Positions 1-64,000 of a DNA stretch of 64,000 bases are shown in pieces; the stretch's first letter is position 1; each line of letters begins with the position of its first letter. The DNA comes from Thermosipho sp. (in: thermotogales) (GTDB taxonomy: Bacteria > Thermotogota > Thermotogae > Thermotogales > Fervidobacteriaceae). The stretch covers positions 1-64,000 of the forward strand of contig JACDNZ010000009.1 of the NCBI GenBank assembly GCA_017656345.1, read 5' to 3'. The translations under genes and the position numbers were made by a program. Below the pieces are notes generated by a model. That model searched no databases. It was not told the DNA's origin and saw only the letters and a program-made list of their open reading frames with translations.

Positions 1-53
1 GCACCTGACTCTTAATCAGGGGGCTGTGGGTTCGAGTCCCACACGGCCCACCA
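1..53 (+). tRNA. tRNA-Lys(CTT), 5' truncated by window edge
   Basis: The sequence holds the anticodon arm (stem CCTGA/TCAGG around loop CTCTTAA, anticodon CTT), the variable loop, the T arm with GGTTCGAGTCC and an encoded CCA at 51-53. The D arm and 5' acceptor strand lie outside the window. The anticodon reads AAG lysine codons. It lies about 20 bases before the infC leader with no terminator between, so tRNA and leader may share a transcript. Confidence 0.92.
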
Positions 54-74
54 ATGTATGTTGTATAATAAGAA

Positions 75-168
75 GTGGAAGCGCCCGCTTCCCACCCTTA
101 GCCTAAGGCGAAAGGGTTAATAAAATCAGCTTTTGTGTACACAATATTGGCGGGCGCATGCTCGCCAA
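75..168 (+). promoter_or_regulatory. infC-rpmI-rplT leader with competing hairpins
   Basis: Three pairings are visible. Hairpin A pairs 75-82 with 87-95 (GTGGAAGC with GCTTCCCAC, one bulged C). Hairpin B pairs ACCCTT (94-99) with AAGGGT (112-117) around an inner GCC/GGC. The third is the terminator stem 147-155/160-168. Bases 81-88 (GCGCCCGC) are also a perfect 8-bp complement of 150-157 (GCGGGCGC), which form most of the terminator's 5' arm. Pairing 81-88 with 150-157 therefore prevents the terminator, while hairpin A hides 81-88 and allows it. This is the logic of the L20-controlled infC leader of Bacillus; that L20 is the ligand here is inferred from the downstream genes. Confidence 0.75.
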
Positions 169-175
169 ATTTTTT
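147..175 (+). terminator. Intrinsic terminator (attenuator) before infC
   Basis: TTGGCGGGC (147-155) pairs with GCTCGCCAA (160-168) through one G-U pair and a GCAT loop. The run TTTTTT follows at 170-175. It lies just upstream of the infC SD, so it can stop transcription before the operon; read-through would need the alternative pairing described for the leader. Confidence 0.8.
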
Positions 176-192
176 ATATATGGGAGGGGAAA

Positions 193-702
193 ATTATCGA
201 TAAAATAATTAAAAATGAGGAAATTAGGGCACCTGAGGTTAGGGTGGTTGATCAAGAGGGTAAACAAATAGGTATTATGCCAACCAATCAGGCACTAGAA
301 CTTGCTTATTCAAAAAAATTAGATCTGATACTGGTAGCTCCAAACGCAAATCCTCCAGTTGCTAAGATTATGGACTATGGAAAATATAAATATGAGCTTG
401 CAAAACGAGAAAAGAAAGCAAAAAAGAATCAAAAAATCATCGAAGTAAAACAGATGAAATTCAGAATTAAAATTGATGAACATGATTATCAAACTAAAGT
501 AAGACATATTAAAAGATTTTTAGAAGATGGGAACAAAGTAAGAGTTGTAATAATGTTTAGAGGACGTGAACTCGCATTTGCTGACAAGGGTAAGGAAATA
601 CTTGAAAGAGTAATAGCTGATTTACAAGATATAGCAACGGTTGAAAAACCACCAAAACTTGAGGGAAGAGATATGTGGATGATGCTAAAACCAAAGAATT
701 AA
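193..702 (+). CDS. infC: Translation initiation factor IF-3, non-AUG start
   Basis: IF-3 binds the 30S subunit, prevents premature 50S joining and checks the start codon and initiator tRNA. The N-terminal domain opens with NEEIRAPEVRVVDQEG, followed by the lysine-rich linker (KREKKAKKNQK) and the C-terminal domain (VKQMKFRIKIDEHDYQTK, VRVVIMFRGRE). About 169 residues is usual. There is no ATG at the family's N-terminus. The SD GGGAGGGG (182-189) is followed in frame by ATT (193) and ATC (196), both at usable distance. A TTG at 133 is also in frame but would place the attenuator inside the gene. AUU/AUC starts are the known autoregulatory signature of infC. First gene of infC-rpmI-rplT. Confidence 0.93.
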   Translation: MIDKIIKNEEIRAPEVRVVDQEGKQIGIMPTNQALELAYSKKLDLILVAPNANPPVAKIMDYGKYKYELAKREKKAKKNQKIIEVKQMKFRIKIDEHDYQTKVRHIKRFLEDGNKVRVVIMFRGRELAFADKGKEILERVIADLQDIATVEKPPKLEGRDMWMMLKPKN

Positions 703-713
703 GGAGGGAAAGC

Positions 714-917
714 ATGGCCAAGAATAAGATGAAGACACACAAAACAGCAGCCAAAAGATTCAAATTAACAAAAACAGGTAAGTTAATGAGAAGACGAGCG
801 TTTGCATGGCACAAAACCGGTAAAAAAAGACGCTCAACTCTCAGAAAATTAAGACTTGAAGTTGAAGTTAAACCTGCAGATAAAAAAAGAATTTTAAGAG
901 TACTCGGAAAAAGATAA
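714..917 (+). CDS. rpmI: 50S ribosomal protein L35
   Basis: A 67-residue, very basic protein starting MAKNKMKTHKTAAKRFK and containing the family signature AFAWHKTGKKRR. L35 is a late-assembling protein of the large subunit that contacts 23S rRNA. The start is the ATG at 714 after AAGGAGGGAA; an in-frame TTG at 675 would overlap infC and adds a non-homologous extension. It lies 11 bases after the infC stop, in the conserved infC-rpmI-rplT order. Confidence 0.96.
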   Translation: MAKNKMKTHKTAAKRFKLTKTGKLMRRRAFAWHKTGKKRRSTLRKLRLEVEVKPADKKRILRVLGKR

Positions 918-937
918 GAAGGAAGGGAGGAATCTAA

Positions 938-1294
938 ATGCGCGTAAAAAACGCAGTCAACGCAAAGAAAAAAAGAAAAAAGATTTTGAAAGCAGTTAAG
1001 GGATACAGAGGTGCTTTAAGCAGAAGATATAGACTAGCAAAGCAAGCTTACATAAAAGCTAAAAAACATGCATACGTTGGCAGAAAATTAAAGAAGAGAA
1101 ATTTCAGAAAATTATGGATTACTAGAATAAATATTGCTGCAAGAAATGAAGGTTTAAAATATAATGAGTTAATTCATGGTTTAAAACTTGCAGGTATTTC
1201 AATTAACAGGAAGATGCTCGCTGAACTAGCAGTTAATGATCCCGAATCATTCAAAGAATACGTAAATATAGCCAAAGAAGCTATAAGCAAATAA
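938..1294 (+). CDS. rplT: 50S ribosomal protein L20
   Basis: 118 residues, the usual length. The basic N-terminal tail (MRVKNAVNAKKKRKKILKA) and YRGALSRRYRLAKQA are typical, as is the globular C-terminal half with LWITRINIAARNEGLKYNEL. L20 organises 23S rRNA early in 50S assembly and in several bacteria represses its own operon by binding a leader RNA; the structured leader at 75-168 is the likely target. The SD is GGAAGGGAGG. No terminator follows it before the rpsB leader. Confidence 0.97.
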   Translation: MRVKNAVNAKKKRKKILKAVKGYRGALSRRYRLAKQAYIKAKKHAYVGRKLKKRNFRKLWITRINIAARNEGLKYNELIHGLKLAGISINRKMLAELAVNDPESFKEYVNIAKEAISK

Positions 1295-1304
1295 AAAGAA
1301 CTCA

Positions 1305-1362
1305 CACTCCTGGATTCCAACCTCGGTGCCTATTAAAAGGTCGGTTGGGTTAGAAAGGAGTG
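1305..1362 (+). promoter_or_regulatory. Structured rpsB leader, probable S2 autoregulatory RNA
   Basis: Between rplT and rpsB lies a nested hairpin. The outer stem is CACTCC (1305-1310) with GGAGTG (1357-1362). The inner stem is CCAACC (1317-1322) with GGTTGG (1343-1348), with an apical CCT/AGG pairing. The internal loop holds GGATT on one side and GTTAGAAA on the other. No U-tract follows, so it does not look like a terminator. Ribosomal-protein leaders that bind S2 are known in other bacteria; assignment here rests on position and structure. Confidence 0.55.
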
Positions 1363-1393
1363 GAGGTTCAAACCAAATAGGAGGTGTGTATTT

Positions 1394-2167
1394 GTGCCAG
1401 TTGTATCAATGAAACAACTTTTAGAAGCAGGGGTACACTTTGGACATAGGACACAAAGATGGAATCCCAAAATGAAAGAATATATCTTTGGAGCAAGAAA
1501 GGGAATTTATATCATCGACTTGCAAAAAACCTCAAAATTATTAGATGAAGCTTATAACTTTGTTAGAGAAAAAGCCGCAGAAGGTGGAACAATTCTTTTT
1601 GTTGGAACCAAAAAACAAGCTCAACAAGTTATAAAGCAAGAAGCTGAAAGATGCGGAGCTTTTTATGTAAATCATAGATGGCTCGGTGGATTATTGACAA
1701 ATTTCAAAACCATCAGGCAAAGAATTGATAAATTAATTGAACTTGAAGAAATGGAAGCAAATGGAGAATTAGAAAACCTTCCAAAAAAAGAACAAAGTAG
1801 ATTAAAAAGAATTTTGGAAAAACTTAGAAAAAACCTAGGCGGCTTGAAAAACATGGATAGAATTCCTGATGTTATTTATATTGTTGACCCAAAAAAGGAA
1901 AGAAACGCTATTTACGAAGCTAACCTTTTAAAAATTCCAACTGTTGGTATCGTAGATACTAACTGTGATCCAGATGAAATTGATTATATCATTCCAGGAA
2001 ATGATGATGCAATCAGAGCTATCCAACTTATTACTTCTAAAATTGCCGATGCATACTTAGAAGGAAAAGAAGGGGTTGCTTTTGCTGAAACCGAACAAGA
2101 AAGTTCTGAAGAAAAGAATGAAGAAGAACTTTTTGAAATTGAAGATACAGAAGAGGAAGAAATTTAA
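1394..2167 (+). CDS. rpsB: 30S ribosomal protein S2
   Basis: 257 residues. Family signatures are [19 protein letters not shown] at the N-terminus, [44 protein letters not shown], and the nucleotide-domain-like [11 protein letters not shown]. The coiled-coil insertion between about residues 105 and 155 is present. The C-terminus is an acidic Glu-rich tail. The start is GTG after AGGAGGTG (1379-1386). Unlike many bacteria, no tsf gene follows; the next gene is tmk beyond a terminator. Confidence 0.97.
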
Positions 2168-2170
2168 TAT

Positions 2171-2195
2171 ATGCCCCCTTTCGGGGGCATTTTTT
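2171..2195 (+). terminator. Intrinsic terminator after rpsB
   Basis: ATGCCCCC (2171-2178) pairs with GGGGGCAT (2183-2190) around TTTC, followed by six T (2190-2195). The tmk start is only 14 bases further on, so tmk depends on read-through or on a promoter inside rpsB. Confidence 0.9.
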
Positions 2196-2208
2196 GGGGG
2201 TATTTTTA

Positions 2209-2808
2209 ATGTTCATAGCATTTGAAGGTTTAGATGGTTGCGGAAAAAGCACACAATTGGATTTGTTATTTCAATATTTAAAAACTGCTGGTAAAAAGGT
2301 TATAAAAGTTCGTGAACCAGGTAGTACAGAAATTGGTGAGAAAATCAGAGCAATCCTACTTGATAGAAATTTAAATATAAATGAAAGAACGGAACTTCTT
2401 CTTTTTCTTGCTTCCAGAGCTCAATTAGTAGAGGAAATTATAAAACCGGCATTAAATGAAGGTTATTTTGTGCTTGTTGATAGGTTTGCAGATTCAAGCG
2501 TTGCTTATCAGGGTGGTGCAAGAAATTTAGGAATAGAAAATGTGGAATTTTTAAACACTTTCGCAACAAATAATATCTTCCCAGATCTGGTTTTTTTTAT
2601 TGACATACCTGTTGAAATTGCATTAAAGAGAATTAGCAAGAAAAATAAAGATAGATTAGAAAACGAAGGAAAAGCTTTCCTTGAAAAAGTAAGGAATAGT
2701 TATTTATATCTGTCAAACAAAAGAGAAAATTTTATTACAATTAACGGTGAAAAAACAGTTGAAGAAATTTTTGAAGAAATAAAATCTCACATTCAAAAAT
2801 TTATTTAA
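2209..2808 (+). CDS. tmk: Thymidylate kinase
   Basis: Phosphorylates dTMP to dTDP for DNA synthesis. Residues 6-15 form the P-loop EGLDGCGKST; REPGSTEIGEKIR and DRFADSSVAYQGGAR form the dTMP-binding and DR motifs; the LID region RISKKNKDRLE follows. 199 residues is normal. The ATG at 2209 gives the canonical MFIAFEGLDG start; an in-frame TTG at 2194 lies inside the rpsB terminator and is rejected. The SD is poor (a G run in the terminator tail), which suggests low or coupled translation. Confidence 0.95.
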   Translation: MFIAFEGLDGCGKSTQLDLLFQYLKTAGKKVIKVREPGSTEIGEKIRAILLDRNLNINERTELLLFLASRAQLVEEIIKPALNEGYFVLVDRFADSSVAYQGGARNLGIENVEFLNTFATNNIFPDLVFFIDIPVEIALKRISKKNKDRLENEGKAFLEKVRNSYLYLSNKRENFITINGEKTVEEIFEEIKSHIQKFI

Positions 2809-2816
2809 GTGCTTAT

Positions 2817-4214
2817 TTACATTATATCTAAATAATATTTTATAAAGTACCCATCTTTTTCTTCCCAAAAAATTAGTTTTGAATCTATTTTTATTCCAAG
2901 GAATTTATAAATGAAATCTCCCAAATCCAGGAATATTTTAATATTATACCTTCTTTCTCTATCAAGATAGTTATATGCAGCCAAATCTGTTAATCTTTGA
3001 AGTTTTGCTTTTTTAGCATAGGTTTCTCTTTCGATATTGCTTACCACAAAAAATTGTTCGAATTTATAGAAGTACACTTTATAATCATCAGTAACGTCTA
3101 TAATCCATTGATCTTCTGTATCATCATATCTACCCGAATATTTTTCTATGGTTTTTTCAATATTTTCAAGACCATCAGAAAGTTTGAATAAAAAAGCAAC
3201 TGATAAATTTGGAGATTCGTCTATATCACCAACCACGTAAAATGTAGATGTTGCGTTCTCCAAAATCGAAGATGTTAAATCGTACAATTTCTCCAAACTT
3301 GTACTATCAAGTGTAACAGTCCATTGTTGTAAAAACTTTATTACACTCAAGCTATCATCTATACTTATCCCCGCAAAATAATTTCCTAACACAGGGATTT
3401 TTTCCATTAAATCTTCTGTATATTTTGTTTTCGGTTCTTCTTTATTTGTTTTTTGAACAACATTAATTCTTATAACGGAATTTTCAATTCTTCCGTAAAA
3501 TTTTATATACTCCGTCTCAACATCGTTATTACTCACTTCTATTGGGAAATTAAGTTTTATAGCATCCCCTTTCGAATAACCTGAAATCCAGTATCTTTCA
3601 TCAAAATCTTTTATAAGTTCCTTATTCTTCGCTGCAAACTGAAAATCTGGAGACGTATACACACTTAAAATGTATTCCAAAGCATTCTTACTCCCGGCCA
3701 TTATCAAATAATTATCTTGACTTTTTGAAAAGATTGAATCGCCAATAACATAAATTTCTCCTTCTGTCTTTAAAGGATATCCTATTAGTTTTGACATGTA
3801 TTCAATTACTTTTTTGGGATTGTCTGTTCGAAAAATTAACGCTGAATCTTTCGAAAGAGTTTTTAAAATGTCTATGTAATAATTAACATCAAATGAAATT
3901 AAATTTTCAACTGACAATTCAATCCCCTTAGCCAAAAACAATACATCACTAGCGAGAGCCGAAAGGAAAATATTTCTATCTGTACCATAATTATAATCAA
4001 TATCTTCTAAATATCTTAAAAAATAAGATTCAAACGAGAGGCCTTCTTCGTTAAAAACAAACTTAGCGAACGGTACTTTTTTAAGTTTACCGTACCATTC
4101 CCCATTATTATTAAATCTGATAAAAATATCATAATCATATGGCACAAAATTCAAAATATTGGAAAAACTAAGAACTAAAACCAGCAAGAACAAAATCACT
4201 GCTACTCTTTTCAA
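2817..4214 (-). CDS. Secreted envelope protein of FVPxDY family
   Basis: 465 residues of unknown function. A hydrophobic N-terminal segment with signal-peptide character (LFLLVLVLSFS) is followed by NILNFVPYDYDIFIRF. The same opening (NALKFVPKDYEYMLYI) occurs in the protein at 16682-17881, so the two are paralogues; both loosely resemble DUF3352-type extracytoplasmic proteins. The body is acidic and aromatic with few cysteines, as expected of a periplasmic or toga protein. The start is most likely TTG at 4214: the tlyA stop and this start overlap as TTGA and the SD GGGAGGAG sits 5 bases upstream. The ATG at 4229 would lie within that SD. Last gene of the truA-tlyA run. Confidence 0.7.
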   Translation of the reverse strand: MKRVAVILFLLVLVLSFSNILNFVPYDYDIFIRFNNNGEWYGKLKKVPFAKFVFNEEGLSFESYFLRYLEDIDYNYGTDRNIFLSALASDVLFLAKGIELSVENLISFDVNYYIDILKTLSKDSALIFRTDNPKKVIEYMSKLIGYPLKTEGEIYVIGDSIFSKSQDNYLIMAGSKNALEYILSVYTSPDFQFAAKNKELIKDFDERYWISGYSKGDAIKLNFPIEVSNNDVETEYIKFYGRIENSVIRINVVQKTNKEEPKTKYTEDLMEKIPVLGNYFAGISIDDSLSVIKFLQQWTVTLDSTSLEKLYDLTSSILENATSTFYVVGDIDESPNLSVAFLFKLSDGLENIEKTIEKYSGRYDDTEDQWIIDVTDDYKVYFYKFEQFFVVSNIERETYAKKAKLQRLTDLAAYNYLDRERRYNIKIFLDLGDFIYKFLGIKIDSKLIFWEEKDGYFIKYYLDIM

Positions 4215-5008
4215 GACAACTCCTCCCATGCTTTATTCACTATTTTTTCAATATCCTCATGGGAAATAATTTTATTACATTTTTGATTCACCAATTCCAA
4301 AAAAAATTCAATATTCCCATCAGTACCTTTTATCTTTGAATAATCTAAATTGTTTGGATACAATCCAAATTCAGATGCATTTTCAATTATATCACATAAA
4401 ACTTCCTTGTGAATTTCCTTTGATCTTACTATTCCACCTTTCCCTACTTTATCCCTGCCTGCTTCGAATTGAGGTTTTACTAAAACTATTGCTTTTCCAT
4501 CTTCCTTTAATATTTTCTTTATCGTAGGGAAAATTTTTTTCAATGATATAAACGAAACATCACACACCACTAAATCTACTTTTTCATTCAATTCTAAAGT
4601 TCTTGCGTTCATTCTTTCCATAACAATTACTTTTGGATTATTCCTAATTTTCCAGTGTAATTGTCCATACCCCACATCAACACAGTAAACCTTTTTTACA
4701 TCATTTTGCAATAAAAAATCAGTAAATCCACCTGTCGATGAACCGATGTCACAAGCAACTTTATCCTTAATTTCAAATCTAAAACTTTCCCATGCTCCTT
4801 CTATTTTATAACCACCTCTGCTTACATATTTCTCTTGCTCTTTTATTCTAATATCTATATTTTCACCAAAAAGTTTTCCTGGTTTATCAACCATCTCGTT
4901 ATTAACAATAACTTTTCCGCTCATTATTAACCTTTTTGCCTTTTCTCTACTTTCAACTAATCCTTTCTCCACAAGAATTAAATCCAATCTTTTCTTTTTA
5001 CTACTCAT
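4211..5008 (-). CDS. tlyA: TlyA-family rRNA 2'-O-methyltransferase
   Basis: 265 residues. An N-terminal S4 RNA-binding domain (RLDLILVEKGLVESREKAK, about residues 6-65) is followed by an FtsJ-like Rossmann methyltransferase with the SAM motif CDIGSSTGGFTDFLL, then CVDVGYGQLHWKIR and the conserved VCDVSFISLKKI. The family methylates ribose of cytidines in 16S and/or 23S rRNA at the subunit interface; which sites are modified here cannot be told. It lies 13 bases after truA and overlaps the next gene by 4 bases, so it is part of an RNA-modification transcript. The SD is weak (GAGAGT). Confidence 0.92.
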   Translation of the reverse strand: MSSKKKRLDLILVEKGLVESREKAKRLIMSGKVIVNNEMVDKPGKLFGENIDIRIKEQEKYVSRGGYKIEGAWESFRFEIKDKVACDIGSSTGGFTDFLLQNDVKKVYCVDVGYGQLHWKIRNNPKVIVMERMNARTLELNEKVDLVVCDVSFISLKKIFPTIKKILKEDGKAIVLVKPQFEAGRDKVGKGGIVRSKEIHKEVLCDIIENASEFGLYPNNLDYSKIKGTDGNIEFFLELVNQKCNKIISHEDIEKIVNKAWEELS

Positions 5009-5021
5009 ACTCTCACAATCC

Positions 5022-5756
5022 TTAAAATATTACTTTATACAAATAAAGCCCGTGCGGAGGTGCTGTACCGGCAGCCTCCTGTCTTGAACGTAACTCTAAA
5101 ACTTCTTTCATCTTTTCTGGTGGCCATTGCTCGAGACCAACCTTTACAAGTGAACCGACGATATTTCTAACCATGCTTCTCAAAAAAGAGATACCTTCTA
5201 CCCGTATTAAAATCAAATGTGATTTTAATTTAATAATCCTTATTCTATAAATAGTCCTAACAGGATTTTTTTTATCATTACCTTTTTTAAAAGAACTAAA
5301 ATCGTGTTCACCTTCTAGAAACCTGGCAGCAATTCTCATTTTTTCAACATTTAGATTATATTTAAAATGCCACACATAATTTCTTAAAAACACATCCTTT
5401 TCTTCAACTCTAATAAAATAGTGATAAATTCTTTTTTTAGCATCAAATCTGGGGTTAAAGTTCTTATCCACTTCCCATGCTTTTTTTACATATATATCAT
5501 GTGGTAAATTAGCATTTAAAGCATTTTTTATGTCTCTTGAAGTCAATCTATCTATTGGACAATTAAATGCGGCTACCTGTCCGTTAGCATGAACACCTGC
5601 ATCAGTTCTTCCAGCAGCTTGCGTAAAAATTCGCACTTTAAAAATTTTTTCTAAAGCATTTTCTAATTCCCCTTGAACAGTTCTAACATTTGGTTGTCCT
5701 TGATAACCAAAAAAATTTGTCCCATCATATGAAAATTCTATAGCAAATCTTTTCAT
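5022..5756 (-). CDS. truA: tRNA pseudouridine(38-40) synthase TruA
   Basis: 244 residues. The catalytic aspartate lies in AAGRTDAGVHANGQV; other family features are FSYDGTNFFGYQGQP at the N-terminus, FDAKKRIYHYFI, and the C-terminal FLRSMVRNIVGSLVKVG. It isomerises uridines in the tRNA anticodon stem-loop. The ATG overlaps the end of the upstream GGDEF gene by 4 bases, with SD GGAGGACA, indicating translational coupling. Confidence 0.95.
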   Translation of the reverse strand: MKRFAIEFSYDGTNFFGYQGQPNVRTVQGELENALEKIFKVRIFTQAAGRTDAGVHANGQVAAFNCPIDRLTSRDIKNALNANLPHDIYVKKAWEVDKNFNPRFDAKKRIYHYFIRVEEKDVFLRNYVWHFKYNLNVEKMRIAARFLEGEHDFSSFKKGNDKKNPVRTIYRIRIIKLKSHLILIRVEGISFLRSMVRNIVGSLVKVGLEQWPPEKMKEVLELRSRQEAAGTAPPHGLYLYKVIF

Positions 5757-7372
5757 AAAACCATTGTCCTCCCACCTCCAGATTTTTTTGCAACAATAAG
5801 AGCATTTTTTGATTCTCTTAAAAGTTCTTGTAAAGATTTTTCCCTTTCTTCTGAATAAGAAATCCCAACACTTAACGTAACCTCAGGAAACTTTTGTTTA
5901 ACATCTTCTCTCATTCTGTCTAGATAATTGATTGCACTCATTTTTGAAATATTAGAAAATAGAAAAATAAATTCTTCGCCTGTTAATTTATAAAAGACAG
6001 ATATACTCGAAAATTTTTCATAAAAATATTTTTCTATGTAATCTGATATTGTTTCGGCATATTCTGGACCTTTCTCAAAATTTATTTTGTCGAAATTATC
6101 TATATCTACCCGAACTAAAACACTACTATACGAACTTTCGATAATATTCTCACATAATCTTATAAATTCCGGGAACGAGATGTTCTTTAAATAAACATTC
6201 TGATCACTTATCCAGTATTTTAAATATGGTGTCTTCTTCAAAAATTCATATACGATCCATGAAACAAATCTTAAAAACTTCAAATCATGTGAAGTTGGTC
6301 TCAACCCAGATTTTGGTACATCAAAACTTATATATCCTATAATATTAGACTGTTCATCTTCAATTGGCACCAAAAGCAAATCTTCTGGCTGCCAAGCATT
6401 TTCATATTCAAATCTATTTCTCTCAGGTATCAAAAAAATTAGACTAGAATCGAAAAGAGTTACACCGTTTGGAATAAAATATACCTCATCGACATTGAAT
6501 CTTTTATTAAAATATTTAATAACATCTGACATCTTCGGTGGATTTTTCGCAGCTCTCTTAAAATCTTCCTCGCGCAATCCATGGTGCGCAACTCGTACAA
6601 CTCTATCAGAACTTTTGTCAAAAAGACTCATTAAAGCAACGTTAAACCCAGAAACTTTACAAATAGTCTTCATCAATTCTTTTAAATTTTCGTTTACATC
6701 TTTTTTATCACTATAGATTATTTTTCTCAACTCCAGCAAATTTTCATGTTCATTTTTTAAATTTTCATATTCAATCTTTTCAATCAAAGTAACATTGTAA
6801 TGCTTTATATATTCTATCATCACATAAGAAACTAGACTATATTCTAAAAACAAAAAAATCAAATTTGAAACTTTTATTTCAGGAAAGATATATGCAAAAG
6901 ATATTACAATCGACAAAGTTAAAGTCAAAATTGCACTTAAGAAAAATGGTTTTAGTTCCTTTTTTATTTCCAAAGGACTAAAAAAATAGTTCATTACTAA
7001 ATTCAAACACAAAGCTCCAAAAACAAAAGTGGGAATTTTTAAAAAATCAATTGGCATTAAGTAATATAAAAAAGTTCCAAAAGAATACATCAAATACGAA
7101 AAAGCCGCTCTAATAATCCTATTCCTTTTTGAAAAAACTAAATAAACCAAAGCAATTACAACGGTAACCGTTTCTGGCGTTAAAAACAACAAAAAAGGTA
7201 TAAATACCATTACTTCCGAAATAAATAGATATCTTTGTATTTTTAAATTCAAACTTAAAGCAAGAAAAAGCCCAACAACAAACAATCCCAGAAATACTGG
7301 TTCTGTAGTGAAAATAAAATCTTTAAATGTTAGAAAATATGTCCCAAGTAAAATCGATAAAGTCAAATACAA
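5753..7372 (-). CDS. Membrane GAF-like/degenerate GGDEF signalling protein
   Basis: 539 residues from the first usual start (TTG). Six or seven hydrophobic helices occupy about residues 1-190, then a short coiled coil (ENLKNEHENLLELRK), a GAF-like sensor region (about 220-370) and a GGDEF fold. The signature loop is LTGEEF instead of GGDEF/GGEEF and there is no RxxD inhibitory site five residues upstream. Catalysis is therefore doubtful; it may bind GTP or act by protein contact. VRVDIDNFDKIN retains the metal-binding aspartate. The TTG is 19 bases from the only good SD (GGGGTGA, 7398-7392), whereas an in-frame AUA at 7387-7385 has normal spacing, so the protein may be five residues longer. 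Confidence 0.72.
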   Translation of the reverse strand: MYLTLSILLGTYFLTFKDFIFTTEPVFLGLFVVGLFLALSLNLKIQRYLFISEVMVFIPFLLFLTPETVTVVIALVYLVFSKRNRIIRAAFSYLMYSFGTFLYYLMPIDFLKIPTFVFGALCLNLVMNYFFSPLEIKKELKPFFLSAILTLTLSIVISFAYIFPEIKVSNLIFLFLEYSLVSYVMIEYIKHYNVTLIEKIEYENLKNEHENLLELRKIIYSDKKDVNENLKELMKTICKVSGFNVALMSLFDKSSDRVVRVAHHGLREEDFKRAAKNPPKMSDVIKYFNKRFNVDEVYFIPNGVTLFDSSLIFLIPERNRFEYENAWQPEDLLLVPIEDEQSNIIGYISFDVPKSGLRPTSHDLKFLRFVSWIVYEFLKKTPYLKYWISDQNVYLKNISFPEFIRLCENIIESSYSSVLVRVDIDNFDKINFEKGPEYAETISDYIEKYFYEKFSSISVFYKLTGEEFIFLFSNISKMSAINYLDRMREDVKQKFPEVTLSVGISYSEEREKSLQELLRESKNALIVAKKSGGGRTMVL

Positions 7373-7420
7373 TATTTGTTTCTTTATAAAATCACCCCGT
7401 GAGCTTTTTTAGCTATTAAT

Positions 7421-7451
7421 ATTGTATCATCTCAAAGTATTTTTTGTTCAA
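7421..7451 (-). promoter_or_regulatory. Possible promoter for GGDEF-truA-tlyA transcript
   Basis: On the minus strand TTGAAC (7451-7446) and TACAAT (7426-7421) are separated by 19 bases, slightly longer than optimal. It lies in the 92-base gap between the DUF4129 gene and the GGDEF gene. Confidence 0.35.
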
Positions 7452-7464
7452 CCTTTTAGAAACC

Positions 7465-8712
7465 TTAAACCGTAATTTTGTTCTCTACTATATTTTTAAA
7501 TATCTTCTTGATTCTTTCTTCGTCGTATTTTAATTGTTTTTGGCCATATTCTATTTCCACATACAATTTTGTTAAATACGTAAAATCAAGTATATCAACA
7601 ATTTTCGATAATTCATATGGAGTTAAATAAAAATACCCGGAAAATACTTTGGCTCTAAGGTAAATATATGCCCTTCTAACCAAATCATCTGATGACAACT
7701 CCATTATATCTTCAACTGTATCATTCGTTTCCCATTTTTTATTATCCTTTGTTTTTGATTTCTCTAATTTTCCTTCATTAAGATTCCAAGTTAGGTAAAC
7801 AACCACTCCCACTAAAACAATTGCTACCAATACAATTAATACAATTCCAATTTTTGAAATATCAGTTGTTTTTTTTACAGTTGAAGCATTAGTGTTTGAA
7901 GTTGTTGAAGTTGACAACGGGACTTTTTCAATGTTCAACTCATTATAAGTTTGTTCGAAGATAGACTCATTAAATTTAACTTTCATATCTTTTGCAAAAT
8001 AAGGAAAGATCACTAAAAACAGTAGATATGAAATTACAACAACTATTAATATTCCCAACGTTATCTTTAAAGTAGGTCTTGTAGTAAATTTTAGCAACAA
8101 AATTAAAGATAAAACCCCCAATATAAAAAGCAAAGAAAATATTATTGTGTCATATTTTTCATCCATTAAAATTTCATCTTTAAAAGCTATTTTATTATCT
8201 TGATTTCCCCCATTTCCCTCATTGTATACATGCTCTCCATTATATTGCTCCTCATTACTTGAATCAATGGGGATATTGAAACTAGTACTAGTTTGCAAAC
8301 TTTGCTCGTAATTAGAAATATAACTAAACGGACTAAACAACATTGGTACAAACATTAGTGGTATAAAAATAATATAAATTAGTTTTCTCTCATACAAAGC
8401 CAAAAGGATTAATAGAATTAATGAAAACAAAAGAACTTTCAAGCTATAAAATACTGCAGAAAACATGAAATAAATTAAAAAAGTGTAGATCTCGTTGTTT
8501 TCCTTTTTAGTCTTTTCATAAGCATACATTAATATCAACGGAATGGGATTTTTATAAAAAAACAATAAAGCCAAAAAAACTATAAAATACAACCACTTCA
8601 TACTTTTAAAATAATAAGCTAATAAAGCTGCTCCGAAAAATATAAAAAAATATATATTAAAATTCAAAAATGTTGCGAAAAATATAAATATTAAAAGCAA
8701 ATCAATCAACAA
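7465..8712 (-). CDS. DUF4129-containing multi-pass membrane protein
   Basis: About 415 residues. Many hydrophobic helices in the N-terminal 130 residues, an Asn/Glu/Gly-rich loop (NEEQYNGEHVYNEGNGG), two further helices, a Ser/Thr-rich extracytoplasmic stretch (PLSTSTTSNTNAS), a helix, and a cytoplasmic tail with the DUF4129 pattern YLTPYELSK then LTKLYVEIEYGQ. DUF4129 proteins accompany MoxR and DUF58 genes, as here. The start is probably TTG at 8712: SD AGGAGGGG (8727-8720) with 7 bases' spacing, overlapping the DUF58 stop by 11 bases. Longer readings to 8775 lack an SD. The transglutaminase domain often fused in this family is absent. Confidence 0.75.
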   Translation of the reverse strand: MLIDLLLIFIFFATFLNFNIYFFIFFGAALLAYYFKSMKWLYFIVFLALLFFYKNPIPLILMYAYEKTKKENNEIYTFLIYFMFSAVFYSLKVLLFSLILLILLALYERKLIYIIFIPLMFVPMLFSPFSYISNYEQSLQTSTSFNIPIDSSNEEQYNGEHVYNEGNGGNQDNKIAFKDEILMDEKYDTIIFSLLFILGVLSLILLLKFTTRPTLKITLGILIVVVISYLLFLVIFPYFAKDMKVKFNESIFEQTYNELNIEKVPLSTSTTSNTNASTVKKTTDISKIGIVLIVLVAIVLVGVVVYLTWNLNEGKLEKSKTKDNKKWETNDTVEDIMELSSDDLVRRAYIYLRAKVFSGYFYLTPYELSKIVDILDFTYLTKLYVEIEYGQKQLKYDEERIKKIFKNIVENKITV

Positions 8713-9916
8713 GTCTAAACCCCTCCTGAAGAGCTGTATTTTCATTAAAGACAGCCACAAACACATCATTTTCACGTAATATTAAAGCTTTCTTTTGAAG
8801 CTCAATAATATCGGGCGGTACCGCTAAATATGATTTAAATTTTTTTGTTTGAAATGATCTGAAACCATAAGGAAGGATAAGAACAATTATTTTTGAACAT
8901 TTTTCTCTTAAATTGAGAATGTAAGGCATGTCGTTCTCTGTTAAATACATAGTAACAATTAAAAGGGTATCGTTAAAGCTTATTTCATTGTTCACTTTTT
9001 CGAAAATTTTGTAATTGTATTTCTCAATTGAACCATATGATTGCGCTAAAACATCGTAATGATCTATCCAATCACTAGAAAAAACCTCTTTTATCCCTTC
9101 GTCAGTATCAACTAAAAGCTTAGTTGGAATATTTTTCTCAGTACTGTCTTTTATTATTCCGGCAACTCCGGTTATTACATCTTCTACGTATTTTTTCAAA
9201 ATAGGTTTCCAGGCTTTTCTGGAAAAAACTTCCGGATGTAAATTTAAAAACAATGCTATAAATAATTTCCCTTGAGAAGTAAATTCGTAATTTTTCACCA
9301 CTAAATTTCCATATTTTGCTGATATTTTCCAATGAATTCTTTTAACTGGATCATTGTTATATTCTCTAATACCAACTATATATGTTGGATCTTCTAAAAG
9401 TCTTAGATGACTTTTCAGGTTTGGAATTAACTCTAACAACTTTTCTTTATTAAATTTAACATATTCATAATTCGGTAATATAAATATACTTGCATCAATC
9501 TCAAATTTCTTTATTATTTTATAAAAAGGAGATTTATAGCTCAAAAATAATTTATCAATATACTTTTTGCCTCTTGAATAATAACTATGGCTAAATGAAT
9601 ACTGATTAACTCCTTTATTTAATGTTATGACTTCATGACTTAATGCTATATCAGGAATCGATAATGTTATATTTAAATTGCTAATTTCAGAATTTATATC
9701 AACCAAAAGTTTTACTTCCTCATTTATCAACGCCCTCTGATTTTTAAAGTACACCTTTACTGTTAATTTATCAAATATTTTTATCATCAATAAATAATAA
9801 ATCCACTGCAAAATTGTAAATGCTAATAAAAATAATGTTATTCCATTTATATAAAAAAAATTTAGGAAAATTACCGCAATAGTTAAAAAAAGAAGTTTGT
9901 TATTTTGAACTTCCAC
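8702..9916 (-). CDS. DUF58 domain protein
   Basis: 404 residues. Two closely spaced N-terminal membrane helices (about 8-45), a beta-rich extracytoplasmic-type segment, and the DUF58 signature VKRIHWKISAKYGNLVVKNYE near residue 190, followed by a von Willebrand-A-like C-terminal half. DUF58 proteins are partners of MoxR AAA+ ATPases and are thought to take part in assembly or stress-related maturation of envelope or metal enzymes; the client here is unknown. The start is GTG, overlapping the end of moxR closely, with SD GGTGA. Confidence 0.85.
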   Translation of the reverse strand: MEVQNNKLLFLTIAVIFLNFFYINGITLFLLAFTILQWIYYLLMIKIFDKLTVKVYFKNQRALINEEVKLLVDINSEISNLNITLSIPDIALSHEVITLNKGVNQYSFSHSYYSRGKKYIDKLFLSYKSPFYKIIKKFEIDASIFILPNYEYVKFNKEKLLELIPNLKSHLRLLEDPTYIVGIREYNNDPVKRIHWKISAKYGNLVVKNYEFTSQGKLFIALFLNLHPEVFSRKAWKPILKKYVEDVITGVAGIIKDSTEKNIPTKLLVDTDEGIKEVFSSDWIDHYDVLAQSYGSIEKYNYKIFEKVNNEISFNDTLLIVTMYLTENDMPYILNLREKCSKIIVLILPYGFRSFQTKKFKSYLAVPPDIIELQKKALILRENDVFVAVFNENTALQEGFRLVD

Positions 9917-10840
9917 TTATTTCACCACTTTTACGTTGTTTAAAACCTCTTCTATTATCTCAAAGGGACTCACTCTTTTTATTTTTGCTTCAATTGTTAA
10001 TATCAACCTGTGATTTAAAACAAATGGCGCAAGATATTTTACGTCATCAGGCAGAACATATTCTCTTTCCTCCAAGTAAGCATAAGCTCTTGCTAGTTTC
10101 ATTAATACAATTGAAGCCCTTGGACTTGCACCTACTTTTATGTCTTCATGATTTCTTGTTGCTTTTATTATATCAATAATATAATCCAAAACTGATTCGC
10201 TCAATTTTACTTCCTTTATCTCTGTTATAATCCTATTCAATTCATCTCTGGAAATCACCGGGGTTATATCCTCAATTGGATGATGATCAACTTGCGATAA
10301 AAGCATCTTCAATTCGTGTTCTTTATCAGGATATCCCATTGAGATTCTAATCATAAATCTATCAAGCTGAGCTTCAGGTAAAGGAAAAGTCCCTTCTGAT
10401 TCTATAGGGTTCTGAGTGGCAATTGTAAAGAAAACATCGGAAAGTTTATGTGTATTCCCTTCTACTGTAACCTGCCTTTCCTCCATAGCTTCTAAAAGAG
10501 CAGATTGAGTTCTGGGAGTTGCTCTATTAACTTCATCAGCCAACAGTACATCAGTAAACAGGGGACCTTTTTTAAACACAAATTTATTGGTTCCCCTTTC
10601 AAATATATACAACCCGGTTAAATCTGTAGGTAAAAGATCAGGGGTAAACTGAACCCTTTTAAAATCCAAGTCAAAAGTTTTTGCCAAAGTTCTTGCAAGC
10701 ATGGTTTTCCCAACCCCAGGGACATCTTCCAAAAGCACATGTCCGCCTGCAAGCAAACATGAGGTTATTATTTTTATTTTTTCATCTTTCCCCTTTATAA
10801 CTTTAGAAACATTTTTCAATATTAAGCTCATCAAACTCAA
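9917..10840 (-). CDS. MoxR-family AAA+ ATPase
   Basis: About 307 residues. Walker A is EDVPGVGKTMLART; Walker B and sensor region are VLLADEVNRATPRTQSALLEAMEE; sensor 1 is FFTIATQNPIESEGTFPLPEAQLDRF; the lid contains GASPRASI. This is the standard MoxR chaperone-like ATPase length. It leads a three-gene unit with DUF58 and DUF4129. The start is uncertain: the ATG at 10849 abuts the SD-like GGGG, TTG at 10840 has better spacing, and ATG at 10831 is also possible. Confidence 0.93.
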   Translation of the reverse strand: MSLMSLILKNVSKVIKGKDEKIKIITSCLLAGGHVLLEDVPGVGKTMLARTLAKTFDLDFKRVQFTPDLLPTDLTGLYIFERGTNKFVFKKGPLFTDVLLADEVNRATPRTQSALLEAMEERQVTVEGNTHKLSDVFFTIATQNPIESEGTFPLPEAQLDRFMIRISMGYPDKEHELKMLLSQVDHHPIEDITPVISRDELNRIITEIKEVKLSESVLDYIIDIIKATRNHEDIKVGASPRASIVLMKLARAYAYLEEREYVLPDDVKYLAPFVLNHRLILTIEAKIKRVSPFEIIEEVLNNVKVVK

Positions 10841-10866
10841 AGCTATCATCCCCAGACATTTCTAAA

Positions 10867-11949
10867 CTAAATTTTATTACTACCTTCCAATTCATTAAAA
10901 ACTCCAGATATGATTATTCCTAACCCCATAGAAAAAGATAATAGCGAACTTCCTCCATAACTAACAAAAGGAAGTGGTATCCCAGTTATAGGAAACATTC
11001 CACTAACAACTCCTGTATTAAAAACAACATGAAATAGCATTAAAGCTGTATAACCCCAAGTAAAATACTTTATTGCCTCGGTTTTTATTTCTTCAGAAAC
11101 TCTTATCAAAGAAATTGCTATTAACAAATAACTTACGACCAGGACAAGTATTCCGATATAACCTAGATTTTCTCCAATAACCGCTACAATAAAATCTGAC
11201 TCTGCTGCGGGTACAGTTAAGAAAAATTTCCCCAAAGCTGGTCCGGTTCCAATTATTCCTCCATTGCTTATTGCTTTGAGAGCTATTTCTAGTTGCCAGG
11301 GAGTTTGATTAGATAAGAATGTATTAAGTCTGCCTAATTGATACGAATGTATTAATCCTAATTGTATCGATAAAAATCCTAACAAACCCAGTCCAAAAAT
11401 CACAGATAATAAATGAAATAATTTTGCACCTCCGAAATACAGAAGTGTCACTATTGTTAAAAAAAGCAATACTGAGGTACTTAAGTCTGGTTCTATAATC
11501 ACAAGAAAGAGCGGGGGAATTAAAAAGAGTAATGGTTTTAATACTCCAACTAAAAATGTTGTCATTTTTTCTCTGTTGTTTTTTATATAAATTGAAAAAA
11601 ACAGAATAAGGAAAATCTTAGAAATTTCGGAAGGCTGAAAACTAACCCCTCCAATTTTTATCCATCTATGTGCACCATTTACAGGAGAAAATAAAAAAGG
11701 TAAGATCAAAACTAAAATCGAAATTATATAAAAATAATTTGCGTATTTCTCAAAATCGTGTGGCATAAAAAATGCAGAAGTTAAAAACGCTAAAGTTCCA
11801 AGTATAATATTGATCACATATCTCTCAAACAAGTTTGAATTCTTCGAATAATAATACTCCTTTGCAAAATCTAAGCTGTAAATAGCTATCGAACCTATTG
11901 TAAATAGCACAAGTATCGTTATAAACAATATTGCAACACTAGTTCTCAT
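10867..11949 (-). CDS. SEDS-family peptidoglycan glycosyltransferase (FtsW/RodA)
   Basis: 360 residues, about ten membrane helices. SEDS motifs are GAHRWIKIGGVSFQPSEISK, IIEPDLSTSVLL, GGIIGTGPALGK and the large extracytoplasmic loop motif AAESDFIVAVIGENLGYIG, whose Asp aligns with the catalytic Asp of RodA. The loop reads ESDF where HTDF or HNDF is usual. The enzyme polymerises lipid II with a class B PBP; none is adjacent, so FtsW and RodA cannot be told apart. Good SD (GGGAGGAATTTT) and an 11-base overlap with the upstream radical SAM gene. Confidence 0.9.
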   Translation of the reverse strand: MRTSVAILFITILVLFTIGSIAIYSLDFAKEYYYSKNSNLFERYVINIILGTLAFLTSAFFMPHDFEKYANYFYIISILVLILPFLFSPVNGAHRWIKIGGVSFQPSEISKIFLILFFSIYIKNNREKMTTFLVGVLKPLLFLIPPLFLVIIEPDLSTSVLLFLTIVTLLYFGGAKLFHLLSVIFGLGLLGFLSIQLGLIHSYQLGRLNTFLSNQTPWQLEIALKAISNGGIIGTGPALGKFFLTVPAAESDFIVAVIGENLGYIGILVLVVSYLLIAISLIRVSEEIKTEAIKYFTWGYTALMLFHVVFNTGVVSGMFPITGIPLPFVSYGGSSLLSFSMGLGIIISGVFNELEGSNKI

Positions 11950-13066
11950 AAAATTCCTCCCAAATTTTTAAAAGCTCACCAAAAAACAAATTTGAAAAAT
12001 CCATACCTGTATCATCTAATTTAACTCCATCAAAAAAACTAAATTTGTTGGAAAGAAATTTTAAAACAAGATCCAGTTTTGGTAAATTTGCTATTAAATT
12101 TTTATCGATTCCCCATTTCGTCCTTAACATCATAAATAAACTTTCCAAAGTTTCTCTTTCCACACTATTAAATGCTTGATAATCAATTGGCAATTTTTTT
12201 TGTTTCAATAACGTATAATATTTTTCAAATGTAGAAACATTATTATATCTTAGATTACGTATATGACCTCCGGCTGAAATTCCTAAACCTATATAATCTA
12301 AATTTGCCCAATAAACCAAATTATGTTTACTATACCTTTTATTAATTGTAAAATTTGATATTTCATATCTTTCATATCCATATGATTTTAAAAATTTTAA
12401 TATTGCATCATATCTTTCATATGCTTCATCAGGAAGTTTTTTGTAAAATTTATAAATATGCGTTCCTTCATGCAGTTCCAAAAGATAAACAGAAATATGT
12501 GGAGGCATATATACTCTTATAAAATCTACAATGTTTTCAATACTTCTCCAGCTTTCACCAGGTAGCCCTATTATAAAATCTACACTTACGTTATCAAAGA
12601 AATTGGTTGCTATTTTATATGCTTCAAGGGCTTGTTTGGAATTGTGTGACCTTCCTGATTTTAATAAAACCTGATCATCGAAAGATTGAATGCCAATACT
12701 TATCCTATTAACTCCTAAACTTTTATAATATTCTGCTTTGTGCTTATCAAATGAATCAGGATTGACCTCAATTGTAAATTCTTCAAGTTCTAAAAATTTT
12801 TCCAACTTCTCAACAATTACTTTAATATAATGTTCATTTATAAAACTCGGAGTACCTCCTCCAATATAGAGTGTTCTTACTCCTCTCAAAAGCTCTTGAT
12901 TATATAGATCAATTTCATTTAATAAAGCATTAATATAATTTTCCACACTTCCCTTTGTAAAGCTTACAAAATCACAATAATAGCATTTTTTCTTACAAAA
13001 GGGAATGTGAATGTATAAAGAAACCTTATAGATATCACCAATTAATCTTGAAAGCGAATTTGCCAT
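11939..13066 (-). CDS. HemW-like radical SAM protein
   Basis: About 375 residues. The radical SAM cluster motif CKKKCYYCDF (CxxxCxxC) lies in YIHIPFCKKKCYYCDF, followed by TLYIGGGTPSFI, VNRISIGIQSF, DFIIGLPGE and YEISNF, all HemW/HemN hallmarks. HemW is a heme chaperone rather than a coproporphyrinogen oxidase; the extra N-terminal cysteine pattern fits HemW. The window shows no heme-synthesis gene. The start is unclear: ATG 13066 or TTG 13075 both overlap the upstream gene by 32-41 bases without a clear SD, and the family N-terminus would begin near the IHIPF segment. Confidence 0.85.
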   Translation of the reverse strand: MANSLSRLIGDIYKVSLYIHIPFCKKKCYYCDFVSFTKGSVENYINALLNEIDLYNQELLRGVRTLYIGGGTPSFINEHYIKVIVEKLEKFLELEEFTIEVNPDSFDKHKAEYYKSLGVNRISIGIQSFDDQVLLKSGRSHNSKQALEAYKIATNFFDNVSVDFIIGLPGESWRSIENIVDFIRVYMPPHISVYLLELHEGTHIYKFYKKLPDEAYERYDAILKFLKSYGYERYEISNFTINKRYSKHNLVYWANLDYIGLGISAGGHIRNLRYNNVSTFEKYYTLLKQKKLPIDYQAFNSVERETLESLFMMLRTKWGIDKNLIANLPKLDLVLKFLSNKFSFFDGVKLDDTGMDFSNLFFGELLKIWEEFYEN

Positions 13067-13817
13067 CCCAAACAATTAAATCTCCTTTCAACGGGGCTAA
13101 AAACTTTAATCCTGAAAAATAGCTTACCTTATTAAATTCTGGAGCATCAACATAAAAATAGGAATAAGCAAATCCTCTAAAATCCCCCGCACTAAAATAT
13201 CTTCTAACTCCAGCATTCAGGAAAAGTTGTGTAAAATCATTAGTGCCAATACCTATTAATAATCCCTGCTCCAATGAGACATCCAGCGGGTATAAATATC
13301 CTAAAAAGTAATTATTGCAAATTTTCAAAAGATATCCAGAAGAATTTTTATATTTCCCAAAATATCTTGAAAAGGTATACTCAAAATCATTATCTTTTTT
13401 TAGAAAATTATTTTCAACATTTAATGATAGCGGGCCAATTGCATAAAAAGACTTTGAATTCGAAGTTATAAAACTAAATTTATTCGAAACGAAAAATTCC
13501 GTTTTTTGAAAAGAAACAGGATAATTTAAATTCTCATAACCAATTGAAACATACAAACCATAAATTGATCCAACAAAAATCGAAAAATCCATCATTTCTC
13601 TTTCGGAAGGTCTTTTAATTTTCAACATTCCTATTTTTGTTTCAACATAACTAGTCGTTGATGTTGAATAAACCAATCCAACGCCAAAAGAATTATCACC
13701 AATTGCAATTAGAACCGGGGGGCTTTCTAAAACAAATGTTTTATCAAAAAAACCAAAACTCCCCGAAAAAACAATTGCAACTATAAATAATAGAAGAAAT
13801 ATTAATGATTTTTTCAT
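13035..13817 (-). CDS. Secreted protein, probable outer-envelope beta protein
   Basis: 260 residues, family not recognised. The N-terminus MKKSLIFLLLFIVAIVFSGSFG is a clear Sec signal peptide without a lipobox cysteine. The rest has alternating aromatic and polar segments (YFSAGDFRGFAYSYFYV, YFLGYLYPL) typical of a small beta-barrel or toga-associated protein. SD GGGGTGAT precedes the ATG. It is the first gene upstream of the hemW-SEDS-moxR series and lies 29 bases after gatB. Confidence 0.6.
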   Translation of the reverse strand: MKKSLIFLLLFIVAIVFSGSFGFFDKTFVLESPPVLIAIGDNSFGVGLVYSTSTTSYVETKIGMLKIKRPSEREMMDFSIFVGSIYGLYVSIGYENLNYPVSFQKTEFFVSNKFSFITSNSKSFYAIGPLSLNVENNFLKKDNDFEYTFSRYFGKYKNSSGYLLKICNNYFLGYLYPLDVSLEQGLLIGIGTNDFTQLFLNAGVRRYFSAGDFRGFAYSYFYVDAPEFNKVSYFSGLKFLAPLKGDLIVWDGKFAFKINW

Positions 13818-13846
13818 ATAATCACCCCAATAATTAACTTAAATCA

Positions 13847-15277
13847 CTACTCAGAGAGAAGTTTCCTTGCAATTTCATTTACAATTTTTGGATTTGCCTT
13901 CCCCTTAGTCGCCTTCATCACTCCTCCTACAAAAAAGCCTAAAAGGCCTGTCTTTCCATTTTTATAAGCCTGAACCTTATCTGGATTTTGTTCCATTAAC
14001 TTCCTCAAAATTTCTTCAATTAAAGATTCGTCACCCACCACTTTCAATCCCTTTTCATCAACAATGAGTTTTGGTCTTTTCCCAGTATTAAGCACTTCTT
14101 CAAAAACACTCTTTGCAATATTTCTAGTTATTTCACCCTTTTCTATCATTTCAAAAAGCTCCTTAAAATGCTCAGGCTTAATTTTTAGATGTTCAAAATC
14201 ATCTTCCGGACTCACAAATCTCAATAACTCTGTTAAAAACCAGTTTGAAGTTTCCTTGGGATCCCCTGTTTCTTTCACACACTTTTCATAAAAATCTGCA
14301 AGTTGAACAGTAGAAGTCAAAATTCCTGCTTCATAATCCCCCAATCCAAACTCAACTTTAAATCTTGATAATTTTTCATCTGGTAATTCCGGTAACCTTG
14401 ATTTTACTTCTTCTATATAATCCTTTGACAGAACTACTGGTGGTATATCTGGTTCTGGGAAATATCTATAATCATTTGCTTCTTCCTTACTTCTCATTGA
14501 AATAGTAGTTTTAGAACTTAAATCCCAACCTCTTGTCTCTTTTTCAACTTCTTTACCTTCCTCCATTAATTTAACAATTCTTTTAAACTCGTACTCTAGA
14601 GCCTTCTCAACAAACTTAAACGAATTTATATTTTTCACTTCAACTTTATTACTCTGATTTCCGGTTTCGATATCAACTACTGATATATTTGCATCACATC
14701 TCAGGGCACCTTTCTCCATATCTCCTGTACTTACCCCTGTATACCTCAAAATTTGTCTTAATTTTTCCAGAAATTCTCTTGCTTCTCGAGGTGAATTAAT
14801 GTCTGGATCAGTAACTATTTCAGCGAGAGGTACCCCACATCTATTCATATCTACTAAAGAATATGATGCTTCAGTTATATTATCTGAGGAATGGATAAGT
14901 TTTCCAGCATCTTCTTCCAAATGTATTCTTCTAATCTTTATCTTCTTTCCATTTAACTCTAAATAACCATCTGTAGCCAGCGGATGAAAAAATTGTGTAA
15001 TCTGATATCCCTTTGGCAAATCTGGATAAAAATAATTCTTTCTATCAAATTTCGAAAACTCATGAATTTGACAATTTAAGGCCGCCGCCAAAAGTATTCC
15101 ATATTCAAACATCTCTTTTGAAGGTACAGGAAGTGCTCCGGGTTGCCCAGTACACACGGGACAAATTGCTGTGTTGGGTTCTAATTCAAATACATCAGAA
15201 GGACATGAACAGAATGCTTTTGTTTTAGTGTTTAATTGCACATGTATTTCAAGACCTATCACTGGTTTGAATCTCAT
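13847..15277 (-). CDS. gatB: Asp-tRNA(Asn)/Glu-tRNA(Gln) amidotransferase subunit B
   Basis: 476 residues. Signatures: [61 protein letters not shown], and the C-terminal YqeY-like tail domain ([17 protein letters not shown]). GatB holds the kinase/tRNA-binding part that activates mischarged tRNA for amidation with ammonia from GatA. The start overlaps the gatA stop by 4 bases, SD AAGGAGGAG. No gatC is present in this window, so the third subunit must be encoded elsewhere or be missing. Confidence 0.97.
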
Positions 15278-16668
15278 TTTTTCTCCTCCTTAAACGGCAA
15301 AACTACAGGAACATCTTTTTCAATGTAACTTGCAATACCTAAAACTTTCGCATCATCAAATCTTTTTCCCATTATTTGCATTCCAACTGGCAAATTATTA
15401 ACAAAACCAAATGGAATACTTATTGCCGGAATTCCAGCAAGATTAGCTGGTATTGTAAATATGTCCATTAAATAATATACTAAAGGATCTTTTATTTCAC
15501 CTATTTTAAATGCCGTTATAGGGGATGTAGGAGTAATTAGAAAATCATACTCATCTAAAAGTTCTTCTAGTCTTTTTGTTATTTTCCTTCTGACTTTTTG
15601 AGCTTTTTCAAAATATGCGTCATAATATGCGGCACTCAAGGTAAAAGTACCTATCATTATTCTTCTTATAACTTCTTTTCCTAAATTCTCTTTTCTGGTT
15701 TCTAAATAAGTTTCAAGAAGACCACCTTTTTCAACTCTTTTTCCATACCTTATACCATCAAATCTCGAAAGATTTGAACTCACTTCTGCAGGAGCAATAA
15801 TATAATAAGTTGCTACTGAATACTTTATCTCGGGAAATTCAACTTTTGTCACTTTTATTCCTTTTGTTTCAAGAAACTTTATAAATTCCTCAAATTGTTT
15901 TGCAACACCTTCTTCTATACCTTCTCCAAAAATTTCTTTGGGAAAAGCTACTTTTGCACCTGAAAAACTTTCATCTAAATATTTTGAAAAGTCAATCTTT
16001 TTATCCACGGTAGTAGCATCAAAAGGATCATAACCAGAAATTATTTCCATTAAAGTTGCTGCATCTTTTGTAGTTTTTGTTATTGGACCTATTTGATCCA
16101 ATGAAGAAGCAAAAGCTACTAAACCATATCTAGATACAAGACCATATGTTGGTTTAAACCCAATCACTCCACAAAATGCGGCAGGCTGCCTGATAGAACC
16201 TCCTGTGTCACTTCCCAGGGCTGCTACCACTTGTCCGCTAGCAACAGCCGCCGCAGATCCCCCGCTACTCCCCCCAGCTACGCGGGTTAGATCCCAAGGA
16301 TTCTTTGTTGTAAAAAATGCTGAATATTCTGTACCAGTACCCATTGCAAATTCATCAAGGTTAGTTTTTCCAACTATTGAAAAACCTGCTTCTTTTATTT
16401 TCTTAACAACTGTTGCATCATAAGGCGGCACGTAATTTTCCAGCAATTTTGAAGCACATGTCGTTTTTAGTCCCTTGGTCACAATATTGTCTTTTATAGC
16501 AATTGGTATACCTGAAAACTTTCCAGGTAAATCCTCTACATCTTTATTAACCGTTATAAAAGCATTAATCGATTTATCAACCTGTTCTATTGTTTCTAAT
16601 GAAAGTTTTGTGTACGATTTCTTCTCATTTAAAATGTCTTCAATTGTTAGTTCTCTATAACTTTTCAA
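15274..16668 (-). CDS. gatA: Asp/Glu-tRNA amidotransferase subunit A
   Basis: About 464 residues, amidase-signature fold. The catalytic Ser-cisSer-Lys triad is visible: Lys in [12 protein letters not shown], the two serines in [15 protein letters not shown] and [15 protein letters not shown]. It releases ammonia from glutamine for GatB. The start is TTG at 16668, 7 bases from SD GAGGTGGG; the GTG at 16677 lies inside the SD. Upstream is the FVPxDY-family gene with a 13-base gap. Confidence 0.96.
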
Positions 16669-16681
16669 TTTTCCCACCTCG

Positions 16682-17881
16682 TTATTTTAGTATTGATTTT
16701 TGTATAATTTTTCCATCTTCTATGTAACTGTAAAATTTTAGATATGCTTCTGTTTCAATTCCTACAAAATTAAAAATTGTTGGTTTGAGATTAATAAATA
16801 ATCCCATCATATACGTATCTTTATAATTACTTTCTATAAAATCCCTGCTCCCAGGAGTATATTCATCTGGTGAGATTCCATAAAACACCATTTTATCATT
16901 TTCAAGCTTTACATAAAGCACAGGTGTTCCCTCATCTGTGGTTACTACCCCATACTTCTCTCCATTTATTGTTTTATATGTATCTATATCCTCAATTAAA
17001 TTCCATGTTGGAGAATTATAATAGACAACTCCATATGAAGGAATTGAATTTACAGGCTCACCCGACATCGCACTTATAATAAATGAGGAAATATCTGCTG
17101 ATACATATGCGGTCCCTTCAAAATTATTTAATATATCAACATTTGCAACACTGGTAGCAGCTGAAGATATTAATTCCATTATAAAATCTGGTATTTTTCT
17201 GTTTATAAACCCAAAAACATCTCCACCAATATTACTGTCGTCTAAAATATCTTTCCCTTTTTGTTTAGATAATTCATTAATTAACTCTCTAGCTGCATCA
17301 TTCTGTGGAACAATTTCTTGATAAAAGGATATTGTATTATTCTTTGCTTCAACATAGCCATATCCTTTAACTTCATATTCTTCATCATATGCATTCATGT
17401 AACTTACTGCTAAATAATCTTTAGTTAAATATTCCAACAGTTGTTGTGGTAAAGAACCTCCTCCATAATTTTCTCCAAAGATAAAATATCCATCTTCAAC
17501 CTTTACTTCCTCGGGAAAAACCTGTCCGGTAAATTTTTCAAAAATGTCCTTTATTTTGTCTGGGTCCTCTGAAGGACCAACAACAATTACTACATCATCT
17601 TTTTTACCTGCAACAAGAAATTCTTTAAAAATATCCAGATCTTCTAGAGTATAATTTTGCACCATCAATTGTTGTTCAATAACCCCTTTTAACATTGGTT
17701 CCAAACCTATTTGATTGGCAAAAATATCACCGGTGTTTGTCTTTTTTACTTCTTCATAAATTCTAGAAATATCAGGAATATACAGCATATATTCGTAATC
17801 CTTTGGGACGAATTTTAACGCATTTGAAAATATTAATGTTCCTAACAATACCAAAAGAAATATTAATAATCTCTTTTTCAT
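16682..17881 (-). CDS. Secreted envelope protein, paralogue of 2817-4214
   Basis: 399 residues, function unknown. The N-terminus MKKRLLIFLLVLLGTLIFS is a signal peptide, followed by NALKFVPKDYEYMLYIPD, which matches NILNFVPYDYDIFIRF of the protein at 2817-4214. Conserved order of mixed alpha/beta segments and lack of cysteines point to an extracytoplasmic domain; DUF3352-like is the nearest description. It is expressed with gatAB, alaX and bamA in one minus-strand run. SD GGAGGTG and ATG give a secure start. Confidence 0.7.
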   Translation of the reverse strand: MKKRLLIFLLVLLGTLIFSNALKFVPKDYEYMLYIPDISRIYEEVKKTNTGDIFANQIGLEPMLKGVIEQQLMVQNYTLEDLDIFKEFLVAGKKDDVVIVVGPSEDPDKIKDIFEKFTGQVFPEEVKVEDGYFIFGENYGGGSLPQQLLEYLTKDYLAVSYMNAYDEEYEVKGYGYVEAKNNTISFYQEIVPQNDAARELINELSKQKGKDILDDSNIGGDVFGFINRKIPDFIMELISSAATSVANVDILNNFEGTAYVSADISSFIISAMSGEPVNSIPSYGVVYYNSPTWNLIEDIDTYKTINGEKYGVVTTDEGTPVLYVKLENDKMVFYGISPDEYTPGSRDFIESNYKDTYMMGLFINLKPTIFNFVGIETEAYLKFYSYIEDGKIIQKSILK

Positions 17882-17883
17882 TT

Positions 17884-18990
17884 TTACACCTCCAATAATT
17901 CTAATATATTTTCTACATTTAATTTTTCCTCAGGAATAAATGTACCTTTTATCTTACTTCCTCCACCCCTTCCAGGATATTTAATTTTCAATTTATCAAT
18001 AATTTGTTTTACATTATAATTATCGCCTGTTGAGGTAAAATAAAACTTCTCCCCATCAAAAACAATAAGTAACGAATCTTTTTTCTTAAAATATTTTGGC
18101 ATATATTTAGCAACCAGATCATCCGCTTCAAGAAAGTAAACACTATTCTTCAAAGGTTTTATTTCTTTCATCTTTTCTTCGGCTATCTGTTCAGAATAAT
18201 TTTCAATTCTTGCTGTAAGTTCTTTAATTTTAACCAAAAGATTTCCTACTCTATCTTCTAATTTGTAAATTGAAGAAGTTAGAATCTGGGAAATATTTCT
18301 GAGTATCTTTGTATAATTATAAAAATAATCAAGTGCTTTAAGCCCTGCAACAAAGTAAACTCGTGTGAGATTACCCTTTACCTTTTCTGTCTTCAAAATT
18401 TTAACGAGCCCTATTTCACCGGTATTTCTTACATGAAATCCTCCACAAGCTGAATAGTCATATTCTCCTATTTTTATAATTCTCACTTTATCTTTAACTT
18501 TTTCACTTATATTCTTTCTCAAAGGAAATTTATCAACTTCCTTTTTTGAAACTATAATTTCTTCAACTTTTATATTTTTTTGTATTATTTTATTCGCTTC
18601 TATTTCCACTTCTTTTAACACGTTCTCGACAATATACGGAACATCTAAATCAATAGTTGAATAATCAAATCCCATATGAAAACTTACGGTATTCATTTCT
18701 GCCACATTAGCAAATACTGCAGACAGAATATGTTGAGCAGTATGCTGTTTTTTCACAAAATTTCTATGTTCTTCGTCTATTTCAAAATTATGTTTGCCTG
18801 GAACAATATATCTATCCAGTTCATGATAAACCCTTCCATCTATTTCTTTAACTCCAAGTACTTTAGCTTCTGAAATCTTCCCTCTATCACCCAATTGTCC
18901 ACCCTTGTAATCAGGATAAAATGGACTTTGTTCAGAAATTGCATAAATCTTCCCTTCTTTTTCTAGTATTTCTTTAATTTCTATCACCAA
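17884..18990 (-). CDS. AlaX-type alanyl-tRNA editing protein with C-terminal domain
   Basis: About 368 residues. The N-terminal part corresponds to the beta-barrel and editing domain of AlaRS: PFYPDYKGGQLGDRG, the first zinc/active motif HTAQH (about 83-87), and the second motif CGGFH (about 182-186). These hydrolyse Ser- or Gly-tRNA(Ala). A coiled coil (about 240-280) and a DHHA1-like C-terminal domain ending in GRGGGSKIKGTF follow, as in the C-terminal half of AlaRS, so this is the long AlaX form. GTG at 18999 sits in the SD (AAGGAGTGA); TTG 18990 or GTG 18987 is preferred. Confidence 0.88.
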   Translation of the reverse strand: MVIEIKEILEKEGKIYAISEQSPFYPDYKGGQLGDRGKISEAKVLGVKEIDGRVYHELDRYIVPGKHNFEIDEEHRNFVKKQHTAQHILSAVFANVAEMNTVSFHMGFDYSTIDLDVPYIVENVLKEVEIEANKIIQKNIKVEEIIVSKKEVDKFPLRKNISEKVKDKVRIIKIGEYDYSACGGFHVRNTGEIGLVKILKTEKVKGNLTRVYFVAGLKALDYFYNYTKILRNISQILTSSIYKLEDRVGNLLVKIKELTARIENYSEQIAEEKMKEIKPLKNSVYFLEADDLVAKYMPKYFKKKDSLLIVFDGEKFYFTSTGDNYNVKQIIDKLKIKYPGRGGGSKIKGTFIPEEKLNVENILELLEV

Positions 18991-19002
18991 ACCGTTCACT
19001 CC

Positions 19003-21252
19003 TTAAAAGGTTTTTCCCATTAAAAAGAAAAAGTTCCAATTATCATTGTAAAACGCGTTACCAACTCTAACTAATCCAAACATTGGAATATTTATTCCTA
19101 ACTCTAAACCTGCTGACCATTCAAAAGGAGTACTAAAATCATAAGTTTCTCCTACATAACCAAAATCAACAAACACAGCAGCATAAAATGGTATCTGCCC
19201 TTCTTTGTTAATATACCTGAAGTCATTATTAATAAGGAGAGTTACATCACCTTTTAATTGTGCACCTCTTAATGAATAAAGACCTTCCAGATAATTTGTC
19301 ATATCTACTCCACTTTGCTGGAAAACCTGTGAAGCATATATTCTCGTTGCTAGTCCAAAATAAGTATTTTTTATCGGAAAATGCAAAGAAAATTCTTCTT
19401 GAGTTTTAAGCGCTACTGGTGCATCTCCAGTAAATCTAAAATACTTTTGCCCGACTAAATTTAAATATAAACCTTCAGTTGGAATAATTAAATCGTCCAG
19501 TGTTTCATAACTAATACCCAACAAGATATTTCCTCCAACATATTCACTTACCGATGTGGAACTACTTACTACGGATGAATCAACTGTTGTAGCAATATTT
19601 GTTTCAGTAAATTTATAGCTTACCCCTGCTCCAAAACTATATGACATATTATGTAATTTCAAAGTACTTATTGAAAAATCAAAATTAAAACTTGTTAAAT
19701 CAGTAGCTACTTCAGTTGAAGTTGTAGCATCTTGGGTAATAATTTCTGAACTTGGTTGATTTAGATAACTTAAACTTGACAATATTGAAAGTGGAGAACC
19801 AAAGGGTTTTCTTATACCATAATCTAAGCTAATATTTTTTCCAGCAAATCCTAAAGAAATCGTTGTACCAAAAGTCTGGCCAAAACCAAATGGATTGATC
19901 GTTTTTAATTGAAGTTCTGCTGCAAAACCCTCATACCACTGTTTCCCTTCGCCTGGTGGCCCCCAAGTTCCCCCACCAATAAAGTTAAATCTCTTTTCTT
20001 TTTCTTCAACCAACAACGTTACATCGAGTGTATTGGTTCCTGTTGGAGTAATATCGTAGTCAATATTATCAAAAAACTGTGTTTTGTATATCTCTATATA
20101 TGTCTCTCTAAGGGCTTTTTTTGAAGCATAATCTTCCGGTTTTACTTTTATTAAATCATCAAAAGTATATATCTTTGTCCTTGTATTACCCTTTATATTC
20201 AAATTTCCAAATTTGTATTCCACAACATGAACCACAAATTCATTACCTTTTAACTCTGGAAATAAATTTATTATATATTCATCTTTTTCGTATGTATCCT
20301 TAATTTTTTGCAAGATATGTAGCAAATCAACATTGCTAAAAGTTGCAGGTGTAGTAGCCAAATCATCGAAACTGTATAAAGTAACCCCTTCAGTCATTAT
20401 CTTTTGAATTTGCACAGGTTCTTTAGTAATTATATTTTGTACAACAAATATTTTTAAAGTTTTAGCTGGTTTCTGTGTATTGACAGTTTCTAAACGAATA
20501 TTAGAAAGATTTGAAAAATATACATAATTTGAAAGAACTTGATACAGTTTTTGTATATCAGAAGACTTTGGATAATAGTTTTTCTCACTATCAAATAACT
20601 TCAACAATGGATTTTTCTTAAGGTAATTTTTATACAACTTCAAATCAACTTCTTTTTTAATTTTGTCTAAAATATCTTCTAACCCCTCGGTACTTCCTGT
20701 AAATTCTATGTCATATAAGGCATATTCTTTAACATTAAAATCAATTATATTACCATTGATCTTTCCAGTTATATAAATAAATGATTGGTCTTTAACCTTC
20801 GAAAATACATTAGAAACTATGTAATTTTCTTTCTCATATAATTTCGTTAAATTTTCTATTGAATTTCTAAATTGAACAAAACTAAAAGCTTTTCCAACCT
20901 TTAAGGTAATCGAGGCCTCTAAAGTTTCTCTGGAAATAAGGCCAACACCATCGATATTCAAATTTATTTGCTCCACTGGAATGTTTTCTTTTACTGAAAT
21001 GATGAGGTCAAAACTATTTTCTGTCGCAATTTTTGTCCATTCTACACTTGAAAAATAACCAGTAGATTTTATTGAAGATACTATATCATTAATCGCAAAA
21101 TCGTTTACATCAAAACCTATATATTTCTCATATACTGGTTTCAACTCCTCCTGACTAATAGTAACTAATCCTTCAAATTTAACAGCATTTAATACTTCTG
21201 AAAAATAGATACCAGCCAGAATTATTAATAAAAATAAAACAATTTTTTTCAT
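19003..21252 (-). CDS. bamA: BamA/Omp85 outer-membrane insertase
   Basis: 749 residues. Signal peptide (MKKIVLFLLIILAGIYFS), then several POTRA-type domains over about residues 22-420 (repeated pattern such as VKFEGLVTISQEEL and GNLNIKGNTRTKIYTFDDLI), then a C-terminal 16-strand-type barrel with FIGGGTWGPPGEG and the loop signature YSLRGAQLKGDV (the VRGY/FRGF-like lid motif), ending in an aromatic residue (GKTF). It folds beta-barrel proteins into the outer membrane, here the toga. One of the best indications of a Thermotogales-like diderm envelope. SD GGAGGAATAG. Confidence 0.92.
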   Translation of the reverse strand: MKKIVLFLLIILAGIYFSEVLNAVKFEGLVTISQEELKPVYEKYIGFDVNDFAINDIVSSIKSTGYFSSVEWTKIATENSFDLIISVKENIPVEQINLNIDGVGLISRETLEASITLKVGKAFSFVQFRNSIENLTKLYEKENYIVSNVFSKVKDQSFIYITGKINGNIIDFNVKEYALYDIEFTGSTEGLEDILDKIKKEVDLKLYKNYLKKNPLLKLFDSEKNYYPKSSDIQKLYQVLSNYVYFSNLSNIRLETVNTQKPAKTLKIFVVQNIITKEPVQIQKIMTEGVTLYSFDDLATTPATFSNVDLLHILQKIKDTYEKDEYIINLFPELKGNEFVVHVVEYKFGNLNIKGNTRTKIYTFDDLIKVKPEDYASKKALRETYIEIYKTQFFDNIDYDITPTGTNTLDVTLLVEEKEKRFNFIGGGTWGPPGEGKQWYEGFAAELQLKTINPFGFGQTFGTTISLGFAGKNISLDYGIRKPFGSPLSILSSLSYLNQPSSEIITQDATTSTEVATDLTSFNFDFSISTLKLHNMSYSFGAGVSYKFTETNIATTVDSSVVSSSTSVSEYVGGNILLGISYETLDDLIIPTEGLYLNLVGQKYFRFTGDAPVALKTQEEFSLHFPIKNTYFGLATRIYASQVFQQSGVDMTNYLEGLYSLRGAQLKGDVTLLINNDFRYINKEGQIPFYAAVFVDFGYVGETYDFSTPFEWSAGLELGINIPMFGLVRVGNAFYNDNWNFFFLMGKTF

Positions 21253-21254
21253 AT

Positions 21255-21791
21255 CTATTCCTCCTTAATATCCTTTTCTAACTCATATATTAAATCCTTT
21301 AACATTTTCATTTTTTTGGAGCTATCTATTTCTCCAAAATATTCTTTTATTGTTCTGGTTTCAATTTCATAACAATTTTCGTTTCTACATCTTAAGATTC
21401 TAAAATTTACATTTTGGTTCAATAAAAGTGAAAAAAAAGTAATAGCAAGATCTCCTACTGGTTGACAATCTATGTGTTTTTTATTAAACTTTGCCAATAC
21501 TTTGGTTCCAACTCCTAACTTGCTCTTTACTTCTACATATCCATCTGTCATTTCTGCTGCCTGCTTTAAAAATGAAAGTCCTAAACCAACTTTTCTCACT
21601 TTTTTGGATCTTGTAGTAAAAAAAGGATCAAACACTTTTTCCACATTTTTTATCCCAGGCCCATCATCCTCTATTGAAAACCAAAAATAATCACTCGTTT
21701 CCTTGATCTCTATTACAATATTTTTTGCACCAGCTTTTACTGAATTTTCTGCAATATCATGCACATGATCAGCAAGGGTCAGAAGTCCCAT
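21255..21791 (-). CDS. Histidine-kinase-like ATPase domain protein
   Basis: 178 residues. A stand-alone GHKL ATPase: N-box region ADHVHDIAENSVKAGAKN, G1 box DDGPGI, F-box DPFFTTR, G2 box GLGLSFLKQAAE. There is no dimerisation/phosphoacceptor domain. The C-terminal 60 residues are family specific (LRCRNENCYEIETR). Genes of this type cluster with PHP and DRTGG genes, exactly as here, and in several anaerobes with [FeFe]-hydrogenase genes; none is visible in this window. Overlaps the PHP gene by 13 bases. Confidence 0.82.
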   Translation of the reverse strand: MGLLTLADHVHDIAENSVKAGAKNIVIEIKETSDYFWFSIEDDGPGIKNVEKVFDPFFTTRSKKVRKVGLGLSFLKQAAEMTDGYVEVKSKLGVGTKVLAKFNKKHIDCQPVGDLAITFFSLLLNQNVNFRILRCRNENCYEIETRTIKEYFGEIDSSKKMKMLKDLIYELEKDIKEE

Positions 21792-22477
21792 ATAGTCTTC
21801 ACCTTTCCACTATACAGAAGATTCAAAAAATCTTCTACATTTTTTATCTCTTTTTCAATTATACTATATCTTTCACCAATTTGATTAAGAAAGTGGGCAT
21901 CAGAAGAGGCTATTGTAATAAAACCATTCTTTTTAGCTGTGGAATATTCCTCTTTGTTTGTCACCTCGGCTATTCTAACCTGTGTTTGTGGAAAGATTCC
22001 CAGTTGATATAATACTCCAAATTTCCTTCCTATATGCGCATATGCTGGCAGTCCTGAATGATCCAGAATCAAATCAATTATTTCTTGAATTGAAAAATCG
22101 GTGGGAAATCCTAAGGGAAGATTCTCCATAGAAACAAATTCATCATTTTCATTTACATAAACCTGATAACCAAACTTTTCAGGATCATAATTTATTTTGG
22201 GAAGATGTTCAGCAACTATTTTCGACACAGTGATAAGATCGTTAAAATTCTTGAAATATCCCAAAATATGCACATCTTCAAAACTTTGAATCTCTATACC
22301 GGGTATAAGAATCTTACCGTGTTTTTCAAAAACTTTTAGAAAAGGTAAAACATTCCCGCCGGAATTATGATCACAGATTGCAATAATCTCCGGGGAATAT
22401 TTTACTACCTCATTTGGAACCATTGTTAAATCAGCACAAGGCGAAAGACAACTATGAATATGTAAATCGCATTTCAT
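21779..22477 (-). CDS. PHP-domain metallohydrolase
   Basis: 232 residues. PHP motifs: KCDLHIHSCLSPCADLTM (HxH), AICDHNSGGN, ILIPGIEIQS, GLPAYAHIG and the C-terminal ASSDAH. The domain binds two or three metal ions and hydrolyses phosphoesters; the substrate is unknown. Starts with ATGA overlap on the DRTGG gene and runs into the HATPase gene, so the three are translationally coupled. Confidence 0.88.
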   Translation of the reverse strand: MKCDLHIHSCLSPCADLTMVPNEVVKYSPEIIAICDHNSGGNVLPFLKVFEKHGKILIPGIEIQSFEDVHILGYFKNFNDLITVSKIVAEHLPKINYDPEKFGYQVYVNENDEFVSMENLPLGFPTDFSIQEIIDLILDHSGLPAYAHIGRKFGVLYQLGIFPQTQVRIAEVTNKEEYSTAKKNGFITIASSDAHFLNQIGERYSIIEKEIKNVEDFLNLLYSGKVKTIWDF

Positions 22478-22803
22478 CTTATCCCTAGCTCAAAGATCTT
22501 TCCTGAGGTTAAAAACGCATTGTCTGGACTTCTCAGTAAAGTTATACCTTCTTCTTTTGCTTTTTCTACTGTTTCATCAGAAAACTGCAAACCTTCGCAA
22601 AGAACAATTGCTTTAACACCAACCATAGATGCAACCGCTATTATATTAACATGACTCTGAACTGTAATCCAGATAGAATCACTTTTGGCATTCTTCATCA
22701 CAAGGCTTAATAAATCACCTGTATAAGCGTGAAGTATTTCACAATCTTCTTTTGTAAAAACAATTTCCAATGAAGCTTTCTCAATAACTTCTGATAATTT
22801 CAT
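22474..22803 (-). CDS. DRTGG-domain-like small protein
   Basis: 109 residues. Single domain resembling the DRTGG fold (CBS-linked and HPr-kinase N-terminal families): EILHAYTGDLLSLVMKNAK, IWITVQSHVNIIAVASMVGVKAIVLCEG and AKEEGITLLRSPDNAF. Usually a regulatory or ligand-binding module. First gene of the DRTGG-PHP-HATPase trio, 12 bases after ruvA, with SD AAGGAGG. Confidence 0.75.
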   Translation of the reverse strand: MKLSEVIEKASLEIVFTKEDCEILHAYTGDLLSLVMKNAKSDSIWITVQSHVNIIAVASMVGVKAIVLCEGLQFSDETVEKAKEEGITLLRSPDNAFLTSGKIFELGIR

Positions 22804-22814
22804 ATAAATCCTCC

Positions 22815-23387
22815 TTACTTTTGGCTAAGATATTTTAAAGCCTTTTTAATAATATCATCCAATGAATCATTTCCTTTAGTTACTTTTTTGACAGCTTTCA
22901 TAGCTTGTGGTTTTGAAAAACCTAATGTTACCAATGCTTCTGTTGCTTCAATAGCTTTTCTATCTTTATCTGAAATCGTTATATCAAATTCTCTAAGTGA
23001 GTCTTTCAATTCCATTATAATTCTTTCAGCAGTTTTTGGACCAATACCTGGCAATTTTGAAAGTTTATTTGCGTCCTCTCCAACAATCGCTGAAACTATT
23101 TCTTCTACACTACTCGAGGCAAGAATTTTAAGGGCACTTTTGGGACCTAGCTTGTTTACAGAAATTAATTTCTCAAACAACTTTAATTTTTCAATATTAG
23201 AAAATCCATACAATGTAACCCCATCTTCTGAAACTATAAGTTTTGTAAAAACCTTCAAATTCGCATTTAAATATTCTTCAAATTCTCCGGTGTCTCCTAC
23301 AATAACTTCATATATTATCCCATTAACTTCTATATATATTTTCCCGTTTTCAATCTTCTCTAAATTACCTTTTAAAGCATGTATCAT
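22815..23387 (-). CDS. ruvA: Holliday junction branch migration protein RuvA
   Basis: 190 residues. The N-terminal OB fold (MIHALKGNLEKIENGKIYIEVNG), two HhH motifs (LISVNKLGPKSALKIL and LSKLPGIGPKTAERIIMELK), and the C-terminal RuvB-binding helical domain (EALVTLGFSKPQAMKAVKKV) are all present. It clamps Holliday junctions for RuvB, which is not in this window. Overlaps the tatD stop by 4 bases. Confidence 0.97.
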   Translation of the reverse strand: MIHALKGNLEKIENGKIYIEVNGIIYEVIVGDTGEFEEYLNANLKVFTKLIVSEDGVTLYGFSNIEKLKLFEKLISVNKLGPKSALKILASSSVEEIVSAIVGEDANKLSKLPGIGPKTAERIIMELKDSLREFDITISDKDRKAIEATEALVTLGFSKPQAMKAVKKVTKGNDSLDDIIKKALKYLSQK

Positions 23388-24148
23388 ATATTCACCCCAA
23401 ATAATTCTTTGGCATTTTCAAATAAAACTTCTGAAACATCATAATCTATTATATCATTTATTTTTTCAACTACATATTTAACATAAGATGGTTCATTTCT
23501 TTTTCCTCTATATGGATGAGGTGGAAGATATGGACAATCTGTTTCACTTAAAATATTATGCTCACCAACCAATTTTACAACTTCTCTCAATTGTTCATTT
23601 TTCTTATACGTGACCGGCCCACTTATTCCCAAATAAAATCCTAACTTCACAAATTTTAAAGCCCATTCTGCATCTGCACTAAAAGAATGAATTACTCCTC
23701 CCTTTTCAAACGGTCCAAAACTTTCAAGAATATTATATGCATCTTCATATGCATCCCGAATATGAACAATTATAGGTAATTTAATTTCCTTTGCAAGTAA
23801 AAGTTGTTCAGTAAAGACTCTTTGTTGAATTTCGCGCGGTGAAAAGTTTCTAAAATAATCAAGACCTATTTCTCCTATAGCAACTACTTTTCTATTTTTC
23901 GAAAGTTTTTCTAAATATTGTAAATAATCTTTTGATACATCCTTGCTATCATGTGGATGTACCCCAACAGAAGAATATATCTTTTTATACTTATTTGACA
24001 ACTCCACACATTTTTTACTGTCAATCATGTTTGTACCTACATTTACAATGAATTCAACATTCTCCTCTTGAAACTTCCTAATTATTTCCTCCCTATCGTT
24101 GTTAAAATGTTTCATATGAATATGCGCGTGTGTATCCACCAATTTCAT
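23384..24148 (-). CDS. tatD: TatD-family metal-dependent deoxyribonuclease
   Basis: 254 residues. VDTHAHIHMKHF supplies the HxH metal ligands, VAIGEIGLDYFRNFSPREIQ the Glu ligand, LPIIVHIRDAYEDA and GGVIHSFSAD the histidines, and LSETDCPYLPPHPYRGKRNEP the catalytic Asp. TatD enzymes have 3'-5' exonuclease activity in DNA repair. First gene of the minus-strand run through bamA; SD GGAGGAATAG. Divergent from the ABC importer. Confidence 0.94.
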   Translation of the reverse strand: MKLVDTHAHIHMKHFNNDREEIIRKFQEENVEFIVNVGTNMIDSKKCVELSNKYKKIYSSVGVHPHDSKDVSKDYLQYLEKLSKNRKVVAIGEIGLDYFRNFSPREIQQRVFTEQLLLAKEIKLPIIVHIRDAYEDAYNILESFGPFEKGGVIHSFSADAEWALKFVKLGFYLGISGPVTYKKNEQLREVVKLVGEHNILSETDCPYLPPHPYRGKRNEPSYVKYVVEKINDIIDYDVSEVLFENAKELFGVNI

Positions 24149-24190
24149 ATCTATTCCTCCTAAAAACGTTTTTTCATAAATATTTTATCA

Positions 24191-24218
24191 TTAAACTTGA
24201 AAAATGAAGTGGTATAAT
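24191..24218 (+). promoter_or_regulatory. Promoter for ABC importer operon
   Basis: An extended -10, TGG followed by TATAAT (24213-24218). A poor -35 (TTAAAC, 24191-24196) lies 16 bases upstream. The ATG is 29 bases after the -10, so the 5' leader is short and no riboswitch is visible. Confidence 0.6.
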
Positions 24219-24246
24219 TTTAGTTAGAAACAAGGAGGTGAAAAAC

Positions 24247-25164
24247 ATGAAAAAGAACATAACTTTATTGTTGATTATTTTTATTTCTGTATTATCTTTT
24301 ACTTTAACTTTCATCAATCCTTTTGGTCCAACCATCATTCCTATTTCTCCAATGTTAGAAGGAATTGTTAAAGGATACGTGAATTTAAACATAAGTCTCT
24401 GGAAATCTCCCGATGAAGCTATTGCAAAAATTGTTTCTGGGAATGCTAAATTTGCAGTATTACCCATAACAACCGCAGCTAACTTATATATTAAAGGAAT
24501 TGATATAAAATTAATCGGGGTACATGAATGGAAAGTTTTTTACTTAGTAACAAAGGAAAATAATTTTGAAGGTCTTAAGAGTTTAAAAGGAAAAACCGTT
24601 TATTCTGCTCACGGAAGAGGTCAAACCGTGGATGTTTTACTAAGATATTTATTAGTTTTAAATGGACTTGAACCAGATAAAGATGTGCAATTTGTTTACG
24701 CCCCTCCACAAGAAATAGTTGCATTGTTTAAAGCTGGAAAAATCGATTATGCAGCAATACCTGAACCTTTCGTATCAATGTGCCACACAAGTGGTGGAAA
24801 AATAGTGGTAGATTTTCAAGAAGAGTGGAATAAAATAGCCGGCACACAAAATGGCATACCTATTGCAGGACTTTTTATTGTTGAAGATATTGCTCAATAT
24901 ACCAATCTTATTAATGAAGTTGAAAAAACATTTGAAAAAAGTATCAACTGGTCAAATGAAAATCTTGATGAAGCTTTAAAAATAACAAGCAAGTATTTAA
25001 CAATCCCTACTCCTATTTTGAAAGAATCAATGAATAGAACTGAGTTCAGGTATGTTCCTATTTCAGAATGTAAAAAAGATGTAGAACTTTTCCTTATGAA
25101 AATGAATGAATTATATCCAGATGGTATGCCTGACGTTCCTGATGAAGGATTTTATCTAAAATGA
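24247..25164 (+). CDS. ABC importer substrate-binding protein (NMT1/SsuA-like)
   Basis: 305 residues. Signal peptide without lipobox cysteine, then a type 2 periplasmic-binding fold: NPFGPTIIPISPMLEG, AKFAVLPITTAANLYIKG, LKSLKGKTVYSAHGRGQTVD, and AGKIDYAAIPEPFVS. The family takes nitrate, sulfonates, taurine or the thiamine-pyrimidine precursor. No TPP riboswitch or sulfur-limitation signal is seen, so the substrate stays open. SD AAGGAGGTG (24232-24240) fixes the ATG at 24247. The permease overlaps the stop (ATGA). Confidence 0.88.
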   Translation: MKKNITLLLIIFISVLSFTLTFINPFGPTIIPISPMLEGIVKGYVNLNISLWKSPDEAIAKIVSGNAKFAVLPITTAANLYIKGIDIKLIGVHEWKVFYLVTKENNFEGLKSLKGKTVYSAHGRGQTVDVLLRYLLVLNGLEPDKDVQFVYAPPQEIVALFKAGKIDYAAIPEPFVSMCHTSGGKIVVDFQEEWNKIAGTQNGIPIAGLFIVEDIAQYTNLINEVEKTFEKSINWSNENLDEALKITSKYLTIPTPILKESMNRTEFRYVPISECKKDVELFLMKMNELYPDGMPDVPDEGFYLK

Positions 25165-25898
25165 AATTTTTGTACGGCTTACTAATTTTCATTGTTTTCT
25201 GGTGGGGTTTATCTCTATTAATCAATTCTTCTTTTATTCTTCCCACACCGACACAAGTGGGAAAGGTTTTTTTTGAAATTATTCAAACTGAAATATTGTG
25301 GGCTTCCTTACTTTCTTCAATTTATAAAGGAATAATTGCCCTATTCTTAACAATAGTACTCGGATTTCTTTTTGGTTTTTTTATGGGAATTTGCGACGTC
25401 TGTTTTAATCTTCTTCGCCCCATCTTCACAGTGTTTCAATCCGTGCCTGTCATTTCCTGGCTTGTACTTGTGATTTTCTTATGGGGAATAGGAACAAAAG
25501 GTCCTATTGCAATAACTGTATTGTCATTACTTCCAAATACAACTTTTGCTGTAGCCTATGGTGTTAAAAACACTGACAAATCTTTAATCGAAATGGCAAA
25601 AGTTTATAAAGTCAGTAAAAAGAAAATAGTGAAAGATTTATACCTTGGTTCGGTCGTTCCTTTTATTCTAACGGCACTTGAAGTAGTTTCCGGTAATTTA
25701 TGGAAAGTAATATTCGTATCTGAATACCTATGTGGCAAAAGCGGCATAGGTGTACAAATTGCCTGGGCACGTCAATATGTTGATATTCCAAAAGTTTATG
25801 CTCTAACCATTTTTGCAATATTACTTGGTATTTTATCCGAAAGAATTTCAAAAATGTTTGTAAAAATATTTTTAAAGGATTGGGAATATGGTAGTTGA
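25161..25898 (+). CDS. ABC importer permease (SsuC/TauC-like)
   Basis: 245 residues, five or six membrane helices. The loop that contacts the ATPase is EMAKVYKVSKKKIVKDLYLGSVVPF, matching the EAA motif region. LPTPTQVGKVFFE near the N-terminus is typical of the nitrate/sulfonate/taurine permease family. Overlaps the binding-protein gene by 4 bases and the ATPase gene by 11. Confidence 0.92.
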   Translation: MKFLYGLLIFIVFWWGLSLLINSSFILPTPTQVGKVFFEIIQTEILWASLLSSIYKGIIALFLTIVLGFLFGFFMGICDVCFNLLRPIFTVFQSVPVISWLVLVIFLWGIGTKGPIAITVLSLLPNTTFAVAYGVKNTDKSLIEMAKVYKVSKKKIVKDLYLGSVVPFILTALEVVSGNLWKVIFVSEYLCGKSGIGVQIAWARQYVDIPKVYALTIFAILLGILSERISKMFVKIFLKDWEYGS

Positions 25899-26562
25899 AT
25901 TGAAAAAAATCAATAAAAGTTTTGGAAATCTCCAAGTATTAAAAGATATCAGTTTCTCATTAAAAAAAGGCGAAAAACTGGTTCTTTTAGGCCCGTCAGG
26001 TTGCGGTAAAACAACTCTTTTAAGAATTATAGCAGGGCTTGAAACATATGAAGGTAAATACTCAAAAAAATTTAACAAAGTCGGATATGTGTTTCAAGAA
26101 CCACGAATCATTCCCTGGAAAAGCGTATATAAGAACCTTAAATTCGTTGAAGAAAATGATGAAAAAATTCATAACATTTTAAAATCTATGAAAATTTTTG
26201 AATTTAAAGATTATCTACCTGGAAAATTAAGTGGTGGCATGAAACAACGTGTAAATCTATCAAGAGCACTAGTTACAGAGCCTGATCTACTCCTTTTAGA
26301 TGAACCTTTTGCGTCACTTGACATCCATATTAAATGGAATTTGATAAATGATCTTTTAAACGAATGGAAAAAAAGAAATTTTTCAATAATAATGGTAACA
26401 CATGATTTAAAAGAAGCATTAATGATCGGCGATAGAATTATTGTTTTATCAAACAGACCAGCTTCTATAATAAAGGAATATACTATTTTAGAAAGAAGTC
26501 TTACCCTAGAAGAAAAACTAACTAATGAAATTATAGAAATCTGGAATGAAAGTAGGGGATAA
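25888..26562 (+). CDS. ABC importer ATPase (SsuB/TauB-like)
   Basis: 224 residues. Walker A LLGPSGCGKTTLLR, Q-loop FQEPRIIPWKS (the EPRLLPW feature of nitrate/sulfonate/thiamine-precursor importers), signature LSGGMKQR, Walker B LLLLDEPFASLD, H-loop MVTHDLKEA. Third gene of the importer. The stop TAA is followed after one base by the TTG start of rtcB. Confidence 0.95.
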   Translation: MVVELKKINKSFGNLQVLKDISFSLKKGEKLVLLGPSGCGKTTLLRIIAGLETYEGKYSKKFNKVGYVFQEPRIIPWKSVYKNLKFVEENDEKIHNILKSMKIFEFKDYLPGKLSGGMKQRVNLSRALVTEPDLLLLDEPFASLDIHIKWNLINDLLNEWKKRNFSIIMVTHDLKEALMIGDRIIVLSNRPASIIKEYTILERSLTLEEKLTNEIIEIWNESRG

Positions 26563-26563
26563 A

Positions 26564-27964
26564 TTGAGAAAAGTCTCAGAATATATCTTTAAAATCCCAA
26601 AAGAAAAATCAATGAAAGTGGACGCATATGTTTTTACCGACGAAAGTGGTTTAAAAGAAATCTCCGAAGCATTAAAACAACTCAAAAATGTTGCAACTCT
26701 TCCGGGGATTGTAAAGGCTGCTTATGCTATGCCAGATATACATTGGGGATATGGTTTTCCAATTGGCGGGGTTGCAGCCTTTGATGAAAATGAAGGAATA
26801 ATAAGTCCTGGTGGAGTTGGTTTTGATATTAACTGTGGGGTTAGACTTTTGAAAACCAATCTTTTGTTCAATGATATTATTGGCAAATTAGATAAACTCC
26901 TTCAAAAAATGTATGATACTGTCCCTGTGGGGGTGGGATCAGTTTCATCAAAAAAATTTAACAAAAAAGATTTCAAAAAAATTATTGAAAATGGTGTAAA
27001 AGCTCTTTTAGAAATGGGATTTGGTCTTCCAGAAGATTTAAATTATATTGAAGATAATGGAACTATAACCCCTGCAAGTATGAAAGATGTTTCAAACAAA
27101 GCATATGAAAGAGGGCGTGAAGAAGTTGGAACCCTCGGATCCGGAAACCATTTCATAGAAATTCAGAAAATTGATCAAATATATAATAGAAAAATTGCTG
27201 AGAAACTGGGAATTGTTGAAAACCAAATCGTTATCATGATTCATACAGGAAGCAGAGGTTTCGGACATCAAATAGCCACAGATTACATTCAATTAATGAG
27301 AGACAAATTTAAAAACCTCTCTCTCCCAGACAAACAATTAATTTACGCACCTTTTAAAAGTGAATTAGGTCAAAGATACTTCTCAGCTATGAATTGTGCA
27401 GCAAATTATGCCTTTTCAAACAGGCAGTTTATCACCTATTACATTAGAAAAGTCTTTAAAGAATTATTTAATGTTCCAGTTGAATTAATCTATGATGTAG
27501 CACATAATATAGCAAAACTCGAAAGTCATAATGTTGATGGAACCGTAAAAAAGATTGTCGTACATAGAAAAGGAGCTACTAGAGCTTTTGGACCTAGTAG
27601 GAGAGAAATCCCAGAAAAATACAAAGAAATTGGGCAACCTGTTATTATTCCAGGTGATATGGGAACAGCTTCCTATCTGCTTGTTGGAACTGATGAATCA
27701 GAAAATATTGCATTTTCTTCCACTGCTCACGGTGCAGGAAGAGTACTCGGGAGGCGTCAGGCATTAAAGACTCTAGAAATAAATAAAATCCTTTCAACTC
27801 TTCATAAAAAAGGTATAATAATCAAAAGTAAAAGCAAAAAAACTATTGTAGAAGAAGCTCCTGATGCATACAAAGATATTGATAGAGTAGTTAATATAGT
27901 TGACAAACTAAATCTTTCGAGAAAAATTGCAAGAATGATTCCTCTGGGGGTAATAAAGGGATAA
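26564..27964 (+). CDS. rtcB: RtcB RNA ligase
   Basis: About 466 residues. RtcB joins 2',3'-cyclic phosphate or 3'-phosphate ends to 5'-OH RNA ends using GTP and Mn2+. Visible motifs are MPDIHWGYGFPIGGVAAF, SPGGVGFDINCGVRLL (metal-binding Asp/Cys), GTLGSGNHFIEIQ, IMIHTGSRGFGHQ, and HNVDGTVKKIVVHRKGATRAF, with the guanylylated His in the C-terminal SSTAHGAGRVLGR. The start is TTG 26564, SD AGGGG, directly after the ATPase stop; the ATG at 26546 overlaps that gene without an SD. No archease gene lies beside it. Confidence 0.95.
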   Translation: MRKVSEYIFKIPKEKSMKVDAYVFTDESGLKEISEALKQLKNVATLPGIVKAAYAMPDIHWGYGFPIGGVAAFDENEGIISPGGVGFDINCGVRLLKTNLLFNDIIGKLDKLLQKMYDTVPVGVGSVSSKKFNKKDFKKIIENGVKALLEMGFGLPEDLNYIEDNGTITPASMKDVSNKAYERGREEVGTLGSGNHFIEIQKIDQIYNRKIAEKLGIVENQIVIMIHTGSRGFGHQIATDYIQLMRDKFKNLSLPDKQLIYAPFKSELGQRYFSAMNCAANYAFSNRQFITYYIRKVFKELFNVPVELIYDVAHNIAKLESHNVDGTVKKIVVHRKGATRAFGPSRREIPEKYKEIGQPVIIPGDMGTASYLLVGTDESENIAFSSTAHGAGRVLGRRQALKTLEINKILSTLHKKGIIIKSKSKKTIVEEAPDAYKDIDRVVNIVDKLNLSRKIARMIPLGVIKG

Positions 27965-29316
27965 TGGACAAAAATGAAAAGTTTTTAATCTTAGAGGGTG
28001 TTTTTGCTAATTTCTATTTTATTTTAACTCAAGGAGTTATTTTTACTTCTATTGCTCTATTTTTTGGTTTTAACGAAATTCTTCTTGGTATTACTGCTTC
28101 TTTTCCAATGGTTTTTCAATTATTTCAATTAATTTCCCCTATAGTTATTGAAAAATTCAAATTTAGAAAAAAACTTTTAATGATTTTCAATTCTTTCAAA
28201 CTCTCATGGATTATTGTTTTGTTTGCGCTATTATCAGGTAAAACCTCTCCTATGGTTCTTGTTATAGCCCTAGGAATTTCACAAGCTTTTTCTACTCTAG
28301 CTGGAAACACCTGGTCATCACTGGTTTCAGATGTAATAAAACCAGAAAAAAGAGGTAAATACTTTGGTTATAGAAGTATGATAATTTCCTTCTCTACTTT
28401 GATAGCTTTTTATCTCTTTTCTTATATTATTGATAACAATCCCGCCCCGTTAAATTATATTTATGTAATATCAATCACATTAATTGCTACATTTTTAGGT
28501 ATTATCTCATTAACACCTGTTGATGATCCACCACTAAAAACCATTGGTACGTTAAATGAACTTAAAGGTGTTTTTTCCGAAAAAAATTTTATAAAGCTTT
28601 CCTTTGCAAACATGTATTGGAATTTTATCTTGCTTTTAACTGCTCCGTTTTTTTCCTATCATCAGCTTAAAAACCTCCATATACCTTTAACATACATCAG
28701 TTATGCAATCATTGGTATGACACTAATATCGATGTTGTTTTATTTCGTTTGGGGAAGATTAAGCGATAAATTCGGTAATAAAACTATCATGATTCTAGGA
28801 ATTATATTTGTATCTCTTACTCCATTTTTCTGGATCTTAATGAACGAACAACACTGGCCATATGGGCTCGTTTTTGATGCTGTCATTTCAGGAATCGGCT
28901 GGGCAGCAATAAATTTATCACTTTTGATTTTTCCAATGGAAGCCGCAAAAAGGATTTCTCCTATGTACTTTGCAGTGTTTGGATTTTTCGGTGGAATCGG
29001 AGGATTAATCGGTTCTCTCACCGGGGGTTATATTGCTACTTACTTTAATAAATTTGATTTCTACATCGGCAATTACCATATATTCGGCTTACAACTTTTC
29101 TTCATACTTGAAGGTTTTTTGCGGCTACTTGCTATTCCTCTATTTGCAAAAGTTAAAACTCAGAAATACGTTTCCCCAACCGTATTTGTATTCAATATTC
29201 TAAATATCATTGCAAGAAGACCTACTCAAAGAATTTATGAAAATGCAAAACTTGGTAACGCATATGTACTCAAAAAAATTCCTTTAAAAAGTAAAAGAAT
29301 AAAAAGATGGTGGTGA
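27964..29316 (+). CDS. MFS transporter
   Basis: 450 residues with about 12 hydrophobic helices. The loop between helices 2 and 3 carries EKFKFRKKLLM and that between 8 and 9 GRLSDKFGNKTIMILG, both MFS-like. Substrate unknown. The ATG shares its A with the rtcB stop (TAATG), so it is coupled to rtcB and presumably part of the same transcript. The C-terminal 40 residues form a basic cytoplasmic tail. Confidence 0.85.
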   Translation: MDKNEKFLILEGVFANFYFILTQGVIFTSIALFFGFNEILLGITASFPMVFQLFQLISPIVIEKFKFRKKLLMIFNSFKLSWIIVLFALLSGKTSPMVLVIALGISQAFSTLAGNTWSSLVSDVIKPEKRGKYFGYRSMIISFSTLIAFYLFSYIIDNNPAPLNYIYVISITLIATFLGIISLTPVDDPPLKTIGTLNELKGVFSEKNFIKLSFANMYWNFILLLTAPFFSYHQLKNLHIPLTYISYAIIGMTLISMLFYFVWGRLSDKFGNKTIMILGIIFVSLTPFFWILMNEQHWPYGLVFDAVISGIGWAAINLSLLIFPMEAAKRISPMYFAVFGFFGGIGGLIGSLTGGYIATYFNKFDFYIGNYHIFGLQLFFILEGFLRLLAIPLFAKVKTQKYVSPTVFVFNILNIIARRPTQRIYENAKLGNAYVLKKIPLKSKRIKRWW

Positions 29317-29326
29317 AAAATAAAAT

Positions 29327-29368
29327 AAAATTATCCCCCCGAAGCATTCACTCAGGAGGATAATTTTT
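29327..29368 (+). terminator. Terminator after MFS gene
   Basis: AAAATTATCC (29327-29336) pairs with GGATAATTTT (29358-29367), ending in a T run. Because of the symmetric A and T runs it may also work for the minus-strand gene at 29394-29690. Confidence 0.75.
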
Positions 29369-29393
29369 TAAAAAGATTTATCAAATTAAATTT

Positions 29394-29690
29394 CTATTTA
29401 GAAGATTTTCCAAACAACTGTTTTAATTCTTCTATAAACAATTTATGATTTAAAATAAAATGAAGTATTACAAGACCAATCATAATATAACCGGACAAAT
29501 TGTGCATTTTTATCCATACTGGTGCTGGTTTAACATTTGACACAGTAAATCTCTGAAGAACTATTCCACTTATTCCAACAATCACAAATGAAATTAAAAG
29601 TAATAAGGAGATAAACCCTTTCAACTTCATAATTGGTTTAGGAATTGAAATAGTAAATCTTTCACCTTTTAACTTTGGTTGATTATTCAT
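29394..29690 (-). CDS. Small DUF4405-like membrane protein
   Basis: 98 residues. Two hydrophobic helices (about 26-46 and 66-86) and histidines in MHNLSGYIMIGLVILHFILNH, spaced as in cytochrome b561-like and DUF4405 proteins that may ligate heme. Heme binding is inference. Strong SD AAAAGGAGGGG. It follows the glpX terminator, so it has its own promoter; a TGTAAAAT -10-like element lies about 40 bases upstream of the ATG. Confidence 0.65.
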   Translation of the reverse strand: MNNQPKLKGERFTISIPKPIMKLKGFISLLLLISFVIVGISGIVLQRFTVSNVKPAPVWIKMHNLSGYIMIGLVILHFILNHKLFIEELKQLFGKSSK

Positions 29691-29800
29691 ATAAAACCCC
29701 TCCTTTTGTTTAAATTGTTCATCAAATGTTATATTTTACACTATTTATTTTATTTTTTCAGTAATAAATATTACGTTATTTTTTATTTTCAACATTTAAC

Positions 29801-29833
29801 AAAAAAGTCCCCGATATTCATTTCTCGGGGACT
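29801..29833 (-). terminator. Terminator after glpX
   Basis: On the minus strand AGTCCCCGA (29833-29825) pairs with TCGGGGACT (29814-29806), followed by TTTTTT (29806-29801). It ends the glpX transcript. Confidence 0.88.
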
Positions 29834-29862
29834 CTTATACGAGATTTATATCTAAATTAAAG

Positions 29863-30882
29863 CTAATCCTTCATCTTTTTTCCATTTAGAAACCTTACTT
29901 CTCCTTCGCTTTTCAATGGTATTGTTTTAAATTTTAAATTATGATGTGAAATTATTCTTCGCAGTGTTTTTGTTTTTGACCTCATAACAATTGACTCAGT
30001 TATAGCTATGTTTTTGGAATACTTTACTCCTTTCAAAAGTTCACCATCAGTAACACCTGTTGCAGCAAAAATTACATTATCACTTTTAATTAAATCATCT
30101 GTTCGATATACTTTATCTACATCAAAACCTTTTTCTACAATTGCATTTCGCTCTTTTTCATCAATAGGCCATAATTTTATCTGAATTTCTCCACCAAGAG
30201 ATTTTAATGCTGCCGCCGCAAGTATTGCTTCTGGTGAACCACCAATTCCTATGTAAATATTTACATAACTTTCTGGAAGTGCCGTTGCAATTGCTGCCGC
30301 TATATCTCCATCACTTATTAACTTTATTCTTGCACCAACTCTTCGAACCTCTTCTATAATTTCTCTATGTCTATCCCTGTTTAATATAACCACAGTAAGC
30401 TCAGAAATATCGATATTTAAAATAGCAGCAGCTACGCGCAAATTTTCTCTAATAGAAGCATTGATATCCAACTTTCCGGCAAGTTCAGGACCTACGGCAA
30501 GTTTATAAGAATAAAAAGTAGGTAAATATTCTATGGCACCTCTATCGGTTGCCGCAATGACACTAATTGCATTTGGAAGACCATATGCTACAAGGCGTGT
30601 ACCGTCAATTGGATCAACGGCTATATCAAGTTCCGGAGTACCTTCTTCCCAGTTTCCTACTTTTTCACCAATATAAAGCATTGGAGCCTTGTCTTTTTCC
30701 CCCTCACCTATAATCACAGCACCCTGCATATCTATATAATCCAGCATACCTCTCATAGCATCACTTGCCTCTTTATCAACTAACTCTTTGTCCCCTCTAC
30801 CTAAGTGCCTGCTCGCCATTAAAGCGGCTGCTTCAGTAACCCTAACCAATTCCAATGTTATTTCTTTCGGTACTTTTCCCAC
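29863..30882 (-). CDS. glpX: Fructose-1,6-bisphosphatase class II (GlpX)
   Basis: 339 residues. GlpX motifs: ASRHLGRGDKELVDKEASDAMRGML, VIIGEGEKDKAPMLYIGE, the metal-site DIAVDPIDGTRLVAYG, and IGIGGSPEAILAAAALKSLGGE. It dephosphorylates fructose-1,6-bisphosphate in gluconeogenesis. The start is GTG at 30882 with SD GGGGGGTGA; the TTG at 30897 is within the SD. Monocistronic, flanked by its own promoter and terminator. Confidence 0.96.
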   Translation of the reverse strand: MGKVPKEITLELVRVTEAAALMASRHLGRGDKELVDKEASDAMRGMLDYIDMQGAVIIGEGEKDKAPMLYIGEKVGNWEEGTPELDIAVDPIDGTRLVAYGLPNAISVIAATDRGAIEYLPTFYSYKLAVGPELAGKLDINASIRENLRVAAAILNIDISELTVVILNRDRHREIIEEVRRVGARIKLISDGDIAAAIATALPESYVNIYIGIGGSPEAILAAAALKSLGGEIQIKLWPIDEKERNAIVEKGFDVDKVYRTDDLIKSDNVIFAATGVTDGELLKGVKYSKNIAITESIVMRSKTKTLRRIISHHNLKFKTIPLKSEGEVRFLNGKKMKD

Positions 30883-30919
30883 AATGTCACCCCCCAATTA
30901 AACTACAAACTACGTTAAA

Positions 30920-30947
30920 ATTATAATATTCTGTAACAAAAAAGCAA
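30920..30947 (-). promoter_or_regulatory. Promoter for glpX
   Basis: On the minus strand TTGCTT (30947-30942), a 16-base spacer, and TATAAT (30925-30920). It is 38 bases upstream of the GTG start. Confidence 0.65.
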
Positions 30948-30999
30948 AGTTCTATAAACGTTATTTAAATTTAACCATTTACAAAAAACGAATGAATTT

Positions 31000-31692
31000 T
31001 CACTCTCCTAAAATTAAGCTTACTTTTTCTTTAGGTAATTCTTTCCATTCGCCGGGTGAAAGTTTTAAATCTTCAAGTTTTAACTTACCAATTCTGATTC
31101 TTTTAATTCTTTTATATCTCAATCCCATTATCTTTGTAATCAACTTTATTTCATGGTATTTTCCTTCGGTAATAACAATCGAAATAAGCCCTTCTCTTAT
31201 TTCAGTTACCTTGGCTGAAGCAAACTTTGTGCCATTATTTAAAACTATTCCTCTTTCAGCCATTTCAATCATTTCTCTCGTTAATTTGCCATCAACTTCA
31301 ACCAAATATTCTTTTTCAATCTTTTTTCTTGGAGATATTACCTTATGTGTAAACTCTCCATCATTTGTAATTATCAAAAGTCCTTCCACATCTTTATCAA
31401 GTCTTCCTGCAATATGAAGTTTATCAACATAAGGGTGGTCAATAAACTCAAATATATTCCTCTCATATTCAGATTTACTTGATGTATACCCAGAAGGTTT
31501 GTATAATGCAATGTATACATTATGATATGGTTCCACTTCCTCGTTGTCAAAAAATACCCTTTCGTTTTTTACTTCATATGCCGGATCTTTTATTACTTGT
31601 GTCCCAATTTTTACTCTTCCCTCTTTAATTATTTTTTTTACAAATTTTCTGCTTCCTATTCCTGCATTCGAAAGAAACTTATCCAAGCGCAT
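31000..31692 (-). CDS. RsuA/RluB-family pseudouridine synthase
   Basis: 230 residues. S4 domain at the N-terminus (RLDKFLSNAGIGSRKFVKKI), then the synthase domain with YKPSGYTSSKSE, the catalytic Asp in AGRLDKDVEGLLIITNDG, and KEYLVEVDGKL. The family acts on 16S (RsuA) or 23S (RluB/E/F) rRNA; the target cannot be settled from sequence. The start overlaps the folP stop by 14 bases. Confidence 0.9.
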   Translation of the reverse strand: MRLDKFLSNAGIGSRKFVKKIIKEGRVKIGTQVIKDPAYEVKNERVFFDNEEVEPYHNVYIALYKPSGYTSSKSEYERNIFEFIDHPYVDKLHIAGRLDKDVEGLLIITNDGEFTHKVISPRKKIEKEYLVEVDGKLTREMIEMAERGIVLNNGTKFASAKVTEIREGLISIVITEGKYHEIKLITKIMGLRYKRIKRIRIGKLKLEDLKLSPGEWKELPKEKVSLILGE

Positions 31693-32509
31693 TCTTTATC
31701 GCCTCTGCAACTTTTGCTGCTCTATAATTTTCCTTTACATCATGAACCCTAATAATATCTACTCCCTTCATCACTCCAATTGCTGTTATTGCCAAAGTCC
31801 CTTCTAGCCTTTCTTCCACTGGTAAATCTAAAATCATACCAATCATTGATTTTCTACTTGCTCCAATAAGCAACGGATATCCGAGCTTCTTAAATGTTTC
31901 AAGATTTTTTAAAATAAGTAAGTTATCTACTAATCTTTTGCCAAAACCAATTCCAGGATCTACTATAATCTTTTCAACTCCATGTCTCTTTGCAAAATTG
32001 ATCCTTTCTTCAAGAAATTCATATATTTCTGAAACAGGGTCATCATAATAAGGATTTTCTTGCATGTTTTTTGGGGTTCCTTTCATATGCATTAATATTA
32101 CAGGACAATCAAACTCTTTAGCAACATTAACCATGTTTCCATCAAATCTGAAAGCACTTATATCATTTATTATATCTGCTCCTACTTTCAAGCTTTCATA
32201 TGCTACTTTAGATTTATACGTATCAACTGAAACAATTACATCAAATTCCTTTTTTATTGCCTCGATAGCCGGAACCACTCTATTAAGCTCTTCATCAAGT
32301 TGTACTTCATCAGCACCTGGTCTTGTACTTTCACCACCAACATCAATAATTTCTGCACCGTCTTTAATCATTCTTGCTACTGTATCGATTAATTTTTCTT
32401 TGTCAATTCTGCTACCCGGATAAAAAGAATCAGGTGTAACATTAACGATTCCCATAATATATACATGATCAAAGGATATTTTTTTATTATTCTTTAATTT
32501 ATATTCCAT
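31679..32509 (-). CDS. folP: Dihydropteroate synthase
   Basis: 276 residues. Motifs: MGIVNVTPDSFYPGSR, IIDVGGESTRPGADEV, VSVDTYKSKVA, INDISAF, VILMHMKGTP, and IVDPGIGFGK, with the substrate-binding IGASRKSMIG. It condenses dihydropterin pyrophosphate with p-aminobenzoate in folate synthesis. ATG 32509 has SD GAGGGAGGG. Other folate genes are not nearby. Confidence 0.96.
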   Translation of the reverse strand: MEYKLKNNKKISFDHVYIMGIVNVTPDSFYPGSRIDKEKLIDTVARMIKDGAEIIDVGGESTRPGADEVQLDEELNRVVPAIEAIKKEFDVIVSVDTYKSKVAYESLKVGADIINDISAFRFDGNMVNVAKEFDCPVILMHMKGTPKNMQENPYYDDPVSEIYEFLEERINFAKRHGVEKIIVDPGIGFGKRLVDNLLILKNLETFKKLGYPLLIGASRKSMIGMILDLPVEERLEGTLAITAIGVMKGVDIIRVHDVKENYRAAKVAEAIKNALG

Positions 32510-32546
32510 CAAAATCCCTCCCTCAATTTCATTTTATCATATAGTT

Positions 32547-32574
32547 TTGAAATGAAAAGTTAATCATGTATAAT
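32547..32574 (+). promoter_or_regulatory. Promoter for gntP-like gene
   Basis: TTGAAA (32547-32552), a 16-base spacer, TATAAT (32569-32574). The 69-base leader holds AGTATAATATACAATATT and a TCATACTT just before the SD, loosely dyad-like and possibly an operator. Confidence 0.65.
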
Positions 32575-32643
32575 TTTATATGTACTCCGAAAAGTATAAT
32601 ATACAATATTCCGCAACATATCATACTTCAAGGAGGTGGGGGA

Positions 32644-33987
32644 ATGACAGTTTGGCTTGTAGTATTGCTTCTTTTAACTATTTTGTTTATAGTTATTTCC
32701 ACAGTAAAGTGGAGACTCCATCCATTCCTAGCACTTATATTTGCTGCTTTCTTGTTCGGGATCCTTTCGGGTATGAACTTTAAAGATATCATGTCTTCCA
32801 TTACTGCTGGATTTGGTGGTACACTAAGTTCCATAGGTATTGTAATCGTTGCAGGAACCATTATAGGTGTTTTTCTGGAAAGATCAGGCGGAGCTTACAC
32901 CATGGCTGAATCAATTTTAAAATTAACCGGAAGAAAAAATGTGCCTCTAGCTATGGGAATCATTGGATACATTGTCTCCATTCCGGTATTCTGTGACTCA
33001 GGATTCGTAATTCTTTCGCCTTTAAACAAAGCTTTAAGTAAACGGGCAAAGATTTCTTTAGCAGTGAGTGCTATTTCCTTAAGTCTTGGTTTATACGCAA
33101 CACACACAATGGTTCCACCAACTCCTGGACCAGTTGCTGCTGCAGGTATTTTAAATGCAGATCTTGGTATAGTAATAATCTGGGGTTTAATTGTTTCCAT
33201 TCCTTCCTTGATCGTCGGATGGCTTTTTGCTTTGAAAATGGGATCAAAAATACAAATTGACCCCGAACCAGAAATGACAGAAAAAGAAATCGCAGAAAAA
33301 ATGAAAGACGCTCCCAGTTCTAAAAAAGCATTTTTACCAATTATTATTCCAATCATATTAATCGTTTTAAAATCTATTTCAGATTTCCCAACAAAACCTT
33401 TTGGAGATGGTGGATTAAGAAGCTTCTTAGGATTTATTGGACATCCTGTAACCGCTTTAATCATAGGTATCTTGATTGCAATGTTTTTACCAAAGAAGCT
33501 TGAAAAGAAAATGCTTTCAGTTGATGGCTGGGTAGGAAAGGCCGTTCTTAATGCCGGTGTAATCATCTTAATAACTGGTGCTGGTGGTGCTTTTGGAAAA
33601 GTACTCCAAAACTCCGGAATCGCAAGTGTACTTGGGGAATCTCTTTCAAAAACTAATCTTGGAATATGGTTACCATTCTTAATTGCAGCAGCAATAAAAA
33701 CTGCACAAGGATCATCAACTGTTGCAATCATTACTACCGCATCCTTAATGGCTCCACTTATGGCTCCTCTAGGATTTACCGCACCAATTGCAAAAGCTTT
33801 GGTAGTTGTTGCAATCGGAGCAGGTTCTATGGTTGTTTCACACGCTAACGATAGCTACTTCTGGGTTGTCACACAATTTTCAAAAATGGATGTTAAAACC
33901 GGTTATAAATTGCAAACACTTGGAACTTTTGTTGAAGGAGTGACTGCCGCTATAATTGTTTGGCTCATAAGTATTCCTTTGATATAA
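32644..33987 (+). CDS. GntP-family organic acid permease
   Basis: 447 residues, about 12 hydrophobic helices. GntP features: RLHPFLALIFAAFLFG, IPVFCDSGFVILSPLNK, THTMVPPTPGPVAAAG, and in the C-terminal half ITGAGGAFGKVLQNSG, KTAQGSSTVAIITTASL, and SHANDSYFWVVTQFS. The family carries gluconate, glycerate or related acids with protons. No sugar-acid kinase is adjacent, so the substrate is open. The ATG at 32644 follows SD AAGGAGGTGGGGG. Confidence 0.92.
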   Translation: MTVWLVVLLLLTILFIVISTVKWRLHPFLALIFAAFLFGILSGMNFKDIMSSITAGFGGTLSSIGIVIVAGTIIGVFLERSGGAYTMAESILKLTGRKNVPLAMGIIGYIVSIPVFCDSGFVILSPLNKALSKRAKISLAVSAISLSLGLYATHTMVPPTPGPVAAAGILNADLGIVIIWGLIVSIPSLIVGWLFALKMGSKIQIDPEPEMTEKEIAEKMKDAPSSKKAFLPIIIPIILIVLKSISDFPTKPFGDGGLRSFLGFIGHPVTALIIGILIAMFLPKKLEKKMLSVDGWVGKAVLNAGVIILITGAGGAFGKVLQNSGIASVLGESLSKTNLGIWLPFLIAAAIKTAQGSSTVAIITTASLMAPLMAPLGFTAPIAKALVVVAIGAGSMVVSHANDSYFWVVTQFSKMDVKTGYKLQTLGTFVEGVTAAIIVWLISIPLI

Positions 33988-34011
33988 AAAGGATTCAATA
34001 ATTTATCCTTG

Positions 34012-34037
34012 GCCCCTGATTCTTTCAGGGGCTTTTT
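34012..34037 (+). terminator. Terminator after gntP-like gene
   Basis: GCCCCTGA (34012-34019) pairs with TCAGGGGC (34025-34032), then TTTTT and a second T run. The 290 bases from here to the next promoter are AT-rich and show no gene, repeat or RNA that I can support. Confidence 0.92.
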
Positions 34038-34324
34038 CTTTTTTCAACAACTTTAAATTCAATTTGTAGTTCTCAAAATTAAAATCTCTTTAAATCAAAA
34101 ATAGTCCATACTTTAAATTGTCCTAAAATCAATGCTATTATCCTCTTTTATTTATTTTATGCTTCATTTATCACCCAAAAAATTAATTACAATTTCTTGC
34201 TTTAAAATTGTTTAAGAACTAATGTTAACAAATTCTTACAGTTTTTACCAAAAGTAATTCAAAAAAACTATTTTATTACCAATATTTATCTATCATTAAA
34301 TTTTATATCGAAAAACCCCCGGAA

Positions 34325-34361
34325 TGTTAACTTGCAATTAACATTGTTTATTTGTTATAAT
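34325..34361 (+). promoter_or_regulatory. Promoter with overlapping palindrome, NSS operon
   Basis: TTGCAA (34332-34337) and an extended -10, TGT plus TATAAT (34356-34361), lie 18 bases apart. A perfect inverted repeat, TGTTAA (34325-34330) and TTAACA (34338-34343), brackets the -35 box and is a candidate operator. Confidence 0.6.
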
Positions 34362-34400
34362 TTTTCCAAGTTTTGCAATCTTTTTAAAGGAGGGAGTTAC

Positions 34401-35918
34401 ATGGCTAGAGAAAAATGGACATCTCGATGGGCTTTTGTTCTTGCAGCTATAGGGTCCGCTGCAGGTCTTGGTAATGCTTGGAGATTCCCTTACATGGCAT
34501 ATTCTAATGGAGGTGGAGCGTTTTATGTTCCTTACTTCGTAGCACTATTCCTTGCTGGAATACCTCTACTAATGGCTGAATTTGCTATAGGACAAGGACT
34601 TCAAAGCAGTGCTCCAAAATCTCTTGGAAAAATCAGAAAAGGTGCAGAATTTGTTGGTTGGTGGGCAGTTATAACAGGAGCTTTAATTACTTTTTACTAT
34701 AATGTAATAATGGGATACATTTTTAACTATTTGTATTATTCCTTTGGGGTTGCCTGGAAAGAAGATACTTCTAACTTCTTTTTCAATAAATTTTTACAAA
34801 TTTCAAGTGGTCCTGGTGAATTGGGTGGATTAAGATGGCCAATAGTAATTGGTCTTGCATTAACCTGGCTCTGGATTTATTTCATTTTAAGGAAAGGAAC
34901 ACAATCGGTTGGTAAAACTGTTATCTGGACAGTACCTCTTCCTGTTATACTTCTTTTGGTTCTTGGAATTAGAGGTATAACACTCGAGGGAGCTTCTCAA
35001 GGGCTAAATTACCTTTTTGAACCAAACTTCGCAAAACTTGCACAACCAAGTGTCTGGGCAAATGCATTTGGACAAATTTTCTTCTCCTTAAGTCTTGCGT
35101 TTGGAATTATGATTGCATATGGTAGTTATAACAATAAAAAAAGTGATATCGCAAATAATACTATAATTACCGCTCTGGCTAACTCCGCTACTTCTTATCT
35201 TGCTGGTATTGCTGTTTTCTCGGTTCTTGGTTACATGGCATTCCAAATAAATTCACCTGTTAGCGAGGTAGCAAAAGGTGGAATCGGACTTGCTTTTGTT
35301 GTTTACCCAAAAGCAATTTCATTGTTCCCAGGTGGAGTATTTATTCAATCTATTATAGGAATTGCTTTCTTTGTAATGTTACTAACACTTGGTATTGATT
35401 CTGCATTCTCGCTTGTTGAAGCTGTTGAAGCCGCTAATGAAGACAAATTTAAAGTAAATAAAAAAGCATTTTTAACTGGTTTTTCAATATTTGGATTCAT
35501 TTGTGGCCTTTTATTTGCAACACAAGGCGGCCTTTACTGGCTTGATATTGTTGATCACTTCCTCGGAATTTATGCTCTTTTAATTGTTGGAATTCTTGAA
35601 GCAATAGTAATTGGATGGGTGCTTGGAGCAGAAAACTTGAGGGAATATATAAACTCTGTTTCTGAAATCAAGGTAGGAAAATGGTTCAACTTCTCCCTTA
35701 AATTCATTATTCCAATAGTTTTAATGTTTATTTTAATTACAAATCTAATTGATGAGATTAAAAATCCTTATGAAGGATATCCAATATGGGCGCTTTTAAT
35801 TGGTGCCTCCTTATTGGTTATTACACCAATTGTCGCTATAGTACTTTCAAAAATTCCTTCAAAAGATAAAAATTACTATAAAAGGGTAGAAAAAATTACT
35901 GTTGAAGGAGGCGAATAA
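34401..35918 (+). CDS. Neurotransmitter:sodium symporter (NSS) family transporter
   Basis: 505 residues, 12 hydrophobic helices. The N-terminus WTSRWAFVLAAIGSAAGLGNAWRFPYMAYSNGGGAF is the NSS helix-1 signature with the Na+/substrate residues GSAAGLGNAWRFP; GIDSAFSLVEAVEAA is the second conserved region (helix 8). Bacterial members carry amino acids (LeuT, TnaT, MhsT, MetP). SD AAAGGAGGGAG fixes the ATG at 34401. A 32-residue MetS-like subunit begins two bases after the stop, which favours a methionine/alanine-type importer. Confidence 0.93.
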   Translation: MAREKWTSRWAFVLAAIGSAAGLGNAWRFPYMAYSNGGGAFYVPYFVALFLAGIPLLMAEFAIGQGLQSSAPKSLGKIRKGAEFVGWWAVITGALITFYYNVIMGYIFNYLYYSFGVAWKEDTSNFFFNKFLQISSGPGELGGLRWPIVIGLALTWLWIYFILRKGTQSVGKTVIWTVPLPVILLLVLGIRGITLEGASQGLNYLFEPNFAKLAQPSVWANAFGQIFFSLSLAFGIMIAYGSYNNKKSDIANNTIITALANSATSYLAGIAVFSVLGYMAFQINSPVSEVAKGGIGLAFVVYPKAISLFPGGVFIQSIIGIAFFVMLLTLGIDSAFSLVEAVEAANEDKFKVNKKAFLTGFSIFGFICGLLFATQGGLYWLDIVDHFLGIYALLIVGILEAIVIGWVLGAENLREYINSVSEIKVGKWFNFSLKFIIPIVLMFILITNLIDEIKNPYEGYPIWALLIGASLLVITPIVAIVLSKIPSKDKNYYKRVEKITVEGGE

Positions 35919-35919
35919 T

Positions 35920-36018
35920 ATGTCCTTAAGTGCTATCTTCTTTATGATCTTTGCAGGTGTTATTTTATTTGGAGGATTATTCTGGGCATTATCAATAGCA
36001 GCAAAATCAAAGAAATAA
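35920..36018 (+). CDS. MetS-like small subunit of NSS transporter
   Basis: 32 residues: starts MSLSAIFFMIFAGVILFGG and ends in AAKSKK. One membrane helix with a short basic tail, the layout of the methionine/alanine importer small subunit (MetS) found directly after metP-type genes. SD GAAGGAGGCG lies inside the end of the NSS gene with good spacing. The micro-ORF is too short for usual gene-length cut-offs. The MetS assignment rests on size, N-terminal pattern and position. Confidence 0.82.
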   Translation: MSLSAIFFMIFAGVILFGGLFWALSIAAKSKK

Positions 36019-36048
36019 TGTTCAATTTGTGATTTATAAATAGTAATT

Positions 36049-36090
36049 TCCCCCGACTGGAGTTATTTACTCCTGTTGGGGGATTCTTTT
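36049..36090 (+). terminator. Terminator after NSS-MetS operon
   Basis: TCCCCC (36049-36054) pairs with GGGGGA (36078-36083); the inner GAGT/ACTC pairing extends the stem. ATTCTTTT follows. Confidence 0.8.
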
Positions 36091-36220
36091 ATAAATTTAT
36101 ATTCGAAATTACCTCTATCACTTTTAATTAAAATCTTCCCCATATTAAAAATTATCATTTCACCAATTTTATTGTATGATAATATATAAAAGAGATTTCT
36201 TTCTCATGAGGTGATGGTGC

Positions 36221-36997
36221 GTGAGCATATTGAATCTGCCAAAAAATATTAAAACTATTCATATATCTCAACCCTTATTCTTACAAGGTACCAACAAAAA
36301 AGGGATCTTATTAATTCATGGTTTTACTGGTAGCCCTCATGATATGTTGTATCTCGGTAAAAGATTAAATAATGAAGGATATACAGTCTTTATTCCAAGG
36401 CTTCCAGGACATGGAACTTCTTCAGAAGATTTTTTAAGAAGTACCTGGAAAGACTGGTTACGAAGAGTAATTGATTCTTATTTTGATCTCTCAGGTATTT
36501 GCGATGAGGTATATGTTGCAGGACTTTCAATGGGAGGTGTCTTAACTTTAATTTTGTCCAGTATAGTAAATCCTCCAAAAATCGCTACCATTGCCGGTGC
36601 AATAATAGTAAATGATCGAAAGATAAACTTAACACCTTTTATCTCTCTTTTCTTGAAGAAAATAAAAAGAAAGTGGGCCAATCAAAGTTATGAAAATGAA
36701 GATCTAAAATATCTTTCAAATGAATACTGGACCTATCACTGGCCTCTCCAAGCAAAACATCTTCTTAAATTAATGAGCATTGCCAAAAAAAGAATTAAGA
36801 AAATAACCTCTGACATTTTGATACTTGCCTCTGAAAAAGATGAAACTGTACCTATTGAAGCTGCTTATTATATTTATAAAAACGTATCTTCGATAAAAAA
36901 AGAAATAAAGATTTTTAAAGAATCTGGTCATGTAATGACAAATGATGTTGAAAAAGAGAAAGTGGCCGATGAAATTATCAAATGGTTTAATCAATAA
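36221..36997 (+). CDS. Alpha/beta hydrolase, carboxylesterase-like
   Basis: 258 residues. Oxyanion motif LIHGFTGSPHDM, nucleophile elbow GLSMGG (Ser), acid in LILASEKDETVP, histidine in ESGHVMTND. The layout matches Est30/monoglyceride lipase-type carboxylesterases of thermophiles. Cytoplasmic: no signal peptide. GTG start with SD GAGGTGA six bases upstream. Substrate unknown. Confidence 0.88.
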   Translation: MSILNLPKNIKTIHISQPLFLQGTNKKGILLIHGFTGSPHDMLYLGKRLNNEGYTVFIPRLPGHGTSSEDFLRSTWKDWLRRVIDSYFDLSGICDEVYVAGLSMGGVLTLILSSIVNPPKIATIAGAIIVNDRKINLTPFISLFLKKIKRKWANQSYENEDLKYLSNEYWTYHWPLQAKHLLKLMSIAKKRIKKITSDILILASEKDETVPIEAAYYIYKNVSSIKKEIKIFKESGHVMTNDVEKEKVADEIIKWFNQ

Positions 36998-37031
36998 TTT
37001 ATTGTGCTTCTTGCTTGAAAACAATTACTCG

Positions 37032-37054
37032 GTAATTTTGAAGTACAAAATTAC
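37032..37054. repeat. Perfect 9-bp inverted repeat
   Basis: GTAATTTTG (37032-37040) and CAAAATTAC (37046-37054) flank AAGTA in the short gap between the two hydrolase genes, 30 bases before the second start. No T run follows on the plus strand, so an operator or an mRNA hairpin is likelier than a terminator. Confidence 0.55.
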
Positions 37055-37084
37055 TTCGATTTAAAACACAAGGAGGTTAAACAA

Positions 37085-37993
37085 TTGTTACCATTTGAAT
37101 ACCAAAAAACCAAAATTAACCCTCAAATAACTAAAAAAGAAAAATTCAATATAGTAAAATTTTCAGCTCCCTATAACCCTGAAATCAGTGAATCTAAAAC
37201 TGTTGTTATTTTTGAATATCTTTCAAGCCTCCCTAAGGCTAATTTAATTTTCTTACATGGTATAGGAAATGGTCATATACCATATTTAATGTGGTTTGCA
37301 GAAAAATTCAAAGAGTACTCTTTTAACACTTATTTCTTAGTTCTTCCATATCATCTTTTTCGTGCTCCAAATGATTGGAAAGGAGGAGAACCCTTTTACT
37401 CTGCTTCTCCCAAAAAATGTACTATAAGATTTCACCAAGCAGTAATTGATGTAAGAAGAACTATTGATTATATTGAAACTCAATCAAACCTTCCTGTTTA
37501 CATAATGGGGTTTTCTTTCGGAGGAATGATATCAACACTTTCAATGGCAATTGATAAAAGAATTAAAAAAGGTGTACTGGCTTTCACTGGGGGTAATTGG
37601 CGCTGGATAAATTGGTACTCACCTTATACTGAAACCGTCAGGAAGGAATATAAAACCATTAGCAATGAACTAGGATGCCATTCTGAAGAATACTGTATAA
37701 AGTTACGTGGGAATCCTGAAAAGGTAATATCCGGTTTCAAAACCATTTCTGATATTTTTAAACACCCTGTTGGGTGTTATCACTACGATCCTATGGTTTT
37801 CGCAAAATTTGTAAACCAAAAAGTTTTAATGTTTACAGGAATATTTGACAAAATTATCAACAAAAAAAGCTCAGATAGCTTATTTAAAATGCTTCCAAAT
37901 GCCAAAAGAATATATATACCTTCTGGCCATAAATCTTCCTACTTTTTCAAACGTTTTATTGTAAGAAAGTCTGTTCGTTTTTTTAATTCTTAA
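37085..37993 (+). CDS. Alpha/beta hydrolase of unknown specificity
   Basis: 302 residues. FLHGIGNGHIPYL, nucleophile elbow GFSFGG, a possible acid in TGIFDKIINKKS and histidine in IPSGHKSSYF. The cap region is rich in aromatic residues (GGNWRWINWYS), suggesting a hydrophobic substrate. Not closely similar to the preceding esterase. TTG start with SD AAGGAGGTT. The following 229 bases are strikingly poor in G. Confidence 0.8.
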   Translation: MLPFEYQKTKINPQITKKEKFNIVKFSAPYNPEISESKTVVIFEYLSSLPKANLIFLHGIGNGHIPYLMWFAEKFKEYSFNTYFLVLPYHLFRAPNDWKGGEPFYSASPKKCTIRFHQAVIDVRRTIDYIETQSNLPVYIMGFSFGGMISTLSMAIDKRIKKGVLAFTGGNWRWINWYSPYTETVRKEYKTISNELGCHSEEYCIKLRGNPEKVISGFKTISDIFKHPVGCYHYDPMVFAKFVNQKVLMFTGIFDKIINKKSSDSLFKMLPNAKRIYIPSGHKSSYFFKRFIVRKSVRFFNS

Positions 37994-38153
37994 AAAATTC
38001 TTTCCAATTTCTACTAAGATAACACTTATCTATTTTATTTCCTTCTTAATTCATACTATTTCTTAATTCTTCTATATTCTCCATTATCACCAATTATTCC
38101 TTATTCTGGTAGTTTATTCGCTTCCTTTCGCTTCATTATTCTTTTGTCAATTG

Positions 38154-38181
38154 TTTTCAATATAAAAATTTATGATATTAT
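38154..38181 (+). promoter_or_regulatory. Probable promoter for PiT operon
   Basis: Extended -10 TGA plus TATTAT (38176-38181), with TTTTCA (38154-38159) 16 bases upstream. The gene starts 42 bases after the -10. No Pho-box-like direct repeat was found. Confidence 0.45.
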
Positions 38182-38222
38182 ATTTAAATACATCTCAAAC
38201 AAAATTTTAATGAGGTGATGGA

Positions 38223-39161
38223 ATGTTCTTTTATCTCCTACCTGCTATTTTTTTTGGTTGGTCACTTGGCGCAAATGGTACAGCAAACATTTTTGGAACA
38301 GCTGTCTTAAATAGAATAATTAAATATCGTACTGCAACAATAATAGCCGCTATTTTCATTGTCATTGGAGCTTTTTTCGGAGGGGCAAAAGGTATAGAAA
38401 CAATTAGCAGCATTTCCTCCGTAAATCTTATTTTTGCTTCAATATCCGTCTTATCATCCGCGCTCACAATGACTATAATGACTTATCTGGGTATACCAGT
38501 TTCATCAGCTCAAGCAATTGTGGGCTCTATAATTATTACAGGATTAATTACTGGAGGAGTTAATTGGGGAATAATACTTAAATTAGTGTTAGCGTGGATT
38601 GCAACGCCTTTTGGCGGAATGCTTTTTAGTTTTTTTGCATACAAAATCCTTGCTATTCCTTTCAACAAAATTAAATCAATTTATGTAAAAGAAAGAATAA
38701 TCCTGATAAGTACCATAATGATTGGTGCATATGGTTCCTATTCTCTTGGTGCAAACAATGTTGCAAATATTACTGGTGTGTTTGCTAATGTTATAGGAGT
38801 AAAATTAGCTGCACTAATTGGAGGGTTAAGTATAGCTCTTGGCGTTTTAACCTACAGTTATAAGGTTATGTTAACTGTTGGTTCGCAAATCATTGAGCTT
38901 GATTATTTCTCCGCGACAATTGCTGTTCTAGGCGAATCAATAACTGTCTGGATATATGCACTCCTTGGTATTCCTGTTTCAACCTCCCATGCAATTGTTG
39001 GAGCAGTCATAGGAGCAGGATATGCTAGAGGTTCCAGACTAGTAAATAAAAAAATAATACTTAAAATAGTTAGTGCTTGGATAAATACTCCAATTTCTTC
39101 AGCATTAATAACTTATCTGATATACTTGTTATTGAAAGGTGTCTTTAAACTAGACTTTTAG
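38223..39161 (+). CDS. PiT-family inorganic phosphate permease
   Basis: 312 residues, about ten helices. Both PiT signature repeats are present: GWSLGANGTANIFGTAVL at the N-terminus and YSLGANNVANITGVF in the second half, each followed by an ALIGG/SSAQAIVG or STSHAIVG segment. It moves phosphate with Na+ or H+. SD TGAGGTGATGG. Next gene is its PhoU-like partner after 14 bases. Confidence 0.94.
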   Translation: MFFYLLPAIFFGWSLGANGTANIFGTAVLNRIIKYRTATIIAAIFIVIGAFFGGAKGIETISSISSVNLIFASISVLSSALTMTIMTYLGIPVSSAQAIVGSIIITGLITGGVNWGIILKLVLAWIATPFGGMLFSFFAYKILAIPFNKIKSIYVKERIILISTIMIGAYGSYSLGANNVANITGVFANVIGVKLAALIGGLSIALGVLTYSYKVMLTVGSQIIELDYFSATIAVLGESITVWIYALLGIPVSTSHAIVGAVIGAGYARGSRLVNKKIILKIVSAWINTPISSALITYLIYLLLKGVFKLDF

Positions 39162-39175
39162 ACGGAGGTGTAAAG

Positions 39176-39823
39176 ATGAGCTTGTTTTTTGGAAAAAAAG
39201 AACAACTTGTTATTGAACTTTTCCATCAACATTTAGATGCCATTGAAAATACTATCGAAAAGCTCATAGATTTAATTCAACATATGAAAAACAATGATAT
39301 TGACAAAGCCAGAGAACTCGCTGAAGAAGTTCGTAAGGCCGAAACTCAAGCCGATCAAATTAGAAGAAAAGCTGAAATGGAAATGTATTCAGGAGCATTT
39401 TTACCAAATTTTAGAGGTGATTTATTAGGAACCATAGAATCACTCGATAAAATTGCTAACAAGGCCGAATCAGTTGCTGATGAAATTGACCTACAAGATT
39501 TAACAATTCCATCAGAATTGTTCGAAGATTTTGAAAAACTTACAAAAAAATCACTAGAAACATATTGCGCATTAAAAGATGCTGCAAAAGAAATGTTTGA
39601 AGATTTTGAAAGTGCCAGCAAAAAAATAACTGATACCGAAAAGTTTGAGCATGAAGCAGATGAGATTGAAAGAAATACAATAAGAAAAATTTTTTCTCTT
39701 GATATCCCCTTAGCTGAAAAAATTCAGCTTAAAAAGCTCGTTCATAGAATTGCAGATATTTCAGATGCATCTGAAGATGTTTCAGACAGAATTCAAATAA
39801 TCCTGTACAAAAGGAAAGTATAA
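39176..39823 (+). CDS. PhoU-like DUF47 protein, PiT partner
   Basis: 215 residues, nearly all helical and acidic, with LIQHMKNNDIDKARELAEEVRKAETQADQIRRK near the start and FEHEADEIERNTIRKIF in the second half, which are the repeated PhoU/DUF47 metal-binding helices. The pairing with pit genes is widespread and the protein probably controls phosphate flux. Good SD CGGAGGTG. It ends two bases before the convergent gene. Confidence 0.92.
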   Translation: MSLFFGKKEQLVIELFHQHLDAIENTIEKLIDLIQHMKNNDIDKARELAEEVRKAETQADQIRRKAEMEMYSGAFLPNFRGDLLGTIESLDKIANKAESVADEIDLQDLTIPSELFEDFEKLTKKSLETYCALKDAAKEMFEDFESASKKITDTEKFEHEADEIERNTIRKIFSLDIPLAEKIQLKKLVHRIADISDASEDVSDRIQIILYKRKV

Positions 39824-39825
39824 AA

Positions 39826-40332
39826 CTACCTGTACATTCCAAAAGCTATAATTAAAGGATATGGCCAAATCCAGCCATAATATTTCGGCTCGCCAGGACT
39901 TTTAGGCTTGGTCATAAATACAATCGTTGGTGAAATAGAAATATCTAAAAGTGATTCAGAAAAATAACTTGAAATTACCCAATAGTCAATTGCACCATTT
40001 ACTGCAAATGCTGGTTGAATAGTAATATCTGAAATTTTAAAGCTAAGACTTTCAATTGGCAATAAAAACTGCCCGCTTACCCCTATTTTTAAACCAAAAA
40101 TTCCTAAACTAGTTACCATAAATACTTCTGGACCATAGTAAATTTGAGGAGTTCCAAAAACTATAGGGCCTAAATCAGGAACATCAAACCCTAAATCAGT
40201 CCCCCACCAATACGAACCTCCCACACCATATACAGGTGGAAAAATCTCAGCGGAAACAAAGAATGCTGTATGAGCCTGTGAAAAAGATATTAAAGCCAAT
40301 ACAATCAAAAAACTTATAAATAGTTTTCTCAT
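39826..40332 (-). CDS. Small secreted envelope protein
   Basis: 168 residues, unrecognised. Signal peptide MRKLFISFLIVLALISFSQA with a plausible cleavage after SQA. The mature part is Gly-, Pro- and aromatic-rich (YGVGGSYWWGTDLGF, PKYYGWIWPYPLIIAFGMYR) and has the alternation expected of a small outer-membrane barrel. SD CAAGGAGGTG. It has no evident partner. Confidence 0.65.
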   Translation of the reverse strand: MRKLFISFLIVLALISFSQAHTAFFVSAEIFPPVYGVGGSYWWGTDLGFDVPDLGPIVFGTPQIYYGPEVFMVTSLGIFGLKIGVSGQFLLPIESLSFKISDITIQPAFAVNGAIDYWVISSYFSESLLDISISPTIVFMTKPKSPGEPKYYGWIWPYPLIIAFGMYR

Positions 40333-40492
40333 AATACACCTCCTTGTAGAATAACTACAATAATTTTTTCCAACTTTCTGACAATTTGGCTGTCTTGTTC
40401 ATTGATTTATAGGATAGAATTATTACAATAATTTATTATAACATATCTTACATTATTATGCAAAATTAATTATATAAAACCATAAAAAGCTA

Positions 40493-42058
40493 TTACTTAT
40501 TTTTTTTAAAGTTTGTGTCAGGGAAAAATTCTGATTTTTCCGTTTCAAGGCATAATTTAAATTTCACATCACCACTTTTAGTTCCGTACGATCTGATTTC
40601 ATATCCCCTTGACATTATCCCTTTTACAAACGGTAACCCTCCTCGAAGCTTTAATGAAGCATTCAAAAAATAGTTCTCAAGTTCTAATTGCAAATTATCA
40701 CTTACAAATATCATGTTATTCAAAATTCCTGAAACAAACGCATACAATTTTTTTTGATTTGTGGTAAGTTTCGTTTCTTCTTTTCTTAAAAGCAGACAAT
40801 CTGGATCATTCCACCACCATCTTCCATTTGTAAAATACCTTACTATTGTATTTCTTAAAGCATAATAAGCGTTGGGTATCATTAAATCCGGTAATGTCCT
40901 GTCAAAATATGGAGCTGTATCTGGCCCAATTCTCATTCCATCGACAAAACCAACAGATGGTAACAAAGGTGCTCCACATCCTAAAATAAATGAATCACCT
41001 GTCGCTTTCCTTATTATATCCAACCCTTCTCTATATGCCTGAATCGGCGTTGCATTTTTAAATCTTTTTCCCGGAATTGCTCCTGAAAACAGGAAATCTA
41101 TTTTAAAAAATCTAAATCCAGCTTCTCTAATTTTTGTAAAAAGTTCTCTAAGGTAATCTCTCACATCTGGATGAGTTAAATCAAGAGCATATATTTTTTT
41201 GTTCCAATTTTCATATGCAAAAAGAGGCTCTCCTGTTTCATTTTTTACAAGCCAATCTTTGTGATCCTTAAAGATCTTAGAGGTTTCTGATACACTAAAC
41301 GGTGCAAGCCAAATGCCTGGCACATAATTATACTTTTTTATTGTTTCCGCCATTTCTTTAAGGCTCGGAAATCCAATTTTTGGTTTCCAATCCCCTATAT
41401 CAATTTGCCAAGAATCATCTATTTGAAACACTTCAAAAGGGTAACTTTTAGAATATTCTAAGTTTTTCACCACTTCTTCCCAGGTTAATTTTTCAAAATA
41501 ATAGTACCAGCTTGACCAACCTACAGGATTCCAATTTTTGAATTTTGGATTTAACTCTTTCCTCACATATTCTGCATACAAAGGTAAAAGTTTATCAATA
41601 TCTCCAAATAAAACAACCATCGGTTCTATTTCAATATAATCCTCAAATTCTGCATCAAAATAGTCAATATACCCTTCTATTTTCCCACCTTTTATCATAA
41701 AGTAAGGATGTCCAATCCTTGAAGATAGAAAACCAACCAGTATATTCTCTTTTCCTATAAAATAATCACTAACAATCCCTTCAAGAAGTAATTGTGGATT
41801 TGGATTAGGCATAAATCCACTTTTTTCAAGTAAATCTTTTGGAATCATAATTTTTTCGTTAACTTCAATCACTTTTGTTGGGCCCCAGCTTTGCCAATTA
41901 TTTATCAATAATTTTCCCGCAGCTTCAACCTCAAATATCTTTATTTTTCCTGGCTTTCCTTTTATCTTCCCACGAATTAATATTCCCTGAGATATTTCTG
42001 ATTTCTCCATTCTCAATATATAATTTTCTTCTCTTAATTCTCCCTCAAATATTTGCAT
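40493..42058 (-). CDS. galA: Alpha-galactosidase, GH36
   Basis: 521 residues, the size of the Thermotoga enzyme. An N-terminal beta domain precedes a TIM barrel. NPVGWSSWYYYFEKLTWEE, FEVFQIDDSWQ and YVPGIWLAPF are GH36 landmarks. The nucleophile is Asp321 in FKIDFLF and the acid/base Asp380 in RIGPDTAP. It cleaves alpha-1,6-galactosides such as melibiose and raffinose. No signal peptide, so cytoplasmic. SD GAGGAGGGA. The UgpBAE-like importer at 46.7-49.8 kb is not obviously linked to it. Confidence 0.94.
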   Translation of the reverse strand: MQIFEGELREENYILRMEKSEISQGILIRGKIKGKPGKIKIFEVEAAGKLLINNWQSWGPTKVIEVNEKIMIPKDLLEKSGFMPNPNPQLLLEGIVSDYFIGKENILVGFLSSRIGHPYFMIKGGKIEGYIDYFDAEFEDYIEIEPMVVLFGDIDKLLPLYAEYVRKELNPKFKNWNPVGWSSWYYYFEKLTWEEVVKNLEYSKSYPFEVFQIDDSWQIDIGDWKPKIGFPSLKEMAETIKKYNYVPGIWLAPFSVSETSKIFKDHKDWLVKNETGEPLFAYENWNKKIYALDLTHPDVRDYLRELFTKIREAGFRFFKIDFLFSGAIPGKRFKNATPIQAYREGLDIIRKATGDSFILGCGAPLLPSVGFVDGMRIGPDTAPYFDRTLPDLMIPNAYYALRNTIVRYFTNGRWWWNDPDCLLLRKEETKLTTNQKKLYAFVSGILNNMIFVSDNLQLELENYFLNASLKLRGGLPFVKGIMSRGYEIRSYGTKSGDVKFKLCLETEKSEFFPDTNFKKNK

Positions 42059-42127
42059 TCTTTTCCCTCCTCTGTATTTACATAACTATTTTACACTAAA
42101 TCTATTTTTTCATTTTCAAACAATTTG

Positions 42128-42136
42128 TGCTATAAT
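42128..42136 (+). promoter_or_regulatory. Extended -10 promoter, radical SAM gene
   Basis: TGC immediately precedes TATAAT (42131-42136). The -35 region is weak. The start codon is 36 bases downstream. Confidence 0.5.
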
Positions 42137-42171
42137 CTGTCTACAAATGTATAAAAAGGAGTATCTCAATA

Positions 42172-43413
42172 ATGGAGATAGAAAGAAAACTCGAAATTCT
42201 TTCTTCTTCTGCAAAATTTGATGTTGCATGTTCTCCGGGAACTTCTGATAGAAAAAATAAAAACGTAATTGATTCAACAAATATAGCAGGTATTTATCAC
42301 AGCTGGAGTAGCACCGGCAAATGTTTTTCTTTGTTGAAAGTTTTATTCTCCAATGCCTGTATTTATAATTGCGCTTACTGTATTAATAGAAGATCAAATA
42401 ATATTCCAAGGGCAACATTTACTGTTAATGAGCTCGTAAATCTTACAATGAATTTTTACAAAAAAGGATATATAGATGGTCTTTTTTTAAGTTCAGCTGT
42501 TATAAAAAATCCAGATTTTACTATGGAACAACTGATCAATGTTGCCAAAAAACTAAGAATGGAGGAAAATTTCAAAGGATATATACACTTAAAAATAATA
42601 CCTGGAGCCGATGAAAAATTAGTTGAAGAAGCCGGGTTTTACGCCAACCGGGTCAGTGTAAATGTTGAACTTCCAACAGCAAAATCTCTAAAGTTACTCG
42701 CCCCGGAAAAAAATCCGGATTCAATCCAAAAACCCCTTATACTTTCTTCTAAAAAACATTTAGAAACAATAAGTCATGCGAAAAAATTTAAACATGTCAA
42801 AATCTTCTCACCTGATGGACAAACAACGCAGCTTATTGTTGGTGCTACATCCGAATCGGATAAAAAAATAATGCTTCTTGCAAACAAACTATACAAAAAT
42901 TATAAACTTAAACGAGTATATTATTCAGCTTACATAGCCGTAAATAAGGATAAGAGACTCCCACCTACAAGCGAATCTATAACCCGTGAAAACAGATTAT
43001 ATCAAGCAGATTTTTTAATAAGGAAATACAATTTCACAGTAGAAGAATTGTTCGAAAAAACCGAGAATCTTGATCTAAGAATAGATCCAAAAACAAAATG
43101 GGCACTTGAACACCCTGAATTTTTTCCAATTGAAATTAACAAAGCCTCATATGATGAACTTATAAGAATACCAGGAATTGGCATTAAATCTGCAAAAAAG
43201 ATTCTCCTTGCTCGTAAAGTTCACGCATTAAACTTTGATGACTTAAAGAAAATAGGAATTGCACTTAAAAGAGCCCAATATTTTATTACCTGCAACGGAA
43301 AAAAATACAATAAAAACAAAGATTTGATGCCCTTGTTTTCGTTTGATTTTACAAACAAAGTAAAAGATTTTAACACTTTTTATTCCCATCAACTTCTTTT
43401 TTTTAATTTGTGA
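42172..43413 (+). CDS. Radical SAM protein of DNA modification/repair type, HhH C-terminus
   Basis: 413 residues. CIYNCAYCINRR carries the cluster cysteines in CxxxCxxC spacing. The N-terminus KFDVACSPGTSDRKNK and HSWSSTGKCFSLLKVLFSNAC are characteristic of the radical SAM family usually annotated as a putative DNA modification/repair protein linked to a uracil-DNA-glycosylase-like gene. A helix-hairpin-helix DNA-binding motif, LIRIPGIGIKSAKKILLARK, lies near residue 325. The usual UDG-like partner is not downstream. Chemistry unknown. Confidence 0.88.
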   Translation: MEIERKLEILSSSAKFDVACSPGTSDRKNKNVIDSTNIAGIYHSWSSTGKCFSLLKVLFSNACIYNCAYCINRRSNNIPRATFTVNELVNLTMNFYKKGYIDGLFLSSAVIKNPDFTMEQLINVAKKLRMEENFKGYIHLKIIPGADEKLVEEAGFYANRVSVNVELPTAKSLKLLAPEKNPDSIQKPLILSSKKHLETISHAKKFKHVKIFSPDGQTTQLIVGATSESDKKIMLLANKLYKNYKLKRVYYSAYIAVNKDKRLPPTSESITRENRLYQADFLIRKYNFTVEELFEKTENLDLRIDPKTKWALEHPEFFPIEINKASYDELIRIPGIGIKSAKKILLARKVHALNFDDLKKIGIALKRAQYFITCNGKKYNKNKDLMPLFSFDFTNKVKDFNTFYSHQLLFFNL

Positions 43414-43555
43414 TCATTCAAAAAACACCCTTGAGTACATAATTTTGAATTTTCTGGAATTTTTATAAATGTTGTTAAAACTTTAAATATAAAAACTTAA
43501 TTTAATAAATCCCGCAATTTTAAATCCATTGAATCAAATACCAATTAACCTTTCG

Positions 43556-43585
43556 TTTCAATTTTTAACACATTTATGATAAAAT
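43556..43585 (+). promoter_or_regulatory. Possible promoter, LysM-phosphatase gene
   Basis: TTTCAA (43556-43561), 18-base spacer, extended -10 TGA plus TAAAAT (43580-43585). The start codon follows 34 bases later after AAGGGGGG. Confidence 0.4.
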
Positions 43586-43618
43586 TAAATTGTACATCAT
43601 TTTGAAAGGGGGGTACGT

Positions 43619-44554
43619 ATGAAAAAACTAACTGTTTTGCTGGTAATTGTTTTATCAGTGCTGGTAGTATTTAGTGCAGATTTTTACATCGTCAAAGAGG
43701 GAGATACTTTATCAAAAATAGCAAAAGAAACTGGGTTAACTATTGAGGAATTAGTGAAATTTAACAACATCGAAAATCCTGACCTCATTGTGGTAGGTCA
43801 GAAACTAAGACTTACACCACCTTATACCCAGAAAGATTTAAACGAACAAATGGTTATGGCAATGCTTTGGTACCAGAATTCTGGTGAAATGAGAGCTCTG
43901 GCTTACCAAGCTTTCAATATTGCAAAATTGATTTATGATATGGATTTAAAAGAAGAATCTACAAAACCACGTGCAGTTATTGTCGATGTTGACGAAACCG
44001 TTCTTGATAACTCCCCATATGACGCAGGACATATAGGAACTAACAATGCATATCCAAAAGGATGGACTGAATGGTGTGAAGCAAGACTTGCTACACCAAT
44101 TCCAGGTGCTGTAGAATTTCTCAATTACGTCGCAAAAACAGGCGGTGTAGTATTTTATATTACAAACAGAAGCGAAAGCGTAAAACAAGCAACAATTGAC
44201 AATCTTAAAATGCTTGGATTCCCATTTGCTGACGAAGAACATGTTTTAACAAAAACAACAACTTCCGATAAAGAACCAAGAAGACAATTAGTTGCAGAAA
44301 AATACAAGATAGTCCTTTTAATGGGAGACAACCTAAATGACTTTTCTTCACTCTTCAGAAAAAAAGGTGTTGAAGAAAGAAATGAACTTGTAGATCAAAT
44401 GAAAGAAATGTGGGGAACTAAGTTCATAGTTCTTCCAAACCCAATTTACGGAGATTGGGAAGGTGCTGTTTACAACTACAACTGGGGATTATCTCCAGAA
44501 GGAAAAGATAAAGCAAGAAAAGAACACCTTTTCATGTGGAGATACGAAGAATAA
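43619..44554 (+). CDS. LysM-HAD class B/e(P4)-type acid phosphatase
   Basis: 311 residues. Signal peptide (1-20, no lipobox), then a LysM domain at 22-65 (YIVKEGDTLSKIAKETGL to GQKLRL) for peptidoglycan attachment, then an HAD IIIB phosphatase of the e(P4) lipoprotein family: catalytic VDVDETVLDN (Asp123, Asp125), VFYITNRSE, and LMGDNLNDF. Relatives are usually lipoproteins that dephosphorylate nucleotides outside the cell; here the LysM domain seems to replace the lipid anchor. SD AAAGGGGGGT. Monocistronic, with its own terminator. Confidence 0.9.
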   Translation: MKKLTVLLVIVLSVLVVFSADFYIVKEGDTLSKIAKETGLTIEELVKFNNIENPDLIVVGQKLRLTPPYTQKDLNEQMVMAMLWYQNSGEMRALAYQAFNIAKLIYDMDLKEESTKPRAVIVDVDETVLDNSPYDAGHIGTNNAYPKGWTEWCEARLATPIPGAVEFLNYVAKTGGVVFYITNRSESVKQATIDNLKMLGFPFADEEHVLTKTTTSDKEPRRQLVAEKYKIVLLMGDNLNDFSSLFRKKGVEERNELVDQMKEMWGTKFIVLPNPIYGDWEGAVYNYNWGLSPEGKDKARKEHLFMWRYEE

Positions 44555-44575
44555 TCTGGTAAATAACTCAAAAAG

Positions 44576-44608
44576 CATGGCTCCATTTCTGGAGCCATGT
44601 TTTTTTTA
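44576..44608 (+). terminator. Terminator after phosphatase gene
   Basis: CATGGCTCC (44576-44584) pairs with GGAGCCATG (44591-44599), then a nine-T run (44600-44608). Confidence 0.95.
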
Positions 44609-46165
44609 ATCAACTCTTCTCTGATTTTCTCTATCAAACTCTTCTTTCATAGCATACATCCTTTTATCTGCCTCTTCAAAAGTTTTATCAAATGATTCAT
44701 TAAATTTTGCAATCCCCCATGAAAATGTTGGCTTTATACTATTAGAAGATTTTAATTCTCTAAAAACTCTTGAAATAATTTCCTCGGCCCTATTGAACGG
44801 ACAATTTTTTAACACTATCAAAAATTCGTCCCCGCCTATTCTTATAATGTAATCACTACTCCTAATATTATTCTTTACAAACTTAACAAAATCTTTTAAA
44901 ATCTTATCTCCTACTTTGTGTCCAAATGTATCGTTTATAAACTTTAAACTATTTATATCAACAAAAATAAGAATATCACTTTCAGTCAACGAAATTGACT
45001 CTAAAACTCCTCGGTTATAAGCTCCAGTTAATTTATCAACAACACTTTGTTCATATGCTTCTTGTACTTCATTAACCATTTTTTTGTATTCATAAATAAT
45101 ATTATAGGAAAAACCAAAAAATAGTGTAATTATTCCATAATTAGATAAAAACTTATTGTTATAATGCAGAAATAATGTCAGTGAATCATGTGAAACTGTT
45201 AAGAAAAAGAAACTTGAAGTAAACAAGCTAATATTTATTTTTGATTTGATAGAAATGAAGAAAAAGAATAAAGAATTCAAAAAAATAACTGGCGCAAAAG
45301 AATTAGTCATTAATTTCATGACATAAAAAGAGGGAGCCAAAAGCAACGAAAAACCTATAACATAATTTGTATATCTCAAAATTCTAATTAACAATATTTC
45401 TTTTAAATTTAGATAGAGATACGTTCCTGTTATTAAAAATGAAAACGCAAAGTATATTGATGAAATAAAAATTTTTCTTAAAATAAACATTGAATAAATT
45501 GATCCCATGCTTTTCAATGGTAAAAGATCTATCATCCAGATTGATCCTAATAAACTTGTTAAAAAGAAATAAATAAATGCTGTTTTCTTCCTACCAACCA
45601 CATTTTTCGATAGAAATAACAAAATAAACGATAAAGCTAAAACCATTCCTATGGAAAAACTTAAAACATCTCCGGTAAGAAAACTCAAAATATTATATTT
45701 TTTAAGTTGACTTTCATCAATCAAATAGGGTACAAAATCCATTCCTAACTCATATACACCATGCAAGGTAATTTTAATTTCATTAGTAGTTTCTGGAAGT
45801 TGGAAAATCAAAGGTTGATACCAAATATGAGCCGTCTCTTTAGTAAAACCATATGAACCAACTAAGTTATCATTCGCATAAATTTTAATATATGAAGTAT
45901 CAACCTGTGGAAAATAAAGATAAACATTTTCAGTTAACTCTGGTATCTTAGCATATAATGTTAAATGAGTTGGTTCTTTTAACACAAAATAGAATGGAAC
46001 ATTTAAATTTTCACCAAATTGTTCTTTATTATCAAGTACTTTAAACTTATAGATTCCTACTCCTTTTGGTACAAGGGTCCACCTAAATATTAAAACTATA
46101 ATTATAAATGCTACTGTTGAAATCAAAAAATTTAAAATGAAATTCTTTAGTTTAATAAAGATCAC
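44606..46165 (-). CDS. Membrane diguanylate cyclase (GGDEF)
   Basis: About 519 residues. One N-terminal helix (about 10-28), an extracytoplasmic beta domain to about residue 170 resembling 7TMR-DISM sensors, seven or so helices (about 175-370), then a GGDEF domain beginning DKLTGAYNRGVLE. The active loop RIGGDEFLIV is intact and RSSD five residues upstream gives the c-di-GMP inhibitory site, so it should make c-di-GMP. The stop lies in the tail of the convergent phosphatase terminator. The GTG at 46165 overlaps the SD (AAGGAGTGA); an in-frame AUU at 46156 has better spacing. Confidence 0.88.
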   Translation of the reverse strand: MIFIKLKNFILNFLISTVAFIIIVLIFRWTLVPKGVGIYKFKVLDNKEQFGENLNVPFYFVLKEPTHLTLYAKIPELTENVYLYFPQVDTSYIKIYANDNLVGSYGFTKETAHIWYQPLIFQLPETTNEIKITLHGVYELGMDFVPYLIDESQLKKYNILSFLTGDVLSFSIGMVLALSFILLFLSKNVVGRKKTAFIYFFLTSLLGSIWMIDLLPLKSMGSIYSMFILRKIFISSIYFAFSFLITGTYLYLNLKEILLIRILRYTNYVIGFSLLLAPSFYVMKLMTNSFAPVIFLNSLFFFFISIKSKINISLFTSSFFFLTVSHDSLTLFLHYNNKFLSNYGIITLFFGFSYNIIYEYKKMVNEVQEAYEQSVVDKLTGAYNRGVLESISLTESDILIFVDINSLKFINDTFGHKVGDKILKDFVKFVKNNIRSSDYIIRIGGDEFLIVLKNCPFNRAEEIISRVFRELKSSNSIKPTFSWGIAKFNESFDKTFEEADKRMYAMKEEFDRENQRRVD

Positions 46166-46180
46166 TCCTTACATTTTAAT

Positions 46181-46209
46181 TTGACATTAAAACAATGTTG
46201 TAATATAAT
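46181..46209 (+). promoter_or_regulatory. Consensus sigma-70 promoter for tRNA-Pro
   Basis: TTGACA (46181-46186) and TATAAT (46204-46209) both match consensus exactly and lie 17 bases apart. The mature tRNA begins 13 bases after the -10, so transcription starts close to the tRNA 5' end. Confidence 0.92.
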
Positions 46210-46221
46210 TTTATTTGCAGT

Positions 46222-46298
46222 CGGGGTGTAGCGCAGTTGGCTAGCGCGCTTGCATGGGGCGCAAGAGGTCGCTGGTTCAAGTCCAGTCACCCCGACCA
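46222..46298 (+). tRNA. tRNA-Pro(GGG)
   Basis: 77 bases. Acceptor CGGGGTG (46222-46228) pairs with CACCCCG (46288-46294); discriminator A and encoded CCA follow. Anticodon stem CTTGC/GCAAG encloses ATGGGGC with anticodon GGG at 46256-46258, reading CCC and CCU. The T arm GCTGG-TTCAAGT-CCAGT is intact (with one G-U/A-T end pair). A T-rich stretch follows. Confidence 0.95.
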
Positions 46299-46700
46299 TT
46301 TTTTTATCAAAAAAAGTATTGTTCTACACTGTTCAAATTCAAATTCACAGTAAACAATCCTCCTTTCAATTATTTCAAATAAACCTGCCTTAATCATTCC
46401 AAAAGCTCATTACCCTGGATCAAGGCAAAATTAAACTATTAATCTAAATTTACAGCACAAAATAATTTCACTAAAAAACTAATAAAACAGTACTGCTAAA
46501 TAAATATTTCAAATAACTTAGATTTCAATCAAAAATTTTTTAAATATTGCCAACTTTTTCACCCATCTTTGAGTTATGTTTTTGAAATTTAATATATTTA
46601 GTTTATATTATATAATGTATTATTCCTATATAGAAATTATCAGGAGAAAACACTTCTTACAACCTCATCCCCCAATAATTAACAGAAAGGATACCAATAA
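46299..46700. other. 400-base gap without a convincing gene
   Basis: AT-rich. The only notable element is a minus-strand micro-ORF, GTG at 46348 to TGA at 46307 (13 residues, MNLNLNSVEQYFF), with a very good SD AAAGGAGGA nine bases upstream. It could be the surviving start of a decayed gene or a leader peptide. ACTGT...ACAGT around 46328-46350 forms a short dyad over the same start. No terminator is seen after the permease gene that ends at 46701. Confidence 0.4.
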
Positions 46701-47534
46701 CTACCCTTTTAATCCGCTACTTACAAGACTTTTAACAAACAAATGTTGAATTAGGAAAAACACTAAAAGAGTGGGGCCTAGTGCTATCATAGTTCCGGCC
46801 ATTATTGTACCCCAATTATTGGCTGCTTCTGCATCGATTAGCATTTTTACACCTATTTGGACTGTCTTCATTTTATCTTCCATCGTTACAACAAGTGGCC
46901 ATAGATACATATTCCACGCGTAAACAAAGTTAATCAATGCTGCACCACCTATCATAGCTTTTGAAAGCGGGAGCAATACTTTCAAGAGGTACTGCATAGG
47001 TGTTGCTCCATCAATCCTGGCCGCATCACTTAATTCTGAGGGAATCGTTCTAAAATGTTGCCTCATTAAAAAGGTATTTGTTGCACTTGCAGTAAAAGGA
47101 ATTATTAATGCAAAATAAGTATTTACCCATCCTAAAGATTTCATCAATAAAAATAGTGGAACTATCATTACTGTTTCAGCTGGTAAAAATAAAGTTATAA
47201 AAAGAGTAGCAAAAGCTATCTTTTTACCCCTAAAATTAAAATTTGAAAAAGCATAACCAGCTAAAATTCCTGTAAACAGCTTACCAACTGTTATAAATAT
47301 TGCAACAATCGCTGAATTTAAAAGCATCCTTCCCAATGGAACAAGTCTCAGTGCTTCTTTATAATTTTGCCAATAGAAACTACTTGGAATAACCTTCGGT
47401 GGAAAACTAAATACCTCAGCTGGTTTCATAAAACTCATAAAAAATGCTAACAAAATTGGAGCAAACATAATAAGTGCAACAATAATTAAAAGAATCTCAG
47501 AAACAATAAAGTACACTTTATTTTTTCTTCTCAT
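46701..47534 (-). CDS. ABC sugar/glycerol-phosphate importer permease (MalG/UgpE-like)
   Basis: 277 residues, six helices. The EAA loop SDAARIDGATPMQYLLKVLLPLSKA and the N-terminal PPKVIPSSFYWQNYKEAL are typical of the second permease of carbohydrate importers. Nine bases after the first permease gene, SD GAGGTGATA. No ATPase gene accompanies the trio; such importers often share an MsmK/UgpC-type ATPase encoded elsewhere. Confidence 0.93.
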   Translation of the reverse strand: MRRKNKVYFIVSEILLIIVALIMFAPILLAFFMSFMKPAEVFSFPPKVIPSSFYWQNYKEALRLVPLGRMLLNSAIVAIFITVGKLFTGILAGYAFSNFNFRGKKIAFATLFITLFLPAETVMIVPLFLLMKSLGWVNTYFALIIPFTASATNTFLMRQHFRTIPSELSDAARIDGATPMQYLLKVLLPLSKAMIGGAALINFVYAWNMYLWPLVVTMEDKMKTVQIGVKMLIDAEAANNWGTIMAGTMIALGPTLLVFFLIQHLFVKSLVSSGLKG

Positions 47535-47543
47535 ATTATCACC

Positions 47544-48410
47544 TCACTGATAGTGAACACCTTTTTCAACAAATCTGAAATACAAGTAAGTAATTACAGA
47601 CATAACACCAAACATAACTACTGACTCAGCAGCTGCAAGACCATTATCTTGAAAAGCAAAACCATCAAGATACAATCTGTAAATCATTGTAGTTGTACTT
47701 CCTAATGGTCCTCCACGAGTCATAATATCGATAATTCCAAAGGATGAAAACATTGTAGTCGTAAAATTCATTATAAACAAATAAAAAGTTATTGGTGTAA
47801 CGAGTGGAAATTTGATTTTCCACATTCTTGTCCATCCACTCGCTCCATCAATAAGAGAAGATTCCAAAATCGAATCAGGAATATTCTGAAGCGCCGCTAT
47901 ATAAAAAATTAAATCAAAAGGTAACATCTTCCATACAGTTGCTGCAATTAAAGCAACCATAGCATATGGCACTGTTGTAAGCCAGTCAACATTAATATTA
48001 AAAGTTACTTGAAACAGATAACTTACCAAACCAGCTGTAGGGGTAAACAACATAGCCCACAATGTAGCAGAAATTGCCGGAGAAACTGCATATGGTGAAA
48101 ACATTAAAGTTCTAAACAATCTTGTGCCCGGCAATTTTTGAATTAAAAGTTGTGAAATCAAAAATGCTAGAAATATAGTTATACCAACGCTCGAAAGTGA
48201 ATAAACAAAAGTTACCCTCAAAACTTTGTAATATTCACTATCTGTGAATAAGTCAATATAATTATCTAACCCAACAAATATAGACCTATCTCCAAAAAAG
48301 GATTCCTGAAAAAAGCTCAATTTAAAAGAACTAACAGCTGGTGCGTAAATAAAAAAGATAATTATTACAAAAGTTGGTATTAACAAAAAGTAAGGTGTAA
48401 ATTTTCTCAA
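47544..48410 (-). CDS. ABC sugar/glycerol-phosphate importer permease (MalF/UgpA-like)
   Basis: 288 residues, six helices. EAA loop LESSLIDGASGWTRMWKIKFPLVTP. LSFFQESFFGDRSIFVGLDNY is the usual periplasmic loop after helix 1. TTG at 48410 is eight bases from SD AGGAGG; the GTG at 48419 overlaps the SD. Lies behind an intercistronic hairpin that should lower its expression relative to the binding protein. Confidence 0.93.
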   Translation of the reverse strand: MRKFTPYFLLIPTFVIIIFFIYAPAVSSFKLSFFQESFFGDRSIFVGLDNYIDLFTDSEYYKVLRVTFVYSLSSVGITIFLAFLISQLLIQKLPGTRLFRTLMFSPYAVSPAISATLWAMLFTPTAGLVSYLFQVTFNINVDWLTTVPYAMVALIAATVWKMLPFDLIFYIAALQNIPDSILESSLIDGASGWTRMWKIKFPLVTPITFYLFIMNFTTTMFSSFGIIDIMTRGGPLGSTTTMIYRLYLDGFAFQDNGLAAAESVVMFGVMSVITYLYFRFVEKGVHYQ

Positions 48411-48435
48411 ATCACGCACCTCCTAATTTTGAAAC

Positions 48436-48455
48436 GCGCCCCTAGCAAGGGGCGC
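48436..48455 (-). promoter_or_regulatory. Intercistronic hairpin between binding protein and permease
   Basis: GCGCCCCT (48455-48448 on the minus strand) pairs with AGGGGCGC (48443-48436) around TGCT. There is no clean U-tract after it (GTTTCAAAATT), so it is more likely a 3'-end-protecting or partial-termination hairpin that raises binding-protein mRNA over permease mRNA. Confidence 0.7.
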
Positions 48456-48480
48456 TTATTTAATTTTTAATACCTCAATT

Positions 48481-49794
48481 TTATTCATACAATCTGTTGT
48501 ATTTCTTCAGTGCCTTGGTAACTTCTCCTGCAGCCCAATCAAGTGCTTGGTCAATTGACATTTCACCATTGATTACCTTTTCATATGCTGTTTCGATAAT
48601 TTCTCTTGTTTCCGGGAAAACCCCCATAATTGCACCATTTGTGTTTGGTGTTTGTTTGGATAAAAGAAGTTGGAAAATTGCCGTTAAATAATTTGGATGA
48701 TCAGCATAGAATCCTTTTAAAAGAAGCTGTTCAACTGCATCTTTTCTTACAGGGAAATAACCTGTTTCGAGATGCCACCTAATTTGTTGTGCTGGTTCCG
48801 TCATCCATTTCACAAATTCCCAGGCTGCATCAATTTCTTCCTTAGGATGGTATTTGAGAATCCATAATGAGCCTCCACCAATTACAACTCCACCTTGTGT
48901 TGAAAGATCCGGTTTTGGTAAAAATGCAGTTCCAACTTCCCAACCGTTTTCTTTTGCTGTTTCTGTAATAAATTTAACATCTGATGTTGAATAGAACAGC
49001 ATTGCCGCTTTTCCCGAGAGGAATATTTGTCTGGCACCGCTCCAGTCTTCCCTCTTTGTATTAATTAATAATCCTTCTTTTGTCATATAGGAAAGTAATT
49101 CAAAAATATTCTTACCGGCTTCACTATTAAAAACTGCTTCGGTTGGTCTCTTATCACCTCTACCATTATTGTTGTTTACCAGTGGAGCATCTTGGACAGC
49201 CATAAGTTGTTCAAAAAACCATGAATGTGTTGGCCAGGTTAAACCGTATCTGATTATATTTCCTTTCTCATCTTTGACAACCAGTTTTCTACTATACTCT
49301 ATTAATTCATCGAAGGTTCTTGGAGGTTTATCAGGATCAAGTCCCGCTTCTTTAAAGAAGGTTTTATTATAGAATAAAATAGCATTTGAAGAATTGAAAG
49401 GCATTGAATAAAGTTTTCCGCCCACAGTATAATAATTAAGAACCTGAGGTAAAAATGCACCCAAATCAATCTCAGGATCTTTTTCAATTAAATCACCAAT
49501 TGGTACTGCTATGTTCCCATCAATCATTGCTCTTGTTCCAATATCGTAAATTTGAACAACATGTGGTGCATTACCTGCTTTTACTGCTGCTATTGTTTTA
49601 TTAAAAGTATCTCTGTACGATCCGGTGTACTGGACATTTATTTGAATATCCGGGTGAGTTTTCATAAATTCGTTTGCCATATCTTGTAAAAGTTCTATTC
49701 TCCATCCGCTCATAGCATGCCAGAACTCTATAGTTACTTTTGAAAAACTTAATATACTGATTAAAACAAGAAAGACAATTAATACTTTCTTCAT
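48481..49794 (-). CDS. ABC importer substrate-binding protein, UgpB-like
   Basis: 437 residues. Signal peptide MKKVLIVFLVLISILSFS without lipobox. The mature part opens TIEFWHAMSGWRIELLQ and contains HVVQIYDIGTRAMIDGN and the late FPETREIIETAYEKVINGE, which are strongly reminiscent of glycerol-3-phosphate-binding UgpB proteins; a di- or oligosaccharide ligand is the alternative. The -10 TATAAT lies about 30 bases upstream and the SD is GGGAGGGG. Confidence 0.9.
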   Translation of the reverse strand: MKKVLIVFLVLISILSFSKVTIEFWHAMSGWRIELLQDMANEFMKTHPDIQINVQYTGSYRDTFNKTIAAVKAGNAPHVVQIYDIGTRAMIDGNIAVPIGDLIEKDPEIDLGAFLPQVLNYYTVGGKLYSMPFNSSNAILFYNKTFFKEAGLDPDKPPRTFDELIEYSRKLVVKDEKGNIIRYGLTWPTHSWFFEQLMAVQDAPLVNNNNGRGDKRPTEAVFNSEAGKNIFELLSYMTKEGLLINTKREDWSGARQIFLSGKAAMLFYSTSDVKFITETAKENGWEVGTAFLPKPDLSTQGGVVIGGGSLWILKYHPKEEIDAAWEFVKWMTEPAQQIRWHLETGYFPVRKDAVEQLLLKGFYADHPNYLTAIFQLLLSKQTPNTNGAIMGVFPETREIIETAYEKVINGEMSIDQALDWAAGEVTKALKKYNRLYE

Positions 49795-49824
49795 ACTTAC
49801 CCCTCCCTTATAAGATGTGCTTTA

Positions 49825-49833
49825 ATTATACAA
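49825..49833 (-). promoter_or_regulatory. -10 element of ugpB-like operon
   Basis: On the minus strand TTG is followed directly by TATAAT (49830-49825). No clear -35. The start codon is 31 bases downstream. Confidence 0.45.
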
Positions 49834-49989
49834 GAAATCTGAAAAAATCTTTCATACAAAAAGCAAGAAAAACCAAAAGATTTATATAAATAATTTATAA
49901 TAATCATAATTAAATTCTTCAGACCAAATTTAATTACTTTATTTATTTTAAAATTGCCTCTAAAAATTATTTCAAAATCATCTAAGCAC

Positions 49990-50130
49990 TTAAAAAAATA
50001 AATTGCATGAAAAATTTAGATAAAAACATTTAAAATCCGCTAAGGTACCTTCGCAAAGATCTTTCCACATGATATTTTTAATATCTTCAACCTCAAGTTT
50101 TAAGCCAGATAGGTCTTTTCCTAAAACATC
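49990..50130 (-). pseudogene. Possible coding remnant
   Basis: In the 540-base gap between the importer and the nucleotidylyltransferase, one minus-strand frame is open for 46 codons with protein-like composition (DVLGKDLSGLKLEVEDI then MWKDLCEGTLADFK) in an otherwise very AT-rich stretch. It has no start codon or SD, is preceded by TGA at 50133 and ends at TAA 49990-49992. It may be the decayed end of a lost gene. Family not recognised. The rest of the gap shows only AT-rich sequence. Confidence 0.3.
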
Positions 50131-50289
50131 TCAAAAAAACATTTTAACTGATTGTTTTTACTAATACAACTTTTTCTTATAAACTTCTAATCTCAAGTCT
50201 TCCTTTTATTTTAAACAAGCCTTACTTTCTAAAACTACCAGGAATAATTGTTTAAATTTCTAAAAAACTAAGTAAACTTAATTTCATTA

Positions 50290-50298
50290 TGTTATAAT
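50290..50298 (+). promoter_or_regulatory. Extended -10 promoter for nucleotidylyltransferase gene
   Basis: TGT followed by TATAAT (50293-50298), 36 bases before the ATG. The -35 is poor. Confidence 0.5.
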
Positions 50299-50333
50299 CA
50301 AATTGGATGATTATTAACAAGGGGGTTAAAAAA

Positions 50334-51413
50334 ATGAAAGCAATTATTCTTTGTGCTGGTAAAGGTACAAGATTAAGACCCTTAACTTTTACAATTGCCA
50401 AACACCTTATTCCAATAGCAAATAAACCTGTTATATTTTATAGTCTTGAAAAAATTAAAAATGTCGGGATTGAAGAAATTGGTATCATTGTAAATCCCGA
50501 AAATATAAATGACTTTAAAGAACTTTTAGGCAACGGGAGTAAATTCGGGTTAAAAATTGAATATATTATTCAAGAAGAACCAAAGGGACTTGCACATGCA
50601 GCTTGGATCGCAAAAGATTTTATAGGTGAAGAAGACTTTTTAATGTATCTTGGTGATAATTTAATTCTCGATGATATAACTCCGTTTATTGAAGAATTTA
50701 AAACACACGAAGAATTACAAGCTTCTATTCTTCTTTCACCTGTCAAAGACCCTACAAGATTTGGTATAGCAGTTGTTAAAAATGGCGAAATCATCCAAGT
50801 TGTTGAAAAACCAAAAGATCCTCCATCAAACCTCGCAATTATTGGTTTATATCTTTTTAGAAAGTCAATATTTGAGGGTATTAAAAACATAAAACCTTCC
50901 TGGCGCGGAGAACTTGAAATAACTGATGCCATCGATTATCTTATAAGAAACAAACATAAAGTAAAAGGCCATATAATTTATGGTTGGTGGAAAGACACTG
51001 GAAAACCTGAAGATTTAATTGAAGCAAACCGAAAAATTCTTGATGATAATTATCCAAAAACAACTGTCAAAGGAATCATCGATCCAACTTCAGATATTCA
51101 GGGAAGAATATCAATTGGTGAAAATTCTGAAATAATCAATAGTACAATCAGGGGACCCGTAGTAATTGGTGATAACTGTGTAATCAAAGATTCATTTATA
51201 GGACCATATTCTTCAATTGGAGATAATGTTATCATCGAAAATTGTGAGATCGAAAACAGTATAATTATGGATAATGTAAAACTTCTTAATCTTCCTTATC
51301 CTATTGATTCTTCTCTTATTGGAAAACATGTTCAAATTATCGAAAGCGAAAAAAAACCAAAAGCTATGAGATTTGTAATAGGTGATATGGGAAAAGTTGA
51401 GATTGTGAGGTGA
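50334..51413 (+). CDS. Long-form sugar-1-phosphate nucleotidylyltransferase (RmlA-like)
   Basis: 359 residues. The nucleotide-binding motif KAIILCAGKGTRLRPLT opens the protein; LMYLGDNLI binds the metal and sugar nucleotide; VVEKPKDPPSNLA and WWKDTGKPEDL complete the catalytic domain. From about residue 245 a left-handed beta-helix of hexapeptide repeats follows (ISIGENSEIINSTIRGPVVIG). This long type makes dTDP-glucose or a related nucleotide sugar in secondary-metabolite and cell-surface pathways (StrD class). SD AGGGGG. No other rml genes nearby; a Cof phosphatase is coupled downstream. Confidence 0.88.
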   Translation: MKAIILCAGKGTRLRPLTFTIAKHLIPIANKPVIFYSLEKIKNVGIEEIGIIVNPENINDFKELLGNGSKFGLKIEYIIQEEPKGLAHAAWIAKDFIGEEDFLMYLGDNLILDDITPFIEEFKTHEELQASILLSPVKDPTRFGIAVVKNGEIIQVVEKPKDPPSNLAIIGLYLFRKSIFEGIKNIKPSWRGELEITDAIDYLIRNKHKVKGHIIYGWWKDTGKPEDLIEANRKILDDNYPKTTVKGIIDPTSDIQGRISIGENSEIINSTIRGPVVIGDNCVIKDSFIGPYSSIGDNVIIENCEIENSIIMDNVKLLNLPYPIDSSLIGKHVQIIESEKKPKAMRFVIGDMGKVEIVR

Positions 51414-51418
51414 AATAA

Positions 51419-52240
51419 TTGATAAAGTTGATTGTAAGTGATTTAGATGGGACATTACTTAATGATAATAAACATATACCTAAAAGAAATATAGAAGCTT
51501 TAAGAAAAGCTATGAAAAAGGGAATTCACGTTAGTATTGCTACTGGAAGAAATTATTTCTCCGCAAAAGAGTATATAGAGGAACTAGGACTAGATGTACC
51601 TGTTATTCTACAAAACGGAGCTTTTATTTATATGCCATTTGAAAATAAAATATTATACGAATCCCCTTTACCCTCAGATATAGCAAATGAAATTATTAAA
51701 CTTGCCCGAAAATATAAATTGGACTATATATTATATACGCATTTTCTTGATGAAAAAGATATGTATATGGATAAAGAACATGTTGGAGGATACAGAAAAT
51801 ACATAGAACACAATAATTGGAGACTCACTTATGTCGATGATGTGACAAAATACATAACAAAGGATTCTGTTGCAGAAGTGGTACTTATAGGTAATGAAGA
51901 ATTAATCTCAAAAATCAAAGAACATTTAAATCTCAAATTTCCTGGCAAATTTAGCGCAATTAAAAATAGTATAAATGAAGGAGAAACATTTGTTGAATTT
52001 TTCGGAGAACATTCTTCTAAAGAAAACGCGCTTGCTTTCTTATTAAATTATTTCAAAGTTAAACCAGAAGAAACAATGTTTTTAGGAGATAATTATAATG
52101 ATATTGGTATAATGCAACTTGTTGGTTTTCCTGTCGCTATGAAAAATGCAACAAAAGAAGTTAAATCTGTAGCAAAATTTGTTACTCTTTCAAATAATGA
52201 TGGAGGAGTAGGTTTTGCAATTGAAAAATTTGTTCTTTAA
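51419..52240 (+). CDS. Cof-type HAD phosphatase
   Basis: 273 residues. HAD motif I DLDGTLLND, motif II ATGR, motif III and IV in FLGDNYNDIGIMQLVGFPVAMKNA; the C2-type cap lies between. The class dephosphorylates sugar phosphates, flavin or pyridoxal phosphates with wide specificity. TTG start with SD GAGGTGA inside the end of the preceding gene. The gap of about 260 bases to hisS is AT-rich with no terminator or RNA motif that I can support. Confidence 0.92.
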   Translation: MIKLIVSDLDGTLLNDNKHIPKRNIEALRKAMKKGIHVSIATGRNYFSAKEYIEELGLDVPVILQNGAFIYMPFENKILYESPLPSDIANEIIKLARKYKLDYILYTHFLDEKDMYMDKEHVGGYRKYIEHNNWRLTYVDDVTKYITKDSVAEVVLIGNEELISKIKEHLNLKFPGKFSAIKNSINEGETFVEFFGEHSSKENALAFLLNYFKVKPEETMFLGDNYNDIGIMQLVGFPVAMKNATKEVKSVAKFVTLSNNDGGVGFAIEKFVL

Positions 52241-52497
52241 TATTTCAATCTTTTCATCCAAATCTTGACTTATAAATTTCCATAGAAACAAGACAACGTT
52301 TAAAACCACTCTTTAAAATTTATTTTTTTGTTTTTTTATTTTTTCAAATAAAGTTTTACAAAAATAAAGGATCACAATCTATAAATCAATTTGTTTAAAA
52401 GGGCCAAAAAATTAAAAGAGAACTTGTCTAATAAATTAATAACAAAAACAAAGGTAAACTTGGAACTAATGAGAAACTTTTGGAGGTGGAAAAAAAA

Positions 52498-53757
52498 GTG
52501 TACAAAAAGATAAAGGGTACGGAGGATATATATGGCAAAGACATAAAATACTGGTACTACATTGAGAAAGTCGCCAGAGAAACTGTAAGATTATACGGAT
52601 ATCATGAAATTAGAACACCTATTTTTGAACAAACCGAGCTTTTTGTAAGAAGTGTTGGTAAAGAAACAGACATAGTTCAGAAAGAAATGTATACATTTGA
52701 AGATAAAGGTGGTAGAAGTATAACTTTAAGACCAGAGGGAACCGCTCCAACAATTAGAGCATTCGTTGAAAATTCAATGGTTGCAACGGGTTTGCCAAAA
52801 AGGTTGTTCTACATTGGACCAATGTTTAGATATGAAAGGCCGCAGCTTGGAAGACAAAGGCAATTCCATCAATTCGGTATTGAATTAATTGGTTCTTCAT
52901 CACCTCTCGCTGATACTGAAGTAATTTTAATCGCAGACAAATTTATGAAAAAACTAGGACTTGTTGATTATGAAATAATCATTAATTCTCTTGGATGTGA
53001 AAAAGACAGACAAGAATATAAAAAAGCTCTAAAAGAGTATTATGCAAACATCCTTGATAAAGTGTGTGATGATTGTAAAAAAAGATACAATACAAACGTT
53101 CTAAGGCTTCTTGACTGCAAAATCGATGTAAACTATGCAAAAAACGCACCAAAAATCACAGATTTTCTGTGTGATGATTGTAGAAAACACTATCAGGAAA
53201 CAAAATCAATATTAGAAGAACTCGAAATAAAATACAAAGAAGAACCCAGACTTGTAAGAGGCCTTGACTATTACAATGGAGTAATATTTGAAATACATCA
53301 TGGAAAACTTGGTGCACAAAGTGCTGTAGGTGGTGGGGGAAGATACGATAAACTTGTTAAGGAACTTGGTGGGCCAAATACTCCTTCACTCGGTTTTGCT
53401 ATGGGAATTGAAAGACTCATTATAGCCCTGAAAAATGAAAATGTACCAATTAAAGAAGTTAAAAACAACGAAATATATGTTGCACATCTTGGAGAAAAGG
53501 CAAGAGTTGTGGCTTTGGAAATTTCTGAAGAACTAAGAGAAAACAGTATTTCTGTTGTTTATAATACAATGGAAAGAGGTTTAAGTGCTCAATTGAAGCA
53601 TGCTGCACGTTTGAAATGTAAACTTTGTATAATTGTTGGCGAAAACGAACTTGAAAGAGACGTAGTAGTTTTAAGAAATCTTGAAACTGGCGATCAGGTT
53701 GAAATTGAAAGAGACTTTATAGCCGGAACTGCCAAAGAATGGCTTTCCGAAAGTTAG
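52498..53757 (+). CDS. hisS: Histidyl-tRNA synthetase
   Basis: 419 residues, class II. YKKIKGTEDIYGKDI, motif 2 RPEGTAPTIRAFVEN and FRYERPQLGRQRQFHQFGIE, LVRGLDYYNGVIFE (histidine-A motif), motif 3 GGGGRYDKLVKELGGPNTPSLGFAMGIERL, and the C-terminal anticodon domain. A cysteine-rich insertion (CDDCKKR, then CDDCRKH) is present as in many bacterial enzymes. The start is GTG at 52498 with SD GGAGGTGG; a TTG at 52480 lies before the SD. Its stop overlaps the SD of the pilin-like gene. Confidence 0.96.
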   Translation: MYKKIKGTEDIYGKDIKYWYYIEKVARETVRLYGYHEIRTPIFEQTELFVRSVGKETDIVQKEMYTFEDKGGRSITLRPEGTAPTIRAFVENSMVATGLPKRLFYIGPMFRYERPQLGRQRQFHQFGIELIGSSSPLADTEVILIADKFMKKLGLVDYEIIINSLGCEKDRQEYKKALKEYYANILDKVCDDCKKRYNTNVLRLLDCKIDVNYAKNAPKITDFLCDDCRKHYQETKSILEELEIKYKEEPRLVRGLDYYNGVIFEIHHGKLGAQSAVGGGGRYDKLVKELGGPNTPSLGFAMGIERLIIALKNENVPIKEVKNNEIYVAHLGEKARVVALEISEELRENSISVVYNTMERGLSAQLKHAARLKCKLCIIVGENELERDVVVLRNLETGDQVEIERDFIAGTAKEWLSES

Positions 53758-53767
53758 GAGGTTAAAC

Positions 53768-54106
53768 ATAAATTACATTGAAATTTTGATAGCAATGTTA
53801 ATCCTTGTAATTGCTGTTTCAATTGTATTTCCAACAATCGGGGCCCAAAAGATTTTTTACCAAAACACCAAACAAAAAGAACTCTTACAGCTTTATGCGG
53901 AAAACATTTTCTGGATGAATCTTTATGGTTACAGCTCCCAATTCAACGAAGTTGAAGTTATATCTTCAAGTTTTACTCAGATACCTTATATAATTGTTAA
54001 TAAATATGGAGAAAAAGAACAAAGCTTTAGAAACTTAATGAGTTTATGTTTGAAATTTAATGGTGCAATATACGACGTAAACATCGTATATGACAACCGG
54101 GAATAA
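53768..54106 (+). CDS. Leaderless type IV pilin-like protein
   Basis: 112 residues if the AUA at 53768 is the start. SD AGGAGG (53756-53761) is six bases from it, whereas the first TTG (53786) and ATG (53795) are 24 or more bases away. The encoded start, (M)NYIEILIAMLILVIAVSIV, is the conserved N-terminal helix of type IV pilins and pseudopilins, with the invariant Glu at position 5 counted from the start codon. The usual leader peptide with its Gly-Phe prepilin peptidase site is missing. The C-terminal part is a short alpha/beta domain with no known match. It sits between hisS and an ABC exporter with 9- and 20-base gaps. Confidence 0.62.
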   Translation: MNYIEILIAMLILVIAVSIVFPTIGAQKIFYQNTKQKELLQLYAENIFWMNLYGYSSQFNEVEVISSSFTQIPYIIVNKYGEKEQSFRNLMSLCLKFNGAIYDVNIVYDNRE

Positions 54107-54126
54107 TTCTTTTGGAGGTGCCCAAA

Positions 54127-54879
54127 ATGATAAAAGCAAGTAATCTTACCAAAAAATTTAAAGACTTTTTTGCAGTGGATCATATAGATATATTCGTACC
54201 CAAAGGACAAATATTTGGATTTTTAGGGCCAAATGGCGCAGGAAAAACAACAACCATTAGAATGCTTACCGGTACTTTAAAACCTACTGAAGGCGATATA
54301 GAAATTCTGGGGCTGGACTTGAAAAAAAACGAAATAGAAATTAAAAGAAGAATAGGTGTTGTTCCAGAAGAACCGAGACTTTATTCACATTTAAAAGGTT
54401 TTGAATACCTGGAATTTGTTATGGATATTTACAATACAAATAACAAAGCAACTCGTGACAGAATAGATGAACTATGCAATGCATTTGGTGTAGATTATCT
54501 TGAAAAATTAATATCCGATATGTCCCATGGCATGAAACAAAAGCTAATGCTTATAAGCGTATTGATGAGAAAACCAGAAGTAATTTTCCTGGATGAACCC
54601 ACTGTTGGGCTTGACGCAAAAAGTGCTAAGATTCTAAAAGAATTATTAAAAAAATACTCTGAAAGTGGTACGACAATTTTTCTAACCACACACATACTCG
54701 AAATAGCAGAGAAAATGTGTGACGTTATAGCTATAATAAATAGAGGAAAAATAATTGCTCAAGGAACAATGGAAGAATTGAAAAAGTTAACTGGAAGCAA
54801 AGATAAGTCTTTGGAAGATTTATTCTTAGAACTTACAGCTCAGGAAGAAGATATAAAGCATATTGTTGAATCTCTGTAA
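54127..54879 (+). CDS. ABC exporter ATPase
   Basis: 250 residues. Walker A FLGPNGAGKTTTIR, Q-loop VVPEEPRLYSHL, signature region MSHGMKQK (Ser-His instead of Ser-Gly), Walker B VIFLDEPTVGLD, H-loop TTHILEIAEKM. ABC-2-type exporter subfamily. ATG at 54127 with SD GGAGGTG. The permease follows after 14 bases. Confidence 0.93.
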   Translation: MIKASNLTKKFKDFFAVDHIDIFVPKGQIFGFLGPNGAGKTTTIRMLTGTLKPTEGDIEILGLDLKKNEIEIKRRIGVVPEEPRLYSHLKGFEYLEFVMDIYNTNNKATRDRIDELCNAFGVDYLEKLISDMSHGMKQKLMLISVLMRKPEVIFLDEPTVGLDAKSAKILKELLKKYSESGTTIFLTTHILEIAEKMCDVIAIINRGKIIAQGTMEELKKLTGSKDKSLEDLFLELTAQEEDIKHIVESL

Positions 54880-54893
54880 TTGAGGTGATTTTA

Positions 54894-56387
54894 GTGAAAG
54901 AATTCTTCACTCTTTTAAAATATGGAGTATCTAGTTTTCAACCTCAAAGATTAACATCAAAAAATAAAAAGTACAGTTTTCTTAAAAACCAGCTGATCTT
55001 ATCTTTAATCAGCTCTTTACCTCTTGGTATTCTTGTCTTTTTCTTTTCTAAAGATCTCTTCACTAAACTATATTCAATAGATCCACAAATTACAAAGCTT
55101 ATGCTTCTTTTCTGGATGACCATACTTTCACTTTTCTTTATTATTGGATTTGTTGGAATGGCTATGTATTCTCTTTCAAGAAATGATGAAATAGAGCTAC
55201 TTTTAACAATGCCAATTAAAAGAAGAACACTAACAGCATATCAGTTGTTTGTTTCTACAATCTCACAGATGTTTGTTTTATCCTTTTACTTTTTTATCTA
55301 TCTTTCATATACGTTTGTAACAAAGGAAAATATAATACTAGGACTTTTCAAAGTCTTTGTTCACTTTGGTTTTTTAATCAGTCTTTCTTCGGTAGTTGCA
55401 ATACTACTTGGTGGCAAAGCAAATAAAGGTATTGTAAGAAAAATAAACGTATTTTTGTCACTTGCTGCTATTTTCTTTTACTTCTCCATTATAAGTTTCC
55501 AAAATATCAACGTAGAACAATTCCAGGGACTTGCAAATATTTTGAACTTCTCAAGTAAACCTTATAATTTTCTTGCTTGGAGTTTTATCTCAGCCAAGAC
55601 GTTAATTTTTTCCACCGTTTCACTTATTTTTCTACTTGTGCTTTTTTCTATTCTTTCAAACAAATTAGCCTTTGAACCTGTTGAAAGAAGAGTAAAGAAA
55701 GAATATAAAATCAAAGGAAGTGGTTCACAAATAAAAGCAATTTATAGAAAAGATTTTATTGCCACAAGAAGATATGAACAATTTCTTTACTTTATTTTAT
55801 ATCCTATCGGTTTTGGCGTGTTTTTTTCTCTTATCAATGAGAATTCTCTTTTAACAATATTTACTATAATTCCGATAACTACCTTCTATGTGGCTTTTGA
55901 AACAGCGATTTTGGTTACAGCAGAAGTTTCAAATTTGGAAACAACTTTAACTTATCCCATAAAATTTTCTAATTTAATGTTTCCAAAAATCGTAATACCA
56001 ACAACTATAAACTTTTTAATCATGCTGGTTGTAATTCTGGTTTCTATTTTCAGAGCGGAAATAATTCCTATTTTGTTTTTGACCATTCCTATAACTTTTA
56101 TATTGTTTATAATGAGTTCTATAATAGGAGCTTATTTTGTCTTAAAAAATCCCCCAAAAACAGAAAATATGAGTAAAATTTTTGGCGTAGGCCAAACTTT
56201 TGCAATAGAAGGAATCACAATGGGCACTGCTTTTGGAGCTATTTTCCCATTAATTTTCTTAAGTAAACCTGATGCTAATATCAAGGTTAAAATAATTTCT
56301 ACTTTGATATCAATTACTGCTATATTACTTTCATTAACTATTTCGACGATTACGTTCAAAAAACTCAAAAAACTTTTAATACCGTAA
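54894..56387 (+). CDS. ABC exporter membrane protein
   Basis: About 497 residues. Ten or more hydrophobic helices in two blocks (about 30-260 and 300-497) separated by a basic linker (ERRVKKEYKIKGSG), the layout of large ABC-2 permeases. SRNDEIELLLTMPIKRRTLTAYQLF after the second helix is characteristic. Substrate unknown. GTG at 54894 has SD GAGGTGA; the GTG at 54885 is inside it. Its 3' end overlaps the convergent recQ-type gene by 23 bases. Confidence 0.85.
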   Translation: MKEFFTLLKYGVSSFQPQRLTSKNKKYSFLKNQLILSLISSLPLGILVFFFSKDLFTKLYSIDPQITKLMLLFWMTILSLFFIIGFVGMAMYSLSRNDEIELLLTMPIKRRTLTAYQLFVSTISQMFVLSFYFFIYLSYTFVTKENIILGLFKVFVHFGFLISLSSVVAILLGGKANKGIVRKINVFLSLAAIFFYFSIISFQNINVEQFQGLANILNFSSKPYNFLAWSFISAKTLIFSTVSLIFLLVLFSILSNKLAFEPVERRVKKEYKIKGSGSQIKAIYRKDFIATRRYEQFLYFILYPIGFGVFFSLINENSLLTIFTIIPITTFYVAFETAILVTAEVSNLETTLTYPIKFSNLMFPKIVIPTTINFLIMLVVILVSIFRAEIIPILFLTIPITFILFIMSSIIGAYFVLKNPPKTENMSKIFGVGQTFAIEGITMGTAFGAIFPLIFLSKPDANIKVKIISTLISITAILLSLTISTITFKKLKKLLIP

Positions 56388-59300
56388 CTTTTGCTTTTTT
56401 GAACTTTTTCGCTAACAACTTTCTTTTATCAACTTCATAACCCAAAGTTTTTGCATATTCAATGTAATTTTTCAGCGCTTTGTTTCTAAAGTGCTCCTCG
56501 GAATTTATATAAAATTTCTTAAAGTGATTCAAAGATTTTACAAATTCCTTCTTTTTTAACTCAACAAAAGCTTTTAAGATATGAAGATAAATATTATCTG
56601 GATAGTTTTCAAATAACCTTTCTAAATTAACATCCAATCTCATAATTTCTTCCATTTCATTTTCACTTTTTAATTTTTCAATTAATTCAAATAATTTTAA
56701 TTCATTGAATTTGTATATAATTTCTAGAATTTCTTTTGTGTAAATAGATTCATTGAAATAGTTTAAAATAAATCTCTTAACCTCTGCATTAGTTTTTGCG
56801 TTCCTTGCAAGTTCCACCATATTGAGTAAAGCTTTTCGCCTTTGTTTTTCCGTTTTTTCATATATATATTCGATCAAAAAGGTTATAGCTTCTTCAATTC
56901 CCATCTTTTCACTAATTTTCAAATAATCTCCTTTTTCCAAAATAAAAATTTTCAAATTTTTAATTATCTCTTCTCTTGATTTCTTTGAAACTTTTATCTC
57001 ATAAAGCTTATCCTTTCCAATATAATCCACAGTATAATCATCTACTATTCCCAAAAGATGCAATCTATAAATAATTCTCTCAATTCTCTTGTTTCTAGAT
57101 TTTATCTGAATAAATTTATATTCCCCTTCTTTCAAAGTGGAAATATGTCCTCTGATTTTTCTATAAAAGTCAATTGTCTCATTTATTTCGTATTTCAACC
57201 CCTTATACGAACTAAAATGAAAACTTAACTGTGTAAAAACATCATCGTGTATGTAATCATAATTTTCAAACAATTTCCTCGCTATTTCATTTGGAGTATT
57301 TGGATTAAGAATAATATCAGAAATTCGAGGATTTTCTTCCGAAAAAATAAGATAACAATACGAGTTCTTCCTATCCCTTCCTGCTCTACCAGCTTCCTGA
57401 TAAAAAGCTTCAATAGAAGAGGGTAAGTTGTAATGAATTATATATCTTATATTTGATTTATCTATTCCCATCCCAAAAGCTTTTGTTGCTACAAGAAGAG
57501 GAACTTCTTCGGATAAAAATTTATGTTGGACTTCTCTTTTGTAAGCTTCATAATCTTTTATTTTCAGGGCAGAAGGTTTTTTTCCAGAATATACATTTGA
57601 TCTAAGATTCAAGCTACTCAAAATTTTGTGTATCTCTAAAATTCCTTTTTTACCTTCTACTACGCTCGTAAAGATGATACCAACATATTTATCTAATACA
57701 TTATCTCCTAACTTTTCTGGAAGTTTTTTATTAATAATCTCTTTTAGTGCTTTCTCTTTTTCTTTCGTTTTAATAACTTCAAAATACAATTCTTTTCTAT
57801 CAAATGTTTCTGGAAGATAAACTGTTCCCTTGTCTTTTATCGATAATATTCTCATAATATCATTTAAAATAGCATACGAAGCTGTACCAGTAAGTGCTGC
57901 TATTGAAACTTTATCGCTTTTTAAAATCTTTCTAATGTTTTTTGAGACATTTAAATAAGATGGTCTAAAATCATGGCCCCATTCTGAAATACAATGTGCC
58001 TCATCAAACACAATAATCGGTATTTTTAACTCCATTTCTTTCAAAAGTTTTCTAAATTCCCTTATTTGTAATCGTTCAGGAGAAACAAATATGAGTTTTA
58101 ATTTTCCACTTTTTAAGTTATCCATTATTATATTCTTTTCTTCTCTGCTTTGTTCACTGTTTATATAAGCACAAGAAGTTATACCGTATTCTTTTAATTT
58201 TTTTACCTGATCAACCATTAATGATTTTATCGGATCAATCACTATTACAACCCCGGGTTGTAGCAGTGAAGAAATCTGATATGTAAGAGATTTACCGCTT
58301 CCAGTTGGAAGGAGGCCTACAAAATTTTCTAGATTCAACATTCTCGTTATAATTTCAAATTGACCATCTCTAAAATTTTCTTTTTTAAAAACATTTTTGA
58401 GTATAAATTCCATAGCACTTTTTTTATTCTCATCAAGCTCATATCTTTGAACTTCAAAGTCATAAAATTGCTTAATTTTCACTGGAATTTCATAATACAA
58501 CGGAAATACAAATATTAAATTTTTTTGATCAGTTATTGTGTACTTTTTCTTTTTGTTACTTAATCCAATATCAACAAATAAATCAAACTCTTCATTGCTT
58601 CTTATTTCGCTTAAATGTTTATATTTTACTTCAATATAATCACTTTTTTCAATCTCTTTTATCTCATCTTCTCTAATTATTGTTAAACGTATTTTTGGAA
58701 ATTTAAAATTAAAAAGCTTGGAAAGATTATTCATATAAATATAAAAATCTTCTACTGCTATTTTCGAGAAAGAGGTATCCTCCTCTAAAACAGCTATATT
58801 CCAAACTTTCTTTTCTTTCAGAATTCCTTCAACTATGGCAAAAACCAGGGTTTTATGGAGCCAAGAAGATAAAATAGAAGCAGCAAAGATGTTATTAGCT
58901 GAAACCAGTAAATTTTTTAATTCAGATATATACCTGCTAATATAAGGATTTAGTGAATATTTTCTCTCGAGTTGCTTTTCAAAATATAAAGAGGAATAAG
59001 TAGGAATACCTCTTTGAAGAATATTATTGTAAATTTTTGCAGCCAGAATAAGAGGAGTGTCTTTTTTCGGTGGAGCAACATAGATTTCGTTAATTTTAAA
59101 TTTTGTAAACTTAGAAAAGAAATTAAATTCTTGTTCACTTAGTATACTTTCAAAAAAGGCAGGATAAAACAGACAACTATAAACTGTCTTATCAAACTCA
59201 ATTTTTTCTTTCTCAACGGTCTTTGCAAGAAAAACACCTATAACATCTTTTGCACCATACGCTTTTAAAGTATTGGCAATCTTTAAAAAGGATTTACCCG

Positions 59301-59814
59301 AGGTCAAAATATCGTCAAATAAAATAATTATTTTATCTTTTATTTTTTTTGAATTAATCTCCAGATATTCCAAAATATCTTCAACATTTCCAGATAAATG
59401 TTTCGGTAGTCTGTTTTTTTTATTTTTTATATAGCTGAAACCATTTTTAATTAAAAGATTCTTTGAAACAATTTTCGAAAATTTTTTAAACCTTAACTTC
59501 GTAGCTCTTTTAGTTGAAGCCGGGATAACACAAAAAACTGTTTCAGGATCTTCTTTTATTTTAACCAATAATCTTGATATTATATTTGCAAAGTTTTCAA
59601 TAACTTCCTTTTCCCCGTCTTTAAACTTGTAAATAATTTGTCGTAATAGTCTTTCATCCTTCTCTAAAATTTCATCGGGAAATTCACCCAAAGGATAATA
59701 TTTTGATAAGATATACACATCATATCTTCCAATTTTCTCTACTATTTTAAAGTCTCTAAAACTATTTAGAATTGTATCCTCCTGTTTTAAAATCTCATAT
59801 GTTTGTTTTTGCAT
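56365..59814 (-). CDS. Phosphoribosyltransferase-RecQ helicase fusion
   Basis: 1149 residues. Residues about 90-200 form a type I phosphoribosyltransferase (ComF-like) fold with the PRPP motif IIILFDDILTSGKS (163-174). Residues about 250-470 are an unrecognised alpha/beta region. The RecQ helicase core follows: FRDGQFEII (481-489), Walker A LPTGSGKS (502-509), DEAH (604-607), ALTGTAS (640-646), and motif VI YQEAGRAGRDR (805-815). The zinc-binding four-cysteine RQC cluster of classical RecQ is absent and the C-terminal 300 residues are lysine-rich helical sequence. ATG with SD GGGAG at seven bases. Likely a DNA helicase whose activity is tied to nucleotide or PRPP binding; role unknown. Confidence 0.85.
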   Translation of the reverse strand: MQKQTYEILKQEDTILNSFRDFKIVEKIGRYDVYILSKYYPLGEFPDEILEKDERLLRQIIYKFKDGEKEVIENFANIISRLLVKIKEDPETVFCVIPASTKRATKLRFKKFSKIVSKNLLIKNGFSYIKNKKNRLPKHLSGNVEDILEYLEINSKKIKDKIIILFDDILTSGKSFLKIANTLKAYGAKDVIGVFLAKTVEKEKIEFDKTVYSCLFYPAFFESILSEQEFNFFSKFTKFKINEIYVAPPKKDTPLILAAKIYNNILQRGIPTYSSLYFEKQLERKYSLNPYISRYISELKNLLVSANNIFAASILSSWLHKTLVFAIVEGILKEKKVWNIAVLEEDTSFSKIAVEDFYIYMNNLSKLFNFKFPKIRLTIIREDEIKEIEKSDYIEVKYKHLSEIRSNEEFDLFVDIGLSNKKKKYTITDQKNLIFVFPLYYEIPVKIKQFYDFEVQRYELDENKKSAMEFILKNVFKKENFRDGQFEIITRMLNLENFVGLLPTGSGKSLTYQISSLLQPGVVIVIDPIKSLMVDQVKKLKEYGITSCAYINSEQSREEKNIIMDNLKSGKLKLIFVSPERLQIREFRKLLKEMELKIPIIVFDEAHCISEWGHDFRPSYLNVSKNIRKILKSDKVSIAALTGTASYAILNDIMRILSIKDKGTVYLPETFDRKELYFEVIKTKEKEKALKEIINKKLPEKLGDNVLDKYVGIIFTSVVEGKKGILEIHKILSSLNLRSNVYSGKKPSALKIKDYEAYKREVQHKFLSEEVPLLVATKAFGMGIDKSNIRYIIHYNLPSSIEAFYQEAGRAGRDRKNSYCYLIFSEENPRISDIILNPNTPNEIARKLFENYDYIHDDVFTQLSFHFSSYKGLKYEINETIDFYRKIRGHISTLKEGEYKFIQIKSRNKRIERIIYRLHLLGIVDDYTVDYIGKDKLYEIKVSKKSREEIIKNLKIFILEKGDYLKISEKMGIEEAITFLIEYIYEKTEKQRRKALLNMVELARNAKTNAEVKRFILNYFNESIYTKEILEIIYKFNELKLFELIEKLKSENEMEEIMRLDVNLERLFENYPDNIYLHILKAFVELKKKEFVKSLNHFKKFYINSEEHFRNKALKNYIEYAKTLGYEVDKRKLLAKKFKKAKVTVLKVF

Positions 59815-59849
59815 CTCCTGACTCCCATCTCATTAAAAATATAAACTCA

Positions 59850-60842
59850 CTACTTTTTGTTATTATGATTTTTTTCCTTATTTTTATACATTCTCATATC
59901 CGAAATATGTAGAATTTCTCTTAAATTATCTGATTCATCTGGATATATTGCATATCCACAGGAAATTCCTATTTTAATCCTTCGCTCATCTAAAAAAATA
60001 TCACGTTCTGATATAAACTGATTAATCCTCTCTATAATTTTCCAGGCGCTATTTACATCATTAGTTACAACTACAAATTCGTCTCCGCCATATCTAATAA
60101 CTTCATCAGTTGATTTCACAATATTCCTAAGCCTTTTTCCAACAATTTTTAAAACGTTATCTCCAAAAGCATGACCACACTTATCATTTATTTTTTTGAA
60201 ACCATCTAAATCACAAAAAATCAAAACCAGTTTTTCATTCTTTTTTGAATCTTCTATCAGTTTTTCTAAGTAATATCTGTTTTTTAAACCAGTTAATGGA
60301 TCTATATATTTTTGCTCAGAAAGTTCTTTTATATCTAAAAATTTAATTGCATACTTTGCAAAATTTCTTTGAAAATGATCCAAGAATTTTTCATCTTTTG
60401 ACGTCAATTTTTTAGGGGTATAATAATCCAAATTCAAGATACTATATGCTTCACTATCTCTAAAAATAAGCGGTATACCTATCCAAGAATGTACAATTTC
60501 TTCTCTCGTAATCCAGATAGACTTCTTTTCAAGATTTTTTATATATTTCCATCTTCCAGAATTTAATACCTGCATATACAGAAAAATTTCTTTATCAGAC
60601 ATTTTTTCTGCTATTTTTTTCAGATCTAAATTTCTATAACCCTTTGAAAAGGCCACAAAATGTGGCTTGTTTTTTATTAAATTGATTACCGACCACCCAT
60701 CAAAATTCAAATAAAATCTTAACCTCTCAGCTAACCTTTCAAAAAACTCGGAAATATTACCCTTTCTTAAAACTTCTATAGCAGTTTCCAAAACAATCTT
60801 ACTAGTTAATAAATCACAATATTCCTCAACTTTCAATTTCAA
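59850..60842 (-). CDS. GAF-GGDEF diguanylate cyclase
   Basis: 330 residues, no membrane segment. An N-terminal GAF-like sensor (about 20-170), then DPLTGLKNRYYLE and an intact RYGGDEFVVV loop, predicting c-di-GMP synthesis. The inhibitory site reads KSTD instead of RxxD, so feedback may be weak. TTG start with SD GGAGG at six bases, overlapping the radical SAM gene by 17 bases. Last gene of the sigma-factor operon. Confidence 0.9.
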   Translation of the reverse strand: MKLKVEEYCDLLTSKIVLETAIEVLRKGNISEFFERLAERLRFYLNFDGWSVINLIKNKPHFVAFSKGYRNLDLKKIAEKMSDKEIFLYMQVLNSGRWKYIKNLEKKSIWITREEIVHSWIGIPLIFRDSEAYSILNLDYYTPKKLTSKDEKFLDHFQRNFAKYAIKFLDIKELSEQKYIDPLTGLKNRYYLEKLIEDSKKNEKLVLIFCDLDGFKKINDKCGHAFGDNVLKIVGKRLRNIVKSTDEVIRYGGDEFVVVTNDVNSAWKIIERINQFISERDIFLDERRIKIGISCGYAIYPDESDNLREILHISDMRMYKNKEKNHNNKK

Positions 60843-62385
60843 AATTTGCCTCCTGAATAAAATCCCTTACAAATAAATCCTGACTCTTTTCTTTAATCTT
60901 TGCAGCTCTCTTTTTCCCTATCCCCGGTATCATACTAAGCTCATTAATAGAAAGTTCATTAACTTTCAAATCATACGGTATACCAGTCACAGATCTCATT
61001 CCATGATCTACAATAATTATATCACTTTTCTTATTAAACCTTCCGATTACACCAATAAGTATAGGATATGTTCCAAGTGGCCTTCCAAAAGTTATTTTTC
61101 CTTCTTTAAATTCTGGAATAACGTTTTTAATAACAGCACCTTTTTGAAAAACTTTTTTTATCATTTCAGTATCAATGTTTTTTCTAATTAAATACTTATA
61201 ATGTTTAAAAAGTGAATGATTATATTTAATTCTGTGATTTTGAGCATAATACCACAAAGGAGTATTTGGAACAATCAATAACTGTCTTAAGTTAATACGT
61301 CTCAACAATAATCCTTCTTCTAGATACTGCCTCAACTTTGAATATAAAATTTCATATGATTTTTTGGTTTCACCCGGTAAACCAAAAATGAAATTTAAAC
61401 CTGGTAATAACTTCGGAACTCCGTCGATTCTAATTTTTCCAATCTCATTTACAAGTTTTATTGCAAAATCAATATCACTGACATTCCCCTGTATATTATT
61501 CTTTTTTCTTACAATTTCATCAAAAGACTCAACACCAAATGATAAAATATCCCCAGGTGTGTTATTTTTTACAATAATCTCCAACGCCTTTGCACTCTTT
61601 GGATAATTTTGTGAAATAAATGCAGGATTTGCGTTATCAGTATGTAAAACTTCTAAACCATGTGCAACTTCTCTTATTCCTGTATACAATTCCTCAATAA
61701 GCTGTAAATTAATTTCGTTTTTATTTTTATCATAACCATATGCAAGGATATTAGCGCTTCTCCCAAGTCTAAAAGCTTTAACACCATTTTTATACAACTC
61801 TTCTATTTCATCTATGATATCTTTAACTGGTCTTGAAATAAATCCAGAATGTAATACTGGTTCACTACAGAATGTACAATATGTTCTTCTTTCACATCCT
61901 AACGAAACTTCTATCTCGCAAATTACTTCTGGATATCTTGGATGTTTTTTTACAATTTTTGCACCTTCTATTGATATTCTTCTTATTATTTCGTAATCTC
62001 TTTTTTCAAAAGCATAATGTACAAAATCTTCAGCAATATCATCTGCTCCAGCATTTTCTACAAGTTTTGCTGCTGCACCCGTTAAAATTCTAAACGGTTT
62101 TTTATTCAATTCAAATATTTTTCTGATTTCCGATTCTTTTATAGGAGTTCCTCCAACGTACTTACCAGGTACTGTGACTCCAGAAAGAATTATAAGCACA
62201 TCATAATTATTAAACATTCCCCATAGATCTTTTTTTCTAATTTCATCAATTGTTGTATAGTCCACATCGAAATTCTTATAAAATAAAGTACCCGCTATAT
62301 AGCGGGCATATGTACTAATATATGGTGGAACACCTAAAACAGCTGGTTCATCTACATACCCATCAATTATTACTGCTGATTTCAT
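60826..62385 (-). CDS. Radical SAM protein with CX5CX2C motif and HhH C-terminus
   Basis: 519 residues. The cluster motif is GCERRTYCTFCSEP, with five instead of three residues between the first two cysteines. An N-terminal alpha/beta domain (DVLIILSGVTVPGKYVGG), VKAFRLGRSANILAYG, SFGVESFDEIVRKKN and LNFIFGLPGE belong to the radical SAM barrel; SMIPGIGKKRAAKIKEKS near residue 490 is a helix-hairpin-helix motif. The overall layout is that of a family I recall mainly from archaea. Nucleic acid or nucleotide modification is plausible but unproven. Overlaps the upstream gene by 23 bases. Confidence 0.85.
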   Translation of the reverse strand: MKSAVIIDGYVDEPAVLGVPPYISTYARYIAGTLFYKNFDVDYTTIDEIRKKDLWGMFNNYDVLIILSGVTVPGKYVGGTPIKESEIRKIFELNKKPFRILTGAAAKLVENAGADDIAEDFVHYAFEKRDYEIIRRISIEGAKIVKKHPRYPEVICEIEVSLGCERRTYCTFCSEPVLHSGFISRPVKDIIDEIEELYKNGVKAFRLGRSANILAYGYDKNKNEINLQLIEELYTGIREVAHGLEVLHTDNANPAFISQNYPKSAKALEIIVKNNTPGDILSFGVESFDEIVRKKNNIQGNVSDIDFAIKLVNEIGKIRIDGVPKLLPGLNFIFGLPGETKKSYEILYSKLRQYLEEGLLLRRINLRQLLIVPNTPLWYYAQNHRIKYNHSLFKHYKYLIRKNIDTEMIKKVFQKGAVIKNVIPEFKEGKITFGRPLGTYPILIGVIGRFNKKSDIIIVDHGMRSVTGIPYDLKVNELSINELSMIPGIGKKRAAKIKEKSQDLFVRDFIQEANFEIES

Positions 62386-63082
62386 TTTCTATTTCCTTTC
62401 TTGTCTCTTCTGATGCTTCAAGAATAGAAATATAAAAATTATCTACTTTAAATTTCCCTTTCTTATCCGAAATTTCTAAAAGTACCCCTTCACCATTTTT
62501 ATCCACGGCATATACTTTTAAAGCATCATCTACATACTCTACGTTAAACCATAAAAATAGGTTCAATATATCGTATATTTTCTCCGGAACATCACTTTCA
62601 TCAATAAGTTCAAAATTCGAAAGTACTTCATCAAAAGTATAAGTAGTTGGGATGTATATATATTGCATCTCAGTTACCACATTTTCAAACTTTCGAATTA
62701 TTTTTCTTAACATTCCATCTATTTTTATTGCCTTAATAGTGAAAACATCCTCAGATATAGTTATTTCACCATCAAAATCCTGTGAAATTTTGTGAAATTC
62801 TGCGTAATCATTAAAAATATCTTCAAGATCTTTGATAGGAGGACAAAGTTTGAGCTTTTCAGAAGTACCCATATAATATTTTTCACCTAATTTCACCCAG
62901 ATAATTTTCTTTGGACTTTTGACAAACACAATTTTATTACCGTCTTTGTAAAACACTTCTTCATATCTTGTAAATTGGATGTCTTTACTATATTCAATTA
63001 CAAAACGAAATGCATGATAACTAAAAGAAAATATATAAATTGAAGCAAATATTATCAAAAGTACTGAAAAAAACTTTTTCAC
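62363..63082 (-). CDS. Secreted protein of sigma-factor operon
   Basis: 239 residues, unrecognised. A signal peptide or single N-terminal anchor (KKFFSVLLIIFASIYIFSF), then a beta-rich acidic domain (EEVFYKDGNKIVFVKS, YIYIPTTYTFDEVLSNFEL). The size and position beside sigma and anti-sigma genes recall RseB/LolA-like periplasmic regulators, an inference only. GTG start with SD GAGGTGG. Eleven bases follow the anti-sigma stop. Confidence 0.6.
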   Translation of the reverse strand: MKKFFSVLLIIFASIYIFSFSYHAFRFVIEYSKDIQFTRYEEVFYKDGNKIVFVKSPKKIIWVKLGEKYYMGTSEKLKLCPPIKDLEDIFNDYAEFHKISQDFDGEITISEDVFTIKAIKIDGMLRKIIRKFENVVTEMQYIYIPTTYTFDEVLSNFELIDESDVPEKIYDILNLFLWFNVEYVDDALKVYAVDKNGEGVLLEISDKKGKFKVDNFYISILEASEETRKEIENEISSNN

Positions 63083-63093
63083 TTTTCCACCTC

Positions 63094-63414
63094 TCAGAAG
63101 CCATCACTAACCAAACTTATATTAATAATTGGCTCATATTTTTCAGGAACCTGTTGAATGTTTTCATACAAAGAATATAACGGTCTTTGATTCACATTGG
63201 TAGGTGTGTTACTACCCAAACTATTAAAAAGCAACAATACAGTAAATATCCCAATAGCTCCTGCAACAACAGCTATTCCTGTAATATTAAATCTTTTCTT
63301 TCTTTTTATCTGCTCAACAATTTTCTCTTCAAGCAAACTTCCTGGAATATAGCAAGTTCTTTTTTCAACAATTTTGATAAACCTTGCGTAAATTTCATCA
63401 TTTACATCTTTCAT
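63094..63414 (-). CDS. Probable membrane anti-sigma factor
   Basis: 106 residues. About 40 cytoplasmic residues, a positively charged stop (KRKKR), one membrane helix (GIAVVAGAIGIFTVLLLF), and a 40-residue extracytoplasmic tail. No zinc-binding HxxxCxxC motif. The assignment depends on its ATGA overlap with the ECF sigma gene, the standard arrangement for co-transcribed anti-sigma factors. SD GGAGGAAGG. Confidence 0.6.
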   Translation of the reverse strand: MKDVNDEIYARFIKIVEKRTCYIPGSLLEEKIVEQIKRKKRFNITGIAVVAGAIGIFTVLLLFNSLGSNTPTNVNQRPLYSLYENIQQVPEKYEPIINISLVSDGF

Positions 63415-64000
63415 ATAAAGCCTTCCTCCTTTAAAGCCTTCTTTAACTTTCCACGGGCACTATGCAACCTACTTTTCACCGTTCCTTCTGGTATATCCAG
63501 AATTTTTGCAATCTCACTGTACGGTAAACCATCAACATCTCTTAGTTTTATCAATACTCTTTCTTTCTCTGGAAGTTTTTCTAAAATTTCCATTATTTTT
63601 TCGTATAAAATTTCGTCCTGAACCTCTTTTTGAACATCTCTCTCCGTGTCAACTATTTCATATTCTTTTTCGTCATCATTACTGTTATGAATACTAAATA
63701 CTTTCTCGTTTTTCCTTTTATACTTTTCATATAAAGTATTACAGACATTCATGGTAATTCTATAAATCCACGTAGATAGCGAAGAATTTCCTTTAAATTT
63801 TTTGATTCCTTTAAAAACCCTCATCATTACTTCCTGTATGATATCATCAACATCATCTGTTCCAAAATATGTTCTCGCAAATGATCCTATCTTTGCTGCA
63901 TAATCCCTATAAAGCTTTCTATAAGCCCATTCTTCGCCTTTTCTTAAAGCTTTTATAAAAGCTTTTTCATTATTCCAATTTATTTGACTATCGTTTTGTA
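63411..64000 (-). CDS. ECF sigma factor, 5' end outside window
   Basis: The reading frame stays open to the window end; about 196 codons of the 3' part are seen. Region 2: EEWAYRKLYRDYAAKIGSF and DDVDDIIQEVMMRVFK, then SSLSTWIYRITMNVCN. Region 4: LPEKERVLIKLRDVDGLPY, SEIAKILDIPEGTVKSRLH. Without the upstream sequence the start and the operon promoter cannot be seen. Drives the five-gene operon anti-sigma, secreted protein, radical SAM, GGDEF. Confidence 0.93.
   Translation of the reverse strand, partial: QNDSQINWNNEKAFIKALRKGEEWAYRKLYRDYAAKIGSFARTYFGTDDVDDIIQEVMMRVFKGIKKFKGNSSLSTWIYRITMNVCNTLYEKYKRKNEKVFSIHNSNDDEKEYEIVDTERDVQKEVQDEILYEKIMEILEKLPEKERVLIKLRDVDGLPYSEIAKILDIPEGTVKSRLHSARGKLKKALKEEGFI

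Follow-up and report, generated by a model that had tools for sequence, protein, structure and literature searches.

Results

The window, i.e. the whole 64,000-nt stretch of DNA analysed here, begins inside a gene for tRNA-Lys(CUU), which is followed by a short leader and by infC, rpmI and rplT (Table 1). A second contig (C21; L002) ends in the matching part of an apparent tRNA-Lys(UUU). The assembly seems to be broken at a tRNA repeat and, therefore, the upstream side of the tRNA is not visible in this genome. The infC start codon was judged from the reading frame and the Shine-Dalgarno sequence; by a simple Shine-Dalgarno rule, infC apparently starts with AUU, AUC or AUA, and not with AUG, in 84 of 98 Thermotogota leaders. 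A non-AUG start codon of the IF3 gene is known in other organisms, and the AUU-type start suggests that translational self-control by IF3 is added to the attenuator described below.

Table 1. Features of the tRNA-Lys-infC-rpmI-rplT region (positions in the window)
Feature	Position	Strand	Details and basis
tRNA-Lys, 3' part, anticodon CUU, cut by contig start	1-53	+	Rfam tRNA match 1-50; CCA 51-53
AAG 5' of P1	73-75	+	A in 92/93, A in 93/93 and G in 93/93 Thermotogota leaders
P1 hairpin (anti-antiterminator; helix H1 of L20 leader)	77-92	+	77-82/87-92, loop 83-86; covariation, RF00558 alignment
Antiterminator, 5' strand	81-89	+	P1 apex and 3' arm; pairs with 149-157; covaries in relatives
P2 (helix H2 of L20 leader)	94-117	+	94-97/114-117, inner stem 101-103/107-109; covariation
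Intrinsic terminator	147-175	+	Stem 147-155/160-168, U-run 170-175
Antiterminator, 3' strand	149-157	+	Most of the terminator 5' arm
infC Shine-Dalgarno GGAGG	183-187	+	Sequence
infC (IF3)	193-702	+	Pfam IF3_N, IF3_C; probable start AUU 193-195 (or AUC 196-198)
rpmI (ribosomal protein L35)	714-917	+	Pfam PF01632
rplT (ribosomal protein L20), presumed regulator	938-1294	+	Pfam PF00453

Further downstream, at 1283-1372 and exactly between rplT and rpsB, lies a match to RF00127 (t44), the rpsB (S2) leader of Gammaproteobacteria, that scores 33.6 bits with a gathering score of 44. RF00127 matches are present in 34 of 103 Thermotogota genomes, the control T. maritima among them, with one match above the cut-off; of 30 fetched loci, 22 have an rpsB gene after the match, and most display a recognisable CACAC..CGGUGCC..GGUCGG..GGAGG core. 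Elements of this type are probably S2 leaders in Thermotogota.

The initial annotation described bases 81-88 as a perfect complement of 150-157, taken to form most of the 5' arm of a terminator at 147-175, and placed the same bases 81-88 in a second hairpin at 75-95. The complementarity of 81-88 (GCGCCCGC) to 150-157 (GCGGGCGC) is exact and is lengthened by a U89-G149 pair; 150-157 lie in the terminator 5' arm and contribute six bases to its stem and two to its loop. The second hairpin also exists; however, only 77-82/87-92 (P1) covaries and is conserved, the 76/94 pair being non-standard in 49 of 91 relatives without covariation and the 75/95 pair being invariant and, hence, uninformative. 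Four of the eight bases 81-88 are paired within P1 and four are in its loop. A different 5' hairpin (72-78/85-91), the MFE choice at 37 °C, was rejected because P1 is more stable from 55 °C up and is the covarying helix. The helix P2, which forms the second half of the L20 site region known from the literature, had escaped the initial annotation, as had the tRNA-Lys(CUU) that is found just upstream throughout the phylum.

Searched against 4227 families, the leader matched RF00558 (L20_leader) over its full length (positions 1-127 of 127) with 45.5 bits and, for the whole 64-kb window, an E value of 9.3e-6. This score is under the gathering score of 58.7, and Rfam at gathering cut-offs reports only tRNAs. 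The gathering score is an operational cut-off and not a biological feature, and we did not take the shortfall as excluding membership because Bacillota leaders upstream of infC fall short too (L117, 51.2 bits; L073, 49.6 bits; L130, 48.3 bits). Among Thermotogota, 77 of 103 genomes contain RF00558 matches, mostly just upstream of infC, and T. maritima was positive as a control. A second match in the window (44509-44612) was rejected as spurious, being an ordinary intrinsic terminator that follows a gene for an acid-phosphatase-like protein with a LysM repeat. Because this plain terminator scores 37.9 bits, low RF00558 scores are non-specific and, therefore, we built a core model (R1) that comprises P1 and P2, lacks the terminator and derives from 91 distinct Thermotogota leaders.

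The leader contains H1 and H2 with the conserved junction (near-invariant AAG.GGA...UCCCACC) as well as an intrinsic terminator, the 5' arm of which has H1 as an alternative partner, as supported by covariation, folding and shuffles. A73-A74 and C95-G116/C96-G115 are near-invariant and fit the description of the L20 mimicry site, in which an AA dimer and two adjacent G-C pairs imitate 23S rRNA (PMC7247131); comparison by eye with the 23S rRNA of E. coli and two relatives gave only loosely similar words and no residue-level match to the H40/H41 site. The window's own assembly contains no 23S rRNA. The analogy to the L20-controlled leader of Bacillus drawn in the initial annotation is supported by the full-length RF00558 match, the infC-rpmI-rplT operon and the conserved junction. 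By contrast, its description of the leader as differently built is not: both leaders belong to the same Rfam family over the full length, and the Thermotogota-only model recovers Bacillota leaders. We conclude, from sequence and comparison, that the leader is an RNA switch of the known ribosomal-protein-L20 leader type and a well-supported addition to the described L20_leader family.

We located infC in 99 of 103 Thermotogota genomes and took 98 leaders, for which families were inferred (f1 includes Fervidobacterium, f3 represents Thermotogaceae and f9 Kosmotogaceae). P1 and a terminator at the matching place were recognised automatically in 93 leaders and by eye in three more (G050, G051, G062); one of the remaining leaders is cut by its contig (G031) and the other looks degenerate (G047). 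In a 91-sequence alignment, 93.1% of the P1 and P2 cells were paired versus 83.8% in shuffles, two-sided changes numbered 109 versus 30, and no shift of the partners by 1-3 columns came near the real pairing. For P1, 98.1% of the cells were paired, with two-sided changes at four of six pairs; for P2, such changes occurred at three of five pairs, and replacement of A94-U117 by G-C in four leaders supports this helix.

For the antiterminator, the P1 apex was anchored on CCC and the terminator arm on GGG, each independently. At the three variable pair positions, 30, 33 and 34 of 34 distinct rows paired versus 14, 26 and 26 in shuffles, the flanking pairs being G-C, C-G, U-A or A-U among the leaders, and none of 5000 whole-row permutations was as good. 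Relatedness inflates such between-family tests, and the covariation inside family f10 alone (p 0.0002) is the stricter result; the core antiterminator pairs are invariant within f1, the family of the window, and the signal is that of the between-family comparison and of f10. We considered whether the 8-base complementarity could be a chance match between two GC-rich hairpins. Both segments are GC-rich, and in 0.6% of composition shuffles the hairpin gained a perfect 8-nt complement to the terminator arm (0.08% for anywhere in 60-140); however, the compensatory changes across the 34 distinct leaders refute a chance origin, which we regard as practically negligible. Moreover, none of 200 terminator-arm shuffles paired with the hairpin as well as the real arm, and, outside f9, 73 of 79 leaders had a complementarity of P1 to the terminator arm that exceeded 95% of shuffles.

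In equilibrium folding of the growing transcript at 65 °C, P1 was predicted at 0.94 up to base 152, the antiterminator at 158-164 (0.98 at 158-160) and the terminator at 0.96-1.00 from base 166 on; the antiterminator intermediate was predicted in 93 of 93 leaders. For the full-length leader, the predicted stability of P1+P2+terminator exceeded that of antiterminator+P2 by about 5-7 kcal/mol at 37-55 °C and 4 kcal/mol at 65 °C. Because the full-length equilibrium favours the terminated state, read-through would require the antiterminator to act as a kinetic trap. The covariation that the initial annotation called for is present and, in line with these predictions, supports its proposal of a switch in which terminator, antiterminator and anti-antiterminator of the infC-rpmI-rplT leader exclude one another.

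The register of the antiterminator differs between families. In most of them the antiterminator strand comes from P1: f1, f10, f11, part of f3 and others use the P1 apex, while f2 and the T. maritima group use the P1 3' arm. In the Kosmotogaceae, the complementarity of P1 to the terminator arm beat 95% of shuffles in 0 of 14 leaders and that of the P2 5' arm in 11 of 14, and the Kosmotogaceae appear to have moved the antiterminator from P1 to P2. In leaders of this family such as L160 (326-389) and L157 (164-227), a P2 5' arm CCCGCC(UG) is accompanied by a terminator with (CA)GGCGGG.

Using ARAGORN, we found an intact tRNA-Lys(ctt) directly upstream in 92 of 92 Thermotogota leaders with enough upstream sequence, while at the infC loci of other phyla an upstream tRNA-Lys was found in 0 of 74. 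The gap from the end of the tRNA to AAG is 3-64 nt, with medians of 5-24 nt in multi-member families and a range of 3-23 nt in f2 and f8. Because in many leaders this gap is hardly, if at all, wide enough for a promoter, we infer that tRNA and leader are co-transcribed. We also considered a promoter between tRNA and leader: TATAAT at 64-69 resembles a -10 box; however, a consensus scan found no promoter there, the motif was not seen in the same-genus leaders inspected and the f2 and f8 gaps argue against it. A transcriptome study of T. maritima (PMC3636130) mapped start sites, and its main text does not discuss infC.

The constant tRNA and the gaps, in many leaders too short for a separate promoter, would also fit a terminator that just ends the tRNA-Lys transcript, with a fixed fraction of polymerases reading into infC and with P1/P2 as a processing or stability element without a role for L20. 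A constitutive terminator, however, has no need of an antiterminator pairing that covaries with the terminator arm across families, and the P1/P2 junction of the L20 leader is also present in Bacillota that lack an upstream tRNA. We consider this explanation improbable and favour a regulated terminator.

The core model was applied to infC-anchored loci, as whole-genome scans of high-GC genomes missed known sites. At 74 infC loci outside Thermotogota, it detected leaders, most of them from Bacillota, that precede infC by 60-190 bases and have E values down to 1e-17; at 30 Actinomycetota infC loci, it detected 10 leaders. The Actinomycetota cases comprise L111 (2249-2312), L128 (2252-2315), L101 (2278-2345) and loci in L214-L239, with Brevibacterium and Corynebacterium among the named carriers. 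In Corynebacterium, the terminator 5' arm carries a near copy of the P1 3' arm (AACUCCCAC), which would make the P1 5' arm a possible antiterminator strand. The L20-leader core is, thus, common to several phyla.

Discussion

Sequence and comparison establish that the leader has three conserved and mutually exclusive helices, that it precedes the infC-rpmI-rplT operon and that it matches RF00558; that L20 is the ligand, where it binds and in which direction it acts would follow by analogy with B. subtilis. There, the terminator is stabilised by L20 bound at the H1/H2 junction (PMC6097659, PMC10931766), with about 11-fold repression (PMC6097659). On this basis, the leader is very probably an autogenous transcription attenuator of the L20-leader type. 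Polymerase would pass tRNA-Lys and make P1 and then P2; the emerging 149-157 segment could then invade P1 and pair with 81-89 to form the antiterminator. If the antiterminator lasted until polymerase had cleared the U-run, the terminator would be blocked and infC-rpmI-rplT transcribed. Excess free L20 would bind the P1/P2 junction and keep P1 closed, and the terminator would then switch off the operon for IF3, L35 and L20; L20 would need only to hold P1 shut.

A genuine switch that answers to a signal other than L20, e.g. temperature, IF3 or L35, seems to us very improbable. The carriers include thermophiles, the folding predictions place the states in a temperature-dependent balance and IF3, with its AUU-type start, probably has its own translational control; however, the conserved residues cluster in the P1/P2 junction, the L20 binding site in B. 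subtilis, and L20 is itself a product of the operon.

The operon and the H1-H2-terminator order are like those of the B. subtilis infC-rpmI-rplT leader (Choonee et al. 2007, as presented in PMC6097659 and PMC10931766), and the conserved H1/H2 junction, a P1 apex complementary to the terminator arm and the full-length model match are common to both. The Thermosipho leader differs in that no separate promoter is apparent and tRNA-Lys(CUU) lies directly upstream, in that H1 is closed by G-C (GGA/UCC) rather than by A-U (AGA/UCU) as in most Bacillota leaders compared, and in that it scores under the RF00558 gathering value. The L20 operators of E. coli, a pseudoknot and a hairpin upstream of rpmI, likewise serve autoregulation of L35 and L20 by L20 and are thought to mimic the 23S rRNA site (PMC10931766), but they are translational, do not control infC and have another RNA architecture without a terminator. 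The L10(L12)4 attenuator of B. subtilis rplJL (PMC4538822, as outlined in PMC10931766) resembles our proposal in that a ribosomal protein stabilises an anti-antiterminator and promotes termination; as outlined there, protein, operon and RNA (a kink-turn) are different.

The L20 leader is not new in Thermotogales: in 2013, Sun et al. described the same motif in the same phylum and suggested its acquisition from Firmicutes, with no anatomy given in the accessible text of that report (PMC3766115). By comparison, we find the motif to be near-universal in the phylum with a constant tRNA-Lys linkage and with an antiterminator register that differs by family; therefore, any acquisition would predate the radiation of the phylum. 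In the literature searched, the coverage of which is incomplete, we found no description of the tRNA-Lys linkage, the family-specific registers or the Actinomycetota cases. In later papers, the L20 leader is described as narrowly distributed to the Firmicutes (PMC6097659), and L20 RNA as known in Gammaproteobacteria and Firmicutes (PMC7247131).

Taken jointly, we lean slightly towards an attenuator that forms a unit with tRNA-Lys(CUU), has no promoter of its own, has its read-through set by L20 and its 5' end generated by processing, and whose antiterminator strand was handed over from P1 to P2 in Kosmotogaceae. Polymerase would always make tRNA-Lys, L20 would set only the share of transcription that continues into IF3-L35-L20, and processing of the tRNA 3' end would create the leader 5' end. 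If the fusion to the tRNA is real, one initiation event would couple the synthesis of a tRNA to that of three translation proteins.

By analogy with B. subtilis, the leader probably lets the cell halt the production of L20, L35 and IF3 once free L20 accumulates. The occurrence throughout the phylum with an unchanging tRNA-Lys neighbour, and that of the same core in Bacillota as well as in some Actinomycetota, argue for a greater age or mobility of L20 leaders than the narrow Firmicutes distribution implies. Altogether, one RNA switch can be traced across a phylum, with a protein-facing part that is nearly constant and an expression platform that drifts.
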